Shown here piece after piece: positions 1 through 64,000 of a stretch of DNA of 64,000 nucleotides; position 1 is the first letter of the stretch, and each line of letters starts with the position of its first letter. The DNA is from Buxus sempervirens. Taxonomy: Eukaryota > Streptophyta > Magnoliopsida > Buxales > Buxaceae. The stretch covers positions 23,250,329-23,314,328 of the forward strand of contig OX387189.1 of the NCBI GenBank assembly GCA_947561395.2, written 5' to 3'. The notes beneath the pieces are model-generated. The model was not told where the DNA came from and made no database searches. It worked only from the letters and a program-made list of their open reading frames with translations. The translations under genes and the position numbers were made by a program.

Positions 1-2
1 TG

Positions 3-973
3 ATGGAAACAGACTGCTACACCCACGTCAGGAGATGCCACTTGTGCCTGATTTATGCAGACAACATCTATGCACCGCCAAACACGTTGTACTCCATGGC
101 GTCACCTTGGACATTTTCAGTATGGGAATTGATATGATAGGACAGATTCGCCTGAAGGCTTCTAATGGACACAAATTCATCTTGGTTGCCATCGATTATT
201 TTACAAAGTGGGTAGAAGCCATGTCTTTTATGGATGTGAAGAAGTCTCATGTGTTGAAGTTCATCAGAAACAACATCGTTTGCCGTTACGGCGTGCCAGA
301 GGCTATCATCACTGATAATGCAAAGAATTTGAACAATAAAGACATGGACAAGATGTGTGAAGATCTAATGATCAGACATTTGAATTCTACTGCTTTCCGA
401 CCTAAGATGAATTGAGAAGTAGATGCCGCTAACAAGAATCTGGAGAAGATACTAGAGAAAATGGAGATTTCCTATAGAGATTGGCATGAGAAGTTGCCTT
501 CTGCGCTGCACGCGTATCAAACATCAATCAAGACTTCGACTGGGGCAACTCCCTTCTCCCTTGTGTATGGAATGGAAGCTGTTCTCCCTATTGAAGAACA
601 TATTCCTTCGCTAAGAATTCAGAAGGAAGCCGAGATAAATGATATTGAATGGGAGCAATCCAGATTTGACCAACTTCAGCTGTTGGATGAGAAAATGATA
701 AAGGCATTATGTCATAGCCAACTCTATCAACAAAGAGTGGCACGAGCCTACAATAAGAAAGTCAAGCCATGTCACTTCAAGGTGGGAGATCTAGTACTCA
801 AAAGGATTTTTCCCCACCAAGAGGACAACAGAGGAAAATTCAAGCCAAATTACGAAGGGCCATTCGTAGTTCATAAGGTTCTATCTAGGGGAGCATTGAT
901 CTTACAAGAGATGGACGGTGCCATTTTTTCTGAGCCAATAAATGTAGATGCAGTCAAATTATACTATGCTTGA
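3..973 (+). pseudogene. Integrase (3' end of pol) of Tat-1, broken
   Basis: Retroviral-type integrase, the enzyme that joins element cDNA to host DNA. The frame from position 3 has the end of the zinc-binding domain (a CxxC, RRCHLC). The core follows with first Asp in GIDMIG, then DYFTKWVEA and second Asp in IITDNAKN. After it comes the region where the catalytic Glu is expected, then a long C-terminal domain ending in DAVKLYYA. Three lesions are visible: a one-base frameshift near 123-127, a TGA at 413-415 where the family has Gly, and Asp in place of the usual catalytic Glu shortly after that stop. The family identity is secure; the enzyme cannot be active. Confidence 0.9.
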
Positions 974-2910
974 GATCATTCTAATTGAGAAAATGAAGAG
1001 AGGCCATCTTTGACCTTTCCTTTAAACAGTAAATCTCCCCAATAAAACCCTAAAATTCTTTCACCCTAGTGAACCCTTTTGAGCCTTAAATAAAGCTTCT
1101 TTCAAACCCACACATGTGTTCTACTCAGTAAACTGGGGCATTTCAAAAAAAAAAAGTTAGACTGGGGCAAAGTTTGCCCAACAGAAGCAAAACTGGGGCA
1201 AACATTTTCCAATAAAGAAAAAAAAATATGTAAGCCCCAAAAGGAATAAAAGGGTAGATCGTTGTTGAGAACCCAATTAATCAAGCCTTTTGAGCCATCT
1301 ACTTTCTTTTCATAACCTGAAACCCTGCCTACATTTCGTCCTATTCTCAAGACCTCTCAGATCCCAAAAGGAATGATCTTGCCATAGGTCTACACTTGTT
1401 GATAATGACGGAACCCATGGCACTCAAAGAAACCAAACACATTAGAAAAAATTGGGGGGGGGGGGGGCGCCAAAAAGAGCAGAAAGAACAGCACAATGAG
1501 AACAAAGCAAATCAGTAAATGAGTCTGATAGGTCCAAAATGAATTGAACAGAAACTGAAGGGTTAGGACTAGCAAAATGTGTCTGAGTCAAAGCTTCACT
1601 GGCCCATGATGACAATGATACTAAAAATGCCAAGTATACCAAGTCCCGTTTGACCTTTGGGGCCGATCTTTTAAGACTGAAAGCACTTACACACACAGAC
1701 ACGTTTGCCATGCTTTGTTTATTTCAGCTTCTACCTTTTGAACTTATTTTTGAATTGTGCCATTAGCCTTAGCTGATGGGTTCATAACCTGATGAAGGCC
1801 GCCCACTTCTGCAATGGACCATGCTCAAAAAAAATAAAATAAAATATAAAAAATTTTTTTTACTTCCTAATAAACAAGGACTAATTGATCTTCTTTTTCT
1901 TTCTCTCAGGAGCAAACAAGCAAAGGGAAAGAGAAGCAAACAAGGAGAATCCGCCACAAAGAAGATGCGTACACTCAAAGGACACACGAGCTTCTCATCC
2001 AAGACCCCGCCAGAGAATGCTGAAAAGAAAGCAAGAGAGGCGATACCTTCCTCTACAAATCTCCAGTGGAGTTTCCTCATCGAGGGGAAATGTTACCCAA
2101 TAGAAGAAGAGTACCAATTGAGGGAGAGACATTGTCAGGACATGAGAACCTTAAATAGGCGAAAGAACAGTGCCATTCTACATAGAGACACACTGGGGGA
2201 AACAGAATGACATATGAGAAGGCTCTCATAAAATTACCAGAAGAGTTTTCCTTTAAAAGGGAGTCTTACAAATCCCCAATGGAGAATCATCAAGGACAAT
2301 AAAGCTCAGGCAAGCTCAAGAAAAAGAGGAGAAGACGTGTTTTGAAGATTTAAAGGGCAGAAAAGGCCAACATGTAATTTTCATTTTCCCACTTTTGTAT
2401 CATAGGATTTGAACCAAGATTCAAATTTCCTCAGTGTGCTGGGCAACAGTGACTCTTAAACCCTTTAGAAGCCAAATAGAGTTAAGGGGTAGTGCACCTA
2501 CATGGGGGATAAAGAACTTCAAACTTAAAAATAAAAAAATAATAAATAAATAAAATAAAATAAATGAATGAAAAGATAAAAGAAGAAGTCAAAAGTCAAT
2601 GGAACAAACAAGAGGAAAAGAACATTGTTGAAGCACTTTCGCATCAACGCCGAAACAAGTCGGTGAGTCTAAATCCAACCCATCATTCTCAACTTAAACT
2701 AAAAAAAGGGAACAATTCTAAATGCCCAATGGCAAGGAAATTCCCCAAAACTTGGAAGTAAGTCAAAGCAACATGAAGCTTGCATCGGCACTTCCACATT
2801 TTTTTTGAAAACATTAAAGGACCTGACTCATCGGTTATGCCGACAGAAATGCAAAGTGCAAAAATAGGGTTTTTTTATTTTTTGTCATTCATCACCAAAG
2901 TGACTCTGAC
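974..2910 (+). other. Non-coding 3' region of Tat-1
   Basis: About 1.9 kb between the integrase stop and the polypurine tract. Such long spacers are usual in Tat/Ogre elements. Several copies of CTGGGGCA lie at 1130-1200, one of them inside the palindrome GGGCAAA-G-TTTGCCC at about 1166-1180. There is a G homopolymer of about 14 at 1454-1467. A 129-codon frame at 1821-2210 has no recognisable domain and I do not call it a gene. Confidence 0.6.
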
Positions 2911-2923
2911 AAAGAGGGGCAGC
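2911..2923 (+). promoter_or_regulatory. Polypurine tract of Tat-1
   Basis: AAAGAGGGGCAGC lies immediately before the LTR start TGTCAACACC. This is the expected plus-strand DNA primer site of an LTR element. Confidence 0.8.
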
Positions 2924-3174
2924 TGTCAACACCCCATTTTTGCACTATAGAATTGCCCAAGAAGCATACCTTAAACTGACATATATGTGGGCACGTAAAT
3001 CGAGGTTTTTATAGTGGACTCATCTTTTTGAAATAACAAGTTCATAATAAAGAGAATTCTGAGCCGATTCCAATACACCAAACCGTGCTCAAATCGGATC
3101 TCAAACGACTAAGTTATGGATAAAAGAAGTAAAGGGTAGTTTAGGGATTTCTGATGAAACCAGAATTTGGTGCC

Positions 3175-3212
3175 ACATGGCAGCCACATGTACGCCATGG
3201 TGGCTGCCATGT
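3175..3212 (+). repeat. Hairpin in Tat-1 LTR, 13-bp perfect stem
   Basis: Arms ACATGGCAGCCAC (3175-3187) and GTGGCTGCCATGT (3200-3212) pair perfectly around a 12-nt loop. The short outer arms TTGGT and ACCAA can extend the structure. Confidence 0.85.
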
Positions 3213-3361
3213 AACCAATGATTAATTAAAGATTTTTGGGTTCTTTTAGTAAATAAGTTTCCTAATGGGGTTTGTTATGCAAATAAATAAAAAGTTTAAT
3301 AACAAAGTTAATAAAAGTTTTGAGATTAAATGAAAATAAAAAAAAATATAAACAAAGAGAA

Positions 3362-3389
3362 ATGAGTTGGACGAATTGGTCCAACTCAT
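3362..3389 (+). repeat. Hairpin in Tat-1 LTR, 11-bp perfect stem
   Basis: Arms ATGAGTTGGAC (3362-3372) and GTCCAACTCAT (3379-3389) pair perfectly around the 6-nt loop GAATTG. It lies just upstream of the TATAAAA at 3417. Confidence 0.85.
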
Positions 3390-4117
3390 ATTCTATTGAG
3401 ATATTGAGACTAAGCTTATAAAAAATATAAGCCTAAAAAATATGGGACAAAATAGACTTTGACCAAACCTAAATGAATGATGGTTTTTAAGAAAGGAGTT
3501 AGGAGTTTAGGTGTTTAAGAGAGGAAGAGGAAAAGTTAAGGAAAGGAGAGGTTTAAGAGAGGAAGAGGAGGAGTTAGGAGTTTAGGTGTTTAAGAGGAGA
3601 AGTTAAGGAAATGAGAGGTTTAAGAGAGGAAGAGGAGGAGATCTAAGGAAGAGAGTTCTTTTATAATAAAAAAAAGCAAGGAGGGAAGTGAAAAAAAGAG
3701 GTGGAAGGAGTTTGTCCAGAGTTGAACTCACCAGCTTCCAGGAAATCGATCCCGTACAAGGTTCCATTTTCTTCAATCTTTGTTTGTTGTTCTTTAATTA
3801 AGTATTTTATAAGTGTTGTGAGTATATCTATGATTGTTCATGAAATATAATCCAAAGCATATATTTCTGTTCGGCCATGGTTGAACCTGTAAATTTTTTA
3901 CTTGTTGAATTTTCAATAAAAAAAAGTGTTAATTGAATAAAGGAAAGTGCACATGTGATCAAGAAATTGCTGAATTGTGATTAGCATGGTTTATTTAATT
4001 TCTTAATTTTGCTTGTGTTTAAGAATTAGACAAGAATTTAGAGAAGGAAATGAATTGAAAGAGAAGGTATATGGGGGATTGGCTTAGCCATTTCGACTGA
4101 GCCTGATTCATGGAGTT

Positions 4118-4160
4118 GAACAGCCGTAGGTGGCTGTTGGACAGTCACCAGCGGCTGTTC
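4118..4160 (+). repeat. Nested hairpin in Tat-1 LTR
   Basis: Outer arms GAACAGCCG (4118-4126) and CGGCTGTTC (4152-4160). An alternative inner pairing CAGCC/GGCTG lies at 4121-4136, so two mutually exclusive folds are possible. Confidence 0.7.
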
Positions 4161-5160
4161 TTAAAGCTTTTGATTTTTTTCCTTTTGTTTGAGAGTTGAA
4201 AAGAAATGGAGAAAGATTAGAGTGAAATAAAAAGGGAGGGGTTAAAAGATTGAAAAGCAAAAAAAAAAAAAAAAAAGCAAAGAAAAATTCTGTTGGATGA
4301 ATGGTTTTGGGGGTGGAGTTTTGAAATTTTGATGAACTGTTGTGCCTAATTTGTTAATCTGAAAAGTTATGGGATTTAAATAAAAGACTTATTTTATTTC
4401 ATGTTTTACCCTTTTCTTTAGAACCTTTTGTTTTAAATAACCCCTAGGCCTTCATTTATTCTTTCTTTTTAAAACTAATACCGACATACGTAATTATAAC
4501 AATCAGATTTTTTTTGTTTTCTTAATTTTTTAGATAATATGTCTAACATACTTATTCTTTTTATTTCTTAATTCTTTTTTTAATCATATGTTTAAACATT
4601 TGTAACTTTTATTAATTTCTCATGATAATTCTCCCTTTCTGCATATCCTTAAAAATAAGAAGAAAAAAATATGAAGGCCTAAGAAATTATCATAATAGAA
4701 AAGAAAGAAAGAATAAGAAAAGGCATAAGAAAGCAAATATATATATATATATATATATGATTGAGTTTTTTAACACATGCTTGCTGCAAATAAATTATCA
4801 TAAAAAAAAGGCATAAGAAAGCAATAAAAAAATAAAATGATGTGGCTAGGTTAAATAAATAAATATGTTTTTTAAGTAACCAAGTACATTGCTCCATGTT
4901 GTATCATAAATAGTTTTTTTTTGACATATGTATTATATTTTGTATAGGATGTAGCATAGCAACCCCCATTCCTCCAATGTTTGTTCACATGTGATCATAA
5001 AAAAATAAATAATAGTAAAACAACTAATTTAAGGGAACCCATTTCGGTGGGGCAACCTATGGTGTTCAAGGACTTCCCTGAGTTGTAATCAGGTCACTTA
5101 TCCAGAATCACTGGTGCAGACCAAAAATCAACAAGGTGTCTACTGCACTATTTCAGGTAG

Positions 5161-5170
5161 TGGCGACTCC
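5161..5170 (+). other. PBS-like motif inside the LTR
   Basis: TGGCGACTCC, complementary to the GGAGTCGCCA 3' end of a plant tRNA-Arg as I remember it, sits inside the LTR instead of after it. Equivalent sites occur near the 3' ends of S1, S9, S10 and the Tat-E LTR. Confidence 0.6.
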
Positions 5171-5221
5171 ATAAAACATTGTAACACGGTTTTACCGCGC
5201 GCCTAAGGTACGCACACCTCC

Positions 5222-5976
5222 ATATAGCTCAGTGGAGCCAATCTGTGGCTTAGTACGTGGTGAGGTTTACGAAGTTGTCGAGGTTCGCTCTGCACATTCT
5301 CGACACGGAGGGCAAGAAGAATCGACACTTCGAGAGAGACCTTAGACAGGACATCAGGGACAGAGTAGAGGTGTTCCTGAGCAGTAGTTTCTCTAAATCT
5401 GTAAGGAGAGCTATGGTGGTTGAGATGACACAGTCCTAGGGAGCCGAGGAGGCGAGAGCATAGAGGGTGCCGCCTAGGCCAGCACAGGGAGAGAGGAGAT
5501 ATCCCGGGAGGGATAGCAGGCAGAGATATGTGCCTGATGATCCGAGGAGACCCAGTGGAGGGGTCCAGGCCAGTGGGGGACCAAGCCAGAGGGTTATTAG
5601 TGCCAGTTACTAGAGATGCGGCAGATTTCACATGCCCGGGCAGTGTTTTGCACCGGTAGGAGGATGCTATCGTTGTGACCAGCATGGTCACCGGATTCAT
5701 GAGTGCCTGCATCCTTCCACCTATTAGTCGCTCCAGAGCAGACCATTCCAAGCGACTGAGGCACCACCTGTTACAACCCCACCTAGGAATCAGAGGCCAC
5801 ATCCATACGGAGGAGGTCATGGAGGCCCAAGGCAGCAGGGTAGGCCTATGGATAGAGGTGGACCACGGCAGGCAGAGTAAAGGTCATAGCTTGCACCACT
5901 GCAGCCATAGCCTCTACAGGCCAGAGCCTTTGCAATTGCCCCACCCATTTAGCCCAGGCCAAACGCACTGGCAATT
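5222..5976 (+). pseudogene. gag fragment of element A
   Basis: Reads like the C-terminal half of a Tekay Gag capsid: an FTKLSRFA segment, then RHFERDLRQDIRDRVEVF. The codon after SVA is TAG (5251-5253) where Gln is expected. Further on is a zinc knuckle of pattern C-x2-C-x4-H-x4-C (CYRCDQHGHRIHEC, about 5670-5711), preceded by a degenerate one. Several stops and frame changes lie between. Gag would form the virus-like particle and bind the RNA; this copy cannot. Confidence 0.75.
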
Positions 5977-8030
5977 GTGGGAGGTACTATATTTATTTCT
6001 GGTCATTCTGCCATGAGCTTATTTGATTCGGGAGCTACACATTCATTTATTACGCCTGATTGTGCATGCCATATTGGGTTAATACCTTCCTACCTAGAGT
6101 CTGTTTTATCTATTTATACACCTTTGGATGAGACTAGTGAGGTGGAAACAATCTATAGGGACTGTATGATTAGATTAGGCAAGATGGAGTTGCCTGGAGA
6201 CTTTATTAGTCTGAATTTTAGTGGATATGACGTGATATTGGGCATGGACTGGTTGTCAAGACACCATGTGATTATTGACTGTCATAATAAGTTAATCACA
6301 GTTAGTAAACCGGATAGTCCAATCCATTGCTTCATAAGTCAAGGGTTGAATACCCGCATCAGTTTGGTTGCTTCAGTAGAAGTAGAACCAATGAAGGGCA
6401 AGGAGATGAGTATTGAAGAAGTGCCGGTAGTCCGTGAGTTCATAGAGGTATTTCTGGATGATCTACTTGGGTTGCCACCCAAGATCCAACTTGTGCCTGG
6501 CACACATCCTATTTCCAAACAACCCTATAGGATGTCCAGACCTGAGTATGATGAGTTGAAGATACAGATTGATGATTTGTTAACAAAGGGGTTTATTAGG
6601 CACAGTGCATCGCCTTGGGGTGCACCGATGTTATTTATACAGAAGAAGGATGGAAGTATGAGATTATGTATAGATTACCGACAGCTAAATCAAGTGACTA
6701 TCAAGAACAAGTATCTGTTGCCAAGGATAGATGGTCTTTTTGATCAGTTGAAAGGAGCCTCCTGGTTTTCTAAGATAGACCTGAGATCAGGTTATCACCA
6801 GTTGAGAGTAGCTCCAGATGATGTAGAGAAGACAATGTTTCATATGAGATATGGCCACTTTGAGTTTTTGGTGATGCCGTTTGGGTTGACGAATGCCCCG
6901 GCAGTCTTTATGGACTTGATGAACTGAATATTCCACGAGTACTTGGACCACTTTGTGGTTGTCTTCGTAGATGATATCTTGGTCTATTCGAGGACGAGGG
7001 AAGAGCATGAAGGTCATCTTAAGGTGGTATTGTACACTTTACGTAGCCACCAGTTGTATGCCAAGTTTAGCAAGTGCCAATTCTGGTTGAAGCAAATCTC
7101 CTTCCTTGGGCACATCATATATTGAGAGGGCATATCAGTGGATCCATCCAAGGTAAAGGCAGTAGCAAACTGCCCTAGACCTACCACTGTTTCAAAGATC
7201 CGCAGCTTCTTAGGAATGGCTGGGTATTACCGTAGATTCATTGAGGGGTTTTCTTAGATTGCCACCCCATTATCCAATTTAACCAAGAAGACTGTGATTT
7301 TTCAATGGGATAAAAAGTGTGAAAATAGTTTCCAAGAGCTAAAAAGCAGGTTGACATTAGCCCTAGTTTTGATTATTCTAGCTGTGAATGAGGGTTTTGC
7401 AGTGGCATCGGACTAGGCTGTGTATTGATACAGAGTGGTAGGGTAGTGGCATATGCTTCATGACTATTGAGGCCACATGAACGTAATTACCCTATGCACG
7501 ACCTTGAGCTTGTAGCCATCATGTTTGCCTTGAAGATTTGGCGACACTACCTCTTTGGCACACAATTTGTGATATACTCAGATCACAAAAGCCTAAGGTA
7601 TACCTTCTCTCAAAGAAATTTGAATATGAGACAAAGAAGGTGGTTAGACCTGTTGAAAGACTATAGATTTGATATTCAGTATCACCCCGGGGAAAGCTAA
7701 TGTGGTAGTGGATGCACTGAGTCGCAATGGAGTTTCAAATGAGTCCATTGCCACCCTAGCATCATTTGTGGCTAGCCAGTGCAGTCTTGTAGCTACAATT
7801 AGAGATTGGCCTGGAGAGTTCCAACTCTTTAGTCAGGGTGTGAGTATGGCTAGTATGCAGAGGATCAAAGAGAGATAGTTATCAGATCCTGAATTGCAGA
7901 AAACAAGGGAGTTGATGAGTAGAGGTTCAGAGAAGGCCAAGGACATTAGTATCAGTGAGGACATGTTGAGATTCAGGGGTAGAATCTGTGTACCCAATGA
8001 TGATATCAAGAGGGTAATCCTGGAGGAAGG
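5977..8030 (+). pseudogene. Protease, reverse transcriptase and RNase H of element A
   Basis: Domains in order: aspartic protease with [10 protein letters not shown] (about 6018-6047); RT with LCIDYRQLN and the active site FVDD (about 6964-6975, the YxDD motif with Phe); and RNase H with SDHKSL near 7580 and VDALSRNG near 7707. The linker to integrase ends at FRGRICVPND...LEEG, where S1 is inserted. Breaks include TGA at 6925 (expected Arg), TGA at 7123, further stops near 7255 and 7417, and a frame change near 7690. Several stops look like CGA to TGA changes, as expected from deamination of methylated cytosine. Confidence 0.9.
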
Positions 8031-9178
8031 TGTAAGCACCTCAATTTTGCGCTCCCGGAAGAGTCGGAAATGCAAACCCTAGTTGGAAAGTCAAACCCTA
8101 GGGGGGAAAAGTTGACTTTTTGATCAAGTGATAATTGGCCACCTTGCTTTATCTCAATGGATATAGAATCCAAACACAGTTCCAATGCAACTGAGTATGC
8201 TGGAATCGGAGTCCGAATGAAGGATCTGCAAGCCGGTCAAACTTGAGGGGGAGCAGAAATTGACTTTCTGCTAAACCCCAAACCAAGTGCTTAGCCCTAT
8301 GCCAATGGATAGAGGGCTCTGATAGGGTTCTAACGCAACTGAGTTTGTGTACCGCCCCAGATCCGGGTTTGCCCTATCACAACACAAACCCGTACCCGAG
8401 ACCTACTTATGGGCCCAAAAGAACCTGATAAGCATAATTGATGTGGGCAATTACAATGTAATCATCAGAGTGCATAAGATAAAGAAGCATGGAATTTAAA
8501 ATTTTCCATATAATAAAAGGGCATCTGTGTAATAACTCCAAAATACAACATTTAGGTATACAAAAGGCTACTAAGATCTATCCATCACTGCCTCTCACAT
8601 GAGCATTCATATACAAGAATGATAATTTAAAGATAACTCCCACATCTACAAATCCAAAAAGAATAATTACATTCCCATTGATAGTTTCTAGGAACTAAAT
8701 ACAATAACATAAAGAGAACCCCTACTACGGATAGTAAAAGTCCTCGAGCCTGTGCTCAAGCTCACCCTCAATAGCTGCCCCAATACGTGGCTCACCAAAC
8801 GGATCTGAAAACAAATCCGGTAAAACAAAACGTGTGAGACTTAAAATCCCAGCAAGTAGCAAACATGCATGAATGGTAGCAGTTAATACAATTCACATAA
8901 TATCATGATTGGAATAGTTTAGGCAATTTATATAACATCATGAGTAGAGGCAGTTTATGCGATTCATATTCTCAAGTCAAGCATCTAAATAATATAACCC
9001 ATAAAAATTAGCTAACAAACCTGGTAGGACTGATAATGTAAGTCAAACCTGTAGAGCTCACGATGTAGGACAAACCTTTATCAGCAGTTACTAGAACCAA
9101 TATCACATCCCACAAACCAAGATATAGTACTAAATTCACAAACCAAGTGGAATTCCCCATGCACTACCATTTAACCAA

Positions 9179-9285
9179 GGCCAAGTGAGATCTACACCGT
9201 CACTGGCATTCAAAAAAGGGGCAAGTGAGATCTACACCGTCACTGCCAACCAACCACGACCAAGTGAGATCTACACCGTCACTTA
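9179..9285 (-). repeat. Three-unit hairpin array with loop CGGTGTAGATC in S2
   Basis: Three units in about 107 bp. Read on the minus strand each is AGTGA - CGGTGTAGATC - TCACT with an extra T on the 3' arm. The outer pairs differ but stay complementary: GCC with GGC in one unit, GGC with GCC in the next. The third unit has only AAGTGA/TCACTT. Confidence 0.7.
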
Positions 9286-10632
9286 AATCACATAGAAGAA
9301 GCTCATCACAACTTTACCAAATCAAATTAATATTCCCAATGCGTAAGAACTAACCAACAAGCAATTCACAGTAAAACACATACCCCTTAAGGTCCACAAA
9401 TTACGCATTTAAGAAGTGGAATAATCTTAGGATCCCCAATAAAGTCACCATACCAAAAATCAACGGATTCCGAGACAACAAGTTTCGGACCTCAAAAATA
9501 TTCTAAGTATGGATAAAAACGTTGACTTTTCGGTATTGAATTTTTCTAAACAAATCTACAAGGAGTTTGGGGCTCAAATTCTGGTTGTAGTCTATTGGAG
9601 GGTATACAAATCATCTAGAATTTTTTGGGCTTCCGAATCACTCATTTGGATATCAAACTCAAAAAGTGGCCATTTTTGAAAATCGGGAAAACTGAAAATT
9701 TAGGCACAAACTGAAAAGCTGACTTTTTATTGGTTGGGAATTGGGCCTTGGGAGTATTTTTATTAGTTCCAAATGGGGGGGTAAAACCTTATTTATATGT
9801 AAAGACTTAAGTAAATGGAGCAATAAATACCTTATTTACATGTAAATGGGGACGTGCGCACGCTGAGGTATTACACAAGGCAACGCTCGCGTGTTAAAGG
9901 TGGACGTTCGCGCGCTAAGGTTTAAACCTTCCTGACGTGCGCGCGCTCCCTTTGAGCATTCGCACGCTAAGACTCTGGATTAATCGCCCAGGTTAATCCT
10001 GAGCCGCGATTTGAATAACAGAGGCTGGGTTTTTAGGGTTTTGGCTCAGGATTAATCGCCAAGTTTCATGATTAATTGCCACCTCGGGTTTTCTACTATT
10101 TTTGACTATTTTCAACTCAAAACTCATACCAACCCTATCCAACCTTCTCAATACCAAATGTGATGATTCCAAAACATCCCAACATACTCAAAAACCCTTC
10201 CCAACATAGGAATCCATACCAAATCCTCATGAACATGAATCCAACATATAAAGTATCATTCAATATACCCATCTCAAACCCTAACCAGAAATATAAAAAA
10301 TAGAGGTTGCAAATCCATGGCAAATCGATAGAAAACTAAACAAGATAGTTAGATAAAACAAACCCTACGAATTATTTTGAAGCAAAACCCTACATGCAAA
10401 TGATTCTTCAGTTTATCAAAACCCTAAGATAGAGAAATACGAAAATCCAATAAATTCATTTTAGTTGAAGGGTTTGCTACTTACTTGTTTAATGGAGAAG
10501 CACAACTTCCCTTCAAGCTTTCTTCTTCTTCTCCAAGCCTTCAAGCAAGCTCCCACAACTTTCTCTCTTGTTCCATACGTCCAAGACAAGAGGAAGTGTT
10601 CTCAAAATACTTAGAATTGAAATTAGGGCATC

Positions 10633-10640
10633 CTTTTATA
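10633..10640 (-). promoter_or_regulatory. TATA box of S2
   Basis: TATAAAAG on the minus strand inside S2, upstream of its 9.2-kb hairpin array in the direction of transcription. Inferred as the LTR promoter. Confidence 0.5.
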
Positions 10641-10689
10641 TGCCCAAGTTTTGGGTCTTTCAAATCTGCCGCTAAATAGGGCTTTTATT

Positions 10690-11195
10690 CAACTAAAACC
10701 CTTAGGGTGTACTTAAGGCATACCAGGGGGTACCTTAGTGTTATTCGAGGGGGTACCTTGGTGTTAAGCTGAGGGTACCTTAGTGTTATTTGAGGAATAC
10801 CTTAGTGTATCAAGGGGGATTTGCCTTAGTTACTCAAGAGGTGATACTTTAGGTAAACTTCAAGGGTACCATAGTTATACAAGAGGGGGGGGGGGGGTAC
10901 CTTGATTATTGAAAGGTGTACCTTAGTTATACAAGGGTGTACCTTTAGGTAATACAAGGAGGTATACCCTAGGTTATGGAATGGGTGTACCTTAGTAATA
11001 TAAGAGGGTACTCTAATTATACAAAGGGGGGTCCCCTAGCTGTATAAGGGGGGTGTACCTTAGGTATTCAAGGGGTACATTAGCTAAAACAGTGGGGGGT
11101 ACCTTAGCTATAGAAGGGATGTACCTTAGGTGTATGAGATAAGTACCTTAGTTATACAAGGGGCTATACCTTAGGGTAAACAGGGGGTTACCTTA
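10690..11195 (-). repeat. GGTACCTTAGG minisatellite, part 1 (in S2)
   Basis: Degenerate tandem repeat of about 20-27 bp around the palindromic core TACCT-T-AGGTA, separated by G-runs. One spacer has a run of about 13 G at about 10886. The array is cut here by S3 and resumes at 14273. Confidence 0.85.
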
Positions 11196-11489
11196 CTTAT
11201 TGTAAAATCCCGAATTTTAATAACATTAAAATTTAGGATTTTATGCTTTTAAAACTTATTTAATTAATGAAGAACTTTAGAAACAGAGAAAAGGAAATTA
11301 ATTAGAGTTAATTTCAAAAATCTGAATAGGATGAATTATTTAAAATGGGAAAATTTTATTTATTTGGGGAAGATGTTGGTGTAGGTTATCTGTGGAGTGG
11401 CAGTTACCTGATCGCACACTCAGATGAGTTGAATAGGTAGGAATCTTGGTGGGCAAGCATTGCACCAAATCAAGTGTATATAAGGTAAG

Positions 11490-11497
11490 TATAAATA
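11490..11497 (+). promoter_or_regulatory. TATA box of S3
   Basis: TATAAATA 290 bp into the LTR, preceded by a second weaker TATA-like site. Transcription from here would place every hairpin array of S3 in the RNA leader. Confidence 0.6.
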
Positions 11498-12060
11498 CCT
11501 AGCGAGTTAATTAGGGTTTTCTTTTCATTTGCGGATAGTTTGAGTTGAAAGGTTGCGGCTGCGGTTTCGTTTAGGGCTCTTCGAGAGAAGGAGCAGGAGA
11601 AGTGCTGTGGGAGAGTCGAGGTGGAGAAGATTTACGGTCAGTGAGTTTCGCGGATCAGAAGTCGGAGGAGTCTTTCCCTCGCGAGCGAACCTCTGTTCGA
11701 CTAGAGCAAGCCGACGGCCGATCGGGTTCGGGGTTTTCTGGGTTTCTCGTTTCCAGGACTTGGGAGCATCGAAAGGTGAGTGGCATTGTTTTACAACCGA
11801 GGTTTCGGATCTATTCATATATTTGTTGATTGATTTCATTGTGTTGATTGCATTGATTGAGGTTTTCTCGGTGTTCTAGGCAACAACAGTTACGGAGGGT
11901 TTTGTACAGTGAAATTGGGGAAAATTGGGAAATCATGTAGATTAAATCCAAATTAGGTTTGGATGTATCCTGGGAGTATTAGGAGGCTATATAAGTGGTT
12001 ACAGACTGAGAAATTCCAGCCAGAGTTGGATTTCTGGGATTAACAGATACCTGGGAATCG

Positions 12061-12310
12061 AAGTGGGTTACCGCCTACCTGGCACTTACCTGGCGCCCAC
12101 CTAGGAGGTGAGCGCCAAGAAAAGAAGACCCGGCGCCGAGCTAGCGCCCACCCCGCGCCTACCTCAAATTCGAGCGCCTTTCTCCCGCTCTTCTCGCGCC
12201 CGTCTGGCGCCTAGCTCGCGCCCACCCGACCACGAGTGAGTGCCAGCCTCATTTTAATGAAAGGAGCCACCGCCCACTTGGCGCGTACCTAAGGAAGTGA
12301 GCGCCTAGTC
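12061..12310 (+). repeat. GC-rich hairpin cluster in S3
   Basis: Repeated words such as GCGCC and CACCT form inverted repeats. The best is TGGCGCCCACCT (12091-12102) with AGGTGAGCGCCA (12106-12117), 11 of 12 pairs and a 3-nt loop. Corresponding clusters lie in S4, S5 and S8. Confidence 0.7.
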
Positions 12311-13049
12311 CAATACACTTACCAAATTATAGAATTTGTTGAAAATAGCCCCTTAATTACATGAAAGACATTTAAGTAAATGTCCTGTGTATTTATTGCT
12401 CCATTTACTTAAGTCTTTACATGTAAATAAGGTTTTACCCCCCATTTGGAACCAATAAAAATACTTCCAAGGTCTAATTCCCAACCAATAAAAAGTCAAC
12501 TTTCCAGTTCATGCCTAAATCCCGGTTTTAATCAAAAAGCCCGGTTTGGGTTTAATACCCAGATGAGTGATTCAGGAGCCCAGAAAATTCTAGGAGATGT
12601 GTTTACCCATCAATAGACTACAACCAAAATTTGAGCCCGAAACTCCTTGTGGATTTGTCTAGAAAAATTATATACCAAAAGTCAACGTTTTTAACCAGAC
12701 TTAGAATATTTTGAGGTCCGAAACTTTTTATCTCAGAATTGATTGCTTTTTGGTATGGTGACCTTATATGGGATCCTAAGACTATTCCACTCATCTAAAA
12801 TGTGTTTTGAGGTTTTTACAACATTTGTTTTGATTGATTGGATTATGAAAGCGAAATTGAGAATATAGATGTTTTGCTGATTTATGTTTAATCGAAGATT
12901 GGATGCTGTAGTAGAATCTGTATAATGTGTTACTTCTGAAAAGTCAGTTTTGAAACCATAATTGTTTTACTGAAATTTCAGCTACACTATTATGCTAGTT
13001 CACCTTTGAATGCACCAAAATGTTGTTGTGAGATTGGGAACCTTCGAAT

Positions 13050-13170
13050 TATATGAGTTGCTGTTCTGGTTGGAACACTGGTGTGAGTTGATGTTCTGGT
13101 TGGAACACTGGTGTGAGTTGATGTTCTGGTTGGAACACTTGGGAAGAATTACTGTTCTGGTTGGAACAAC
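13050..13170 (+). repeat. 30-bp tandem repeat of small hairpins in S3
   Basis: Four copies with a period of about 30 bp. Each contains TGTTC - TGGTTG - GAACA or a close variant, a 4-5 bp stem with a conserved 6-nt loop. Confidence 0.75.
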
Positions 13171-13324
13171 TTGTGATGTGCATACTGAATGCGGTGTTTT
13201 ATCGGCTATTTATCGGTTTGGTTTAGCTTGTCCTGGATCCAGAGTCTAAGCTTAGTAATGTGATGTATTTTGTTTTATTGGTGTAATGGCATGGCCATGG
13301 AGTGTTGCCACGACTGGTGTAGAG

Positions 13325-13460
13325 CAGCCAGATACCCTGAGTAGGCCTGGTTGTCGATGCCGATACCCGGAGTAGGCCGGCATTGGATGACGATACCCTG
13401 AGTAGGCCGTCATTTCAGAGTGTCCGATACCCTGAGTAGGCCGGAACTGTGTACATGGAG
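13325..13460 (+). repeat. Four-hairpin array with loop ATACCCTGAGTAGGC in S3
   Basis: Four consecutive stem-loops share a 15-nt loop ATACCC(T/G)GAGTAGGC but have different stems: CAGCCAG/CTGGTTG (13325-13353), CGATGCCG/CGGCATTG (13355-13385), ATGACG/CGTCAT (13387-13413) and TCCG/CGGA (13423-13445). All pair, with only G-U exceptions. A second shortened array is at about 13640-13710. Confidence 0.85.
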
Positions 13461-14272
13461 GTGTGGATGTCGCTCTGGCATGTTGATTAACCAATCCAAG
13501 CAACTACATGACATTGACCAATGTTGGTATTTGATTTTTGTTTGACGTGATATGTTTTATTCGCTGGTTTGTTGGTATCTATGGATCATGGAATATTGTT
13601 TACCGATTTTTGGGTATTGTACCTCCTGCCAGTGTAGAGCAGCATCATGACCCTGAGTGGTATGGTGTTGTCAATGCCGATACCCGGAGTAGGCCGGCTA
13701 TACATTGGGAGGCGTGGGCATCGGTTATGATGTGACTTTATTGTTGATACGGGTTGGGACCCGAGTTATATCTTTTGAGTTGTTGAACTATGTTTTCTTC
13801 GATATGTTGCTACCTGGTTATACGTGACTTTACGGCTATATGCATGATTGATATCGTCTTTACCGCTTGGTTTATGCGATGGTTTTCCTCACGGAAGTAA
13901 ATTAGATCGTTGAAGTTTTGTTGGGTTATACGTGTTATCATCGTTGTATATGGTTTGTAATCGTGGCATGTTTTAGAACTGAACAAAATGTATTTGTGCA
14001 TGCATGTGCTGCTCACTGGGATATTCGTATCTCATCCCGTTGCTTTCGTTTTTGTTTTCAGATACTCTTGGAGAGCTCGTTACTTGCGGGTAGTTACTTG
14101 GACATGTGAGTTTTATTTTAATTTGGGAATATTTAAGCGCACTCTGTTATATAGTTATTGTTGTATTCATGTTTTTCCTTCACTCTAATATTGCGATCCT
14201 GTGTTTTAAATTAACCTCCGGGGATGAGTTACGGTGTTATTTCGTGACTCGGATCCGGGGCGTTACACTTAT

Positions 14273-15300
14273 ATAGGGGTTACTTTAGTTAGACAAAAGG
14301 GGGTACTTTGGCTATATAAGGGGTGTACCCTAGGTAAAACAGTGGGGGTACCTTACTTATATGAGAGGAGTACCTCTAGGAAATACAAAGGGTGTACCCT
14401 AGGTAATATAAGGGATGTACCTTAGGTATGTTGGAGGTACTTTAGGGATATAAAGGGGGTACCTTAGCTGTATAAGGGAATGTACCTTAGCTAAATAAGG
14501 GGGTACTTCAAGTAAGACGGTAGGGTACCTTAGTTAAAATAAAGGGACACCTTAGGCAATAGAAGTGAGGTACCTTAGGTATAGCTAGGGGATACTTTAG
14601 GTATTCGAATGGGGTACCTTGGGCAAAACAGTGGAGTACCTTAACCAATATGAGTGAAGTGCCTTGGGTAATACAAGGGGATGCCTTAGGCAAACACAAG
14701 GGGGATACCTTAGGCAAACACAGGGGTACCTTAGGTAAATGAAAGGGGATACCTTAGGTAAACACAGGGGTACCTTAGGTAAATGCAAGGGGATACCTTA
14801 GGTAAACCCAGGGGTACCTTAGGCAATTAAAGTAGGGTACCTTAGGTGAAACAGTGGAATACCTTGGGTGTACTTTGGGCACACAATGGGGGTACCTTAG
14901 GGATACAAGTGGGGTACCTTAGGTAAATCAAAGGGATACCTTAGGCAAACATAGGGGTACCTTAGGGATATAAGTGGAGTACCTTAGGCAATGTGAGTGA
15001 GGTACCTTGGACAATATAAGAGGGTACCTTAGGGATAATTAGGGGATACTTTAGGTATACTTGAGTGGTACCTTGGGTAACACTTGGATATACTTTGAGT
15101 AATACATTGGGGTACTTCGGGTAATACATGAGGTACTTTAGTGGCATTTGGGAGGGTACCTTGGGTAACCTTAGGAGGTTCTTTAGGTAATCTTAGGAAT
15201 TACTTGAAGTACATGTGAGAGGTACCTTGGGTACACTTAGATGAAGATTTGGGTACACTCAGAAGGTACTTTAAGTATACTCGGGAGATGATTTGTGGTA
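14273..15300 (-). repeat. GGTACCTTAGG minisatellite, part 2 (in S2)
   Basis: Continuation of the degenerate array after S3, about 1 kb with more than 30 units. Alternating longer units carry AAACACAGG or AAATGAAAGG spacers. The small open frames here are by-products of the periodicity. Confidence 0.85.
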
Positions 15301-15812
15301 CACTTAACTCCAATTTTTCCGAATTTGATTTCCAATTCACTAGATCTAATTGAAAGATATCTTAGCCAATTGTAACTAAGACATAACACTAACTAAGCTT
15401 TTCTTTAACAACTTCAATTCGATTCCCCTAACTCTTTAGGTATAATCCATACTTACCCCATCTTCATAACACAATTTCTTAATTAGTCTAATAATCACAC
15501 TTTAGATAATTAAGCTTAATAATTAAGGTATAATCTGGGACGGGGTTTTACAGTTTGCCCAAATCGGAGTCCAAATAAAGAAGATATGAGCAATTGAAGT
15601 TTCTGAGCAGCAAAGCCGGAAACTGCACACGTGGCAAAAGAACTACACACGTGACAGCAAACACAGATAAATATCTCAAGGATTAATCCGTAAATATAAA
15701 AAATCTACAAAATATCTCAGGGACTAAACCAAAATTGCACAGGGGGCAATCTGCGGATATCCAAAAGTATCAAATTGGTCAAGTCGAGGGGCAAATCCGT
15801 AAATATCCTGTT

Positions 15813-16021
15813 TGTATCCAACCATATATGCCGGATACACACATTTTTCTTCATATCCGAACTTGAATGTCGAATACAAGAGATACGCTCGCTGGATTCG
15901 CGCAGATTTCCCGACAGATTTTCGGCGGAATTAAATTTTTCAAATGAGTATGTCTTGTATCCGACATTAAATGTCGAATACAAAGAGGTAACAGTGTATC
16001 CGGCCTTGATGGCTGGATACA
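15813..16021 (+). repeat. Hairpin cluster GTATCC...GGATAC in S1
   Basis: Four inverted repeats: TGTATCC/GGATACA (15813-15839); a weaker one near 15853-15876; GTATCCGACAT/ATGTCGAATAC (15957-15981, 10 of 11 pairs); and TGTATCCGGCC/GGCTGGATACA (15995-16021, 11 pairs with one G-U). They end about 10 bp before the S1 TATA box. Confidence 0.75.
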
Positions 16022-16031
16022 ATATGTGTTC

Positions 16032-16038
16032 TATAAAA
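16032..16038 (+). promoter_or_regulatory. TATA box of S1
   Basis: TATAAAA followed by a GC-rich stretch, downstream of the hairpin cluster. The most TATA-like site of S1. Confidence 0.5.
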
Positions 16039-17600
16039 TGGGCAGCACCCCCTCTTGCCCAGGGTTGGCTCCTTGTTGCTGGCCTTGCCTTCTTTCTCCC
16101 CTTCCTTCCCTCATCCGAGCCCCTCTCTTTTGAGCACTTTTTGTCTCCACAACCCCCACTCCATCCCAAGACCATTGAACCTCTTGCATTCTTCTTCTTC
16201 TCCACTTTCCTACTAAAACAAAAAGGAGCTTTGCTGCTGTTGGTGCAAGAAGAAGGGAGCTCCAGCACCTGTGTTACCTCAAGGAGGTGTCTCCACCTTT
16301 CACAAGAGCCCAAGAACCATCAGGTATTACTTCCTATCAACTTCTACCTTACATATATGAAAATGAGGGTCTTTGGAGCATGATAATGAGCTGGGTTTTC
16401 TCCCTACTGTAAGCTTGTTCAAGTGTCTGTATTGCATGCATTCTCTTCCCTTTCTTTGTTACATAAGGATCTCCAAGGTAAGATGAGTATTGCGTTTGGC
16501 TCCAGGAGAGTGAGGGATAGTCCATCACCTTTGTTTAGTCTTACCAAGCTACTGTTTTGAGTACATTTGAGCCATCTCAAGAGGAGCCTGTTCCTCTCTC
16601 ATTTTATCTAATGTACCCTTATAATAACCCCCCGTTTCCCTTCTTGATTTTCTCTTTTCTCACTTTTTATTGTAATTTTTCTGGGTGATTTGCTGCTGGC
16701 CGTACCTCTCTTTGCTTGTTGTTCTTGGCTATAGTTACAACATGCTCCATAATCCCCCCTTTAAATGCTACTATTTTGCTCATCCATGTGCCCCCATGGC
16801 TAATGCATATCCATAGCATGTTGCTGTCTTAGTTTGTTGTTTTGTTCTAGTGAATTAATGTGCTTCTTGCCCAGCTATTGCTATGTTTCCAGCCTCTAGT
16901 AGCCCTGTTTTCCTTTTTTATTACCACAGGTCACTTGTTTACCTTTCATGGGTGCATGCATAGCATGTCTTGTTGTTTGAAGTTATTGACAAGGTCCCTC
17001 TCACCTTTAGTATGCTGTCGACCCCAACTACAGTGGCCATGCCTATTTCCATACAGCATTCTTTTCTCTTACTCTTCTTCCTTGGTGCATGCATGACCTG
17101 TCTGCTTGGTTCATAACTTTGCATGCATGCATGTGTAAATCCCACGACCATGCTCCTCTTCCCCATTTAAACCCACTGTTTGGGATGTCTACATACCTCA
17201 CCACCCCTTTTATATTTGTTGTCCTTGCATTGTCACAACAGATTTCACTCACTGTTCTTTTTTTTCTTTTTCTCTGGTTAATTTGTGCCTACATGAATGC
17301 TGCTTCCCCCCTGTGGTTTTTTTTTTATAGATATGCATGCGTGTTTTCTTTTCCATGTATCCTGCTGTTTTGTGGTCAACAAGCATGTCCCCCTCTCCCC
17401 TTTGCTTACTATTTTAAAATCTTAACATGGCCCCCTCCCACCCCATGCATAGCTACTGCTTTTTTTTGACTAAACCAAGCATGCTGCTGGTTGTGTGCAC
17501 TTACCCTGTCTTTGTTTACTTGCTGTTTTTCTTGGTATATATATATATATAAGCATGCCCCCTCACCCCACAATCCCCTTGCAGTGATCCATGTAAGTTG

Positions 17601-17647
17601 CTGCTGGGGACAGCAGTAGCCTCTTGTGCTACTGCTGTCCCTAGCAG
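17601..17647 (+). repeat. 20-bp hairpin in S1
   Basis: 5' arm 17601-17620 and 3' arm 17628-17647 pair over 20 positions with a single G-U and a 7-nt loop CTCTTGT. It is the longest near-perfect stem noted in S1. It is shorter than a typical plant miRNA precursor. Confidence 0.8.
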
Positions 17648-18729
17648 GTCTGTCAACACACAGGCTCCCTAACCCTTTAACATTTGCTATTTTTTTATAT
17701 GCATGTGAGTATGATCCCCTTCCCCTTTTACATGTGTGATTTTAGCATGTTGAAACCCCTTGTAATGGCTGCTATCCTAAACACCTGCAGCAAGTGTTTT
17801 TGTGTCAAGTTAGTGTGCATGCAGGGTCCCTTTTTAGAGTTGCTGTTAGTAGCAACAGCAGCACCCCACTCCCCTCTTTGTTACATGATAACCTCACCTA
17901 AGCATGCTTAGGCTTTCTGATTTGTGATTCCTCTTAGTGGCTTGCCATACTTGCATCCTTTAGCCTGCTGAGCTCTTCCTTAAATCCTTTTTTCTTGTTG
18001 CTGTTCCCAGCACCTGCAGCAGTTTCTTTCATGATGAAACTTACCTAATATGTTCCCTCACCAGACCCCTTTGCAATGCACAGGTTAATCCCCCATTAGC
18101 ATGCTCCCTTACCCCCTTTACCTTCTCAGTTTGTTGTTTTGCTTATTCTGGTGAATCCAAGTGCTCCCTTGCCACAGCTGCTGTTCTAACCAAGATTATT
18201 CACCTGTTTGCATTCCCAACCCCGTCCTAAACACCATGCATGAATGTAGTCCCATTCCCACTACCCCATGCATTGCTTACCTCCATTTGCATGCTGGGAT
18301 CTGGTTTAAGTTTTCTCTTGTCGATAGTTATTCCATGCTCTACGACATGCACTACCTTGTGATAAACTTGCATGTTTTGATGTGCTTTGTTATTGGCCTT
18401 GGGTTATGCATTGATTGATGATGTGGGGTTACCAAAAGTGGGGTGCCATGACCCCTTTGCTGCTGTTGTGTGACTGAAAAGAAATGAGGAGGGGCAGCAG
18501 CCCCATGCCTTCCCCCTTACCCTCTTGATTATGTTGAGAAATCCCAGAAGGGATCAAAGGGATGCTCCCCCATATCTGAACCAATGTGGGCCCTCTCAGG
18601 GGCCCACAAAATTTATAGAGCTGCCTAGGAAGCCCATAGGAGCATCCCCACCTACAAAATCCCCTAAAAATGCAAATTTATAGAGCTGCATGTTTTGATG
18701 TGCCCATAGGAGCTGCCTAGGGCCTGTGG

Positions 18730-18792
18730 GTAGCCGACCTCCATGGTCGGCTACATTAAAGTTTGTGTAGCCGACCAGGAAGGTCGGCTACA
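18730..18792 (+). repeat. Two hairpins with stem TAGCCGACC/GGTCGGCTA in S1
   Basis: GTAGCCGACC - TCCAT - GGTCGGCTAC (18730-18754) and TGTAGCCGACC - AGGAA - GGTCGGCTACA (18766-18792) are both perfect. The same stem words recur in S9 at 46404-46550. Confidence 0.85.
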
Positions 18793-19829
18793 TGCCAGAA
18801 ATGCCATTTTTTTATTCTTTGATTTTTGTTGCATTTTGCATGGTCTCACAATTGAACCAATAGACCCGGAAACCCAGCATGGGACATGGACCACCGGTCC
18901 AACTGGATACACAGTGGGCCTTCCAACGGGGCCCACCAAGCCCGACAAATAATGGAATGCAAGCATGGAACCTAAGCAAGGAAAGTAAATTAACTAACCA
19001 AGCTGGGCGGGCCAACCCAACCTGATTTGTGGCATGGTATTTAGATAGCATTGTTTGTCCGAGACCAAGGGCAAGGGCCTACCGGGCCCACCAAAGCCCA
19101 CTAACCAACCAAGTAAGGGTTCAAAACCCTAACTTCACAGAACTTGGGCTTTCAAGCCCAAATCTGGACCACGGGCCCCACGCCCAATGTCCAGCCCATT
19201 TTGGCGAATCTAAGGAAGATAAGTTAAAATACTTGGTCACCACTGCGAGGCCCACCCAGGGGCCCGCAAAACAATACAGGTACACTTTTTTTGCATGAAA
19301 ATCACTTAAGTCTCTAATTTGAACAGTTAAGTAAAAATCTATATACTTAATCAAATCCCGAAGGGCCTTTTAGGCTAGACAAAGGCCCACTAGGAGGCAT
19401 TTGGGCTTAACCAAGCCCACCAAGGACACCGTAGGCCTTCCAACGAGGCCCACCCGATCAGACTAAGACCACTTAATTAAGCAATATAAAAGCAATTAAA
19501 GGGACCCACATCACTCAGGTGGTCCCACCAGACTTAACCAAATTGCATGCTGGATTAGGAATCGGGTGAGAAATCAGCGAGTTGACTCAAAACCAGGAGA
19601 AACCTATAGGCCCCATCATCCGATGGGGCAGACCGGGGTGTCTACTGACTTCCTCGGACTGTAACCGAGACCTTACTTAGAATCTCAAGCCGCAAACCAT
19701 CCCAATAGACAAACTTAGGCACCCAGGTATCCACCTACACCCCATCAGGTGGTAGCGACTCCCTTTTTCCTGCTTTACCCTCCTGGAGGCACGCAAATCC
19801 ATGCGCCCTGCCATGCGACCCTGTGCACA

Positions 19830-20039
19830 GAAAGACACAGATCACGATATGTGGTACACCCTGGAAGCACCAAAATGTACAGAAACCTTAGGGATATCTA
19901 TTGGTGGTCTGGAATGAAGAGGGAAGTTGCTGAGTTTATATCGAAGTGTTTTGTGTGCCAGCAGGTGAAGGCTGAGCACAAGAAGTCACCTGGATTATTG
20001 CAACCGCTTCCTATCCCTGAATGGAAGTGGGAGCATATA
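19830..20039 (+). pseudogene. Integrase N-terminal fragment of element A
   Basis: Zinc-binding HHCC domain of chromovirus integrase: VHPGSTKMYRNL, then the Cys pair in CFVCQQVKAEH, then PLPIPEWKWEHI. The first residues belong to the frame interrupted by S1. The frame is cut after HI by S4 and resumes at 26340. This piece itself has no stop. Confidence 0.9.
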
Positions 20040-20494
20040 TGTAAAATCCTGAATTTTTAATAAAATTAAAATTTTGATTTTATGGTTGTTAATTTATTTA
20101 ATTAGTGGAAAATTTTAGAAATAAAGAAAAGGAAATTAATTAGAGTAAAATTTCAAAACTTAGATATGAAGAATTATTAAAAGGGATAAATTGGTTACTT
20201 AAGTTCCATGATTGGGTTCTGGTGATGCGGTAGTGTAGCGAGCAAGGGTAATTTTGGAATTTCTGGAAATTAATGTGAAGAGATTTTAATTTAAAGCAAG
20301 TGATGGATATAAATTTAGCCGATTAATAATTAATATGTTAAAATTTATTTTGTTTGAGTAATATGCTAGTGTAGGCTATCGGTGGAGTGGCAAGAACCTG
20401 ATCGCATACTTAAATGATTTGAATAGGTAGGAATCCTTGGTTAGGCAAGCATGCAGCAGATCATGAGTTAATTGGTTGAACACCTACTGCAGAT

Positions 20495-20502
20495 TATAAA
20501 TA
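20495..20502 (+). promoter_or_regulatory. TATA box of S4
   Basis: TATAAATA about 455 bp into S4, in a position comparable to that in S3. Confidence 0.55.
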
Positions 20503-21190
20503 GTCAAAATTCAATTGGGCAAGGTTCAGTTGAACTATTGCAAGAGAATTCAGGAGGGCAAGGGCTGAACCAGATTGTCTGGAGGAAGAAGAAAGTCTAA
20601 TTGAGGGAGAAATCACACCCATTGGTGGAAGTAATTAGGAGTGATCTGAGAATCTAATGGCTGAGTTGCTGTAGAGAATCGTTCAATTCATTGGTTGATC
20701 TCATGGAGATCTGGTGAGTGTATTTCAGATCTGATTGGTGTGAGCAAATGGAGAGAGAAGTTAGGAGTTGGATTAGATCTGATCAGATCTAACTTTGTTG
20801 ATGGAGGTCGGTGAGTGAGCGGCAAACAAATTTGGAGATTCTAAGCTGCTGAGATCGGAGAGTGCAAGGTGCTGGTGGTTTTTTATTTCCTCAGGTGAGT
20901 AGCACCCACTTTTCCTTGGATTTGAGTTTTAAATTTCATTTGAATATGGATTTCAAGCTTTTGTATATTAGTCCTTTGTTGATAATCGATTATAAGAGAA
21001 AATTTTGATCGGTGAACGATCTATGATCCAAATAATTTCGATTAGGGTTTATTTAGCTGTTAGGAGATGGAGAATGTGATCTGTGTCAATTTTGGATGGA
21101 GTTATTAGTTCAGAAATGCTAAATTTCATCATATCAGTAGTTAACTTTACGTTTGTATGATAAAACACTTGGCGCCAACTACGGCTAACC

Positions 21191-21218
21191 TGGCGCTAAC
21201 CTCTGAAGGTTAGCGCTA
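21191..21218 (+). repeat. GCGCTAACCT hairpin in S4
   Basis: GCGCTAACCT - CTGA - AGGTTAGCGC is a perfect 10-bp stem, extendable to 12 with one G-U. Related half-sites GGTTAGCGCC and GGCTAACC follow at 21430-21475. Confidence 0.85.
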
Positions 21219-22430
21219 GTTCAAATTTTACTTGGTGCTAACCTGGCGCTAACCGCCCATGCAATTTTAAATGGCTATGAGCGGCTAATGCAAAACAAGC
21301 TATATTCCCTAGTTTTAAAGCCTAAATCTAGTTCTAAGAGTCCCTAATAGTTGCTAGCAGTAGTTTAATGTAATGGGAAAATAAGAAATCACTATAACTA
21401 AATTTTGGAAGTATTAAATTGAATTCTGGAGGTTAGCGCCAGTCATTATTCACATTAGCCATGTGCGGCTAACCTTCCAAAAATAAATTCTCTTTGTTTA
21501 ATTGTCTAAAGTTTGTTCTCAGAGTCTCAAGTAGATGTTAACAGTAAGTTATGGTAATTTGGAGTTAAGAAAACCATATAATTAAATTATAGAGGAGTTA
21601 AAATAGAAGTGTAAGTGTTACTGTTGTAATCAGCAACCTCAAGAGGTGCGGCTGATTCCTTAAAGTTAGATTTTGATGTTTAAAAATCTACACACCTGTC
21701 CTATGAGAATTTAATAGGGGATAGTAATATTTGGTTCAGATTTTAGTAGAGAAATTTTATACCATTTTGATTTAGAAGAATTAGAGAGAGGAAGTTTATA
21801 TAATTGAGCTAAGTGTTTACTTTATTGGACTTATGGTTTCACAAAAATTTGCCTACGATTTGAAGCAAGTATCATGTGTTCCAATTTTCCGGATTACTGA
21901 TATGAGCCAAATTTCATTTGAGTTAGTTTTCTTTTCCAAAGAACTTGGGTCTGGTTGAGTTAATTACTATATTCAAGTGATTTAATAATAGTTTTTGTCT
22001 TGCCCCATATCATAGTTGCTGTTTTGAATTAAATTACGATTCCGAGATGTATGAATTCTGAATCTAGGTTGTTTATATTATTTCTTATTTTTGCTGTTAC
22101 CTAAATGATGCATTGAAATGATTTTTATACTCAGAATGATTTCATGAGTTAATTATTTAGAGTTTGAATTATTATTGGATTTTGTTGACATGACATGTGG
22201 AGAAACTCCATGATGGAGGATTTGGTCCTGAAGGACCCATGATTTTGTACTTAATCGCATTGGGCTATTTGTGTGGATTACATGGTGGAATATGCATTGG
22301 ATTAAATTGCTGGTTTTATTTTATTGCTGGTCTAGCTTGCCTTGGATCCATGTCTAAGCTTAGTAATGTAATGTTATTGCTTCATTGGTGTAATTGCATG
22401 GCCTTGAGTGTTGCCACTATCGGTTTAGAG

Positions 22431-22553
22431 CAGCCCGAAACCCTAAGTAGGCCGGGTTGTCAATGCCGAAACCCGGGGAGTAGGCCAACATTGGATGACA
22501 AAACCTGAGTAGGCCGTCATTTTAGAGTTTCGAAACCCTGAGTAGGCCGGAAC
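22431..22553 (+). repeat. Four-hairpin AGTAGGC array in S4 (first)
   Basis: Same order as in S3. Stems are CAGCCCG/CGGGTTG (22431-22459), CAATGCCG/CAACATTG with two mismatches, ATGACA/CGTCAT, and GTTTCG/CGGAAC (one G-U). The loop is AAACCC(T/G)(A/G)AGTAGGC, lengthened by two G in the second unit. The first stem differs from S3 at two paired positions. Confidence 0.85.
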
Positions 22554-23156
22554 TGTGTACATGGAGGGGTGGATGTCACCTTGTGTAACGCCCCAGATCC
22601 GAGTTACGTAGTTAAACCATAACACGTCTCCAGAGGTTAGCATATAACACAGGACCGCAATATCAAAGTGAAGGAAAAACATGAATATAACAATAACTAT
22701 ATAACAGAGTGCGCTAAAATAATCCCAAACGGAAATAAACTCACATGACCAAGTAACTACCCGCAAGTATTGTCCTCTCCAGGAGCAGCTGAAAACAAAA
22801 CAAAACAATACGGAATGAAATACGAATATCCCAATGAACAGCACATGCATGCACAAATACATTTAGTTAAGTTCTAAAACATGCCATGGTTATAAACCAT
22901 ATACAATGATGATAAATTGCATATTCTGAATAATCCGACTAAACTTCAATAATCCAATTTATATTAGTGCGGAAAACCATCAGGTAAATCAAGCAATAAC
23001 AATCTGTTTCCAATCCCGAAGATATTGATAAAATATTGATTAACTGACAACAACATAGCGAATAACCATGATTTCGTATCTCAAGATATAATTCTAGATA
23101 TACCAATGTCATATAACACAAGGTCTTCTCATAACCATGCCCACGCCTCCAAATGT

Positions 23157-23270
23157 ATATCCGACCTACTCAGGGTTTCGGATATTGAAATGACTGCATC
23201 ATCCAATGCCGGCCTACTCAAGGTTTCGGCATTGACAACACTGAACCACTTAGGGTCACGATGCTGCTCT
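23157..23270 (-). repeat. AGTAGGC hairpin array in S5 (second)
   Basis: Minus-strand stems ATATCCG/CGGATAT around AAACCCTGAGTAGG and AATGCCG/CGGCATT around a one-base variant loop. A variant unit containing TGACCCTAAGTGG follows. Confidence 0.75.
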
Positions 23271-23450
23271 ACATCGGCAGGAGATACAAATACCCAATAA
23301 CCGGTAAACCATATTCCATGAACCATAAATACCAATGAATAAAACATATCACATCAAACAAAATCAAATACCAACATTGGTCAATGTCATGTAGTTGTTT
23401 ACATTGGTTAATTGACATGCCAAGGCGACATCCACCCCTCCATGTACATA

Positions 23451-23577
23451 GTTCCGGCCTACTCAGGGTTTCAGACACTCTAAAATGACGGCCTACTCAG
23501 GGTTTCGTCATCCAATGCAGGCCTACTCCCCGGGTTTCTGCATTGACAACCAAGCCTACTCAGGGTTTTTGGCTGCT
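23451..23577 (-). repeat. Four-hairpin AGTAGGC array in S5 (first)
   Basis: Minus-strand stems: CAGCCAA/TTGGTTG, CAATGCAG/CTGCATTG, ATGACG/CGTCAT and a short fourth. Compared with S3 and S4, both arms of stems one and two have changed together while the loop is kept. Confidence 0.85.
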
Positions 23578-24479
23578 CTACACCAGCAGTGGCAGCACTC
23601 AATGCCATGCAATTACACCAACGAAGCAATAACATCACATTACTAAGCTTAGACTCTGGATCCAGGACAAGCTAAACCAGCAGTAAATATAAAACTAGCA
23701 AATCAACCCAATGTGTTTTCCATCATATAAAATTGACATATAAATCAACATGTTCAAGTGAATCAATCCTGAAGTGTACCGTGCATTCGAAGATGAACTA
23801 GCATAATAGTGTAGATGCATTTCAGCAAAATAAATATGGTTTCAAAACTGACTTTTCAGAAGTAAACACATTATACAGAAACAATTACAGCATCCAAACT
23901 TTGATTAAACATAAATCAGCAAACAGCTCCTAGATTCTCAATTTCATTTTCATAAACCAAATCAACCAAAACGAATGTCATAAAATCCTCAAAACACATC
24001 TTGGATGAGTGGAATAGTCTTAGGATCCCCTATAAGGTCACCATACCAAAAATAATCAATTCTAAAACAAAAAGTTTTGGACCTCAAAATATTCTGAGTC
24101 TGGTTAAAAACGTTGACTTTTGGTATATAAATTTTCTAGACAAATCTACAAGGAGTTTCGGGCTCAAATTTTGGTTGTAGTCTATTGAAGGGTAAACACA
24201 TCTCCTAGAATTTTATGGGCTTCTGAATCACTCATCTGGGTATCAAACCCAAACCGGGATTTTTGATAAAAACCGGGAAAACTGAAAATTTAGGCATGAA
24301 CTGGAAAGTTGACTTTTTATTGGCTGGGAATTGGACCTTTGAAGTATTTTTATTGGTTCCAAATGGGGGGTAAAACCTTATTTACATGTAAAGACTTAAG
24401 TAAATGAAGCAATAAATACACAGGACATTTACTTAAATGTCTTTGATGTAATTAAGGGGCTGTTTTCAACAATTTGGGT

Positions 24480-24720
24480 TAGTGCGCTGACCTCGAAATG
24501 GTTGGTGCGAGGTAGGCGAGAACTCAGTAAAACAAATACACGTTGCGCTAACTCCAGATAGACTAGGCGCGAACTCAGCGGTAAGGAAAATTTGTTTCGC
24601 GCTTAACTAAACTACTCGGCGCGAGATGAGCACGAGCTCGGCGAGAAGTATATTTTTATTCTCGCGCCAGCTAAACTAGTTGGCGTTAGATAGGCGCCAA
24701 CCCGGCAAACACCCCCTATG
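24480..24720 (-). repeat. GCGC-rich hairpin cluster in S5
   Basis: Repeated words of the type GGCGCGA and GCGCTAA with imperfect inverted repeats, at the same place in the LTR as the clusters of S3, S4 and S8. No single long perfect stem was found here. Confidence 0.5.
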
Positions 24721-25210
24721 AATTTCAACTCTCTGTTAATGCGAAAACTCCATGACTGACTGAATTTTTTTATCTCTATAACAATTTTCCTAACCTTCTA
24801 CTACCCCCAAAAGACGTTTAAACAGGTTTTGAAATTATTCTAAACACATTAATATTTATCTCTAAAAATCATTCCAAAAACTCACGCTCAAAATTGTATT
24901 TTCCAGAAAACTTATGCAATACGACTAAACTCACTGATCAAAGCCAACACCCAGATTAAACGATGCTACTCACATCTTGTACGCTCAAATCCTTGCACTG
25001 CAACTCAGGGAACTGGAAGTGAAATATCGATCGTCACCCACAACCTTCTCTGGTCGCACGATAATTTTTCTGAACACCCTCTGATCGATGAAAACCCTCC
25101 GATCAACTGGAACACACAATATTGCTCTTCTCCTAAACGCCCTAGGACTCCCAGCCAAAATCCTTCGAACTCCAAAAGTATGTGAAACCTATGACCTAAA
25201 TACCTTAAAG

Positions 25211-25218
25211 TATTTATA
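25211..25218 (-). promoter_or_regulatory. TATA box of S5
   Basis: TATAAATA on the minus strand, about 290 bp into S5 plus the missing end, matching its position in S3. Confidence 0.55.
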
Positions 25219-25636
25219 CTCCTACGCTCGACCACTTAAAGCTCATGATCCGATGCATGCTCGCCCCACATCTCCATACATGCACAGCCTCCCAGTCGTT
25301 TGATCTAATGAAACTATTCTCTACATAATCACCACATAAAAATTATTTTATTTTAAAACCACTGAATTCAACCAAAGAAAACTCAGCGAACCGATTTGTC
25401 ATTTTATAATTTCTCCTATAATTATTTTTCTTTTAAGTATTTTGCTCTAAATAATTCCCTTTTCTCTATTTCTAATATTTTCCATTAATTAAACTAATTA
25501 ACAACTACATGACATTGACCAATGTTTGGAATTTGACTTTATTTGTCATGAGATGTTTTATCCGCTGAATTGTTGGTATTTATGGTTCATTGAATATGGT
25601 TTATCGGTTTTGGTATTTGTATCTCCCGCCGATGTA

Positions 25637-25765
25637 GAGCAGCATCGTGACCCTGAGTGGTTTGGTGCTATCAATGCCAAAACCTGGGGAGTAGGCCAGC
25701 ATTAGATGACGAAACCCTGAGTAAGCTGTCATTTTAATATCCGAAACCCTGAGTAGGCCGGATAT
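25637..25765 (+). repeat. AGTAGGC hairpin array in S4 (second)
   Basis: A variant first unit has stem AGCATC/GGTGCT around TGACCCTGAGTGG. The next three are AATGCCA/CAGCATT, ATGACG/TGTCAT (one G-U) and ATATCCG/CGGATAT (25737-25765, perfect), with loop AAACCCTGAGTARGC or a close variant. Confidence 0.8.
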
Positions 25766-26339
25766 ACATTGGAGGGGTGGACATGGCTATGATGTGACTT
25801 TGTTATGATGGCACTGGTTGGGAACCGAGTTATATCTATTGAGCTGTTTGGAATTATGATTTCATCGATGTGTTGTTATTTGGTTATATGGGATTTGACG
25901 GCTATATTCGTGACTTAATACCAACATTATTTCTTGGTTTACAGGAGGGTTTCCTGCATTTATATCAATTGAACTGTTGGAATTTCGCTGGATTATTCTG
26001 ATTATACGTTTATCGTCACCGTATAAGTCTGTACCGTGGCATGTTTTAGAACTAAACTAAATGGTTTTGTGCATGCATATGCTGCTCACTAGGATATTCG
26101 TATCTCATTCTGTATTGTTTTGTTTTGTTTTCAGCTGCTCTTGGAGAGGACAATCCCTGTGGGTAGTTGCTCAGTCATGTGAGTTTATTTCAGTTTGGGA
26201 TTTTTTTTAGCGTACTTTGATTATTTAGTTATTGTCATTCATGTTTTTCCTTCACTCTGATATTGCGATCCTATATTATATATTAACCTCCGGAGCCGAG
26301 TTACAGTTTTATTACGTAACCCGGATCTGGGGCGTTACA

Positions 26340-26556
26340 ATATAACCATGGATTTCGTTTCGGGTTTGCCTAGGACAATGAAGCAGCAAGATTCCATTTG
26401 GGTCATTGTAGACATACTGACTAAGTCTGCTCATTTCCTACCTGTTCGGAAGGATCATCCTCTACAATCACTTGCCGAGTTGTATGTACGTGAGATGGTC
26501 AAATTGCACAGTATCCCAGTATCTATCGTATCTGACCGCGATCCACGATTCACTTC
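26340..26556 (+). pseudogene. Integrase core fragment of element A
   Basis: Continues the integrase from ITMDFVSGLPRT (first catalytic Asp) through FLPVRKDH to SDRDPRFTS (second catalytic Asp). Cut by element B directly after the ACTTC target site and resumed at 53223. No stop in this piece. Confidence 0.9.
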
Positions 26557-27437
26557 TATAAAACCCTGGATTTTTCGAAAATAAAATAAATAATTAATGA
26601 ATAAATTAGAAAGATTTAGAAGTGAAGATAAATTAGAAAGGAAAAAAAATTGGAACCAAGTGCAGAAATCTAAATTACAAAGGAGAATGAAAAATCCTAA
26701 ATTTTTAATATACTAATAATATAATAAAATAAATTAAATAAGCCCAAAATGCATTGAGAAGTAAGGATTTAATTTAGGTATTGGAGGATTAACATTATAA
26801 TCCAAAGAGATATATTAGAAATTAAATAACTAAATAATAATTTAAAGTAATTAGGAATTTAAATAGAAACTTCAATTAATTAGAAAAGAGGAGGATGATT
26901 TAGATAAATCGGGAGAGTAAATTAAATATGAATGTTTGGGGAATATAGGTATTAACCCAAGTGCATATTATGGTTAAGAATGATATGAGAAGTAAATATC
27001 AGAATTTTTGGAAAATATCCAAAGGTTAGATATGGAATTATAAGAAAACGGTATTTTAGTTATTACTCAATTAGCCAAATCAATATATTGAGTAATTGAA
27101 TAATTGTTAGGCTTGAAATATTTACTTAGACTTAATTTGGGTTAGGTTTGAATTTAAATAGCAAATTATGGCTTAAAAGCAGGAAAAATGGTACATTGGT
27201 GATTATGGTTGATAAGGAGCCTTAAATTTGAGGATAAGAGGAGCTTTGGGGTGTTTTAGTAATATGTTAAAATAAGAAATTAAATTAGCTCAAAAATAAA
27301 TTAAAGTAAGACCTTTTGTATGAGATTCCTAAAAGAGGAATTAGAAGGAGGGATAAGATAGGAAGGTTTCCAATTAAGATTGGGAATTCTATTTAGAAGG
27401 TCTCCTAAACCTATTAGGACTTCTAATCAAGTGAGCT

Positions 27438-27444
27438 TATAAAA
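27438..27444 (+). promoter_or_regulatory. TATA box of element B (5' LTR)
   Basis: TATAAAA followed by GGG, about 880 bp into the LTR. The same site is present in LTR 2 at 40061-40067, which supports its importance. Confidence 0.65.
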
Positions 27445-28129
27445 GGGAAAGTCTAGGGAAGGTTTAGGGTTTTAAGTAAATGAAATATAAGGAGAAAGAA
27501 GAGGGGAATTCGTGCTTGGGCTTGAGAGAAAATAGGGGAAAGAAGAGAGAAAAGAAAAGAGGGGTTTTAGGAAGGAGTGCTGCAGATGGCCGACCAGCAA
27601 AGTTCAAACGAAGCTCTAGAGAAATCCAGCCGTTGGAATGACTTGAAATTTTCAGGTTATGATATACATTAGAGGAACTTCAATCTGAACCGTGGAGATT
27701 GGATTTGGAGAAGTTTAAGGTGGTACGATCAAGCACAAAAAATAGGTGGGCAAGCAAATTTCTTGACAGATTTAGTTCATGTATTGAGGCAAGTAGCAAA
27801 ACCCTTTGAAACTGGAGAACTTGCATGATTTTCGTGTGATTTATATGTGTTGATCGTGGTTTTATTTCGAGTAGATTTCCTCTGGAAAGTTTGGTGATTT
27901 ATAAAAAAAATCTGATTTTGTATTTTAAACTCTCTTCAAGAACCTAGAAAAGTATTATTCAAGAGAGAATAGATTTAGTAAGAAAACTTAGAAAAAAAAT
28001 TTTAGTCAAGAGGATTGGATTAGGGATGTTTCAGAACCAGTTTAGAATGAGATTCATATGTTTAGCACCAATTAAAATCATAGGAAACTTAGAAATTTTG
28101 GAAAAATCAGTAAAACCCAAAAAACAGTG

Positions 28130-28325
28130 TTTTTGGTCGAGTGCCCGAACCGCCGCTCGAGCGCAGATGCAGGCGCCCCGCCTGTGTTTTATTTATTCCA
28201 GAAAACCCAAAAGTGATCAAAAACCTAGAAGGCAAACACCCGAAGCGTCGCTCGAGCAACCAACCCCGAAATTACCTAATGTAAGGCCGCTCGTTCGAGC
28301 GCCCGAACGCCACTCGAGCGCCCCT
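28130..28325 (+). repeat. CGCTCGAGCG cluster in LTR 1 of B
   Basis: GC-rich island in an AT-rich LTR with repeated GCCCGAACCGC and CGCTCGAGCG-like palindromes. The corresponding, more decayed island of LTR 2 is at about 40765-40950. A related island in S6 is at 32500-32660. Confidence 0.65.
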
Positions 28326-31300
28326 TGATAGATTTTGAGAATTTGCCCAATTTTTCACTACAGAATTGTTTTTATCCATTTTAAACCTTTGTACCATCAA
28401 GTTTAGAGTGTTTAGAGATATTTTGTACTAGCGGATATTTAGAATTCATTTTTATAAGGATTTTGGGTAGATTTTACCAAAGTGGCTTTTTAACTTGGTA
28501 CCATTATATCAAACCAATCCCTTTTAAACAAAACTTGATTTTAGGAGTTCCTACACCTGTATTTGAACTATCTGAGATGTTTTGAGCTCTGAATGATTTT
28601 ATATACACTTGGTTTATTTTGCCCATTGAAACCTGGAGTTTGGACATAAGACTTGGTGCCACTTGTGTGGATTTTTAAGTCACAGTTGTGACAAGGCAGT
28701 TGCCTGGTTTGTTTATTCCGTAGTTGCGGGTTTGGTTATTGACACAGTTATGTTTCTGCATGTTCGGGTGTTATTGGGAAATATGTCAAATCCCTGGTTT
28801 GGTTTTCTACCATTGTGTGGGTTTAGCAATTACATTATTAATTTATATGTTATTAAAATTTTTAGAGTTTGATTGTGAGTAGTGTCTAGCAAGCTTAACG
28901 CTTACATGGATCCATAGAGTAGCTAATAAATGAAATTGTTTTCTAGAATTTCTTATTCTGTGTCATAGACATTCCATCATTTCGAGGGTGGTACCGCTCC
29001 TAGATAGGTCAGTCGCTACGTTACCCACTCCTGGATAGGTTGGGCCATACATGCTAACTCATTCCGGGTGTCGGTTTGGTTCTTCCGTTGGTGTTGAATA
29101 GCCAGTTAGCAGGTGCGGCTACACTTGTAATTCGGTTAGGTAACATATTGTCACATGTTTGTAGATAACTCTGTTTACAAATTTTGTTAGTCCTGTGATG
29201 TCATAGATGTGGTTTGCTGTTTGCCGTGATTTCTATACTAATGTTTTATTGTTGTTGTTCTGGTTTAATCGTATACCTCATGACTTATTTTATATAAACA
29301 TGGACTATTTTAATGCATTCATATTGTTACTTGCTGAGATTTTTATCTCACTCTAGTTTTCCCTATTTTTCAGGTAATCTTGGCGAGGACGACAAGCATT
29401 GGGCTAGTATGTCAGAAGGGGTAGCCAGTTTAGTTGTAAACTAGTTTTTATGAGCTTAAGGAAATTGTAAAGGTTAAAGATTAATTGTTTATATTATTTC
29501 ATGTTTCCGCATATAACTCTAATGATGTAATTAATAAATGTTTTAATTTGATCTGGATTTTAGTTGCTTTTGTTACTGTCCATAACACCTCGAGTCTAGG
29601 GAAAATTGACTCAGAACCAGGGCGTGTGCTCGCTAGTTAGAATATTTTTAGGGCCATATTAAGTTGAGAGTATTCTAACTCAATTTCTTTGTTCTAATTA
29701 TCAATTCTAAACGTATGCTCCTAATTATTGTTAGTCATCATAGTGTTATTTTCCAGAAATTTTTCTTGATATTGGTTATGCTATGATTCAAATGTGATGA
29801 TAATTGAGGATTTATCCAAAAGGAAATGATTATGAAATTTGATAATTTGAGGATTATTTGAAGTATCACAATACAGTTTATCCTAATGGAAAGTGATTAT
29901 GATATTTGAAATATTTGGTGCTGTTATCAACATGTGTAATTGGAATATGATGATATGATGAGGATTGAGAAGACTATTGGAAGTACTTAGTATGATTTGA
30001 TTTACTTTAAAATGAATATTTATGATTTATTAAGATGATGATTAAACGATAGGTAGCAAAATTTAGGAGTTGTTAGAGGTATGTTTCTTTCCCTATCCAT
30101 TTCTCTCTTATAGCTATTTGAGCCTTTTCTGATGAATGAGCCTTGTTTGAATTAAGATAATTGGATGTTAAAACAAATTCGATATCTAGGATTTAGGTTA
30201 TGCATAAGGATCAATATTATTTATTAATCACAATCTAGTATGTAAATTGGGGTGAATGATTAATTATGTAGTGTGTTATTGTTTGCTTCATGATGAGCCA
30301 GTTGTATTAAGTCGTGCCTAAAGTGGTGTAAAGCATCTGATCAGTGCTAAACATTACTTGGGTATTGAACTTTATACAATATGGGTTACTGTAGTTATAA
30401 AGCATCTGATCAATGCTTAACATTTCGATGTAGAATTATGTATGTGACGTGTTATTTTGGCATAAGTTAAATTAGAAAAGAAAAGAATCACATGATTTTC
30501 AAATCAACCTGCATATAGTCACGAATATATGCAAAGGGACTGATGGTAGAAAAGTTATGGAACTATTTTCTAAGATATTTGAAATTTATATAATTTTGAT
30601 CGATAGTTGGAATGAAAGGGGTAAATGCTATATCCTTAACCTATGAATGTAATAGCAGGAAAATAAATATTTGAAACTCCCACTCACTTATTATTAAATT
30701 CTTCTAAATTTTAATTAGAACTAAATTTTCATCTACTTACACCCATTAACGTTCCTATATAGGTTTCATACATCTAGGGTCTCTAATAAATTTGTTATTT
30801 AATAAAGTCTCTACTCTTCAATATTCCTCTCTTCTTGTGCTAAATAAGATGATTAAAATGCATAAGTTTATTCATGTGTAGATCAATGTTATAATTTCAT
30901 GTTCTATCGTAGAAATATTTCAAATAGGTAATTCAACTCATAAAAGCTTACTCATTATTTTGCTATAGTTTACTCTTGTGTCTAGGAAACATTATTTAGG
31001 TTATCAAAGAGAACTCCATCCTATTCCTTTCTTCTCTCTTTAATAAAAACAACTTGTAAATTCTAGAGATTTAGAAAAGTTTATATATGATATTTGAATT
31101 CTGGAATAAGGGTAGAAGGAATGAAATTTATAAAAACACATATTTTGGATGAACCCAGAAAAATCAGATTTCAGCATAGAATTTCAACTAAAAAGGAATT
31201 TTTACACATTCTTCGAGGAAGATTTGGGTCAAGTGTTCTATATGAAAGTTGGTTGATTCTAAATCTAGTTTAGCTTAAAAAAAATTTACTAATATTTTGT

Positions 31301-32499
31301 TGTTTAGTATTTTTGATATAATTTTTATTAGTCATTAGCCTGCCCAAGTTTTTAATAAAAGTTAACTTTAAAATACTATAATTAATTAACCACATAGAAT
31401 TTCGAAAATCTGCTATAGGTTATTTTAGTGCCATGATTCAAGATTCCAGTAAGCCAAATTTTGGTGATTTGGTTAAGAAATGACCAAGTTATGAGACTTA
31501 GAACATTACTTGTTCACAAGTTCTAGATTTGATATATACATGATTAAAATTCTTAATTAATTTATTAAAATCTATTTTATGTTTTGATATGATAGTTTAA
31601 ATACCCTAATTGTGAAACCCTGTTCCACTATCCCTAGCACACCCTAACCAGTGAATGTGATGTGTAGGTGAAGTTGAAGGAGCTCAAGCCTAAAGCCAGT
31701 AAAAATGGCTAAGCCCCGGGCTGTTATCATGCCTATGAAGGTGAGCCTTCCTTCCTTGAGAATTCCTAAATGATTGGGTAGATTATTCTAGAGATGAGAC
31801 AAAATGAGCTAAGTGTTGATTGGTGTTGTGTGCAAATAGGAGTGGAGTGGCAAAGGTGAAATAACCTGGGTGTTTGAAGGGAGGAATGGCAAACTTGCAA
31901 TTCATGTGTTGTGGGAAGTTGTTTAAGTGGAAGAAAAAATAATAATAAACCCAAAACCCCATTTGACCAAACCCCACACCCGACCCCTCTCTTCCTTCTT
32001 CTTCATCTCCCCTCTCCTCTCCCATCTCTATTCTTCATCTCCTTCTCCTCATCTTGTTCTTCTCATCTCATTCCATTCACCTTGAACCCATTGAAGGAAA
32101 CTTACCAAGCAAGGAAGAAAAAGAAGAAAGTTACCATTTTCGTGTAAGCTTGGAGATTTGTGGTGAAACCAACCAAGAGGCACCTCAAGTGCTGTTCGTG
32201 GGTTGATTTGGAAGCAAGAAGACTTGCTTAAGTGTTTGCAAGAGGTAAGCAACACCACCTCTCCCACATTTCAAATTTCGGCCATTTTCGTGCATGAGAT
32301 GTGAATGTTAGGGTTGGAGTATGGAAATGCTTATTTGTGTAAATAGAGAGGATTTTTCTTAAGGGTTTTGTTAGTAGTAAATAACTACACATGCTATGAG
32401 CAATTTAGAGCCCAAAAACACCCAAAATGAGTGAGATTTAAGAAAAACCACCAATCCCCAAAAGTTCGGATTTTCACGAACTGTCGAGAAGCACTACCA

Positions 32500-32660
32500 C
32501 CTAAACAGCCGCTTGAGCGTGGCATCGAGCTACAGTTTTAGGAAGAGCCCTAAGGCATGGCCACTCGAGCTACTGCTCTAGCGACCTGCCTAAATAGAGG
32601 AACCCGAGAGCAAATCTTTGGCCGCTCGAAGCAAGCTCGAGCGACCTATCGAGCGCCCTG
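32500..32660 (+). repeat. CTCGAGCGACC cluster in S6
   Basis: GC-rich stretch with repeated CGCTCGA and TCGAGCG(A/C)C words that form short imperfect inverted repeats, similar to the cluster in element B LTRs. Confidence 0.5.
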
Positions 32661-33385
32661 CCCTATTTTTCCAATTTTCCCAATTTTTGTCCAGATTGAA
32701 CTAAGGATTGATTTTATGTGAATCCAACTCATGTATGAGTGAGATTTAGGAGCCTAGGGAGTGTTCCAACAGGAGTTATCACCAAATTCCAAATAGTAAA
32801 GATTTTGGGTACGTTTTGCTAGAATAGGTCTTATAGAGAGTTTATGTTCCAGATCTTTATAGAAGTGGGATAAATTGATTCCACCACTTCAAACACCTTC
32901 CAAATAACCTATGGAAGTAGAATACAAGGACCAAACCCAAGTTACATAAGTTTCAAAAGGATTGAGGCATAGATTGCCAAGTTGGGTCATGAAATGTAAG
33001 AAAAGTTCCAAAAATGTGATTTTAGCCCAGATCGAACCACCGATGGTTTTCATTCAAATCCAACCTACGTATAAGCTAGAATTACATGTCAAGGAAGTGT
33101 CTCAACTGAAAGTATCTCAAAATTTCAAATAGAAAGGATGTTGGGTACATGTTACCGAGGAAGGCTTTACAGAGGGTTTCTGTCCCAGATTCTTATAGAA
33201 GTAGAATAACTTGAATCCACCACTTAGATCACCTTTCAATTAGCCTTTAGAAATAGAAATCAAGAACCAAGACCCAGATGTACAAGTATCAAAGAATTAA
33301 GGCATAGGTTGCCCACGTGAGATCCAAAAATTGGAAATTCCTGAAAAGCTAACCTTTATTGTGAGTACACCACACATGATAAGAA

Positions 33386-33644
33386 GGGCTTCGGCCCAGC
33401 ATTAGTATGTAGTATGAAAGGCATTAGCCCGTATTAAGTTGCAAGTTATGCAAGGCATTGGCTCATATTGATTTATATGACCTTTTGGGCATTGGCCCAT
33501 TGCTGGATAGTATGAGATGAAGGGGGCAGTGGCCCATTTTTACTGATGTATTGAATTGAGGGTTGTGGCCCATGGTTATCGATAGTGACTGGAAGGGCGG
33601 TGGCCCTAAGACATTGGTATATATAATGAAAGAGGGCTTGGCCC
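33386..33644 (+). repeat. Array of GGGC-tetraloop-GCCC mini-hairpins in S6
   Basis: At least six units spaced by about 30-90 bp. The stem GGGC/GCCC is constant and the loop varies: TTCG (33386-33397), ATTG (33487-33498), AGTG (33524-33535), TGTG with a G-U closing pair (about 33559-33570), GGTG (33595-33606) and a 3-nt TTG (33634-33644). Weaker GGC/GCC units lie at 33420 and 33453. Confidence 0.75.
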
Positions 33645-33825
33645 AATAATGACTCGGGTAAGGCCATAGGCTACCTTTGAGATCTGGCATGCCTGAAGGC
33701 ATGATCCACATGATATTTGAAAGTAGCATTACTGTTGTCCATGCTATATGAATAGGATTGTTTATACACATGCTCCATGGCCAAGTGCCATTGTTATTGT
33801 TCATGCTATACCGTATTATTCCGGC

Positions 33826-34130
33826 ACCATGTGTAATTGGTGGCCGATGCCCATTCGCTATATGTAATCAGCAACGGATGAGTATTATTTCGGCAACATA
33901 TGTAATTGGTGGCCAATGCCTATTCGCTATGTGTAATAAGCAATGGATGAGTATTATTCCGAAACCATGTGTAATTGGTGGCCAATGCCTATTCGCTATG
34001 TGTAATCAGCAATGGATGAGTATTATTCCGAAACCATGTGTAATTGGTGGCCGATTCCTATTCACTATGTGTAATCAGCAATGGATGAGTATTATTCCAA
34101 CACCATGTGTAATCGGTGGCTGATGCCCAT
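33826..34130 (+). repeat. 60-bp tandem repeat in S6
   Basis: Four to five copies of a unit of about 60 bp containing GTGTAATTGGTGGCC and CAATGGATGAGTATTAT. A more degraded tail with GTGTAATCGGTGAAGC continues to about 34350. The frame running through it is a by-product of the period. Confidence 0.85.
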
Positions 34131-35445
34131 GTGCTATGTGTAATCGGCAATGGATGCCTAGCCACCATATGTAATCGGTGAAGCTAGATGGATATGTGTT
34201 GTTGTTGATATTTTGATTATATTGGGATAACACTCCATTTACTATTGGGTAATCATCTATGGATACTTATATGATATGTGTAACCGGAATACTAGATGCC
34301 TACGTCATGGGTAATTAGCGTAGATGCCTAGCCACCGCGTGTAATCGATGAAGCTAGATAGAATTTGTGTAGTATGATATTAAACCTCTTACATAACAAT
34401 TGGTGAGATTGAATGAAAGGTTGTACTGAATTTATTAACTGTACACTGACGCACAAGCATGCACCATGTCACGCCCCGGATCCGAGTTACGCAGCATAAC
34501 CATAACTCATCTCCAAGGGTTATCTTTTTCAACCAAGATCGATATATCAGAATGAAAGAGAACATGAAATTAACAACACTTGACCATACCAAAAACAACT
34601 ACATCACTAAACTAAATACAAAATACATTACATTAACACAACTCTCAAATAAAAACAAATGTAAACCAAGATTAATATAATCCTAGAATTCTCGGAAAAT
34701 TGGCTATATAACGCCTGTATTTATAAGAATGGGCTAAGCCCTCAAACCACAAATAATCACCTGATAATCACAAAATACACAAATACATCCATTCCAGAAA
34801 GAAAAACAAACTAAACCATCATACATGCACAGATTTAAAATAAAATTCACTAATGTTTCCACTCTCTTTCTCTCTCTCGTTTACAACATATACAATGTAC
34901 AATATCCAACACAATTTTTCAACTATCCAAAGAAGATATTGCCTTCTCTATCTCTAGCCAAGATAATGATCCTTTGGCCAATACTCCAGATCCCCTTGAC
35001 ACTCTGCCCGGTACGCGGCTCACCAGCAAGATCTAAAACAAAACCGATAAATCCAAAACACGAGTGAGACTAACGTCCCAGTAAGCAGCACAATGCATGA
35101 TAAGAACATGTTATACAGTTTCAAACATTAAAGGAACATGCTAAATCAATCTCTGGCAAAAACCGACTAAGAGGCAGTTCATTTTCAGGTAAACAATATT
35201 TGAACTTTATAGAGTCACAATTCATAAACAGATAAACTCAAATTAATCCAAATTTGCAATACCAGTCAATTCTCAACAACAACCAATAACCACAGTTTAA
35301 CACACATGTCCAATCGCCACCTCACGTCTTACAATGGAAAGATCTAGCTAGGATCGCTGTTCCAAAGCGGAGCACTCAAGCATGAGACATGCAGGAGTTG
35401 GCAAGTACAACCCAGTCCAACCATAGCAAGTTAGTGATCCTCTTT

Positions 35446-35570
35446 CAGACCATCGAGTTAGTGATCCTCTTTCAGACCATCGAGTTAGTGATCCTCTTTC
35501 AGATCATCGAGTTAGTGATCCTCTTTCAAACCATCGAGTTAGTGATCTCACTGAGACCATCTAGTTGACT
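35446..35570 (-). repeat. 27-bp tandem hairpin array in S7
   Basis: Five copies with period 27. On the minus strand the common unit pairs TGGTCT with AGGATCA, allowing G-U, around GAAAGA. The divergent last unit pairs TGGTCTC with GAGATCA around AGT, so it keeps pairing despite arm changes. Confidence 0.7.
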
Positions 35571-35707
35571 TTACGGGTTGCTGTGGCACATTCTGAGGAG
35601 GATGCAAGTTCACAATCCCCAGCCCCTCATGAGCCAGGGTGAACGGCCGTCCTCAACCCCCAGATCCGTATATCACATGTTGGACAAGATGGTAAATTAC
35701 GCACGCA

Positions 35708-35806
35708 GTACCTGATGAGGGAGCCACACTGGGCCTGTGTTACCTCATCCCAACACAATACCTGATGAGGGAGCCACACTGGGCCTGTGTTACCTCATCC
35801 CAACAT
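35708..35806 (-). repeat. 51-bp duplication with inverted arms in S7
   Basis: Two adjacent near-identical units. Each has arms GATGAGG/CCTCATC, with a second inner pairing ACAC/GTGT around TGGGCCT. Confidence 0.75.
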
Positions 35807-37169
35807 AATACCCATAAGAAATCAACTACCAAGGTACAACTAAAACCACTTCTTGAACACAAGTTGGAAGTAGATCAATTTCATGTTTAGAGAAGACCAA
35901 TACAAAATATCCACGGTTGGTTTGCAATCATTGGTTACTCTGCAGAACTGATTTTAATTAGTTATTTGAATGTTAAACCTGATCTAATATATAATGAATT
36001 GGTATGTGTGCCATACATTGTTGGAAATATCTACGAATCTAGTTTCCAACGCAACAAACGGTTCATAATTCGGAGTTTCCTACAGGAAGTTATGGTTGTT
36101 TTGCTACAGGTGGTTCAAAACAGCCTTGAAACCTACTGGACGGAAATCATCCATCTTTCCGGATTTTTCTTGCAATACCACGAGTTCTGATATGTCCCAA
36201 ACCAATTCCATTCAACTACAAATACCCTAAACTAAATTTTAGACTACTAATATAAATTTTTACACAAAAATTCCTAGCCGTCGCAAGCCACCGAAATCTT
36301 CATAATTTTAAAACAGCCAAACAAAATGGCTGCTATGATTTAACTCCAAATTGTTGCTATGGAACAAACTTAGATTTCCCTCAACCCAAGACTAACATTA
36401 CTTATGATTAAACTTTTCATTCCCATAGCTTTTATAAAGATTGGACTTCTGATAATCCTTTCCAAGTCCATATCAAACCTTCAAAACCTAAATTTAGATA
36501 AAACCTCTATAAAGTGCCAAATTGTATTCCCTTTTGCATGATTAAATTTTATGATTTATATAACCACAAGGATACTTCATATATCGCAGCCTATGAGGAC
36601 TAAAATAATACTCCCTAACAATCCTAACCATGCTTTAAACCTCCTAACTCTCAAATAAGAATAAGACTATTCTTTACTTATGGAACCACTATAACTTTCC
36701 AGCAATAAAAAAAAACCATAATCTGAAAAATAAAATTCTGCACCTAAGTTAAAATCTGAACCTCATTTACATCTCTCATCACAACTAAGAAACCATAGAC
36801 GAATCTAAACCTAAATTCCAACTCTGAAACAAATACAACAATCTGAACCTAGTTTACCCTAAACAACCCCACTCAACCACATGAAATCGAGAAAATCACA
36901 AGGTAAGGTGTTTACTAGTTTACCAATCATCACAAATAATAACTAGTGAACAAGATTGCAACACAACAAAATAATCTGCTTATTCAATTTCTTAACAAAC
37001 CACAACATCCAGGAAAACATCCCAAAATAATCTTATCTGATAAATAAAATTGGTGCATTTGGCGACATATTGGTGAAGCCACACGAACCCAGGCAGACAG
37101 TCACACGACTGCTTTGTTTTGGGCTTTTCATTGCAACAACAAACAAACTCCAACTTCGACTCATGCTCA

Positions 37170-37400
37170 AAAGAAACCCAACAGAAATATTTTCCAACAT
37201 AAACCCATTGGAACCCAACAAAAATCTTTTCCAACAGAAACCAAACAGAAATCTTTTCCAACAGAAACCAATCGAAACCCGACAGAAATCTCTCAAAACA
37301 AAAATTGATTGAAACAAAACCCAACAGTAATCGCTCAAAACAGGAATCGTTCAAAACAGAACCCAATAGTAATCTATAGGAATCAATCAAAACAGAAACG
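37170..37400 (-). repeat. Short tandem repeats in S7
   Basis: Imperfect repeats of CAGAAATC and TTTTCCAACAGAAACC, period about 21-24 bp, on the + strand. They sit beside the purine/pyrimidine-biased tract at 37470-37830. No hairpins were seen. Confidence 0.65.
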
Positions 37401-40400
37401 AAAACAAGAATCAGAAAAATAACAAACGAGAATTGATTAAAATGCTACTTACCTATTGTGCGAAAATCCACACTCCAAACGCCCAACCCTCTTCTCTTGT
37501 TCCCTCTTTCTTTTCTTCTCTTCCTCCTCTTCTTCTTCTTCCTTTCTTTTCTTCTTCTCTTTTCTCTTCTCCTTCTCTTCTGCAGCTAAACCCCCCAAAC
37601 GAACACCCCCTTTCTTTATTCCTCTCTCTTCTTCTCCTCTTCTTTCTCTTCTTCTCTTTTCTCCTCCTCCACTCGATTTTCTCCTTTTTGTTGTTAACTC
37701 CCAACATCAACCAAGAAGGACGCCCCCTTTCCCTCTTCTTCTTTTCTTCTTCTTCTTCTTCTCCTTTCCCCCTTCTCTTCTTCTTCTCCACGGTCCCTTT
37801 TCCTTGCTGCCTTTTTTTTTTGTTCTTCTCCTCAAACCCTTGACGAGCAAGCACAAAAGAAAACCCCAAATGCACAAATCGTCCATTACTTGAGTTTTTT
37901 TTTTTTTGAACCATTGAACCAATTCAATTAAAATAAACCAACCCCATTGAACCCCTAAACCAATAAAACCCTTTAAACCACCAACTTAAATAAACCACTT
38001 CAATTTATATAATTACTTTTCAATGAACCGATCCAATTGAACCAACCCAAACTAATTAAGTCTTTTAAATTTTTATTTAATTACCCTCATTATAACCTTT
38101 AATCTCCATTTAATCTTAATTAAAATTCCTAAAAATCCAGGATCTTACACACCAACTTGTATGGCACTGAACTATGATATTTGATTTATGATTTCAAATA
38201 ACCGTATGTCATGATTTAACCGATTGATATATGCCTAAATTGTATTTTCTCGTGCATGCATGTGTTGCTTACTGAGACATTCATCTCACAATTGCTTTAC
38301 CTTTTATTTTTCAGATCCATCGACATCCGGTGTGAAGGACCAAACTAGGGATAGAGGCAAAGATAAAGCCTCTGGGTATTGAGAGGCCAATCTCTATAGG
38401 CCTTAGGGTTATTTCTTAATTGTACATGTATAGTGTTTTTTGGACTGTACACATTACTTTTGAGAGAAGTGATATAGTCATCCGTCATTTTGTAATCAAT
38501 TCTTGTGTCTTATTACATTTCTTATATAGATATAAACACACTTTGATATGCACATGTATGAACTGCTTTATCACTTGCACTTGTTAGGAAAAAGTTTTAA
38601 ATCCTTCGCATTTTTAACAAGTAATTGGCCCACTTGCCACGGTCTGGAACGGGTTGTGCCTTGGAGGGGCAGACCTGGTTCTGGGTCGTGACACTAATAG
38701 ATTCTAAAAGTCCTTAAAAGATATTTTGGAGAGGTTTTTACTGAATATATATATATATATCTATATATATATAATTCAAGAGTAATGCAAAAAGAGTTAT
38801 TTAGATTGACATCTTTTGTCCCCTTTGATAGAAGCCCTTAAATCCTTCTAATTTCTTTTCCTAAAACTAGTTAATTTAATCCTTTGAAAAAGGGTTAGGA
38901 CCTAAGATTAACCCTTCACCTTTCAATCTCTCTATCTAATTTAAATTTCCAAAACTCCATAGAAATACCCAACTCTTATTATCACATGATGTAAGTAACA
39001 TGCTTTCTCCCATTTCTTTCCATAAATTGTTGTATCTTTTCTATCCTATAAACTTCCTCTATCTATAAATCAGAGTTGCGTATTGGAAGCATGAGTGGAG
39101 TAATTCTAGAGTAGAAGTTATAATTTAAATTTCGAGGACAAAATTTTTTTGTTAGGTGGGTAGATTGTAAAACCCTAGATTTTCCGAAAATAAAATAAAT
39201 CAATAAATAAATAATTAATGAATAAATTAGAAAGATTTAGAAGTGAAGATAAATTAGAAAGAAAAAAAAATTGGAACCAATTGTAGAAAATCTAAATTAC
39301 AAAGGAGAATATAAAATCCTAAATTTTTAATATAGTAATAATTTAATAAAATAAATTAAATAAGCCCAAAACACATTGAGAAGTAAAGATTTAATTTAGG
39401 TATTGGAGGATTAACATTATAATCCAAAGAGATATATTAGAAATTAAATAACTAAATAATAATTTAGAGTAATTAGGAATTTAAATAGAAACTTTAATTA
39501 ATTAGAAAAGAGGAGGATGATTTAGATAAATCGGGAGAGTAAATTAAATATGAATGTTTGAGGAAGATAGGTATTAACCCAAGTGCATTTTATGGTTAAG
39601 AATGATATGAGAAGTAAAGATCAGAATTTTTGGAAAAGATCCAAAGGTTAGATATGGAATTATAAGAAAAGGTTATTTTAGTTATTTCTATATTAGCCAA
39701 ATAAATATATTGAATAATTAAATAATTGTTAGGCTTGAAATATTTACTTAGACTTAATTTGGGTTAGGTTTGAATTTAAATAGCAAATTATGGCTTAAAA
39801 GCAAGAAAAATGGTACATTGATGATTATGGTTGATAAGCAGCCTTAAATTTGAAGATAAGAGGAGCTTTGGGGTGTTTTAGTAATATTTTAAAATAAGAA
39901 ATTAAATTAGCACGAAATAACTTATAGTAAGACCTTCTTTATATGAGATTCTTAAAAGAGGAATTAGAAGGAGGGGTAAGATAGGAAGGTTTCCAATTAA
40001 GATTGGGAATTCTATTTAGAAAGTCTTCTAAACCTATTAGGACTTCTAATTAAGTGAGCTTATAAAAGGGAAGGTTTAGGGTAAAAAGGGAAGGTTTAGG
40101 GTTTTAAGCAAATCAAAAATAAGGAGAAAGAAGAGGGGAAATCATGCTTGGGCTTGGAGAAATAGGGGAAAGAAGAGAGAAAAGAAAAGAGGGGTTTTGG
40201 GAAGGAGTGCTGCAGATGGCCAACCAGCCAAGTTCGAACGGAGCTCTAGAAAAATCCAACTGTTGGAATGACCTAACATTTTGAGGTTATGTTCTTCACT
40301 TGAGAAACTTCAATCTGAACGGTGGAGATTGGATTTGCAAGAGTCTAAGGTGGTGCGATCAAGCACAGAATATTGGTGGGTGACCAGATTTCTTGACAGA

Positions 40401-41889
40401 TTTAGTTCATGTATTGAGGCAAGTAGCAAACCCCTTTGAAACTGGAGAACTTACATGATTTTCGTGTGATTTAGATGTTTTGATCGTGGTTTTATTTCGA
40501 GTAGATTTCATCTGGAAAGTTTGGTGATTTATAAAAAAATCTGATTTTGTATTTTAAACTCTCTTCAAGAACCTAGAAAAGTATTATTCAAGAGAGAATA
40601 GATTTAGTAAGAAAACTTAGAAAAAAAATTTTAATCAAGAGGATTGGATTAGGGATGTTTTAGAACCAGTTTAGAATGAGATTCATATGCTTAGACACCA
40701 ATTAAAATCATATGAGACTTAGAAAGTTCAGAAAAATCAGTAAAACCCAGAAAATAGTGCTTTTGGCCGAGCGCCCGAACCGCCGCTCGAGCGCAGATGC
40801 AAGCGCCCTGCTTGTGTTTTATTTATTCCAAAAAACCCGAAAGTCAACAAAAACCCAAAAGGCGAATGCCCAAAGCGTCACTCGAGTGACCTCTTGAGCA
40901 ACCAACCCTGAAACTACCTAATGTAAGGCCGCCCGCTCGAGGGCCCCTTGACAGATTTTGAGAATTTGCCAATTAGCCCAGTTTTTCACTACGGAATTGT
41001 TTTTATCCATTTTAAACCTTTGTACCATCAAGTTTATAGTGTTTAGAGATAGTTTGCACTAGCAGATATTTAAAATTCATTTTTATAAAGATTTTTGGGT
41101 AGATTTTACCAAAGTGGCTTTTTAACATGGTACCATTGTTCCAAACCATTCCCTTTTAAACAAAACTTGATTTTAGGAGTTCCTACACCTGTATTTGAAC
41201 TATCTGAGCATGTTTTGAGCTCCGAATAATTTTATATACACTTGGATTATTTTGCCTGTTGAAACCTGGAGTTTGAACATGTAACGCCCCGGATCCGAGT
41301 CACATGAAAACCCGTAACTCGTATCCAGAGGTTATTAAAATTAACAGGATCAAACTGCCAGAGTAAAGAAAACATGAAACTAAATATTTTTATGCAATAG
41401 AGTGCGCTAAACAAATCCCAACATGAAAACTCACATGACCAAATTTTCACTACCCGCAATTATCGGCTCTCCATACGTATCTGAAAACAACAGAATAAAA
41501 GAGTGAGATACGAATATCTCAACAAGTAGCACATGCATGCAAGAATACACATCTTCAAATTTAAAATTCTATGATCGAATAATCAGACGAGAAAACAAGG
41601 AACAACCGGTGAAGTCTGCGTACTCTGCTGACAGTAATTGTTGACCCAAGGGTATAGGAAACCATTTAACTATAAGCAATTAACATCGGAAATCCCTCGG
41701 TCAACAAAACCCAGATCAGTTTCAGAGAACATTAATAATATAGTCCATGCCTCAATAAGACAATTTCCACTAAGTATCCCAAGGTATTCTAACTGATAAG
41801 TAAACGAAAAAAACCCACGTGGTCAATGTCATACAAATATTTAATTGGGTAATCAACATGCCAGAGCGACATCCACACCTCCATGTACA

Positions 41890-41957
41890 CAGTTCCGGCC
41901 TACTCAGGGTTTCGGCATTGACAACCAGGCCTACTCAGGGTTTCTGGCTGCTCTACA
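41890..41957 (-). repeat. Shortened AGTAGGC array in S8
   Basis: The minus strand has stem CAGCCAG/CTGGTTG with loop AAACCCTGAGTAGGC. A second unit follows whose 5' arm (AATGCCG) belongs to hairpin two and whose 3' arm (CGGAACTG) belongs to hairpin four. This looks like an unequal recombination through the identical loops. Confidence 0.8.
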
Positions 41958-42559
41958 CCAGTCGTGGCAACACTCCATGGCCATGCCATTACACCAATAA
42001 AATAAAAGCATCACAATACTAAGCTTAAACATCTGGATCCAGGACAAGCTAGACCAAAACAGTAAACGTCGTATAATCTCGATTTCAATATCAAAACAAA
42101 ACCATTCATTCCACATCATGTAATTACTCATCACAATTCATCACCTGTCCCTCTGGACCAAGTAGTACCTCAAGTACATTCAGTATTTTCTCATTTCCAT
42201 AACACAAGTCATATGAAAGTAAAACTCAATCCATTCATACCGAAGAAAACCTTTCAATACGTATAAAGTTTCCAACAAGTGAAACCAGGAATACAAGAAC
42301 TTCTCAATCAAAACAGTGTATAGAACAAGGAAAAGTAACTGGTAACTCTTACTAGTTTGGTGTCCGGCACAATACTCATAAGCAACCTAAACTCAACTTA
42401 AAACTCATAAGATGTTCACAAATTTTTCCTCTATTAATTTCATAGGCAAAATGGTTTCCCAGGTTCCTAACCAAGTGAATAGTGAAGTGGTTTAACCCCT
42501 AAGTAATGCAAATACTCTTGGTCAAATCAGAAATTCCATTTCGGTAAGCAAAATAGGTC

Positions 42560-42830
42560 TGCCGCTCACCTATTGAGGTGGGCGCGAGGTGAGCGCCGGT
42601 CGGCGGTGAAGAAAAAGGGCAAAATCGACCTGCCGCTCACCCGACGCTAGGTGAGCGCGAGATGAGCGCGAGATGGGCGTGAGGTGGGCGCGAGATTCGC
42701 GCGAGATGGGCGCCTCGTTTTCTACTTCGCGCGAGATGAGCGCGAGATGGGCGCGGGATTGGCGGTAGGTCATTATTAACGGGGCGCTTACCTCCGAGGT
42801 GAACGCCGGTGAGCGCGAGGTGAGCGGATA
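42560..42830 (-). repeat. GCGCGAGGTGAGC hairpin cluster in S8
   Basis: Dense repeats of GCGCGAGATG(A/G)GC. Inverted pairs include CGCTCACCT/AGGTGGGCG (42563-42584, loop ATTG) and GGCG-TTACCT/AGGTGA-CGCC near 42781-42806. Same position in the LTR as in S3 and S5. Confidence 0.65.
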
Positions 42831-45001
42831 CCCCCTGTGGTTTTTATTTCTCTGTTATTTTGAGATCTACATGACTGGCCGGTTTGTGAAGGTCTGTAAC
42901 TACTCCAGTACACTCCTAATACTCCCAGAAGACTTCCCAACCATATTTGAAATTAATCTAAACACTTTCATTTTCAATTGTAATTTCAATCCGGAGACTC
43001 TGTTCATGCAACTTTCCGAAAACCAGAAAAACCCAGAAAACTCACACAATCACTTTATATATACTCATGCATCAGAATAATCTCGAGAGAAACAGAAAAA
43101 CACAATCCCAGTTGTAAAACAGTGCTACTCACCTTACTAAGACTTTCTTCAAGCTTCCGGCCATCCTGGAGATTTTTGACTTCGAGACATACGGAAACCC
43201 TAACTCTCTCCAGAGCCGCGACCTTTTCCCCAAATCCCCGAAAAGTTGTATGAGTTAGCTATTTATATAGGCGCCACCCGGATTTAACCTAATTCACCCT
43301 TTTCTTTAAGAATCCCCTTTTTACCCCTCACTAGTGCAGGGTTTTCCGGATTCACAAATATTGGCCCCCCCCCCTTTCTATTCATTCCCGGGCCGAATAT
43401 TTCCACCTTATTATATTTTTATTTTTTTATACATATATATATATATTTTTTTTGAATCCCTGATGACCACAAGTTTCCCTGAGATAATAAAACTTGATTT
43501 AACCAGCACCAACAGCTATATGTGCATATATATATTTTCATCTACTGTTATTACTTGTTTATTCTCCTTACTGTGACTGTTAATTTTAATTTATTCTAAC
43601 ATTATTATTTTATTTTGTTTTCTACTCGAAACGGGGTTTTACAGAACATATGACTTGTTGCCACTTGTGTGGATTTTTGGGTCACAGTTGTGACAAGGCA
43701 ATTGCCTGGTTTGTTTATTCAGCAGTTGTAGGTTTGGTTATTGACACAGTATTGTTTCCGCATGTGCGAGTGTTATTGGGAAATATGTCCAATCCCTGGT
43801 TTGGTTTTCTACCGTTGTATGGGTTTAGCAATTAAATTATTAATTGATATGTTATTAATTTATTTTGAGTTTGATTGTGAGTTGTGTCTAGAAGGCTTAG
43901 CGCTTACATGGATTCATAGAGTAACTAGTAAATGAAATTGTTTTATGGAGTTTCTTATTCTGTGTCATAGGCATTCCATCATCTCGAGGGTGGTACCACT
44001 CCTGCATAGGTCGGTCACTACGTTACCCACTCCTGGATAGGTTGGGTCGTACATATTAACTCATTCTGAGTGTCGTTGGGTTCTTCCGTTGGTGTTGAAT
44101 AGCCAGTCAATAGATGCGGCTAGTCCACTTGTAATTCGATTAGGTAGCATATTGGCACATTGTGCGCATGGTCGCACGGGTGGGCGTGCCTCTTAAAGGG
44201 TAATTCAGGAAGGTTGGACTCGCCACTGCCTGATGGGGTGCAGGCAGACACCTGGGTGCCTAGGTTTATCTAGTAGGCTGGTCTACGGCTTAAGATTCTA
44301 AGCAAGGTCTCGGTTACGGTCCGAGGAAATCCGTGGACACCCCGGTCCGCCCCGTCGGATGACGGGTCCCATAGGCTTCCTGGTTTGAGTCAACTCATTT
44401 TGGTTCTCACCTGATTCCTAATCCAGCATGCAATTTGGTTAAGTCTGGTGGGACCACCTAAGCAATGTGAGTCCCTTTAATTGATTTTATCTTGCTTAAT
44501 TAAAATGAACTAAGTCTGATTGGGTGAGCCCCGTTGGAAGGCTCACAGTGTCCTTGGTGGGCTTTAGTTAAGCCCACATACCCCTTGGTGGGCCTCAGTC
44601 TAAACCTAGGACGCCCTTTGGGCTTTTGGTTAAGTGTATTGATTTTATTTAATTGCTCAAATTGGGAGTTTAAGTGACTTTCATGAAAAAGTGGGTCAGC
44701 ATTGGTTTGCGGGCCCCTGGGTGGGCCCACATGAGGGTGGCCAAAAGCTTTATGTTTATCTTACTTATGTTTGCCACAATGCCTGGGACACTGGGCTTGG
44801 GGCCCGTTAGTCCAGACTTGGGCTAGAAAGCCCAAGGTTTCCTTGGAGTTAGGGTTTGAACCTTGTAAGTGTGAAAACTCACACTCCTTTTATGGCAAAT
44901 GTTTGACAAATTATGTCTTCTAATAAATCTTCAAGATGTGCAGATTAAATAATGAAAATTCAGTGAATTTAGTAAAGAAGAAGAAGACGATGCTGCCACA
45001 C

Positions 45002-45260
45002 AGCTACCACGCCGCTGGTAGCTCAAGGAAATGGAAGATTTTCAAAATAGAGCATTTTCTTGTAAAGGCACTTGCGAAGATCAACGCCGCTGCCACTCCG
45101 CTGGCAGCGCATAAGTGAATCAGTGCTTTGAAAGAATGGTACGTGCACTAGCGTCGTAAGGCGACGCCGACACGCCGCTGGTAGCGCAGAGCGAGATTGA
45201 AGATTATATGATCAGCCGTGCACATGCCGCGTTCTCTCCTGCTAGCAGCTCGCTGGCAGC
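45002..45260 (-). repeat. Hairpin cluster AGCTACCA/TGGTAGCT in S9
   Basis: AGCTACCA - CGCCGC - TGGTAGCT (45002-45023) and CGCTGCCA - CTCCGC - TGGCAGCG (45088-45109) are perfect 8-bp stems with related loops and different but complementary arms. Further ones are GCGTCG/CGACGC (45151-45167) and a decayed copy near 45238-45262. Confidence 0.8.
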
Positions 45261-46403
45261 GCGCCCTTAACTGATTCAACTTGTTCTGAGCGGGACTTGA
45301 GTTCGCCTCCAGCAGTCTACCCCGATCGCTTCACGACACCACCAGCGCTCGACGCGATCCGCGTGTTCTCCTTTAAATAGACGTGCTGTAATTTTTAGTT
45401 GTGACTTTTTTCTTTGGATCATTTTGATTTCGGATCTTGAGGTGTTTGAGATTCGATCAAATCTTCTTTAGAGAGTCAGCGATCGAGTGAGGGGGAGATC
45501 TGAGATAGATCACCTGGAATTGAAGGTAGAGGATTCTTCTTCAATTCGGAACTTCATCTGATCGTGTGATCGCCTGGACTGGTGATCGGCTTTGATTGAT
45601 GCGTAGGTGGATTCCTACTGCATTGGATCGTCTCAGTGGATTCTGAGGTGATTGTTGCGATCTGGATTGATCGTGTTCTGCAGCTTGTGGATTCAAGCTG
45701 TGTTGCAGTTCGTGGATTTGAACTGTGGATCACTGGTGAGTGATTTTTTGCGATCTGGACTGATCGTGTTCTGCAGCTTGTGGATTCAAGCTGTGTTGCA
45801 GTTCGTGGATTCGAACTGTGGATTGCTGTTGAGTGAGTTCAATTGTAAAGGTTAAGTGTGTACTCCTTTGTAATTGTCTTTTCATTCAATAGTGGATTTT
45901 CGAAGGGTTAGTCGCCTCATATAGACTCGAGGTTTTTCCTGGATCTGGATCCAGGTTTCCTCGTATAATTCTCTATGTATTGTTTCCGCATTGTTAAATT
46001 CTGAATTTTTGTAGATCGTGGACCTATAGAGTAGTCCTCTACTCTTTCAAACCTTACTTGGTTAATGGGCTTTGGTGGGCCCGGAAGGCCCTTGCCCTGG
46101 GTCTCGGCCAAACCATGCTTCTTAAACGCATATCGTTCCATAAATCAAGTTCGGGTGGGCTGCATTGGGTTTGGCCCGCCCGGTTTGGTTATATTGCTTA
46201 AGTTGCTTATTTTCATGCTTTAGGGTTTGTTGGGCTTGGTGGGCTCCATTGGAAGGCCCACTAATGTTCCGAATTGGACCCGTGGTCCGAGTCCCATGTT
46301 GGGTTTCCGGGTGACCCGGGAACCCTACTAGTTCATTTGGTGTGATCAAGAGAGCAAGAAAATGATATAAAGTATGAAAAATCCAGAAATTGAGATTTCC
46401 ACA

Positions 46404-46550
46404 GTGTAGCCGACCTAAGTTGTCAGCTATACACAAAATCATATGTAGCTGACCTAAGATGTCGGCTACACATAGAAACAAGTGTAGCCGACTACCTTGG
46501 TCGGCTATAAACAAACTTCTTCTGATCCGACCTGAGTTGTCGGATCAATC
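46404..46550 (-). repeat. Hairpin cluster TAGCCGAC/GTCGGCTA in S9
   Basis: Four inverted repeats: a bulged one at 46404-46434; ATGTAGCTGAC/GTCGGCTACAT (about 46443-46471, 10 of 11 pairs); TGTAGCCGAC/GTCGGCTATA; and TGATCCGAC/GTCGGATCA (perfect 9 bp). The stems match those of S1 at 18730-18792. Confidence 0.78.
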
Positions 46551-48998
46551 TACAGGTGGGTTTTTTCTTACCTTTCCAATGGGACTAGGTTTTGGGCTTC
46601 TCATGGAGTTCTAGTTACCATGTGAGCCCCTGTGTGGGCCCACAGTGGTGCAAAGTGTGGGGGAATACCCCATTTTGGGTCTCTCTGTGGACCTTTGAAG
46701 CATGGGTGAGGGGGAGAAGGCTACGGGCTTTGCCTTCTCCTATTTACATCCAAATCAGTAGTGAAACAGGGACTTGAGTGTCCCTGTTTTTTGGCATCAT
46801 CATTCCATAAATCCACAAGCAATCAAATAAGGTAAAAGAGGGACAACCACATAGGTCTCGGTGGCATGACTTAAACCCTAATGAGTACTCACATAACATG
46901 TACATATGAAGTGAAGTGGGTGCTCATGTAAACAAATTAAATTATAATGCAAGTAAAAAAGAGTGACCTAGCATGCTTCTAATGGAGGAGTGAGCATGTA
47001 TTCAAGAAATACAAATGTACATAGACATGCTACACAAATTTATAAAGAGAAACCACGCTGCAGGTGAGCCAAACCAGCAGCTGTTTAGAGGGGATTAGCA
47101 TGCTAAAAGGGGGCTAGAAATGGATGGAAAGTGACCTAGCATGCCACTAAGTTGGGGATAGGTGTGTGCACTTGGTGTGTGTACAAGTAAAGGTCCTAGC
47201 ATGCAAACATATTTGAATAAAAGCATGCTGTAAGTGCCTTGGACAGCAGCTTGTAATGGTGATTGACCATGCCAAAAGGGTTGGAAACCATGGGGATTAG
47301 GGAGGGGGAAAGCCACCCCTCATTCGGGATACTAACATGCTGAACCTGGGGGTTTTGGTGGGGTGAAGGAGCACTTTAATGGACCCAAAATAGCAAGCTA
47401 CAGGGGGGGGCATAACAGCGGCCAAATGGAGGGGCTTATCAATATCCAATACCACAAACTAACTAAAAGGGGCTAAGGAGAACTCAAAAACAATAGCATT
47501 CCAAAGGAGAAAGGGGAACACATTTATATACGTGAGTATGCATATTTCACAATCAATAAATCCTACCCAAGAGAGAACCATTCATCATGATAAAACACAC
47601 AAAAATAGGAATGAAAACCACAAAGAAAGGGAACAAGAGAAGGGATAGTGGGGCTTACGTAGGGGGTACATTGGATGAGATAGAAGAGGAACATACTCCT
47701 CCCTTTGATGAAAATAAAGCACAAATAAAATAAAGACAGCAGCCAAACAGTAGCCTATGAACCCTCTAAATCAGTCAAAAATGCTCTCCTTCCTCTCTTT
47801 ATACTACCGGAAGCTATTCCCCCCTTACCATGGGGTTATCTACAAATTTAGGCTAGCATGAACTCAAGACAAGGGGGTGAAACATACCATGTGTGCGCGC
47901 GTCGGAAACACGGCACGGGAAAATTCGGAGTCGCCACCGCCTGACGGGGTGCAGGCGGACACCTGGGTGCCTAATCTTGTCTATTAGGGCTTTTTGGTCT
48001 ACGGCTTTGAGATTCTAAGTAGGGTCTCGGTTGTGGTCCGGGGAAGTCCGTAGACACCCCGTCCGGTGACGGGTCCCTTAGGTTTATCCTGATTTGAGTC
48101 AGCTTACTTTGGTCTCACCCGTTTCCTAAATCGATATGCAGCTTGGTTGAGTCTAGTGGGACCACCTGAGTGGTGTGGGTCCCTTTAATTGCTTTTATCT
48201 TGATTAATTAAGTGATCTAAGTCTGGTTGGGTGGGCCCCGTTGGAAGGCCCATGGTGTCTTTGGTGGGCTTAGCCAAGCCCATGTACCCTTGTGGGCATC
48301 AGTCTAGCCTGAGAGGCCCTTTGGGCTTTGGTTAGTTCAATTGATTTTACTTTAGGTTCAGATTTAAAGTTTAAGTGTTTTTCATGAAAAGGTGGGCCGG
48401 ATTGGTTTATGGGCCCCTAAGGTGGGCCCACATGGTGGCCAAGTATTTTTATTGGATTTATCCTTTTTTATTTGCCAAAGTGAGTTGGACGCTGGGCTTG
48501 GGGCCCGTAGTCCAAATCTGGGCCTGTAAGCCCAAGTTACCAGAAGTTAAGGTTTGCACCCTTCCTTGGTTCGGTTGGTGGGCTTTGGCGGGCCCGGTAG
48601 GCCCTTGCCCTTGGTTTCAGCCAAACCACGCAATTCATGCATCAATTTCACAAGTCTGGTTCAGGTGGACCGCCTTAGGTTTGGCCCGCCCGGTTTAATC
48701 GGTTAATTTTGTTTATCTTGATTAAGTTGCATGCATACATGTTTATTGGGCCGGGTGGGTCCCGTTGGAAGGCCCACTGGAAATCAAGTTGGACGGGGGG
48801 TCCAAGTCCCATGTTGGGTTTCCGGGTCACCCGGAAACCCTGTTGGTTCATCCGGTTCGGTTCGGAAATGCCACCCATATCTAGCAAAAGTTACAACATA
48901 TAAGTCACAGAAACATATCGAAATCAACATTTATCAAGGAGAGACTACCTCATTATGCTGGATCCAAGGGGAGGTACCCGGGGCATGTTTTAGGGGTA

Positions 48999-49165
48999 TG
49001 CGCCGACCTCAGGCACTAGGCGCGAGGTCGGCGCAGGCTGGGCGGATCGAAAAAATCCGTGAAGCGCAAAACGCGCTTGCGCGAAGCTCGCGCTCACTTC
49101 GCACGAAGCTTCGTGCGAGCTTTGCGCGAAGTGGGCGTGAGCTTCGCACGAGCTTCGCGCGAACT
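48999..49165 (-). repeat. Long GC-rich inverted repeats in S10
   Basis: TGCGCCGACCTC (48999-49010) and GAGGTCGGCGCA (49024-49035) form a perfect 12-bp stem around a 13-nt loop. Downstream, TCGCACGAAG/CTTCGTGCGA is a perfect 20-bp palindrome near 49099-49118, amid repeated TTCGCGCGA words. Confidence 0.85.
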
Positions 49166-50247
49166 CGGTGGACACCCGATGCTCACTGTTTGGTTTTTTA
49201 AACTCCATTTTTAAGGTTTTGAAGCTCTGTAACTGGTTTTTTAAGCTTTATAAGCCTTCCCAGGGATTCGACCACTCCCCAGAAGGCACTTAAACTTGCA
49301 TTGAAATTAAGCTGAGCTACTTTACTACACAAGATCCCTTTACGAACATACCAACCCGACTGTTATCAAACATGACCGCTATGGACATCTGGTTATGGTG
49401 TGCTAGGGGCATGCTTATAGTGACACAAGGAGCATATAGCAGGTGGCAGGGGTAGGGGAGCATGTTAGTAAGTCCAGCAACATAAAATAAAAAACATACA
49501 GACATCACATACATGCACTTTCATCCGCACGACTAGACCTCCGAGTGTGTACACTAATCACTACACACTAATCACCCAAAGAAGGGAATGAGGAGGGGGG
49601 TTTACAGGGATACATTAGATGAGGTGAATGAGGGGCCAATTCTTCGTGGGAGTGCCAGGTACCTCGTAAGCATTCGAAGGAGCAATAAACCCTTATCTTC
49701 TTAAAGGGGTCATGCATGGGTCTCCCTTACCCTGGGAGACCTCCATGTCACCCGAAATGGAGGAGCAAAAGGAAAAATGCATGACAATGAAAGGAACAAA
49801 AAAAACAGTAGTGATAACATGCTTATATGACTCCCATTTTTATTTATGTAAACGAGTGAGGAGTAGTACCTGAGGTTCCTATACTCTTGTGCAAGGCGGC
49901 GGGTTCTCCTTGAGGTAGCACGATCCCTGGAGCTCTCCTCTCTTGCACCTCCAACAGCAACCGGCCTCCGTTTGTTTGCGTGAGGATGAAGAAGAAGCAA
50001 GACTAGGGGGGTGTTGGATCAAGGTGGGGGCTTGGGGGGGCCGAAGCCACTGAGACAAGGAGGGTTCGGGTGGGGAAGAAACTTGGGCACGGCACCTGGA
50101 GCCAACGGAAACTCCCAACCAAAAATCCTCCAACAAAAATCCTCCAACCAAAATTTTTTCGAACCCAAAAATCTTCGAACCCTAAAATCCTCCGAACCCT
50201 TTGCGAGAAAAGTCGCGCGGCTTATGTAAGGGAAAAAAAAGAAAAAA

Positions 50248-50289
<42 letters not shown>
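50248..50289. repeat. Poly-G run of 42
   Basis: Uninterrupted G from about 50248 to 50289 inside S10, following an A-rich run. Much longer than other homopolymers here. It may be partly a sequencing or assembly artefact. Confidence 0.8.
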
Positions 50290-50639
50290 CGCTCACTCGC
50301 TTGCCACGTCCGCGCGAGCGGCATAATGATGAAAAATCATTTAATGCCGCCGCTCGCCGGTCGTAAAAATCTGAAAAATTCAGATTTAGTCCCTGGCCAA
50401 TTTCAATTTAATCCGATATTCTCGGATTTTTACAGATTTAGTCCCTGGGATATTTCGTACATTTAGATATTTACGGATTTGATCCCCGAGATATTTTCCT
50501 GCGCAACTCGCCACGTGTGCAGCTTTTTGCCACATGCGCAGATTGCCGGTTTTGCTGCTCGGGAATTTCGTCAGCTTATATTTTCTTCACCCGGGCTCCA
50601 ATCTAGGCAAACTTAGTTGCTTTAGAATCGTATCAGAGC

Positions 50640-51300
50640 CCTCTATCCGATGACGTAGGGGTAGGCCTCCAGATCGGATTTTAGCAGAAAGTCAATTTTT
50701 GGCTCCGTTCAAGTTTGACCGCCCGCAAAACCTTCATCCGGACCCCGATTCCGGCAAACTCAGTTGCGTTGGAACCATGTTAAGATTCTCTATCCAATGA
50801 CCTAGGGGTAGGCCTCTGGATCGGATTTATCAAAAAGTCAACTTTTGGCTCTGCTCAAGTTTGACCGCCCGCAGAACCTTCATCCGGACACCGATTCCTG
50901 CAAACTCAGTTGCGTTGGAACCATGTCGAGATTCTCTATCCAATAACCTAGGGGTAGGCCTCTGGATCGGATTTTAGCAGAAAGTCAACTTTTGGCTCTG
51001 TTCAAGTTTGACCGCCCGCAGAACCTTCATCCGCCCGTAGAACCTTCATCCAGACCCCGATTCCTGCAAACTCAGTTGCATTGGAACCGTGTCGAGATTC
51101 TCTATCCAATGACCTAGGGGTAGGCCTCTGGATCGGATTTTAGCAGAAAGTCAACTTTTGGCTCTGTTCAAGTTTGACCGCCAGCAGAACCTTCATTCGG
51201 ACCCCGATTTCTGCAAACTCAGTTGCATTGGAACCGTGTCGAGATTCTCTATCCAATGACATAAAGCGAGGTGGCCAATTTTCACTTGATCAAAAAGTCA
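50640..51300 (-). repeat. U3 tandem repeats with W-box motifs in S10
   Basis: Four copies of a unit of about 150-165 bp near the start of the minus-strand LTR. Units contain AGTCAACTTTTGGCTC and CAAGTTTGACCG, i.e. two TTGAC(C/T) cores per unit. By position this is the U3 enhancer region. Similar single segments are in S1 (8060-8340) and S9 (52390-52680). Confidence 0.75.
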
Positions 51301-51849
51301 ACTTTTCACCCCTTAGGCTTTGACTTTCTGTCCAGGGTTTGCATTTTTGGTTTTTCTGGGAGCGCAAAAATGAGGTGCTTACACCATGATAAGAACAGCA
51401 GATGTATGACACTAGAAAAGAAATAAAAAGTGCTCAAATCATGCTAATATTCAGGTATGTTAAATAAAAATACACAAGGGAACTCACCTTGAGTTTACAA
51501 AACTGTTTAGAGTATTCTTGACCTCCTCTATGGCTGGAGCAGCACTTGAGCAGCACTTCCTCTTCTCCAAATGCACTCCAAAGATCTCCTTTAGTGTTTA
51601 GAAGGAAGATAGAAGTGTAGAGAATGGATTAGAATAGATTTGAGTAGGGTTTCAAGGCTTGAGATGGGGTTGGAGTGGGTTTTGGGATCATTTGGATAGG
51701 GTGGGGTTGCTGGAGAAAAGGGAGAGAGGTTGAAGAGAATGGGTTGAGAGAGATGAGTTGGGAGAGATGGGAGCAACAAATGAGCTCCCTCCTTACGTAT
51801 GGGGTTTTGGGAGGCTTTTATTATGGGGTGGCATGGGAGATGCATGCAT

Positions 51850-52170
51850 GCATTGGGGGGGGGGGGAGAGAGAGAGAGAGAGATGCATGATGATGAGATG
51901 TTCATGGGGGGATGCATGCATAAGGGACATTAATCATGAGAGAGAGGAGATGTATGCATGAGGCATGGGGGGAGAGAGAGATAGAGTGACTTGATGCATG
52001 GGGTGATGCATGAGTGTGGTGCATGATGCATGGGGGATGCACATGGGGAACAAGATTTTATGAAGGAGAGAGAGAGAGGGAAAAGATGTGGTGGGGAATT
52101 AAGCATGTGGGGGATGAGTTATGGAGGAGAGAGAGGGAGAGAAAGATGTGGTGGGGAATTAAACATGTGG
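51850..52170. repeat. GA- and ATGCATG-rich low-complexity stretch in S9
   Basis: (GA)n at about 51864-51882, runs of G at about 51856, and many GATGCATG words with GAGAGAGAG spacers to about 52150. No gene seen. Confidence 0.7.
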
Positions 52171-53222
52171 GGGTGATTTTCTTGGTAATTGCAGATTAGT
52201 CCCTGAGCTATTTTAACATCAACTTGATATTCACAGATTCGTCCCCAGATAATTACAGATATGCCATCAGATATTTTTGAATGTCCTGATTATTTACGGA
52301 TTTGCCACCAGACACCTTTTTCTGCTGTTTTCTCTGCTGTTTTTGCCACGTGGGCAGTTTTTAGGGTTTCTTGTTTTGCTCATAACTTATTATCCGGGAC
52401 TCCGATTCGAGCAAACTCAGTTGCATTGGAATCGTGTTAGGATGACCTATCCATTGGGACAAGTTTGGGCAGCTATTCTGGAGTTTAGCAGAAAATCAAT
52501 TTTTGCTCCCCCTCAAGTTTGACCGGCTCATATCTTCTTCATCCGGACCTTGATCTGAGCAAACTCAGTTGCGTTAGAATCATGTTGGAATTTCCTAATC
52601 ATTGGGAATAAGTATGGTGGTGGATTTGCACTTGATCAAAAAGTCAACTTTTGCCCCCTTAGGGTTTGACTTTTTAGCTAAGGTTTTGAGCTGTTTTGCT
52701 GTCTTTTAGCACATTTTTGGTTTGACCAAAATTTGGGTGCTTACACACATGTTTGTAGATAACTCTGTTTACAAATTTTGTTAGTCCTATGATGTCACAG
52801 ATGTGGTTTGCTGTTTGCCATGATTTCTATATTAACGTTTTATTGTTGTGATTCTGGTTTAATCATATACCTCATGACTTATTTTATATAAACATGAACT
52901 GTTTTAATGCATGCATATTGTTACTTGCTGAGATTTTTATCTCACTCTAGTTTTCCTTATTTTCAGGTAATCTTGGCGAGGATGACAGGCATTGGACTAG
53001 TATGTCAAAAGGGGTAGCCAGTTTAGTTGTAGACTAGTTTTCATGAGCTTAAGGAAATTGTAAAGACTAAAGATTAATTGTTTATATTATTTCATGTTTC
53101 TACATATAACTCTGATGATGTAATTAATAAATGTTTTAATTTGATCTAGATTTTAGTTGCTTTTGTTACTGTCCATAACACCTCGGGTCTAGGGAAAATT
53201 GACCCGGAACCGAGGTGTTACA

Positions 53223-54104
53223 ACTTCCAAATTTTGAGAGAGTCTACATGAGGCTTTAGGAACTCAATTAAAATTCAGTACCAGTTTCCATCTATAAACT
53301 GATGGGAAATCTGAACGTACTATTCAAACCTTAGAAGACATGCTGAGATGTTGTGTGTTGGACTTTGGAGGTCATTGGAGTAAACACTTGGACTTGGTAG
53401 AATTTTTCTATAATAACAATTACCAAGCAAGCATCAAGATGGCTCCATTTGAAGCCTTGTACAAGAGGACTTGTAGATCCCTGTTGTGTTGGGAAGAAGT
53501 GGGTGAATGACAATATTTGCGGCCACAGATTGGTCAAGACAGTAAGGACAAGGTAAATTTGATTAGGAAGCGTCTTAGAACAACTCAAAGTTGTCAAAAG
53601 AGCTACGCTGATGTAAGGAGGCGAGACTTGAAATTTGAAGTAGGGGATATGGTGTTCTTGAAGGTATCTCCCTACCGTGGCATACTAAGGTTCAGTAAGC
53701 AAGGGAAGCTGTCACCCAAATTCATTGGTCAATTCCACGTTATTGGGACAATTGGGCCTGTAGCTTACATATTGGAGTTACCACCTCAGCTAGCCCGTGT
53801 AAATGATGTATTCCACGTCTCTATGCTTCGTCGTTATATACCAAATCCTAGTCATGTCATTGATCTTGAGCCACTAGAGTTACGTGAGGGTGCGACTTTT
53901 GAAAAGCGTCCCATTAAAATATTAGACAAATGAATGCAAGTTCTCCATACCAAGACTGTTCCGTTGGTGAAAGTCTTGTGGCAGCATCACAACGTAGAGG
54001 AAGCTACATGGAAGAATGAGGCCGAAATGAGAAGGAAATACCATATACTTTTCGGTGAATCACAAGGTAAATTTCGAGGACGAAATTTCTTTTTAGGAGG
54101 GTAA
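53223..54104 (+). pseudogene. Integrase C-terminal part and chromodomain of element A
   Basis: Resumes the integrase after element B. The catalytic Glu is preserved in [14 protein letters not shown]. The GPY/F-type region follows (KFIGQFHVIGTIGPVAYILELP), then a C-terminal chromodomain with FEKRPIKILDK and LVKVLWQHH...EEATWKNEAEMRRKY. A chromodomain marks chromoviruses and is thought to steer integration into heterochromatin. In-frame stops lie at 53235, 53295, 53508 and 53931; the natural end is TAA at 54102. Confidence 0.9.
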
Positions 54105-54106
54105 AA
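54091..54106 (+). promoter_or_regulatory. Polypurine tract of element A
   Basis: TTTTAGGAGGGTAAAA directly before TGTGAAACCCC. The preceding TTTCGAGGACGAAATTTC is typical of Tekay/Del 3' ends. Confidence 0.8.
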
Positions 54107-54510
54107 TGTGAAACCCCAGATTTCTATACCATTAGCACACCCTAAACAGAGTAATTTATTGTGTAGGTGAAGTTGGAGAAGCTCAGACACGAAGCCAACC
54201 AAGTGGCTAAGTCCAGGTTCGTCAATAATGTGTAAAGGTAAGCAATCCCAAGACTAGTAAATAAATTTAATTATCGAGACGAATAATGGCTAAGTGGTGA
54301 TTTTTGTGTGCAATAGGAGGAGAGTGGCAAAGTTGAAATATCTTGGTGTTTTGAAGGAGAAGGGCAAACTTGTCATTTGTTCGTGTGAGTGGGATTGGGA
54401 GGAATAAGAGAAGGGGTTTTGCCCCATACGTATGAACCTCGGGCAAACCCCCATTCTCTTCTCTTCTCCTCTCATTCTTCTCCCCACTCTTCTCTCCCAC
54501 ACTCTGTTCT
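54107..54510 (+). repeat. Start of the 3' LTR of element A, cut by Tat-E
   Basis: Begins TGTGAAACCCC and shares blocks with S6, such as GTGTAGGTGAAGTTG and GGCTAAG. Interrupted at 54510 by Tat-E. The remainder lies right of the window. Confidence 0.88.
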
Positions 54511-54629
54511 TGTAGACACCCCAAATTGCACTACAAAATGAGAAAATAATAAAAACATGTAATTAGAGCTTAAAACAGGTCAAAAAAGCCTAAAAATAGA
54601 ATGAACAGGCTTTGCCCGTATTTTCTTCA

Positions 54630-54703
54630 CGGGCCTATCGCGCCCGAAAGTTATCTACGGGCAGGCGCGCCCGTAGTACCAATACGGTCACTATTGGACC
54701 GTA
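54630..54703 (+). repeat. Three hairpins of the ACGGGC family in the Tat-E LTR
   Basis: CGGGC - CTATCGC - GCCCG (54630-54646), CTACGGGC - AGGCGC - GCCCGTAG (54655-54676) and TACGGTC - ACTATTG - GACCGTA (54683-54703). All are perfect. The change GGGC/GCCC to GGTC/GACC is compensated. Confidence 0.85.
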
Positions 54704-54918
54704 GTGCATTTACGGGCATTAAAGACACGTGCAAGTTTTGTCCTTCTCTCGATTTCCAAGCTTTATTTGAAGTCCAATATATCTTTAAACGAGCGGATTA
54801 TGTCTTTTATTCGCTGAAGTCACCTTGGTTGGCTATGGATGGGCATTATCTCTGTATTTCACTCTATCCTGAGAATCAGGATATATCCTTCTGGACCAGC
54901 CTTGCCCCTGGGTGTGTC

Positions 54919-54926
54919 TATAAATA
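54919..54926 (+). promoter_or_regulatory. TATA box of Tat-E
   Basis: TATAAATA followed by AGAGGC, about 410 bp into the LTR. Transcription would start about 30 bp downstream, leaving the 54630 hairpins in U3. Confidence 0.7.
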
Positions 54927-56316
54927 GAGGCTCATTCCTCTAGCTAAGGGCCACGAAATTTTGAAGAATCAAAAGCTCCAAGAGAAGGAAAGGAATCCCT
55001 GCTGCTCTGCCTGCTCAATCCAGGTAAGTCCCCTATCCTTTTTTATTTTCTGTCTTCAATTCTAGAAGTAATAGGATCATCTCTATTGCTGTAGAATAAG
55101 GCCATATCTGTTTTTGTATTCCTAAACCTGCCTCCAAGTACCTCAAGGGTCTCTCTAGCCGTAAAACGTGAAGAGAGAACTAGGGGAAAGGGGAACAGGT
55201 GGATCCCTAGAATAGAACCCTATATCTGTTTTTTTTTCTTAGAATAAAGCTTGTGATTGTGTTTGTGTAACCAAACCTATCTCTAAGTACCTCAAGAGTC
55301 TCTCTAGCCGTAAAACGTGAAGAGAGAACTAGGGGAAAAGAGAACAGGTGGATCCGTAGGGTAGACCCCCATGTGCTCTAATATGTGAGATGTGGCTGTT
55401 TTAAATATTCTGATCATGTTTTAATGCTTTTTATGATGAATCTGAATGAATACATGAATCCATGATGTTTATAGCATGAGATCCCCTATTTTTGATAAAA
55501 TTTGGATTTTTCACATATTTGCACCTACAGCACTGTTTTCGTGATTTTTGTGGTTTTAGGCTAGGATCTTGGATTTATCATGATCAATATGGTAGATCTG
55601 AATCCAGAAGCCTAAAAGTAAATTCTAGGGTTTCATGATATGGTTTTTAAATCGTTTTTAATTATTGAGAGAAAACCCTACGGTCTAAATTCTCCCCTTT
55701 TGGTGTTTTTCATCAACGTAGGTATTTTCGGTTTTGATTTGCAGATTTAATGTGAAATTTGGGCTTTAACTATGACCTGGACTATTCAAGTTCAATTTTG
55801 AAATATTTTATAAAAATCATATTTTTCTAGATTTCTAGAATTTTGACTTGAAGCCAGATTTTTGGATTTTTCACTTTAAATTGATTTTATTTGATTTTAT
55901 CTCAATTTTGTTTTGATCATGAAACCCTAGGAATGGTATGATCATGTTTAATAGTTCTGGATCAATCAGACTATTCATATGAAAAAACCATACAATTTTT
56001 GTCTTTTTTGTGATTTCGTGTGATTTTTATAGCAAGCTTTTTCCTTTATTTTAAACATGAACAATACCTGGCAACCACCTTGTGTGGATGAATAGGGGTG
56101 CCTAACACCTTCCCTTGTTCATAACTTAATCCCCTTACCCATCTCTGGTTGTTTTTTTTAGGAGGGATATTTTGCCCTAAAATTTGCCTTTTGTGCTTAT
56201 TTAATATTTTGGTGTCCATTCACACCTAAATTGAATGGTGGCGACTCTTTGTTTTATATAATCCCGTGTGATGATTGAGGAAATCATTGGATTGATTTTT
56301 TCCCATGTCTCACAAC

Positions 56317-56335
56317 TGGCAACTCTGCTGGGGAC
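56317..56335 (+). other. Primer binding site of Tat-E
   Basis: TGGCAACTCTGCTGGGGAC two bases after the LTR. TGG is the complement of tRNA CCA. The following bases resemble the TGGCGACTCC complement of a tRNA-Arg, with mismatches. The tRNA identity is from memory. Confidence 0.75.
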
Positions 56336-57557
56336 TTGTGGATTTGAGCCTTTTTGGTGTTTTTGTTCATGTTTTTGATATTTTTGGATTTGCTTGCTAT
56401 TTTGTGTTCTTAAGCTTGTTGAGTATATTTTAAATCTGAATTATTGCTTAGGAATTCATGGGGGTAGAAACATGCTTAACTTTGATTTATAGGATTGTTT
56501 CTACAAACATGCGTAGGGGAGGTCCGTTTGGTTGAACCATGCTTATTTCTTGCTATATTTTTATGATAGCATGTTTTAATTTTCAGCATGATCTCCATGA
56601 TGATTTTGGGTGTATAACATGATCATATGTTTTCATGATAGATGATTTTTATGAGCATGTTGTTTTGGGTGCTATAGGATTGCCTTATTTACTTGTTTAT
56701 TTTAAATATGCTTTCCTATTATGCCTTGGTTTGTTTATGCATGGCTGCGAAAGGAGTGGCAAGGGTTTGGGACGTTGTGAATGCACCCTATTTTTTACAA
56801 TGCACTGTGCACCTTTTATTTTTTACACAGCCTACCCTTAACCTATAGGAAGTTGAACCCGAATGTGTGTAGCTTGGCGCAACGAGGTCGATACTTCGGA
56901 AAGCGAAAGTGAAAACATTCACCTTAAAACTTTGAGCTAATGATGTGATGATAATGTGGATCTGGGATTCTGGTCATCACTAGGCTTGAGTACTAAGTTG
57001 CCATTAAGCCAAAACCCAAAACCCCTACGCTTGAAGGTGGAGTTACACGTTTTCGGCTAAATTACACAATTACGTGGGAATATGGGGTTGTATGATTGTG
57101 GGAAGGCCGTGTGCATGGCTTACAAACCAGGGCATAATGCGGATGCCATATTGAAGGTAAACAAGGTAACAAGGTAATCCTATTGTTCTGCATTATTTTC
57201 ATGTCATAGGGGTGTCATGGTACCCATTGGTTCGGGATAAAATTGGTCCCAAAATTTACATGTTTTTAAAATTGGTGCAGCCCATAGGAAGAGTCTCTAA
57301 CTCTGTTTAGAATCAATCCTACCCTATGTTCATACAAGAGGCAACAAAAGGGTACCAAATTCTTGAGTATGGTGTCAATTTGGAGGGTGCATGTGCCTTC
57401 CTAAGCATGTGTTTTAGCAAAAAGGCCAAGGTCCACTTTGGGACAGTTTAGAAGCTCTGCAATGGGTGAACCGTACGTTTGGATGAACAATGAAAGTGAT
57501 CAGACCATGTAAAAACTGGAAAAACATAACAAGGTTCCGTAAAACCGCATTTAGTAC
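56336..57557 (+). other. First half of the Tat-E 5' leader
   Basis: Non-coding RNA leader between primer site and hairpin arrays, rich in T and in CATG words. Nothing recognisable as a gene; the 68-codon frame at 56635 has no known domain. Confidence 0.6.
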
Positions 57558-57661
57558 ACGGGCTGGGCTTGCCCGTATTAGTTATACGGGCTAGGCTCGC
57601 CCGTGTTTTCCATACGGTCACGGCTTGCTCGTAATTTGAATACGGGCAGGGCTGGACCGTA
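57558..57661 (+). repeat. Leader copies of the ACGGGC hairpins in Tat-E
   Basis: ACGGGC - TGGGCTT - GCCCGT (57558-57576), ACGGGC - TAGGCTC - GCCCGT (57586-57604), an imperfect ACGGTC/GCTCGT unit, and TACGGGC/GACCGTA (57641-57661, one mismatch). This is the same stem family as in the LTR of this element. Confidence 0.8.
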
Positions 57662-57840
57662 CTGTGTATACGGTTTTCTCGGAATATTCAACTTTAATCA
57701 GTTTTTTCCACTAAAATCTTCCTTTAACCCTTAAATAATGATAAAGGGAAACAAGTTTGAATAAAATGCTTCAAAAAAAAAACAAACAAACAAACAAAAT
57801 AATTAAAAGAAAAAAATGTGAGAGAAAGGTTCCTTGGGCT

Positions 57841-58712
57841 TCTGAAAGCCTTTGAATTTCAGACTTTTTCTCAAAAAAACTCTTTGGGCCTCTGAAAGCC
57901 TTTGAATTTCAGACTTTTCCTCAAAAATCCTTTGGGCCTCTGAAAGCCTTTGAATTTCAGACTTTTCCTCAAAAAACTCTTTGGGCCTCTGAAAGCCTTT
58001 GAATTTCAGACTTTTTTCAAAAATATCCCTGGGCCTCTGAAAGCCTTTGAATTTCAGATCCTTTTTCCTTTTCGAGACCTGTTGGAAGCCCTAGAATATT
58101 CCAACAAACCTTTTTGGGCCGTCTAAAAGCCTCTGAATTTTAGACAAATCATTTCTTTGGGCCATCTAAAAGCCTCTGAATTTTAGATACAACCTTTTTG
58201 GGCGATTTGAAAGCCTTTGAATTTCAAACATCAACCTTTTTGGGCCGTCTAAAAGCCTCTGAATTTTAGACAAATCATTCCTTTGGGCCGTCTAAAAGCC
58301 TCTGAATTTTAGACAAATCATTTCTTTGGGCCATCTAAAAGCCTCTGAATTTTAGACACAACTCCTTTGGGCCGTCTAAAAGCCTCTGAATTTTAGACAA
58401 ATCATTTCTTTGGGCCGTCTAAAAGCCTCTGAATTTTAGACAAATCATTTTTTTGGGCCGTCTAAAAGCCTCTGAATTTTTGACAATTGATTTCTTTGGG
58501 CCGTCTATAAGCCTCTGAATTATAGACACATATCCTTTGGGCCTCTGAAAGCCTTTGAATTTCAGACATTTTTCAAAAATATCCTTGGGCCTCTGAAAGC
58601 CTTTGAATTTCAGACTTTTTCCAAAAACACCCCTGGGCCTCTGAAAGCCTTTGAATTTCAGATCCTTTTCTCTTTTTGTAGGACCTGTTGGAAGCCTTAG
58701 AATATTCCAACA
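57841..58712 (+). repeat. Array of about 20 hairpins with conserved loop GCCTYTGAA in the Tat-E leader
   Basis: Units every 30-55 bp, usually after TTGGGC. Stem types: TCTGAAA/TTTCAGA (57841, 57891, 57939, 57988, 58036, 58544, 58592, 58640), GTCTAAAA/TTTTAGAC (58121, 58247, 58290, 58374, 58417), ATCTAAAA/TTTTAGAT (58164), TTTGAAA/TTTCAAA (58206), GTCTATAA/TTATAGAC (58503) and TGTTGGAA/TTCCAACA with longer loops GCCCTAGAATA or GCCTTAGAATA (58080, 58686). Two units (58334, 58460) have one mispair. It ends about 180 bp before the gag start. Confidence 0.92.
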
Positions 58713-58896
58713 ATTCTAAAAAAAAAGAAGCAAATAAAGAAAGAAACAAATCCAAACTCGTGTTCACCCAGCTTGCACATAGGCATACATAGGCATGTGA
58801 ATGAGATTAAATTGGCACTGATATTTTCACTTTATTTTTCCAGGTACCAATACACTTGCAATCATAGCTCCTGTAACCAGATCAAGAGCTCGAGCC

Positions 58897-61800
58897 ATGA
58901 ATCCCGTTGAAGATGAAGTTGATGATCCTCATCCAGATGTTGTTCTACTCCAAGAACAAGTGGCAGGACTAGCCCGAATGCTAGAGAACATTCTGTCAGT
59001 ACAGGCCCAACAAGTGCAGGCCCAACAAATGCAGGCCCAGAACCAGGCATCCACATCCAACCCTGCACCTCAACCCCAAGTCAACGTTCCACCTCCAGTG
59101 CAACCAACTCCTGAACCCGTCTATGAACCCACCCCTGAACCTATACTGACCAGGGATGAGACAGCTGAATCAAACAAGGCTAAGGAAAAGGAAAGGATAA
59201 GGGAAGAGGTTGAAAGAAAGTTCATGCATAAGTTAGAAATGATCCAAGATGAACTAAGGGAAGTCAAAGGGGTAAACAACTTTGGAGGCACCAATTTTGA
59301 AGACCTGTGCCTATACCCCAATGTTAACCTGCCGGCTAAGTTTAAGTGCCCAGACTTGGACAAGTATGATGGCACTGGTTGCCCCATGAGCCACCTAAAG
59401 TTGTATTGCGGTGCCCTATGCCAGTTCGGGCAGGATGAGGGTATCTTGATCCAACTTTTCCAAAGGAGCCTGACTGGAACCGCATTAAGATGGTTCGCCA
59501 CTCTGGACCATGGAAAGATCAAAAGATGGAAAGACCTAGCCGATGCCTTCCTGGCTCAATACCGGTTCAATTCAGAGATCATGCCAGATAGGTACGACGT
59601 CATGAGAATGAGCAAAGGAAGGGAGGAGACTGTAAGGCAGTATGCCAAGAGGTGGAGGGAGACGGCCTCCCAGGTCAGGCCACCCATGCTAGAACAGGAA
59701 ATGATTTCTACTTTCATAAGCACTTTGGGTCAACCATTCTACAGCCACTTGGTGGGTCAGACCACCACTAATTTTGCAGCTTTGGTTCAGGTGGCTGACC
59801 GAATTGAGGATGGAATAAGGTCAGGTAAGATAATTGACCACTCTGCCATGGTTAGCCAGCAGGACCCCAACCTAAAGAAAGGAAGCGTGACAAAAAAGAA
59901 TGGGAACAAGAAGGAGGGTGAGGTAAACATGGTACAGCCACCATCTGGCCCTAACAAGCCCATACAAATCAACGTACCCGCTCATTTTCCTACTCCATCT
60001 CCACCTACCCAGGCCCCTATGAGGGTTAATGTTCCAACAGCACCTTCAGACCAAAAAAGGGTTTTTACCAAAGAGGAAAAGGATGCCTATTTTGCAGTAA
60101 GGAGAAATAGGGTTTTCACCCCTATTCCCATGACTCCCTCTCAATTGCTGCCCACTTTATTGCAAGGAGGGTATATCACCTTAAGAGAACCTAATCCGAA
60201 TGCATCTAAGGGGAGAAATTTTGACCCCTCCACCACTTGTGATTACCATATGGGTGCACCTGGGCACCCTACAGACAAGTGCTGGCCTTTGAAACATGCC
60301 ATTCAGGATTTACTGGACCAGAATACCCTGTCTTTCAATACAGGGGCGCCCAATCCTCCAAGAACCGATATTGGACAAAATCCACTGCCTCAGCATCACG
60401 GGGCAGGCCCATCTAATGTCATAGGAGTCATCTCTTCTGACAAAATAACCTTTGACCCATCTCAATTAATTGCTCCCATAGGGACAACGGTCAAAGTATA
60501 TTTTGACAGGAGAAGTGAAGGCAAAGAAATAAATATGATTTCAAAGGGGAATGATAGTGCTGCAAAGAACATTAGCTCATCTTTGGACCGGGTCTCATCC
60601 CTCATGGCCCAGATGAACATCACCAAGCCACCTTTGGTCATTAATTGCCATCCATCCACTTTTACTCCGCCCATTCAGTCTAAGCCACCATTGGTCATAA
60701 ATTGTGACCCCCTTAGTGCATCAGTCACTTCTGCAAACCCCCAACCAAAACAACTTCCTCCATTGGTTGTTAATGTTCCTATTACTCAGACTTCCATCGC
60801 CAAGTCCAAACTTCCCCCATTGGTGGTGAATGTCCCTAAGCCTTCCTACATTGAATCGGCTGTACCATGGAACTACAGTGAAGCATTTACTACTACATGC
60901 CCTGCAGCTGAAAACAAGGAAGAAGTGAACCTCATGATGAGGTCAGGAAAATGTGTAGGGGTGGAAGAAAAACAAAAAGAAACAGAAAAGGAGAAGGAAG
61001 AAGAAAAAAATAAAGGCAAGGCCAAGGTAGGGGAAGAGGCCCCTCAGGTAACTAACAGTGAGGCTGCTGACCTCATGAAGGTAATAAAAAAGAGTGAGTT
61101 CAATGTCATCGAGCAATTGAACAAAGTCCCTGCCCAGATCTCAATTCTGGGACTATTGTTAAATTCTGAAAAACATAGGGACTCCTTGTTAAGGATACTC
61201 CAGGGGGCCCATGTGCCTAAAAACATTGAACCAGACCAACTAGGCCGGATGGTTGGTCAAATTTTATCCCATAACGTCATAACCTTTTCTGAGACTGAAA
61301 TCAGTCCAGCAGGGTACCATCATGTTGACCCATTGCATATTGCTGTGCTCAGTAAGGGTTGCATGATAGCCCGGGTCTTGATTGATAATGGGTCAGCCCT
61401 CAATGTCTGCCCGTTAGTAACCTTTGTTAAGCTCAATCTGGAGCGAAACAAAATAAAGCAAAATGGAAGAATTATAAGAGCATTTGACAGCTCTAAGACA
61501 CACTCCCTAGGGGAGGTTGAATTGCCGGTCACAATTGGACCGTATATTTTCAACATCACATTTGAAGTGATGGATATACCTGCAGCCTTCAACCTACTCC
61601 TAGGAAGGCCGTGGATTCATATAGCTAGGGCTATACCATCTACCCTCCACCAAAGAGTCAAGTACATTAGAGGGCAAAAGGTGATTACCGTCCTGGCCGA
61701 AAATTTGGTTCCCCCCATGTGGTCCCCTGATGTACCCTGTATTAACACGGAAATGACAGCAGATAAGATGGCATTTCACTCTTTTCAATTTGAAGCTGTG

Positions 61801-62871
61801 AATTATATACCTGGGGGGTATCAGCAAAAAGAAGGAAAATTGACCTGTGCTGAAAAAATGGTCAAAAATGTATTAGAAAAGTACCATTTTCACCCTGGAA
61901 AAGGTCTGGGGGTTAACCTACAAGGAAGGATAGAACCAATACAGGTTAAGAAGATGGTTCACAGAGCAGGATTGGGGTCCAAACCAAGGAAGTGGAGAAA
62001 ACAGGGGCAGATAGAAGCTATGAAATTCCCTCATATCAGGGAAACTTTTCCAAAGCTTTCTCACATGATTCAACTGTCTCCTCCTGAGGATCAATCTAAA
62101 CCTCCCTACTACAATGTCAACCCATTCCAGAAACCCAAACCCTCCACAATACAACCATATGTTCCACCTCCACCTCCACAAGCATTTGGTGGGCCTGGGT
62201 CACAGGCAGAACAAAAGCAGGATTTTTCTGAGGACGTAGGGGCATTCTTTGCCATGACAGAAGGCAACCAAGAAAAAGTAGCGGAGGAGCTACCTTTTAT
62301 TGATTGGGCTGCAGTAGAAGTTCCATCTGGAACTGGCCCTACAAAAGAAACAGGCAATGCAACTCACCCAGTACTGGTGATTTCTGATGCAGACCATGAG
62401 CTCGAGGAGCAGGCTTGTATCCCTGCCCCAGATTCTTTCATTCTGAATAATTGGGAGGAAACTCCCCTTACTTTTGAAGCCGCGTTTGTTTGGCAAACAG
62501 ACATGGCTTCCAAAAAAAAAACTCCATTAGTGGAATGCCCTTTTCCTGAAGGTTTTAATGAGCCTTCGTCTTCAGGGAAAGATTTTGTAGAAGGCTCTCA
62601 AAAAACACAAAAAGATTTTTCAATTTTTTCTAGAAAAGATAAAGTTTTCAAAAAGGTCCAAACCATTTATGAACCATATAAGCAAACGGAATTGGATCAG
62701 GATGAGTATGACTTCGACCTTGAGCTCGACTTTGACCTAATGGGGGTGGAAGAAGAGACCGAGGACGAAGAAGACGACGTTCCAAAAGAAATCACATATC
62801 AATTAGAGCGTCATGAAAAGGGGGTCCAACCCAATATTGAAGAGACCATATCTATCAACCTAGGGACCTAA
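58897..62871 (+). CDS. Gag-protease polyprotein of Tat-E (1324 aa)
   Basis: Domains by residue: retrotransposon Gag capsid (about 134-310, with WFATLDHGKIKRWKDLADAF); a zinc-knuckle-like CDYH...GHPTDKC (about 448-462); a low-complexity section with repeated PPLVVNVP (570-650); a Lys/Glu-rich stretch (about 690-712); aspartic protease with VLIDNGSALNVCP (Asp about 829) and FNLLLGRPWIH (about 905-915); a G-patch-like GKGLGVNLQG (about 1000); and an acidic tail (about 1286-1299). Gag packages the RNA and the protease cuts the polyprotein. The in-frame upstream codons IAPVTRSRARA (from ATA 58864) look like coding sequence, so the ancestral start may have been there. The frame ends in TAA directly before RT. 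Confidence 0.9.
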   Translation: MNPVEDEVDDPHPDVVLLQEQVAGLARMLENILSVQAQQVQAQQMQAQNQASTSNPAPQPQVNVPPPVQPTPEPVYEPTPEPILTRDETAESNKAKEKERIREEVERKFMHKLEMIQDELREVKGVNNFGGTNFEDLCLYPNVNLPAKFKCPDLDKYDGTGCPMSHLKLYCGALCQFGQDEGILIQLFQRSLTGTALRWFATLDHGKIKRWKDLADAFLAQYRFNSEIMPDRYDVMRMSKGREETVRQYAKRWRETASQVRPPMLEQEMISTFISTLGQPFYSHLVGQTTTNFAALVQVADRIEDGIRSGKIIDHSAMVSQQDPNLKKGSVTKKNGNKKEGEVNMVQPPSGPNKPIQINVPAHFPTPSPPTQAPMRVNVPTAPSDQKRVFTKEEKDAYFAVRRNRVFTPIPMTPSQLLPTLLQGGYITLREPNPNASKGRNFDPSTTCDYHMGAPGHPTDKCWPLKHAIQDLLDQNTLSFNTGAPNPPRTDIGQNPLPQHHGAGPSNVIGVISSDKITFDPSQLIAPIGTTVKVYFDRRSEGKEINMISKGNDSAAKNISSSLDRVSSLMAQMNITKPPLVINCHPSTFTPPIQSKPPLVINCDPLSASVTSANPQPKQLPPLVVNVPITQTSIAKSKLPPLVVNVPKPSYIESAVPWNYSEAFTTTCPAAENKEEVNLMMRSGKCVGVEEKQKETEKEKEEEKNKGKAKVGEEAPQVTNSEAADLMKVIKKSEFNVIEQLNKVPAQISILGLLLNSEKHRDSLLRILQGAHVPKNIEPDQLGRMVGQILSHNVITFSETEISPAGYHHVDPLHIAVLSKGCMIARVLIDNGSALNVCPLVTFVKLNLERNKIKQNGRIIRAFDSSKTHSLGEVELPVTIGPYIFNITFEVMDIPAAFNLLLGRPWIHIARAIPSTLHQRVKYIRGQKVITVLAENLVPPMWSPDVPCINTEMTADKMAFHSFQFEAVNYIPGGYQQKEGKLTCAEKMVKNVLEKYHFHPGKGLGVNLQGRIEPIQVKKMVHRAGLGSKPRKWRKQGQIEAMKFPHIRETFPKLSHMIQLSPPEDQSKPPYYNVNPFQKPKPSTIQPYVPPPPPQAFGGPGSQAEQKQDFSEDVGAFFAMTEGNQEKVAEELPFIDWAAVEVPSGTGPTKETGNATHPVLVISDADHELEEQACIPAPDSFILNNWEETPLTFEAAFVWQTDMASKKKTPLVECPFPEGFNEPSSSGKDFVEGSQKTQKDFSIFSRKDKVFKKVQTIYEPYKQTELDQDEYDFDLELDFDLMGVEEETEDEEDDVPKEITYQLERHEKGVQPNIEETISINLGT

Positions 62872-64000
62872 GATGACCCAAAAATAGTGAAGATTGGGGT
62901 ATGCCTATCTGAGGTACAGCGGGATGAAATGATGCGATTTTTGGCTGATTATGAAGATGTGTTTGCATGGTCGTATCGGGATATGCCGAGGTTAGACACA
63001 GATATGGTGGTGCACAGGCTACCCATTCTACCAGATGCCAAGCCAGTTAAGCAGAAACTGAGAAGGTTAAAACCTGAATGGACATTGAAGGTTAAAGATG
63101 AAGTGGTTAAACAATTCCAAGCCGGATTCTTAGCAGTTTCCACATACCCCGAATGGCTTGCAAATATAGTGCCAGTGCCAAAGAAGGATGGAAAGGTCAG
63201 AATGTGCGTAGATTATAGAGATTTGAATAAGGCAAGCCCAAAGGATGATTTTCCACTTCCACACATAGACATTTTAGTGGACAACACTGCTGTACATAGC
63301 TTGTTCTCATTCATGGACGGCTTTTCTGGTTATAATCAGATCAAGATGGCTAAGGAAGACCAAGAGAAGACAGCCTTTATCACCCCTTGGGGTACCTTCC
63401 ACTACACTGTCATGCCATTTGGACTTAAGAACGCTGGGGCAACCTATCAGAGGGCCATGACAGCCTTATTCCATGATATGATCCATAAGGAGATGGAGGT
63501 CTATGTGGATGATATGATAGCCAAATCATGTGAAGAAGAAGACCACTTGATCAACTTGAAGAAGGTATTTGACCGGCTTAGGAAATACAGTCTAAGGCTT
63601 AACCCTGCTAAATGTGTCTTTGGGGCTACATCAGGAAAATTGTTGGGCTTTATAGTAAGCAGAAGAGGAATTGAGATTGACCCAGCTAAAGCTAAAGCCA
63701 TCATTGAAATGCCATCACCTAGAACCGAGAGGGAAGTTCGGGGCTTTCTTGGAAGGATTCAATACATAAGCCGGTTCATAGCACAGCTCACCGCTATCTG
63801 TGAACCAATTTTCAAACTTCTAAGAAAGAATAACCCGACAGTCTGGAATGATGATTGCCAAGAAGCCTTTGACACAATAAAGGAGTATTTATTGAACCCA
63901 CCAGTGCTAGTACCACCCACTCCAGGAAAGCTATTAATTCTATACTTGTCAGTTTTGGAGACATCAATGGGGTGTGTCTTAGGACAGCATGACGATACAG
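62872..64000 (+). CDS. Reverse transcriptase of Tat-E (partial, runs off the window)
   Basis: Same frame as Gag-protease, directly after its TAA, open for 376 codons to the window edge. RT motifs in order: FAWSYRDMP; VPVPKKDGKVRMCVDYRDLNKASPKDD split over about 63171-63248; FMDGFSGYNQI; FGLKNAGATYQ; the active site YVDD (about 63502-63513); and LGFIVSRRGIE. The RNase H start is reached near GKLLILYLSVLE. No frameshift or stop is seen. RT copies the element RNA into DNA. Without the preceding TAA the two frames would be one Gag-Pol. Confidence 0.92.

Follow-up and report, generated by a model that had tools for sequence, protein, structure and literature searches.

Tandem hairpins with covarying stems upstream of gag in a plant Tat-type retrotransposon as a possible mark of genomic RNA

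Why would a plant retrotransposon carry about twenty hairpins, alike in their loops and different in their stems, between its primer binding site (PBS) and gag? To answer this question, the hairpins, the element around them and their relatives were analyzed in a 64-kb stretch of DNA (64,000 nt, hereafter the window). The window contains the 5′ part of an LTR retrotransposon, of plant type as judged from its protein relatives, in the order LTR, PBS-like stretch, 2.5-kb leader, gag-pro, and reverse transcriptase (RT) (Table 1). The first-pass annotation had located the array between the PBS and gag, and this was correct, for a PBS-like stretch.

Table 1. Coordinates of the element and of its hairpin array in the window (slashes separate stem arms and loops or, at splice sites, exon and intron).
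Feature	Position	Strand	Details
5′ LTR	54511..56314	+	TG...CA ends read directly
TATA box	54919..54926	+	TATAAATA; pattern search
Predicted splice donor	55021..55029	+	CAG/GTAAGT, intron from 55024; rank 1 of 3306 GT sites (window, + strand)
PBS-like stretch	56317..56334	+	position 2 nt after LTR end
A-rich tract, 5′ border of array	57765..57832	+	63% A
A-type units 1-5 (block 57836..58058)	57836-57863, 57886-57913, 57934-57961, 57983-58010, 58031-58058	+	GGGC + TCTGAAA/GCCTTTGAA/TTTCAGA
E-type hairpin 1	58080..58106	+	TGTTGGAA / 11-nt loop / TTCCAACA
B/C/D/F-type units, first five of 10 (block 58116..58527)	58116-58145, 58159-58188 (C), 58200-58228 (F), 58242-58271, 58285-58314	+	
B/C/D/F-type units, last five of 10 (same block)	58328-58357 (C, A.C mispair), 58369-58398, 58412-58441, 58455-58484 (B, U.U mispair), 58498-58527 (D)	+	
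A-type units 6-8 (block 58539..58662)	58539-58566, 58587-58614, 58635-58662	+	
E-type hairpin 2	58686..58712	+	
A-rich tract, 3′ border of array	58713..58760	+	62% A
Predicted splice acceptor	58818..58843	+	TTTTTCCAG/GTACC, pyrimidine-rich, intron end 58843; branch-point-like CTGAT by eye; rank 6 of 4113 AG sites
gag-pro frame	58897..62871	+	Retrotrans_gag, zinc-finger-like C-x2-H-x5-H-x4-C, DNGSA protease motif, G-patch
Reverse transcriptase frame	62872..63999, runs off window	+	RVT_1 E = 2.1e-32

No second LTR copy was found in the window (blastn of 54498-56313); the 3′ end of the element, with any paired LTR and PPT, is outside it, and the window ends within the RT/RH region. Transcription is predicted to start about 30 nt 3′ of the TATA box, near 54949. 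A direct repeat of 115 nt (86% identical) is present in the LTR at 55109-55372, 3′ of the TATA box. The gag-pro and RT frames are open and in the same frame, apart from one stop codon (62869-62871) that separates them. The zinc-finger-like and protease motifs of gag-pro were spotted by eye. 3′ of the protease motif, a G-patch domain was detected at about 61861-61980 (PF01585, E = 8.2e-07), a domain found in LTR elements of several dicots and also noted for type D retroviruses (PMC9289625). In Ogre, the known intron separates GAG-PROT from RT (PMC6317226), and splicing near the gag end has been described for BARE (PMC3735527). An Ogre-like intron between pro and RT was unsupported here, with a best donor score of only 3.2, so that this junction, with one stop and poor splice sites, differs from that of Ogre.

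The Gag protein search returned 24 matches, each with a plant as its named source, and the best was 42% identical (Tetracentron sinense). Gag was 30-42% identical to 11 aligned plant proteins, including those of Lathyrus oleraceus and Tetracentron. The best of 7919 RT matches was 76% identical, and the named organisms among the 120 matches listed were plants. Following the first-pass annotation, we provisionally assign the element to the Tat clade of Ty3/gypsy. An additional archaeal-type RNase H after RH is a feature of Ogre/Retand elements (PMC6317226). The C-x2-H-x5-H-x4-C motif of Gag was present in seven of the 11 aligned homologs (P0001, P0002, P0010, P0011, P0012, P0016, and P0019); P0007 has C-x2-C-x4-H-x4-C in its place, and the alignment of P0005, P0021, and P0022 excludes this region. 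The residues 5′ of the gag ATG look like the translated sequence of two Tetracentron gene models (P0001 and P0007), in both of which VTRSR precedes the matching Met; P0005 starts at that Met. Because of this resemblance, a Gag start exactly at 58897 is uncertain, and the Gag of relatives may begin upstream of the matching position.

Relatives of the array were not found in the collections searched. In a viral contig collection, a scan with the array pattern gave eight stretches with one match each, about as many as we estimate chance could give, and no relatives turned up in searches with Gag, RT, and an alignment of RT. The array pattern and the RT alignment likewise found none in a genome contig collection. 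tblastn with the A2 and A3 proteins found no second Tat leader in the window; besides this element, it found a pol piece (116-340) and a more distant RT (6400-7736). An Rfam search of 54400-60000 gave three matches (E 0.46-0.98), all far below the gathering score.

The array was earlier estimated at about 20 hairpins, and exactly 20 tandem hairpins were counted at 57836-58712 on the + strand. The loop GCCTYTGAA, said to be shared by each unit, is present in 18 of them; the other two, the E-type hairpins, have an 11-nt loop instead (GCCCTAGAATA or GCCTTAGAATA) between the arms TGTTGGAA and TTCCAACA. The 18 units fall into five stem types: A (TCTGAAA/TTTCAGA, n = 8, with a stem of 7 pairs, not 8), B (GTCTAAAA/TTTTAGAC, n = 5, and a sixth unit with U.U inside the stem), C (ATCTAAAA/TTTTAGAT, n = 1, and a second unit with A.C at the outer pair), D (GTCTATAA/TTATAGAC, n = 1), and F (TTTGAAA/TTTCAAA, n = 1). 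Their order along the array is five A units, one E hairpin, ten B-group units, three A units, and one E hairpin, so that A units followed by an E hairpin are seen at both array ends. A block duplication inside the array (57969-58072 versus 58573-58676, 92% identical) explains part of this order. The two mispaired units reported earlier are real, with A.C at the outermost pair in one and U.U inside the stem in the other; the C unit and its mispaired sister seem to record two stages of a single compensatory change. The identity of Y in the loop tracks the stem, with GCCTT in all nine units whose fourth pair, counted from the loop, is G-C and GCCTC in all nine with A-U there. Across the whole window, a covariance model of the unit picked up these 18 only, plus one chance-level match (E = 4). 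It did not pick up the first E hairpin, in front of which, by eye, GGGC is absent. Coding as the source of the conservation was rejected, because the loop-to-loop spacing of 40-50 nt shifts the reading frame.

Separate repeats were seen elsewhere. Inverted-repeat clusters with variable but matched arms (ACGGGC..GCCCGT, ACGGTC..GACCGT) are present at 54614-54717 (U3, 5′ of the TATA box) and 57558-57674 (+ strand, leader). Two divergent arrays with a unit of about 22 nt (GGGGTACCTTAGG...) at 10725-11195 and 14297-15138 flank an insertion, as judged by eye, and a tandem array with units of about 146-166 nt is present at 50641-51306.

The covariation of the stems was evaluated with the 18 units (11 distinct rows, all from one element), leaving out the two E hairpins. 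Both arms were changed at four of the eight stem pairs (1 of 500 shuffles as high), 90.9% of cells were paired compared to 84.3% after shuffling, and the covariation score was 0.241 compared to 0.106; neither of the last two values was reached in any of 500 shuffles. The earlier observation that the arms change together was thus confirmed within this one element. When the register was slid, only 13-50% of cells paired, and RNAalifold recovered the same stem with 7 pairs. Further pair types were not in excess, since 410 of 500 shuffles had as many. In a simulation with nine arm changes, four matched pairs appeared in 2 of 2 million trials, a figure that assumes independent substitutions and a change count from our own parsimony. 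The independent covariation events number only about four, all within one array. In 19 of the 20 units, the hairpin was perfect over 7 bp or more (loops 3-12), compared to 0-2 such hairpins in each of 50 mononucleotide shuffles, an excess that mostly reflects copying.

Furthermore, the unit core, defined as GGGC through the end of the 3′ arm, was compared to the linkers. The pairwise mismatch was 0.009 in the core and 0.286 in the linkers for A units, and 0.082 and 0.309 for the B group; this contrast may be partly mutational, because the linkers are low-complexity sequence. Variable columns in A units amounted to 1 of 28 in the core and 10 of 22 in the linkers (Fisher p = 0.0005; eight units, six available linkers). 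In the ten units of the B group, the corresponding values of 11 of 30 and 9 of 13 were not significantly different (p = 0.09), partly because the changes counted in this core are compensatory. The conserved block begins at GGGC rather than at the stem. Covariation and a fixed core between drifting linkers support a structured unit kept by selection, and the array is probably a maintained RNA structure.

The predicted folding energies of single hairpins were -2.4 to -9.0 kcal/mol. The z-scores of single units were modest for A (-1.2 to -1.9), -3.4 to -5.2 for intact B, C, D, and E, and -0.8 to -2.2 for F and the two mispaired units. The whole 901-nt region did not exceed its shuffles in stability (z = -0.78, with 4 of the 20 equally stable), and the arms of like units can also pair between units. 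With a span of 50, the intended stems had a mean probability of 0.66; the value was 0.47 at a span of 100, 0.49 at 200, and 0.50 in the global fold. Two units, whose loops are at 57848 and 58468, did not exceed 0.17 in any setting. Hairpins of the minus strand were about equally stable, and three units were more so.

An H-type pseudoknot forms when loop bases pair outside their stem and the spacers are able to span the grooves. GGGC precedes the stem in all 18 GCCTYTGAA units, with a 1-nt spacer in 17 units and a 2-nt spacer in the other, and it is complementary to GCCT, the loop bases 1-4; neither partner varies among the 18 units. In this geometry, GCCT would directly adjoin the stem, and five loop bases would remain to cross. 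The stack sum of GGGC/GCCU is -8.3 kcal/mol, and those of stems A, B, C, D, and F are -8.1 to -11.8 kcal/mol. In random letters of array composition, and for a hypothesis framed after the data were seen, a complementary site of this kind with no fewer than three G-C pairs had a probability of 0.0018 in that geometry and 0.012 in any register; for a 4-bp match of any sort, counting G-U, the probability in the same geometry was 0.064. The E hairpins are without GGGC; by eye, the second has a 3-bp substitute only and the first has none. The complementarity could also be a by-product of the origin of the repeat, because GGCC is palindromic and GCC recurs before both TYTGAA copies of the A unit. 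The 18 units are perhaps closed into H-type pseudoknots through GGGC/GCCT pairing. The array was first read as a structured RNA that presents many identical loops, perhaps as a binding platform. The structured unit and its presence in genomic RNA are supported, and the reading as a whole is partly so; a platform of identical loops is plausible, and the loop may instead pair with the GGGC preceding the stem.

The presence of the array in the genomic RNA leader, as claimed earlier, was supported and can be stated more sharply, because a predicted intron of 3.8 kb (55024-58843) encloses both the PBS-like stretch and the array. Therefore, the array would occur in unspliced genomic RNA only and is expected to be missing from spliced mRNA. 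The splice sites were ranked with an ad hoc matrix built from general plant splice-site frequencies, in which the acceptor at 58843 ranks first within 54900-59300. The T content is 35% in the predicted intron and 19% in the flanking pieces, of which the downstream one is mostly gag; the U content of plant introns is described as exceeding that of exons by about 15% (PMC3735527). All 76 ATGs preceding the gag ATG fall within the predicted intron, 74 of them upstream of the array, and the ATG-free exons by themselves are weak evidence, since 24% of random 75+53-nt leader pieces are also ATG-free. Splicing would remove the PBS and the array, so that the spliced RNA could serve Gag translation and not reverse transcription. 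A comparable arrangement is that of Diaspora, whose leader is also long and for which donors were predicted within the LTR and acceptors on either side of the gag start; the Diaspora passages of PMC1142308 mention no array. According to the same paper, an intron upstream of gag was unreported in any LTR retroelement as of 2005, and the present element would provide an example.

Among known systems, the psi/leader stem-loops of retroviruses, located between the splice donor and gag and needed for Gag binding and encapsidation, would likewise be structured leader elements of unspliced RNA only, if the predicted intron is right. However, the retroviral signals are a few distinct stem-loops, whereas the array consists of about 20 near-identical modules. 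In RSV, the packaging signal precedes the splice donor (PMC5035971). In Ty3, Ty1, and HIV-1, packaging and dimerisation gather in the structured 5′ end of the RNA; in the yeast elements Ty3 and Ty1, primer functions cluster there as well, and Ty1 has a functional pseudoknot (PMC11381356). The passages of that source on these elements leave a tandem array unmentioned and describe the cis-acting packaging sequences of yeast Ty3 as "not precisely defined" (PMC11381356). The repeats of Sireviruses (Ty1/copia) resemble the array as short palindromes in 8-32 copies per element in the non-coding DNA of plant LTR retrotransposons, but their motif is located in the LTR and before env, with a short spacer and mostly a CGG-CCG core (PMC2829016). 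The array here is in a Ty3/gypsy leader and has a 9-nt conserved loop and covarying arms. A CGG..CCG palindrome is absent from its units and present in the U3 and leader clusters, whose ACGG..CCGT repeats are closer to the Sirevirus palindromes than the array is, though the element is Ty3/gypsy. The 3′ UTR repeats of Tat/Ogre elements share with the array that they are tandem, non-coding, and of the Tat lineage; they are hypervariable (PMC7004042), whereas the array is upstream of gag and has a conserved hairpin core. Among the titles and abstract openings listed in a literature search, none described an array of hairpins upstream of gag. The points that appear new are the predicted intron context and the GGGC/loop complementarity.

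Several explanations other than a mark on genomic RNA were considered. The repeats might be binding sites of an enhancer in the transcribed leader, with their dyad symmetry serving DNA-binding proteins. TGGGCY boxes correspond to the 'site II' elements of plants, to which TCP factors bind; the array contains 17 of them on the + strand and 0 on the other, compared to 1 and 1 in the leader between the PBS and the array. CGG..CCG-type palindromes are also present in the U3 and leader of this element; the Sirevirus palindromic repeats 5′ of the TATA box were interpreted as possible transcription activators, and the reference list of the same paper cites a leader enhancer of Drosophila copia (PMC2829016). 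However, a DNA-binding protein should fix the arm sequence, and the arms here vary provided they match; the array is also about 3 kb downstream of the expected transcription start. An enhancer is rather unlikely. In quasipalindrome correction, one arm templates the repair of the other, and the array might be a functionless repeat that grew by template switching in reverse transcription, with its arms matched by such repair. The block duplication, the few independent stem types, and the inter-unit pairing that competes with the hairpins are consistent with this, as are the hypervariable tandem arrays commonly held in Tat/Ogre 3′ UTRs (PMC7004042). However, drift should affect core and linker equally, contrary to the contrast in the A units (although low-complexity linkers may mutate faster), and templated repair leaves the fixed loop and the fixed GGGC unexplained. 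We consider neutral growth doubtful as well.

The array might also control splicing or export, by restraining the leader intron or by recruiting an export factor, and thereby let unspliced RNA enter the cytoplasm. It is located in the predicted intron about 130 nt upstream of the acceptor and itself contains another strong acceptor-like site (58681, score 7.7), and Cer1 of C. elegans needs its own protein for the export of unspliced genomic RNA (PMC10309623). However, the loop and stem show nothing specific to this role, and intron use itself is just predicted. Such control is improbable. Control of translation, through a ribosome shunt or internal entry on the unspliced RNA, would fit the position of the array within the longest ATG-free stretch of the leader (979 nt, 57816-58795, + strand), and the leaders of plant pararetroviruses are long, with short upstream ORFs and structure (PMC5902531). 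It is very unlikely given the 74 ATGs upstream of the array, the weakness of the single hairpins, and a predicted splicing event that would solve the same problem.

Our preferred reading, held tentatively, is that the array is a multivalent cis-acting RNA element of this plant Tat-type Ty3/gypsy retrotransposon, possibly marking genomic RNA to be bound by Gag, packaged, or dimerised. From the repeats, covariation, fixed core, position, and complementarity, we infer splicing, folding in the cell, Gag binding, and packaging as follows. Transcription would begin in the LTR near 54949. One form of the RNA would be spliced from 55024 to 58843, lose the PBS, the array, and every upstream ATG, and yield an mRNA with a short leader for Gag-Pro translation. 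RNA left unspliced would retain the PBS together with roughly 20 structured repeat modules, 18 of which would offer one surface composed of GGGC, a 7-8 bp stem, and GCCTYTGAA, perhaps as an H-type pseudoknot. Gag, with its zinc-finger-like motif, could bind these modules many times over, so that the genomic RNA would be selected, packaged, and perhaps paired. A narrower version appears improbable, namely that about 18 H-type pseudoknots with identical surfaces, whose second stem may change provided that it stays paired, form a multivalent packaging and dimerisation signal in a retained 5′ intron together with the PBS. If this narrower version is true, the plant element would have a retrovirus-like split between a spliced Gag mRNA and an unspliced genomic RNA, achieved via a repeat-array psi. 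If the array is present in unspliced RNA only, its countable, near-identical modules would make the packaging of a plant LTR retrotransposon testable.
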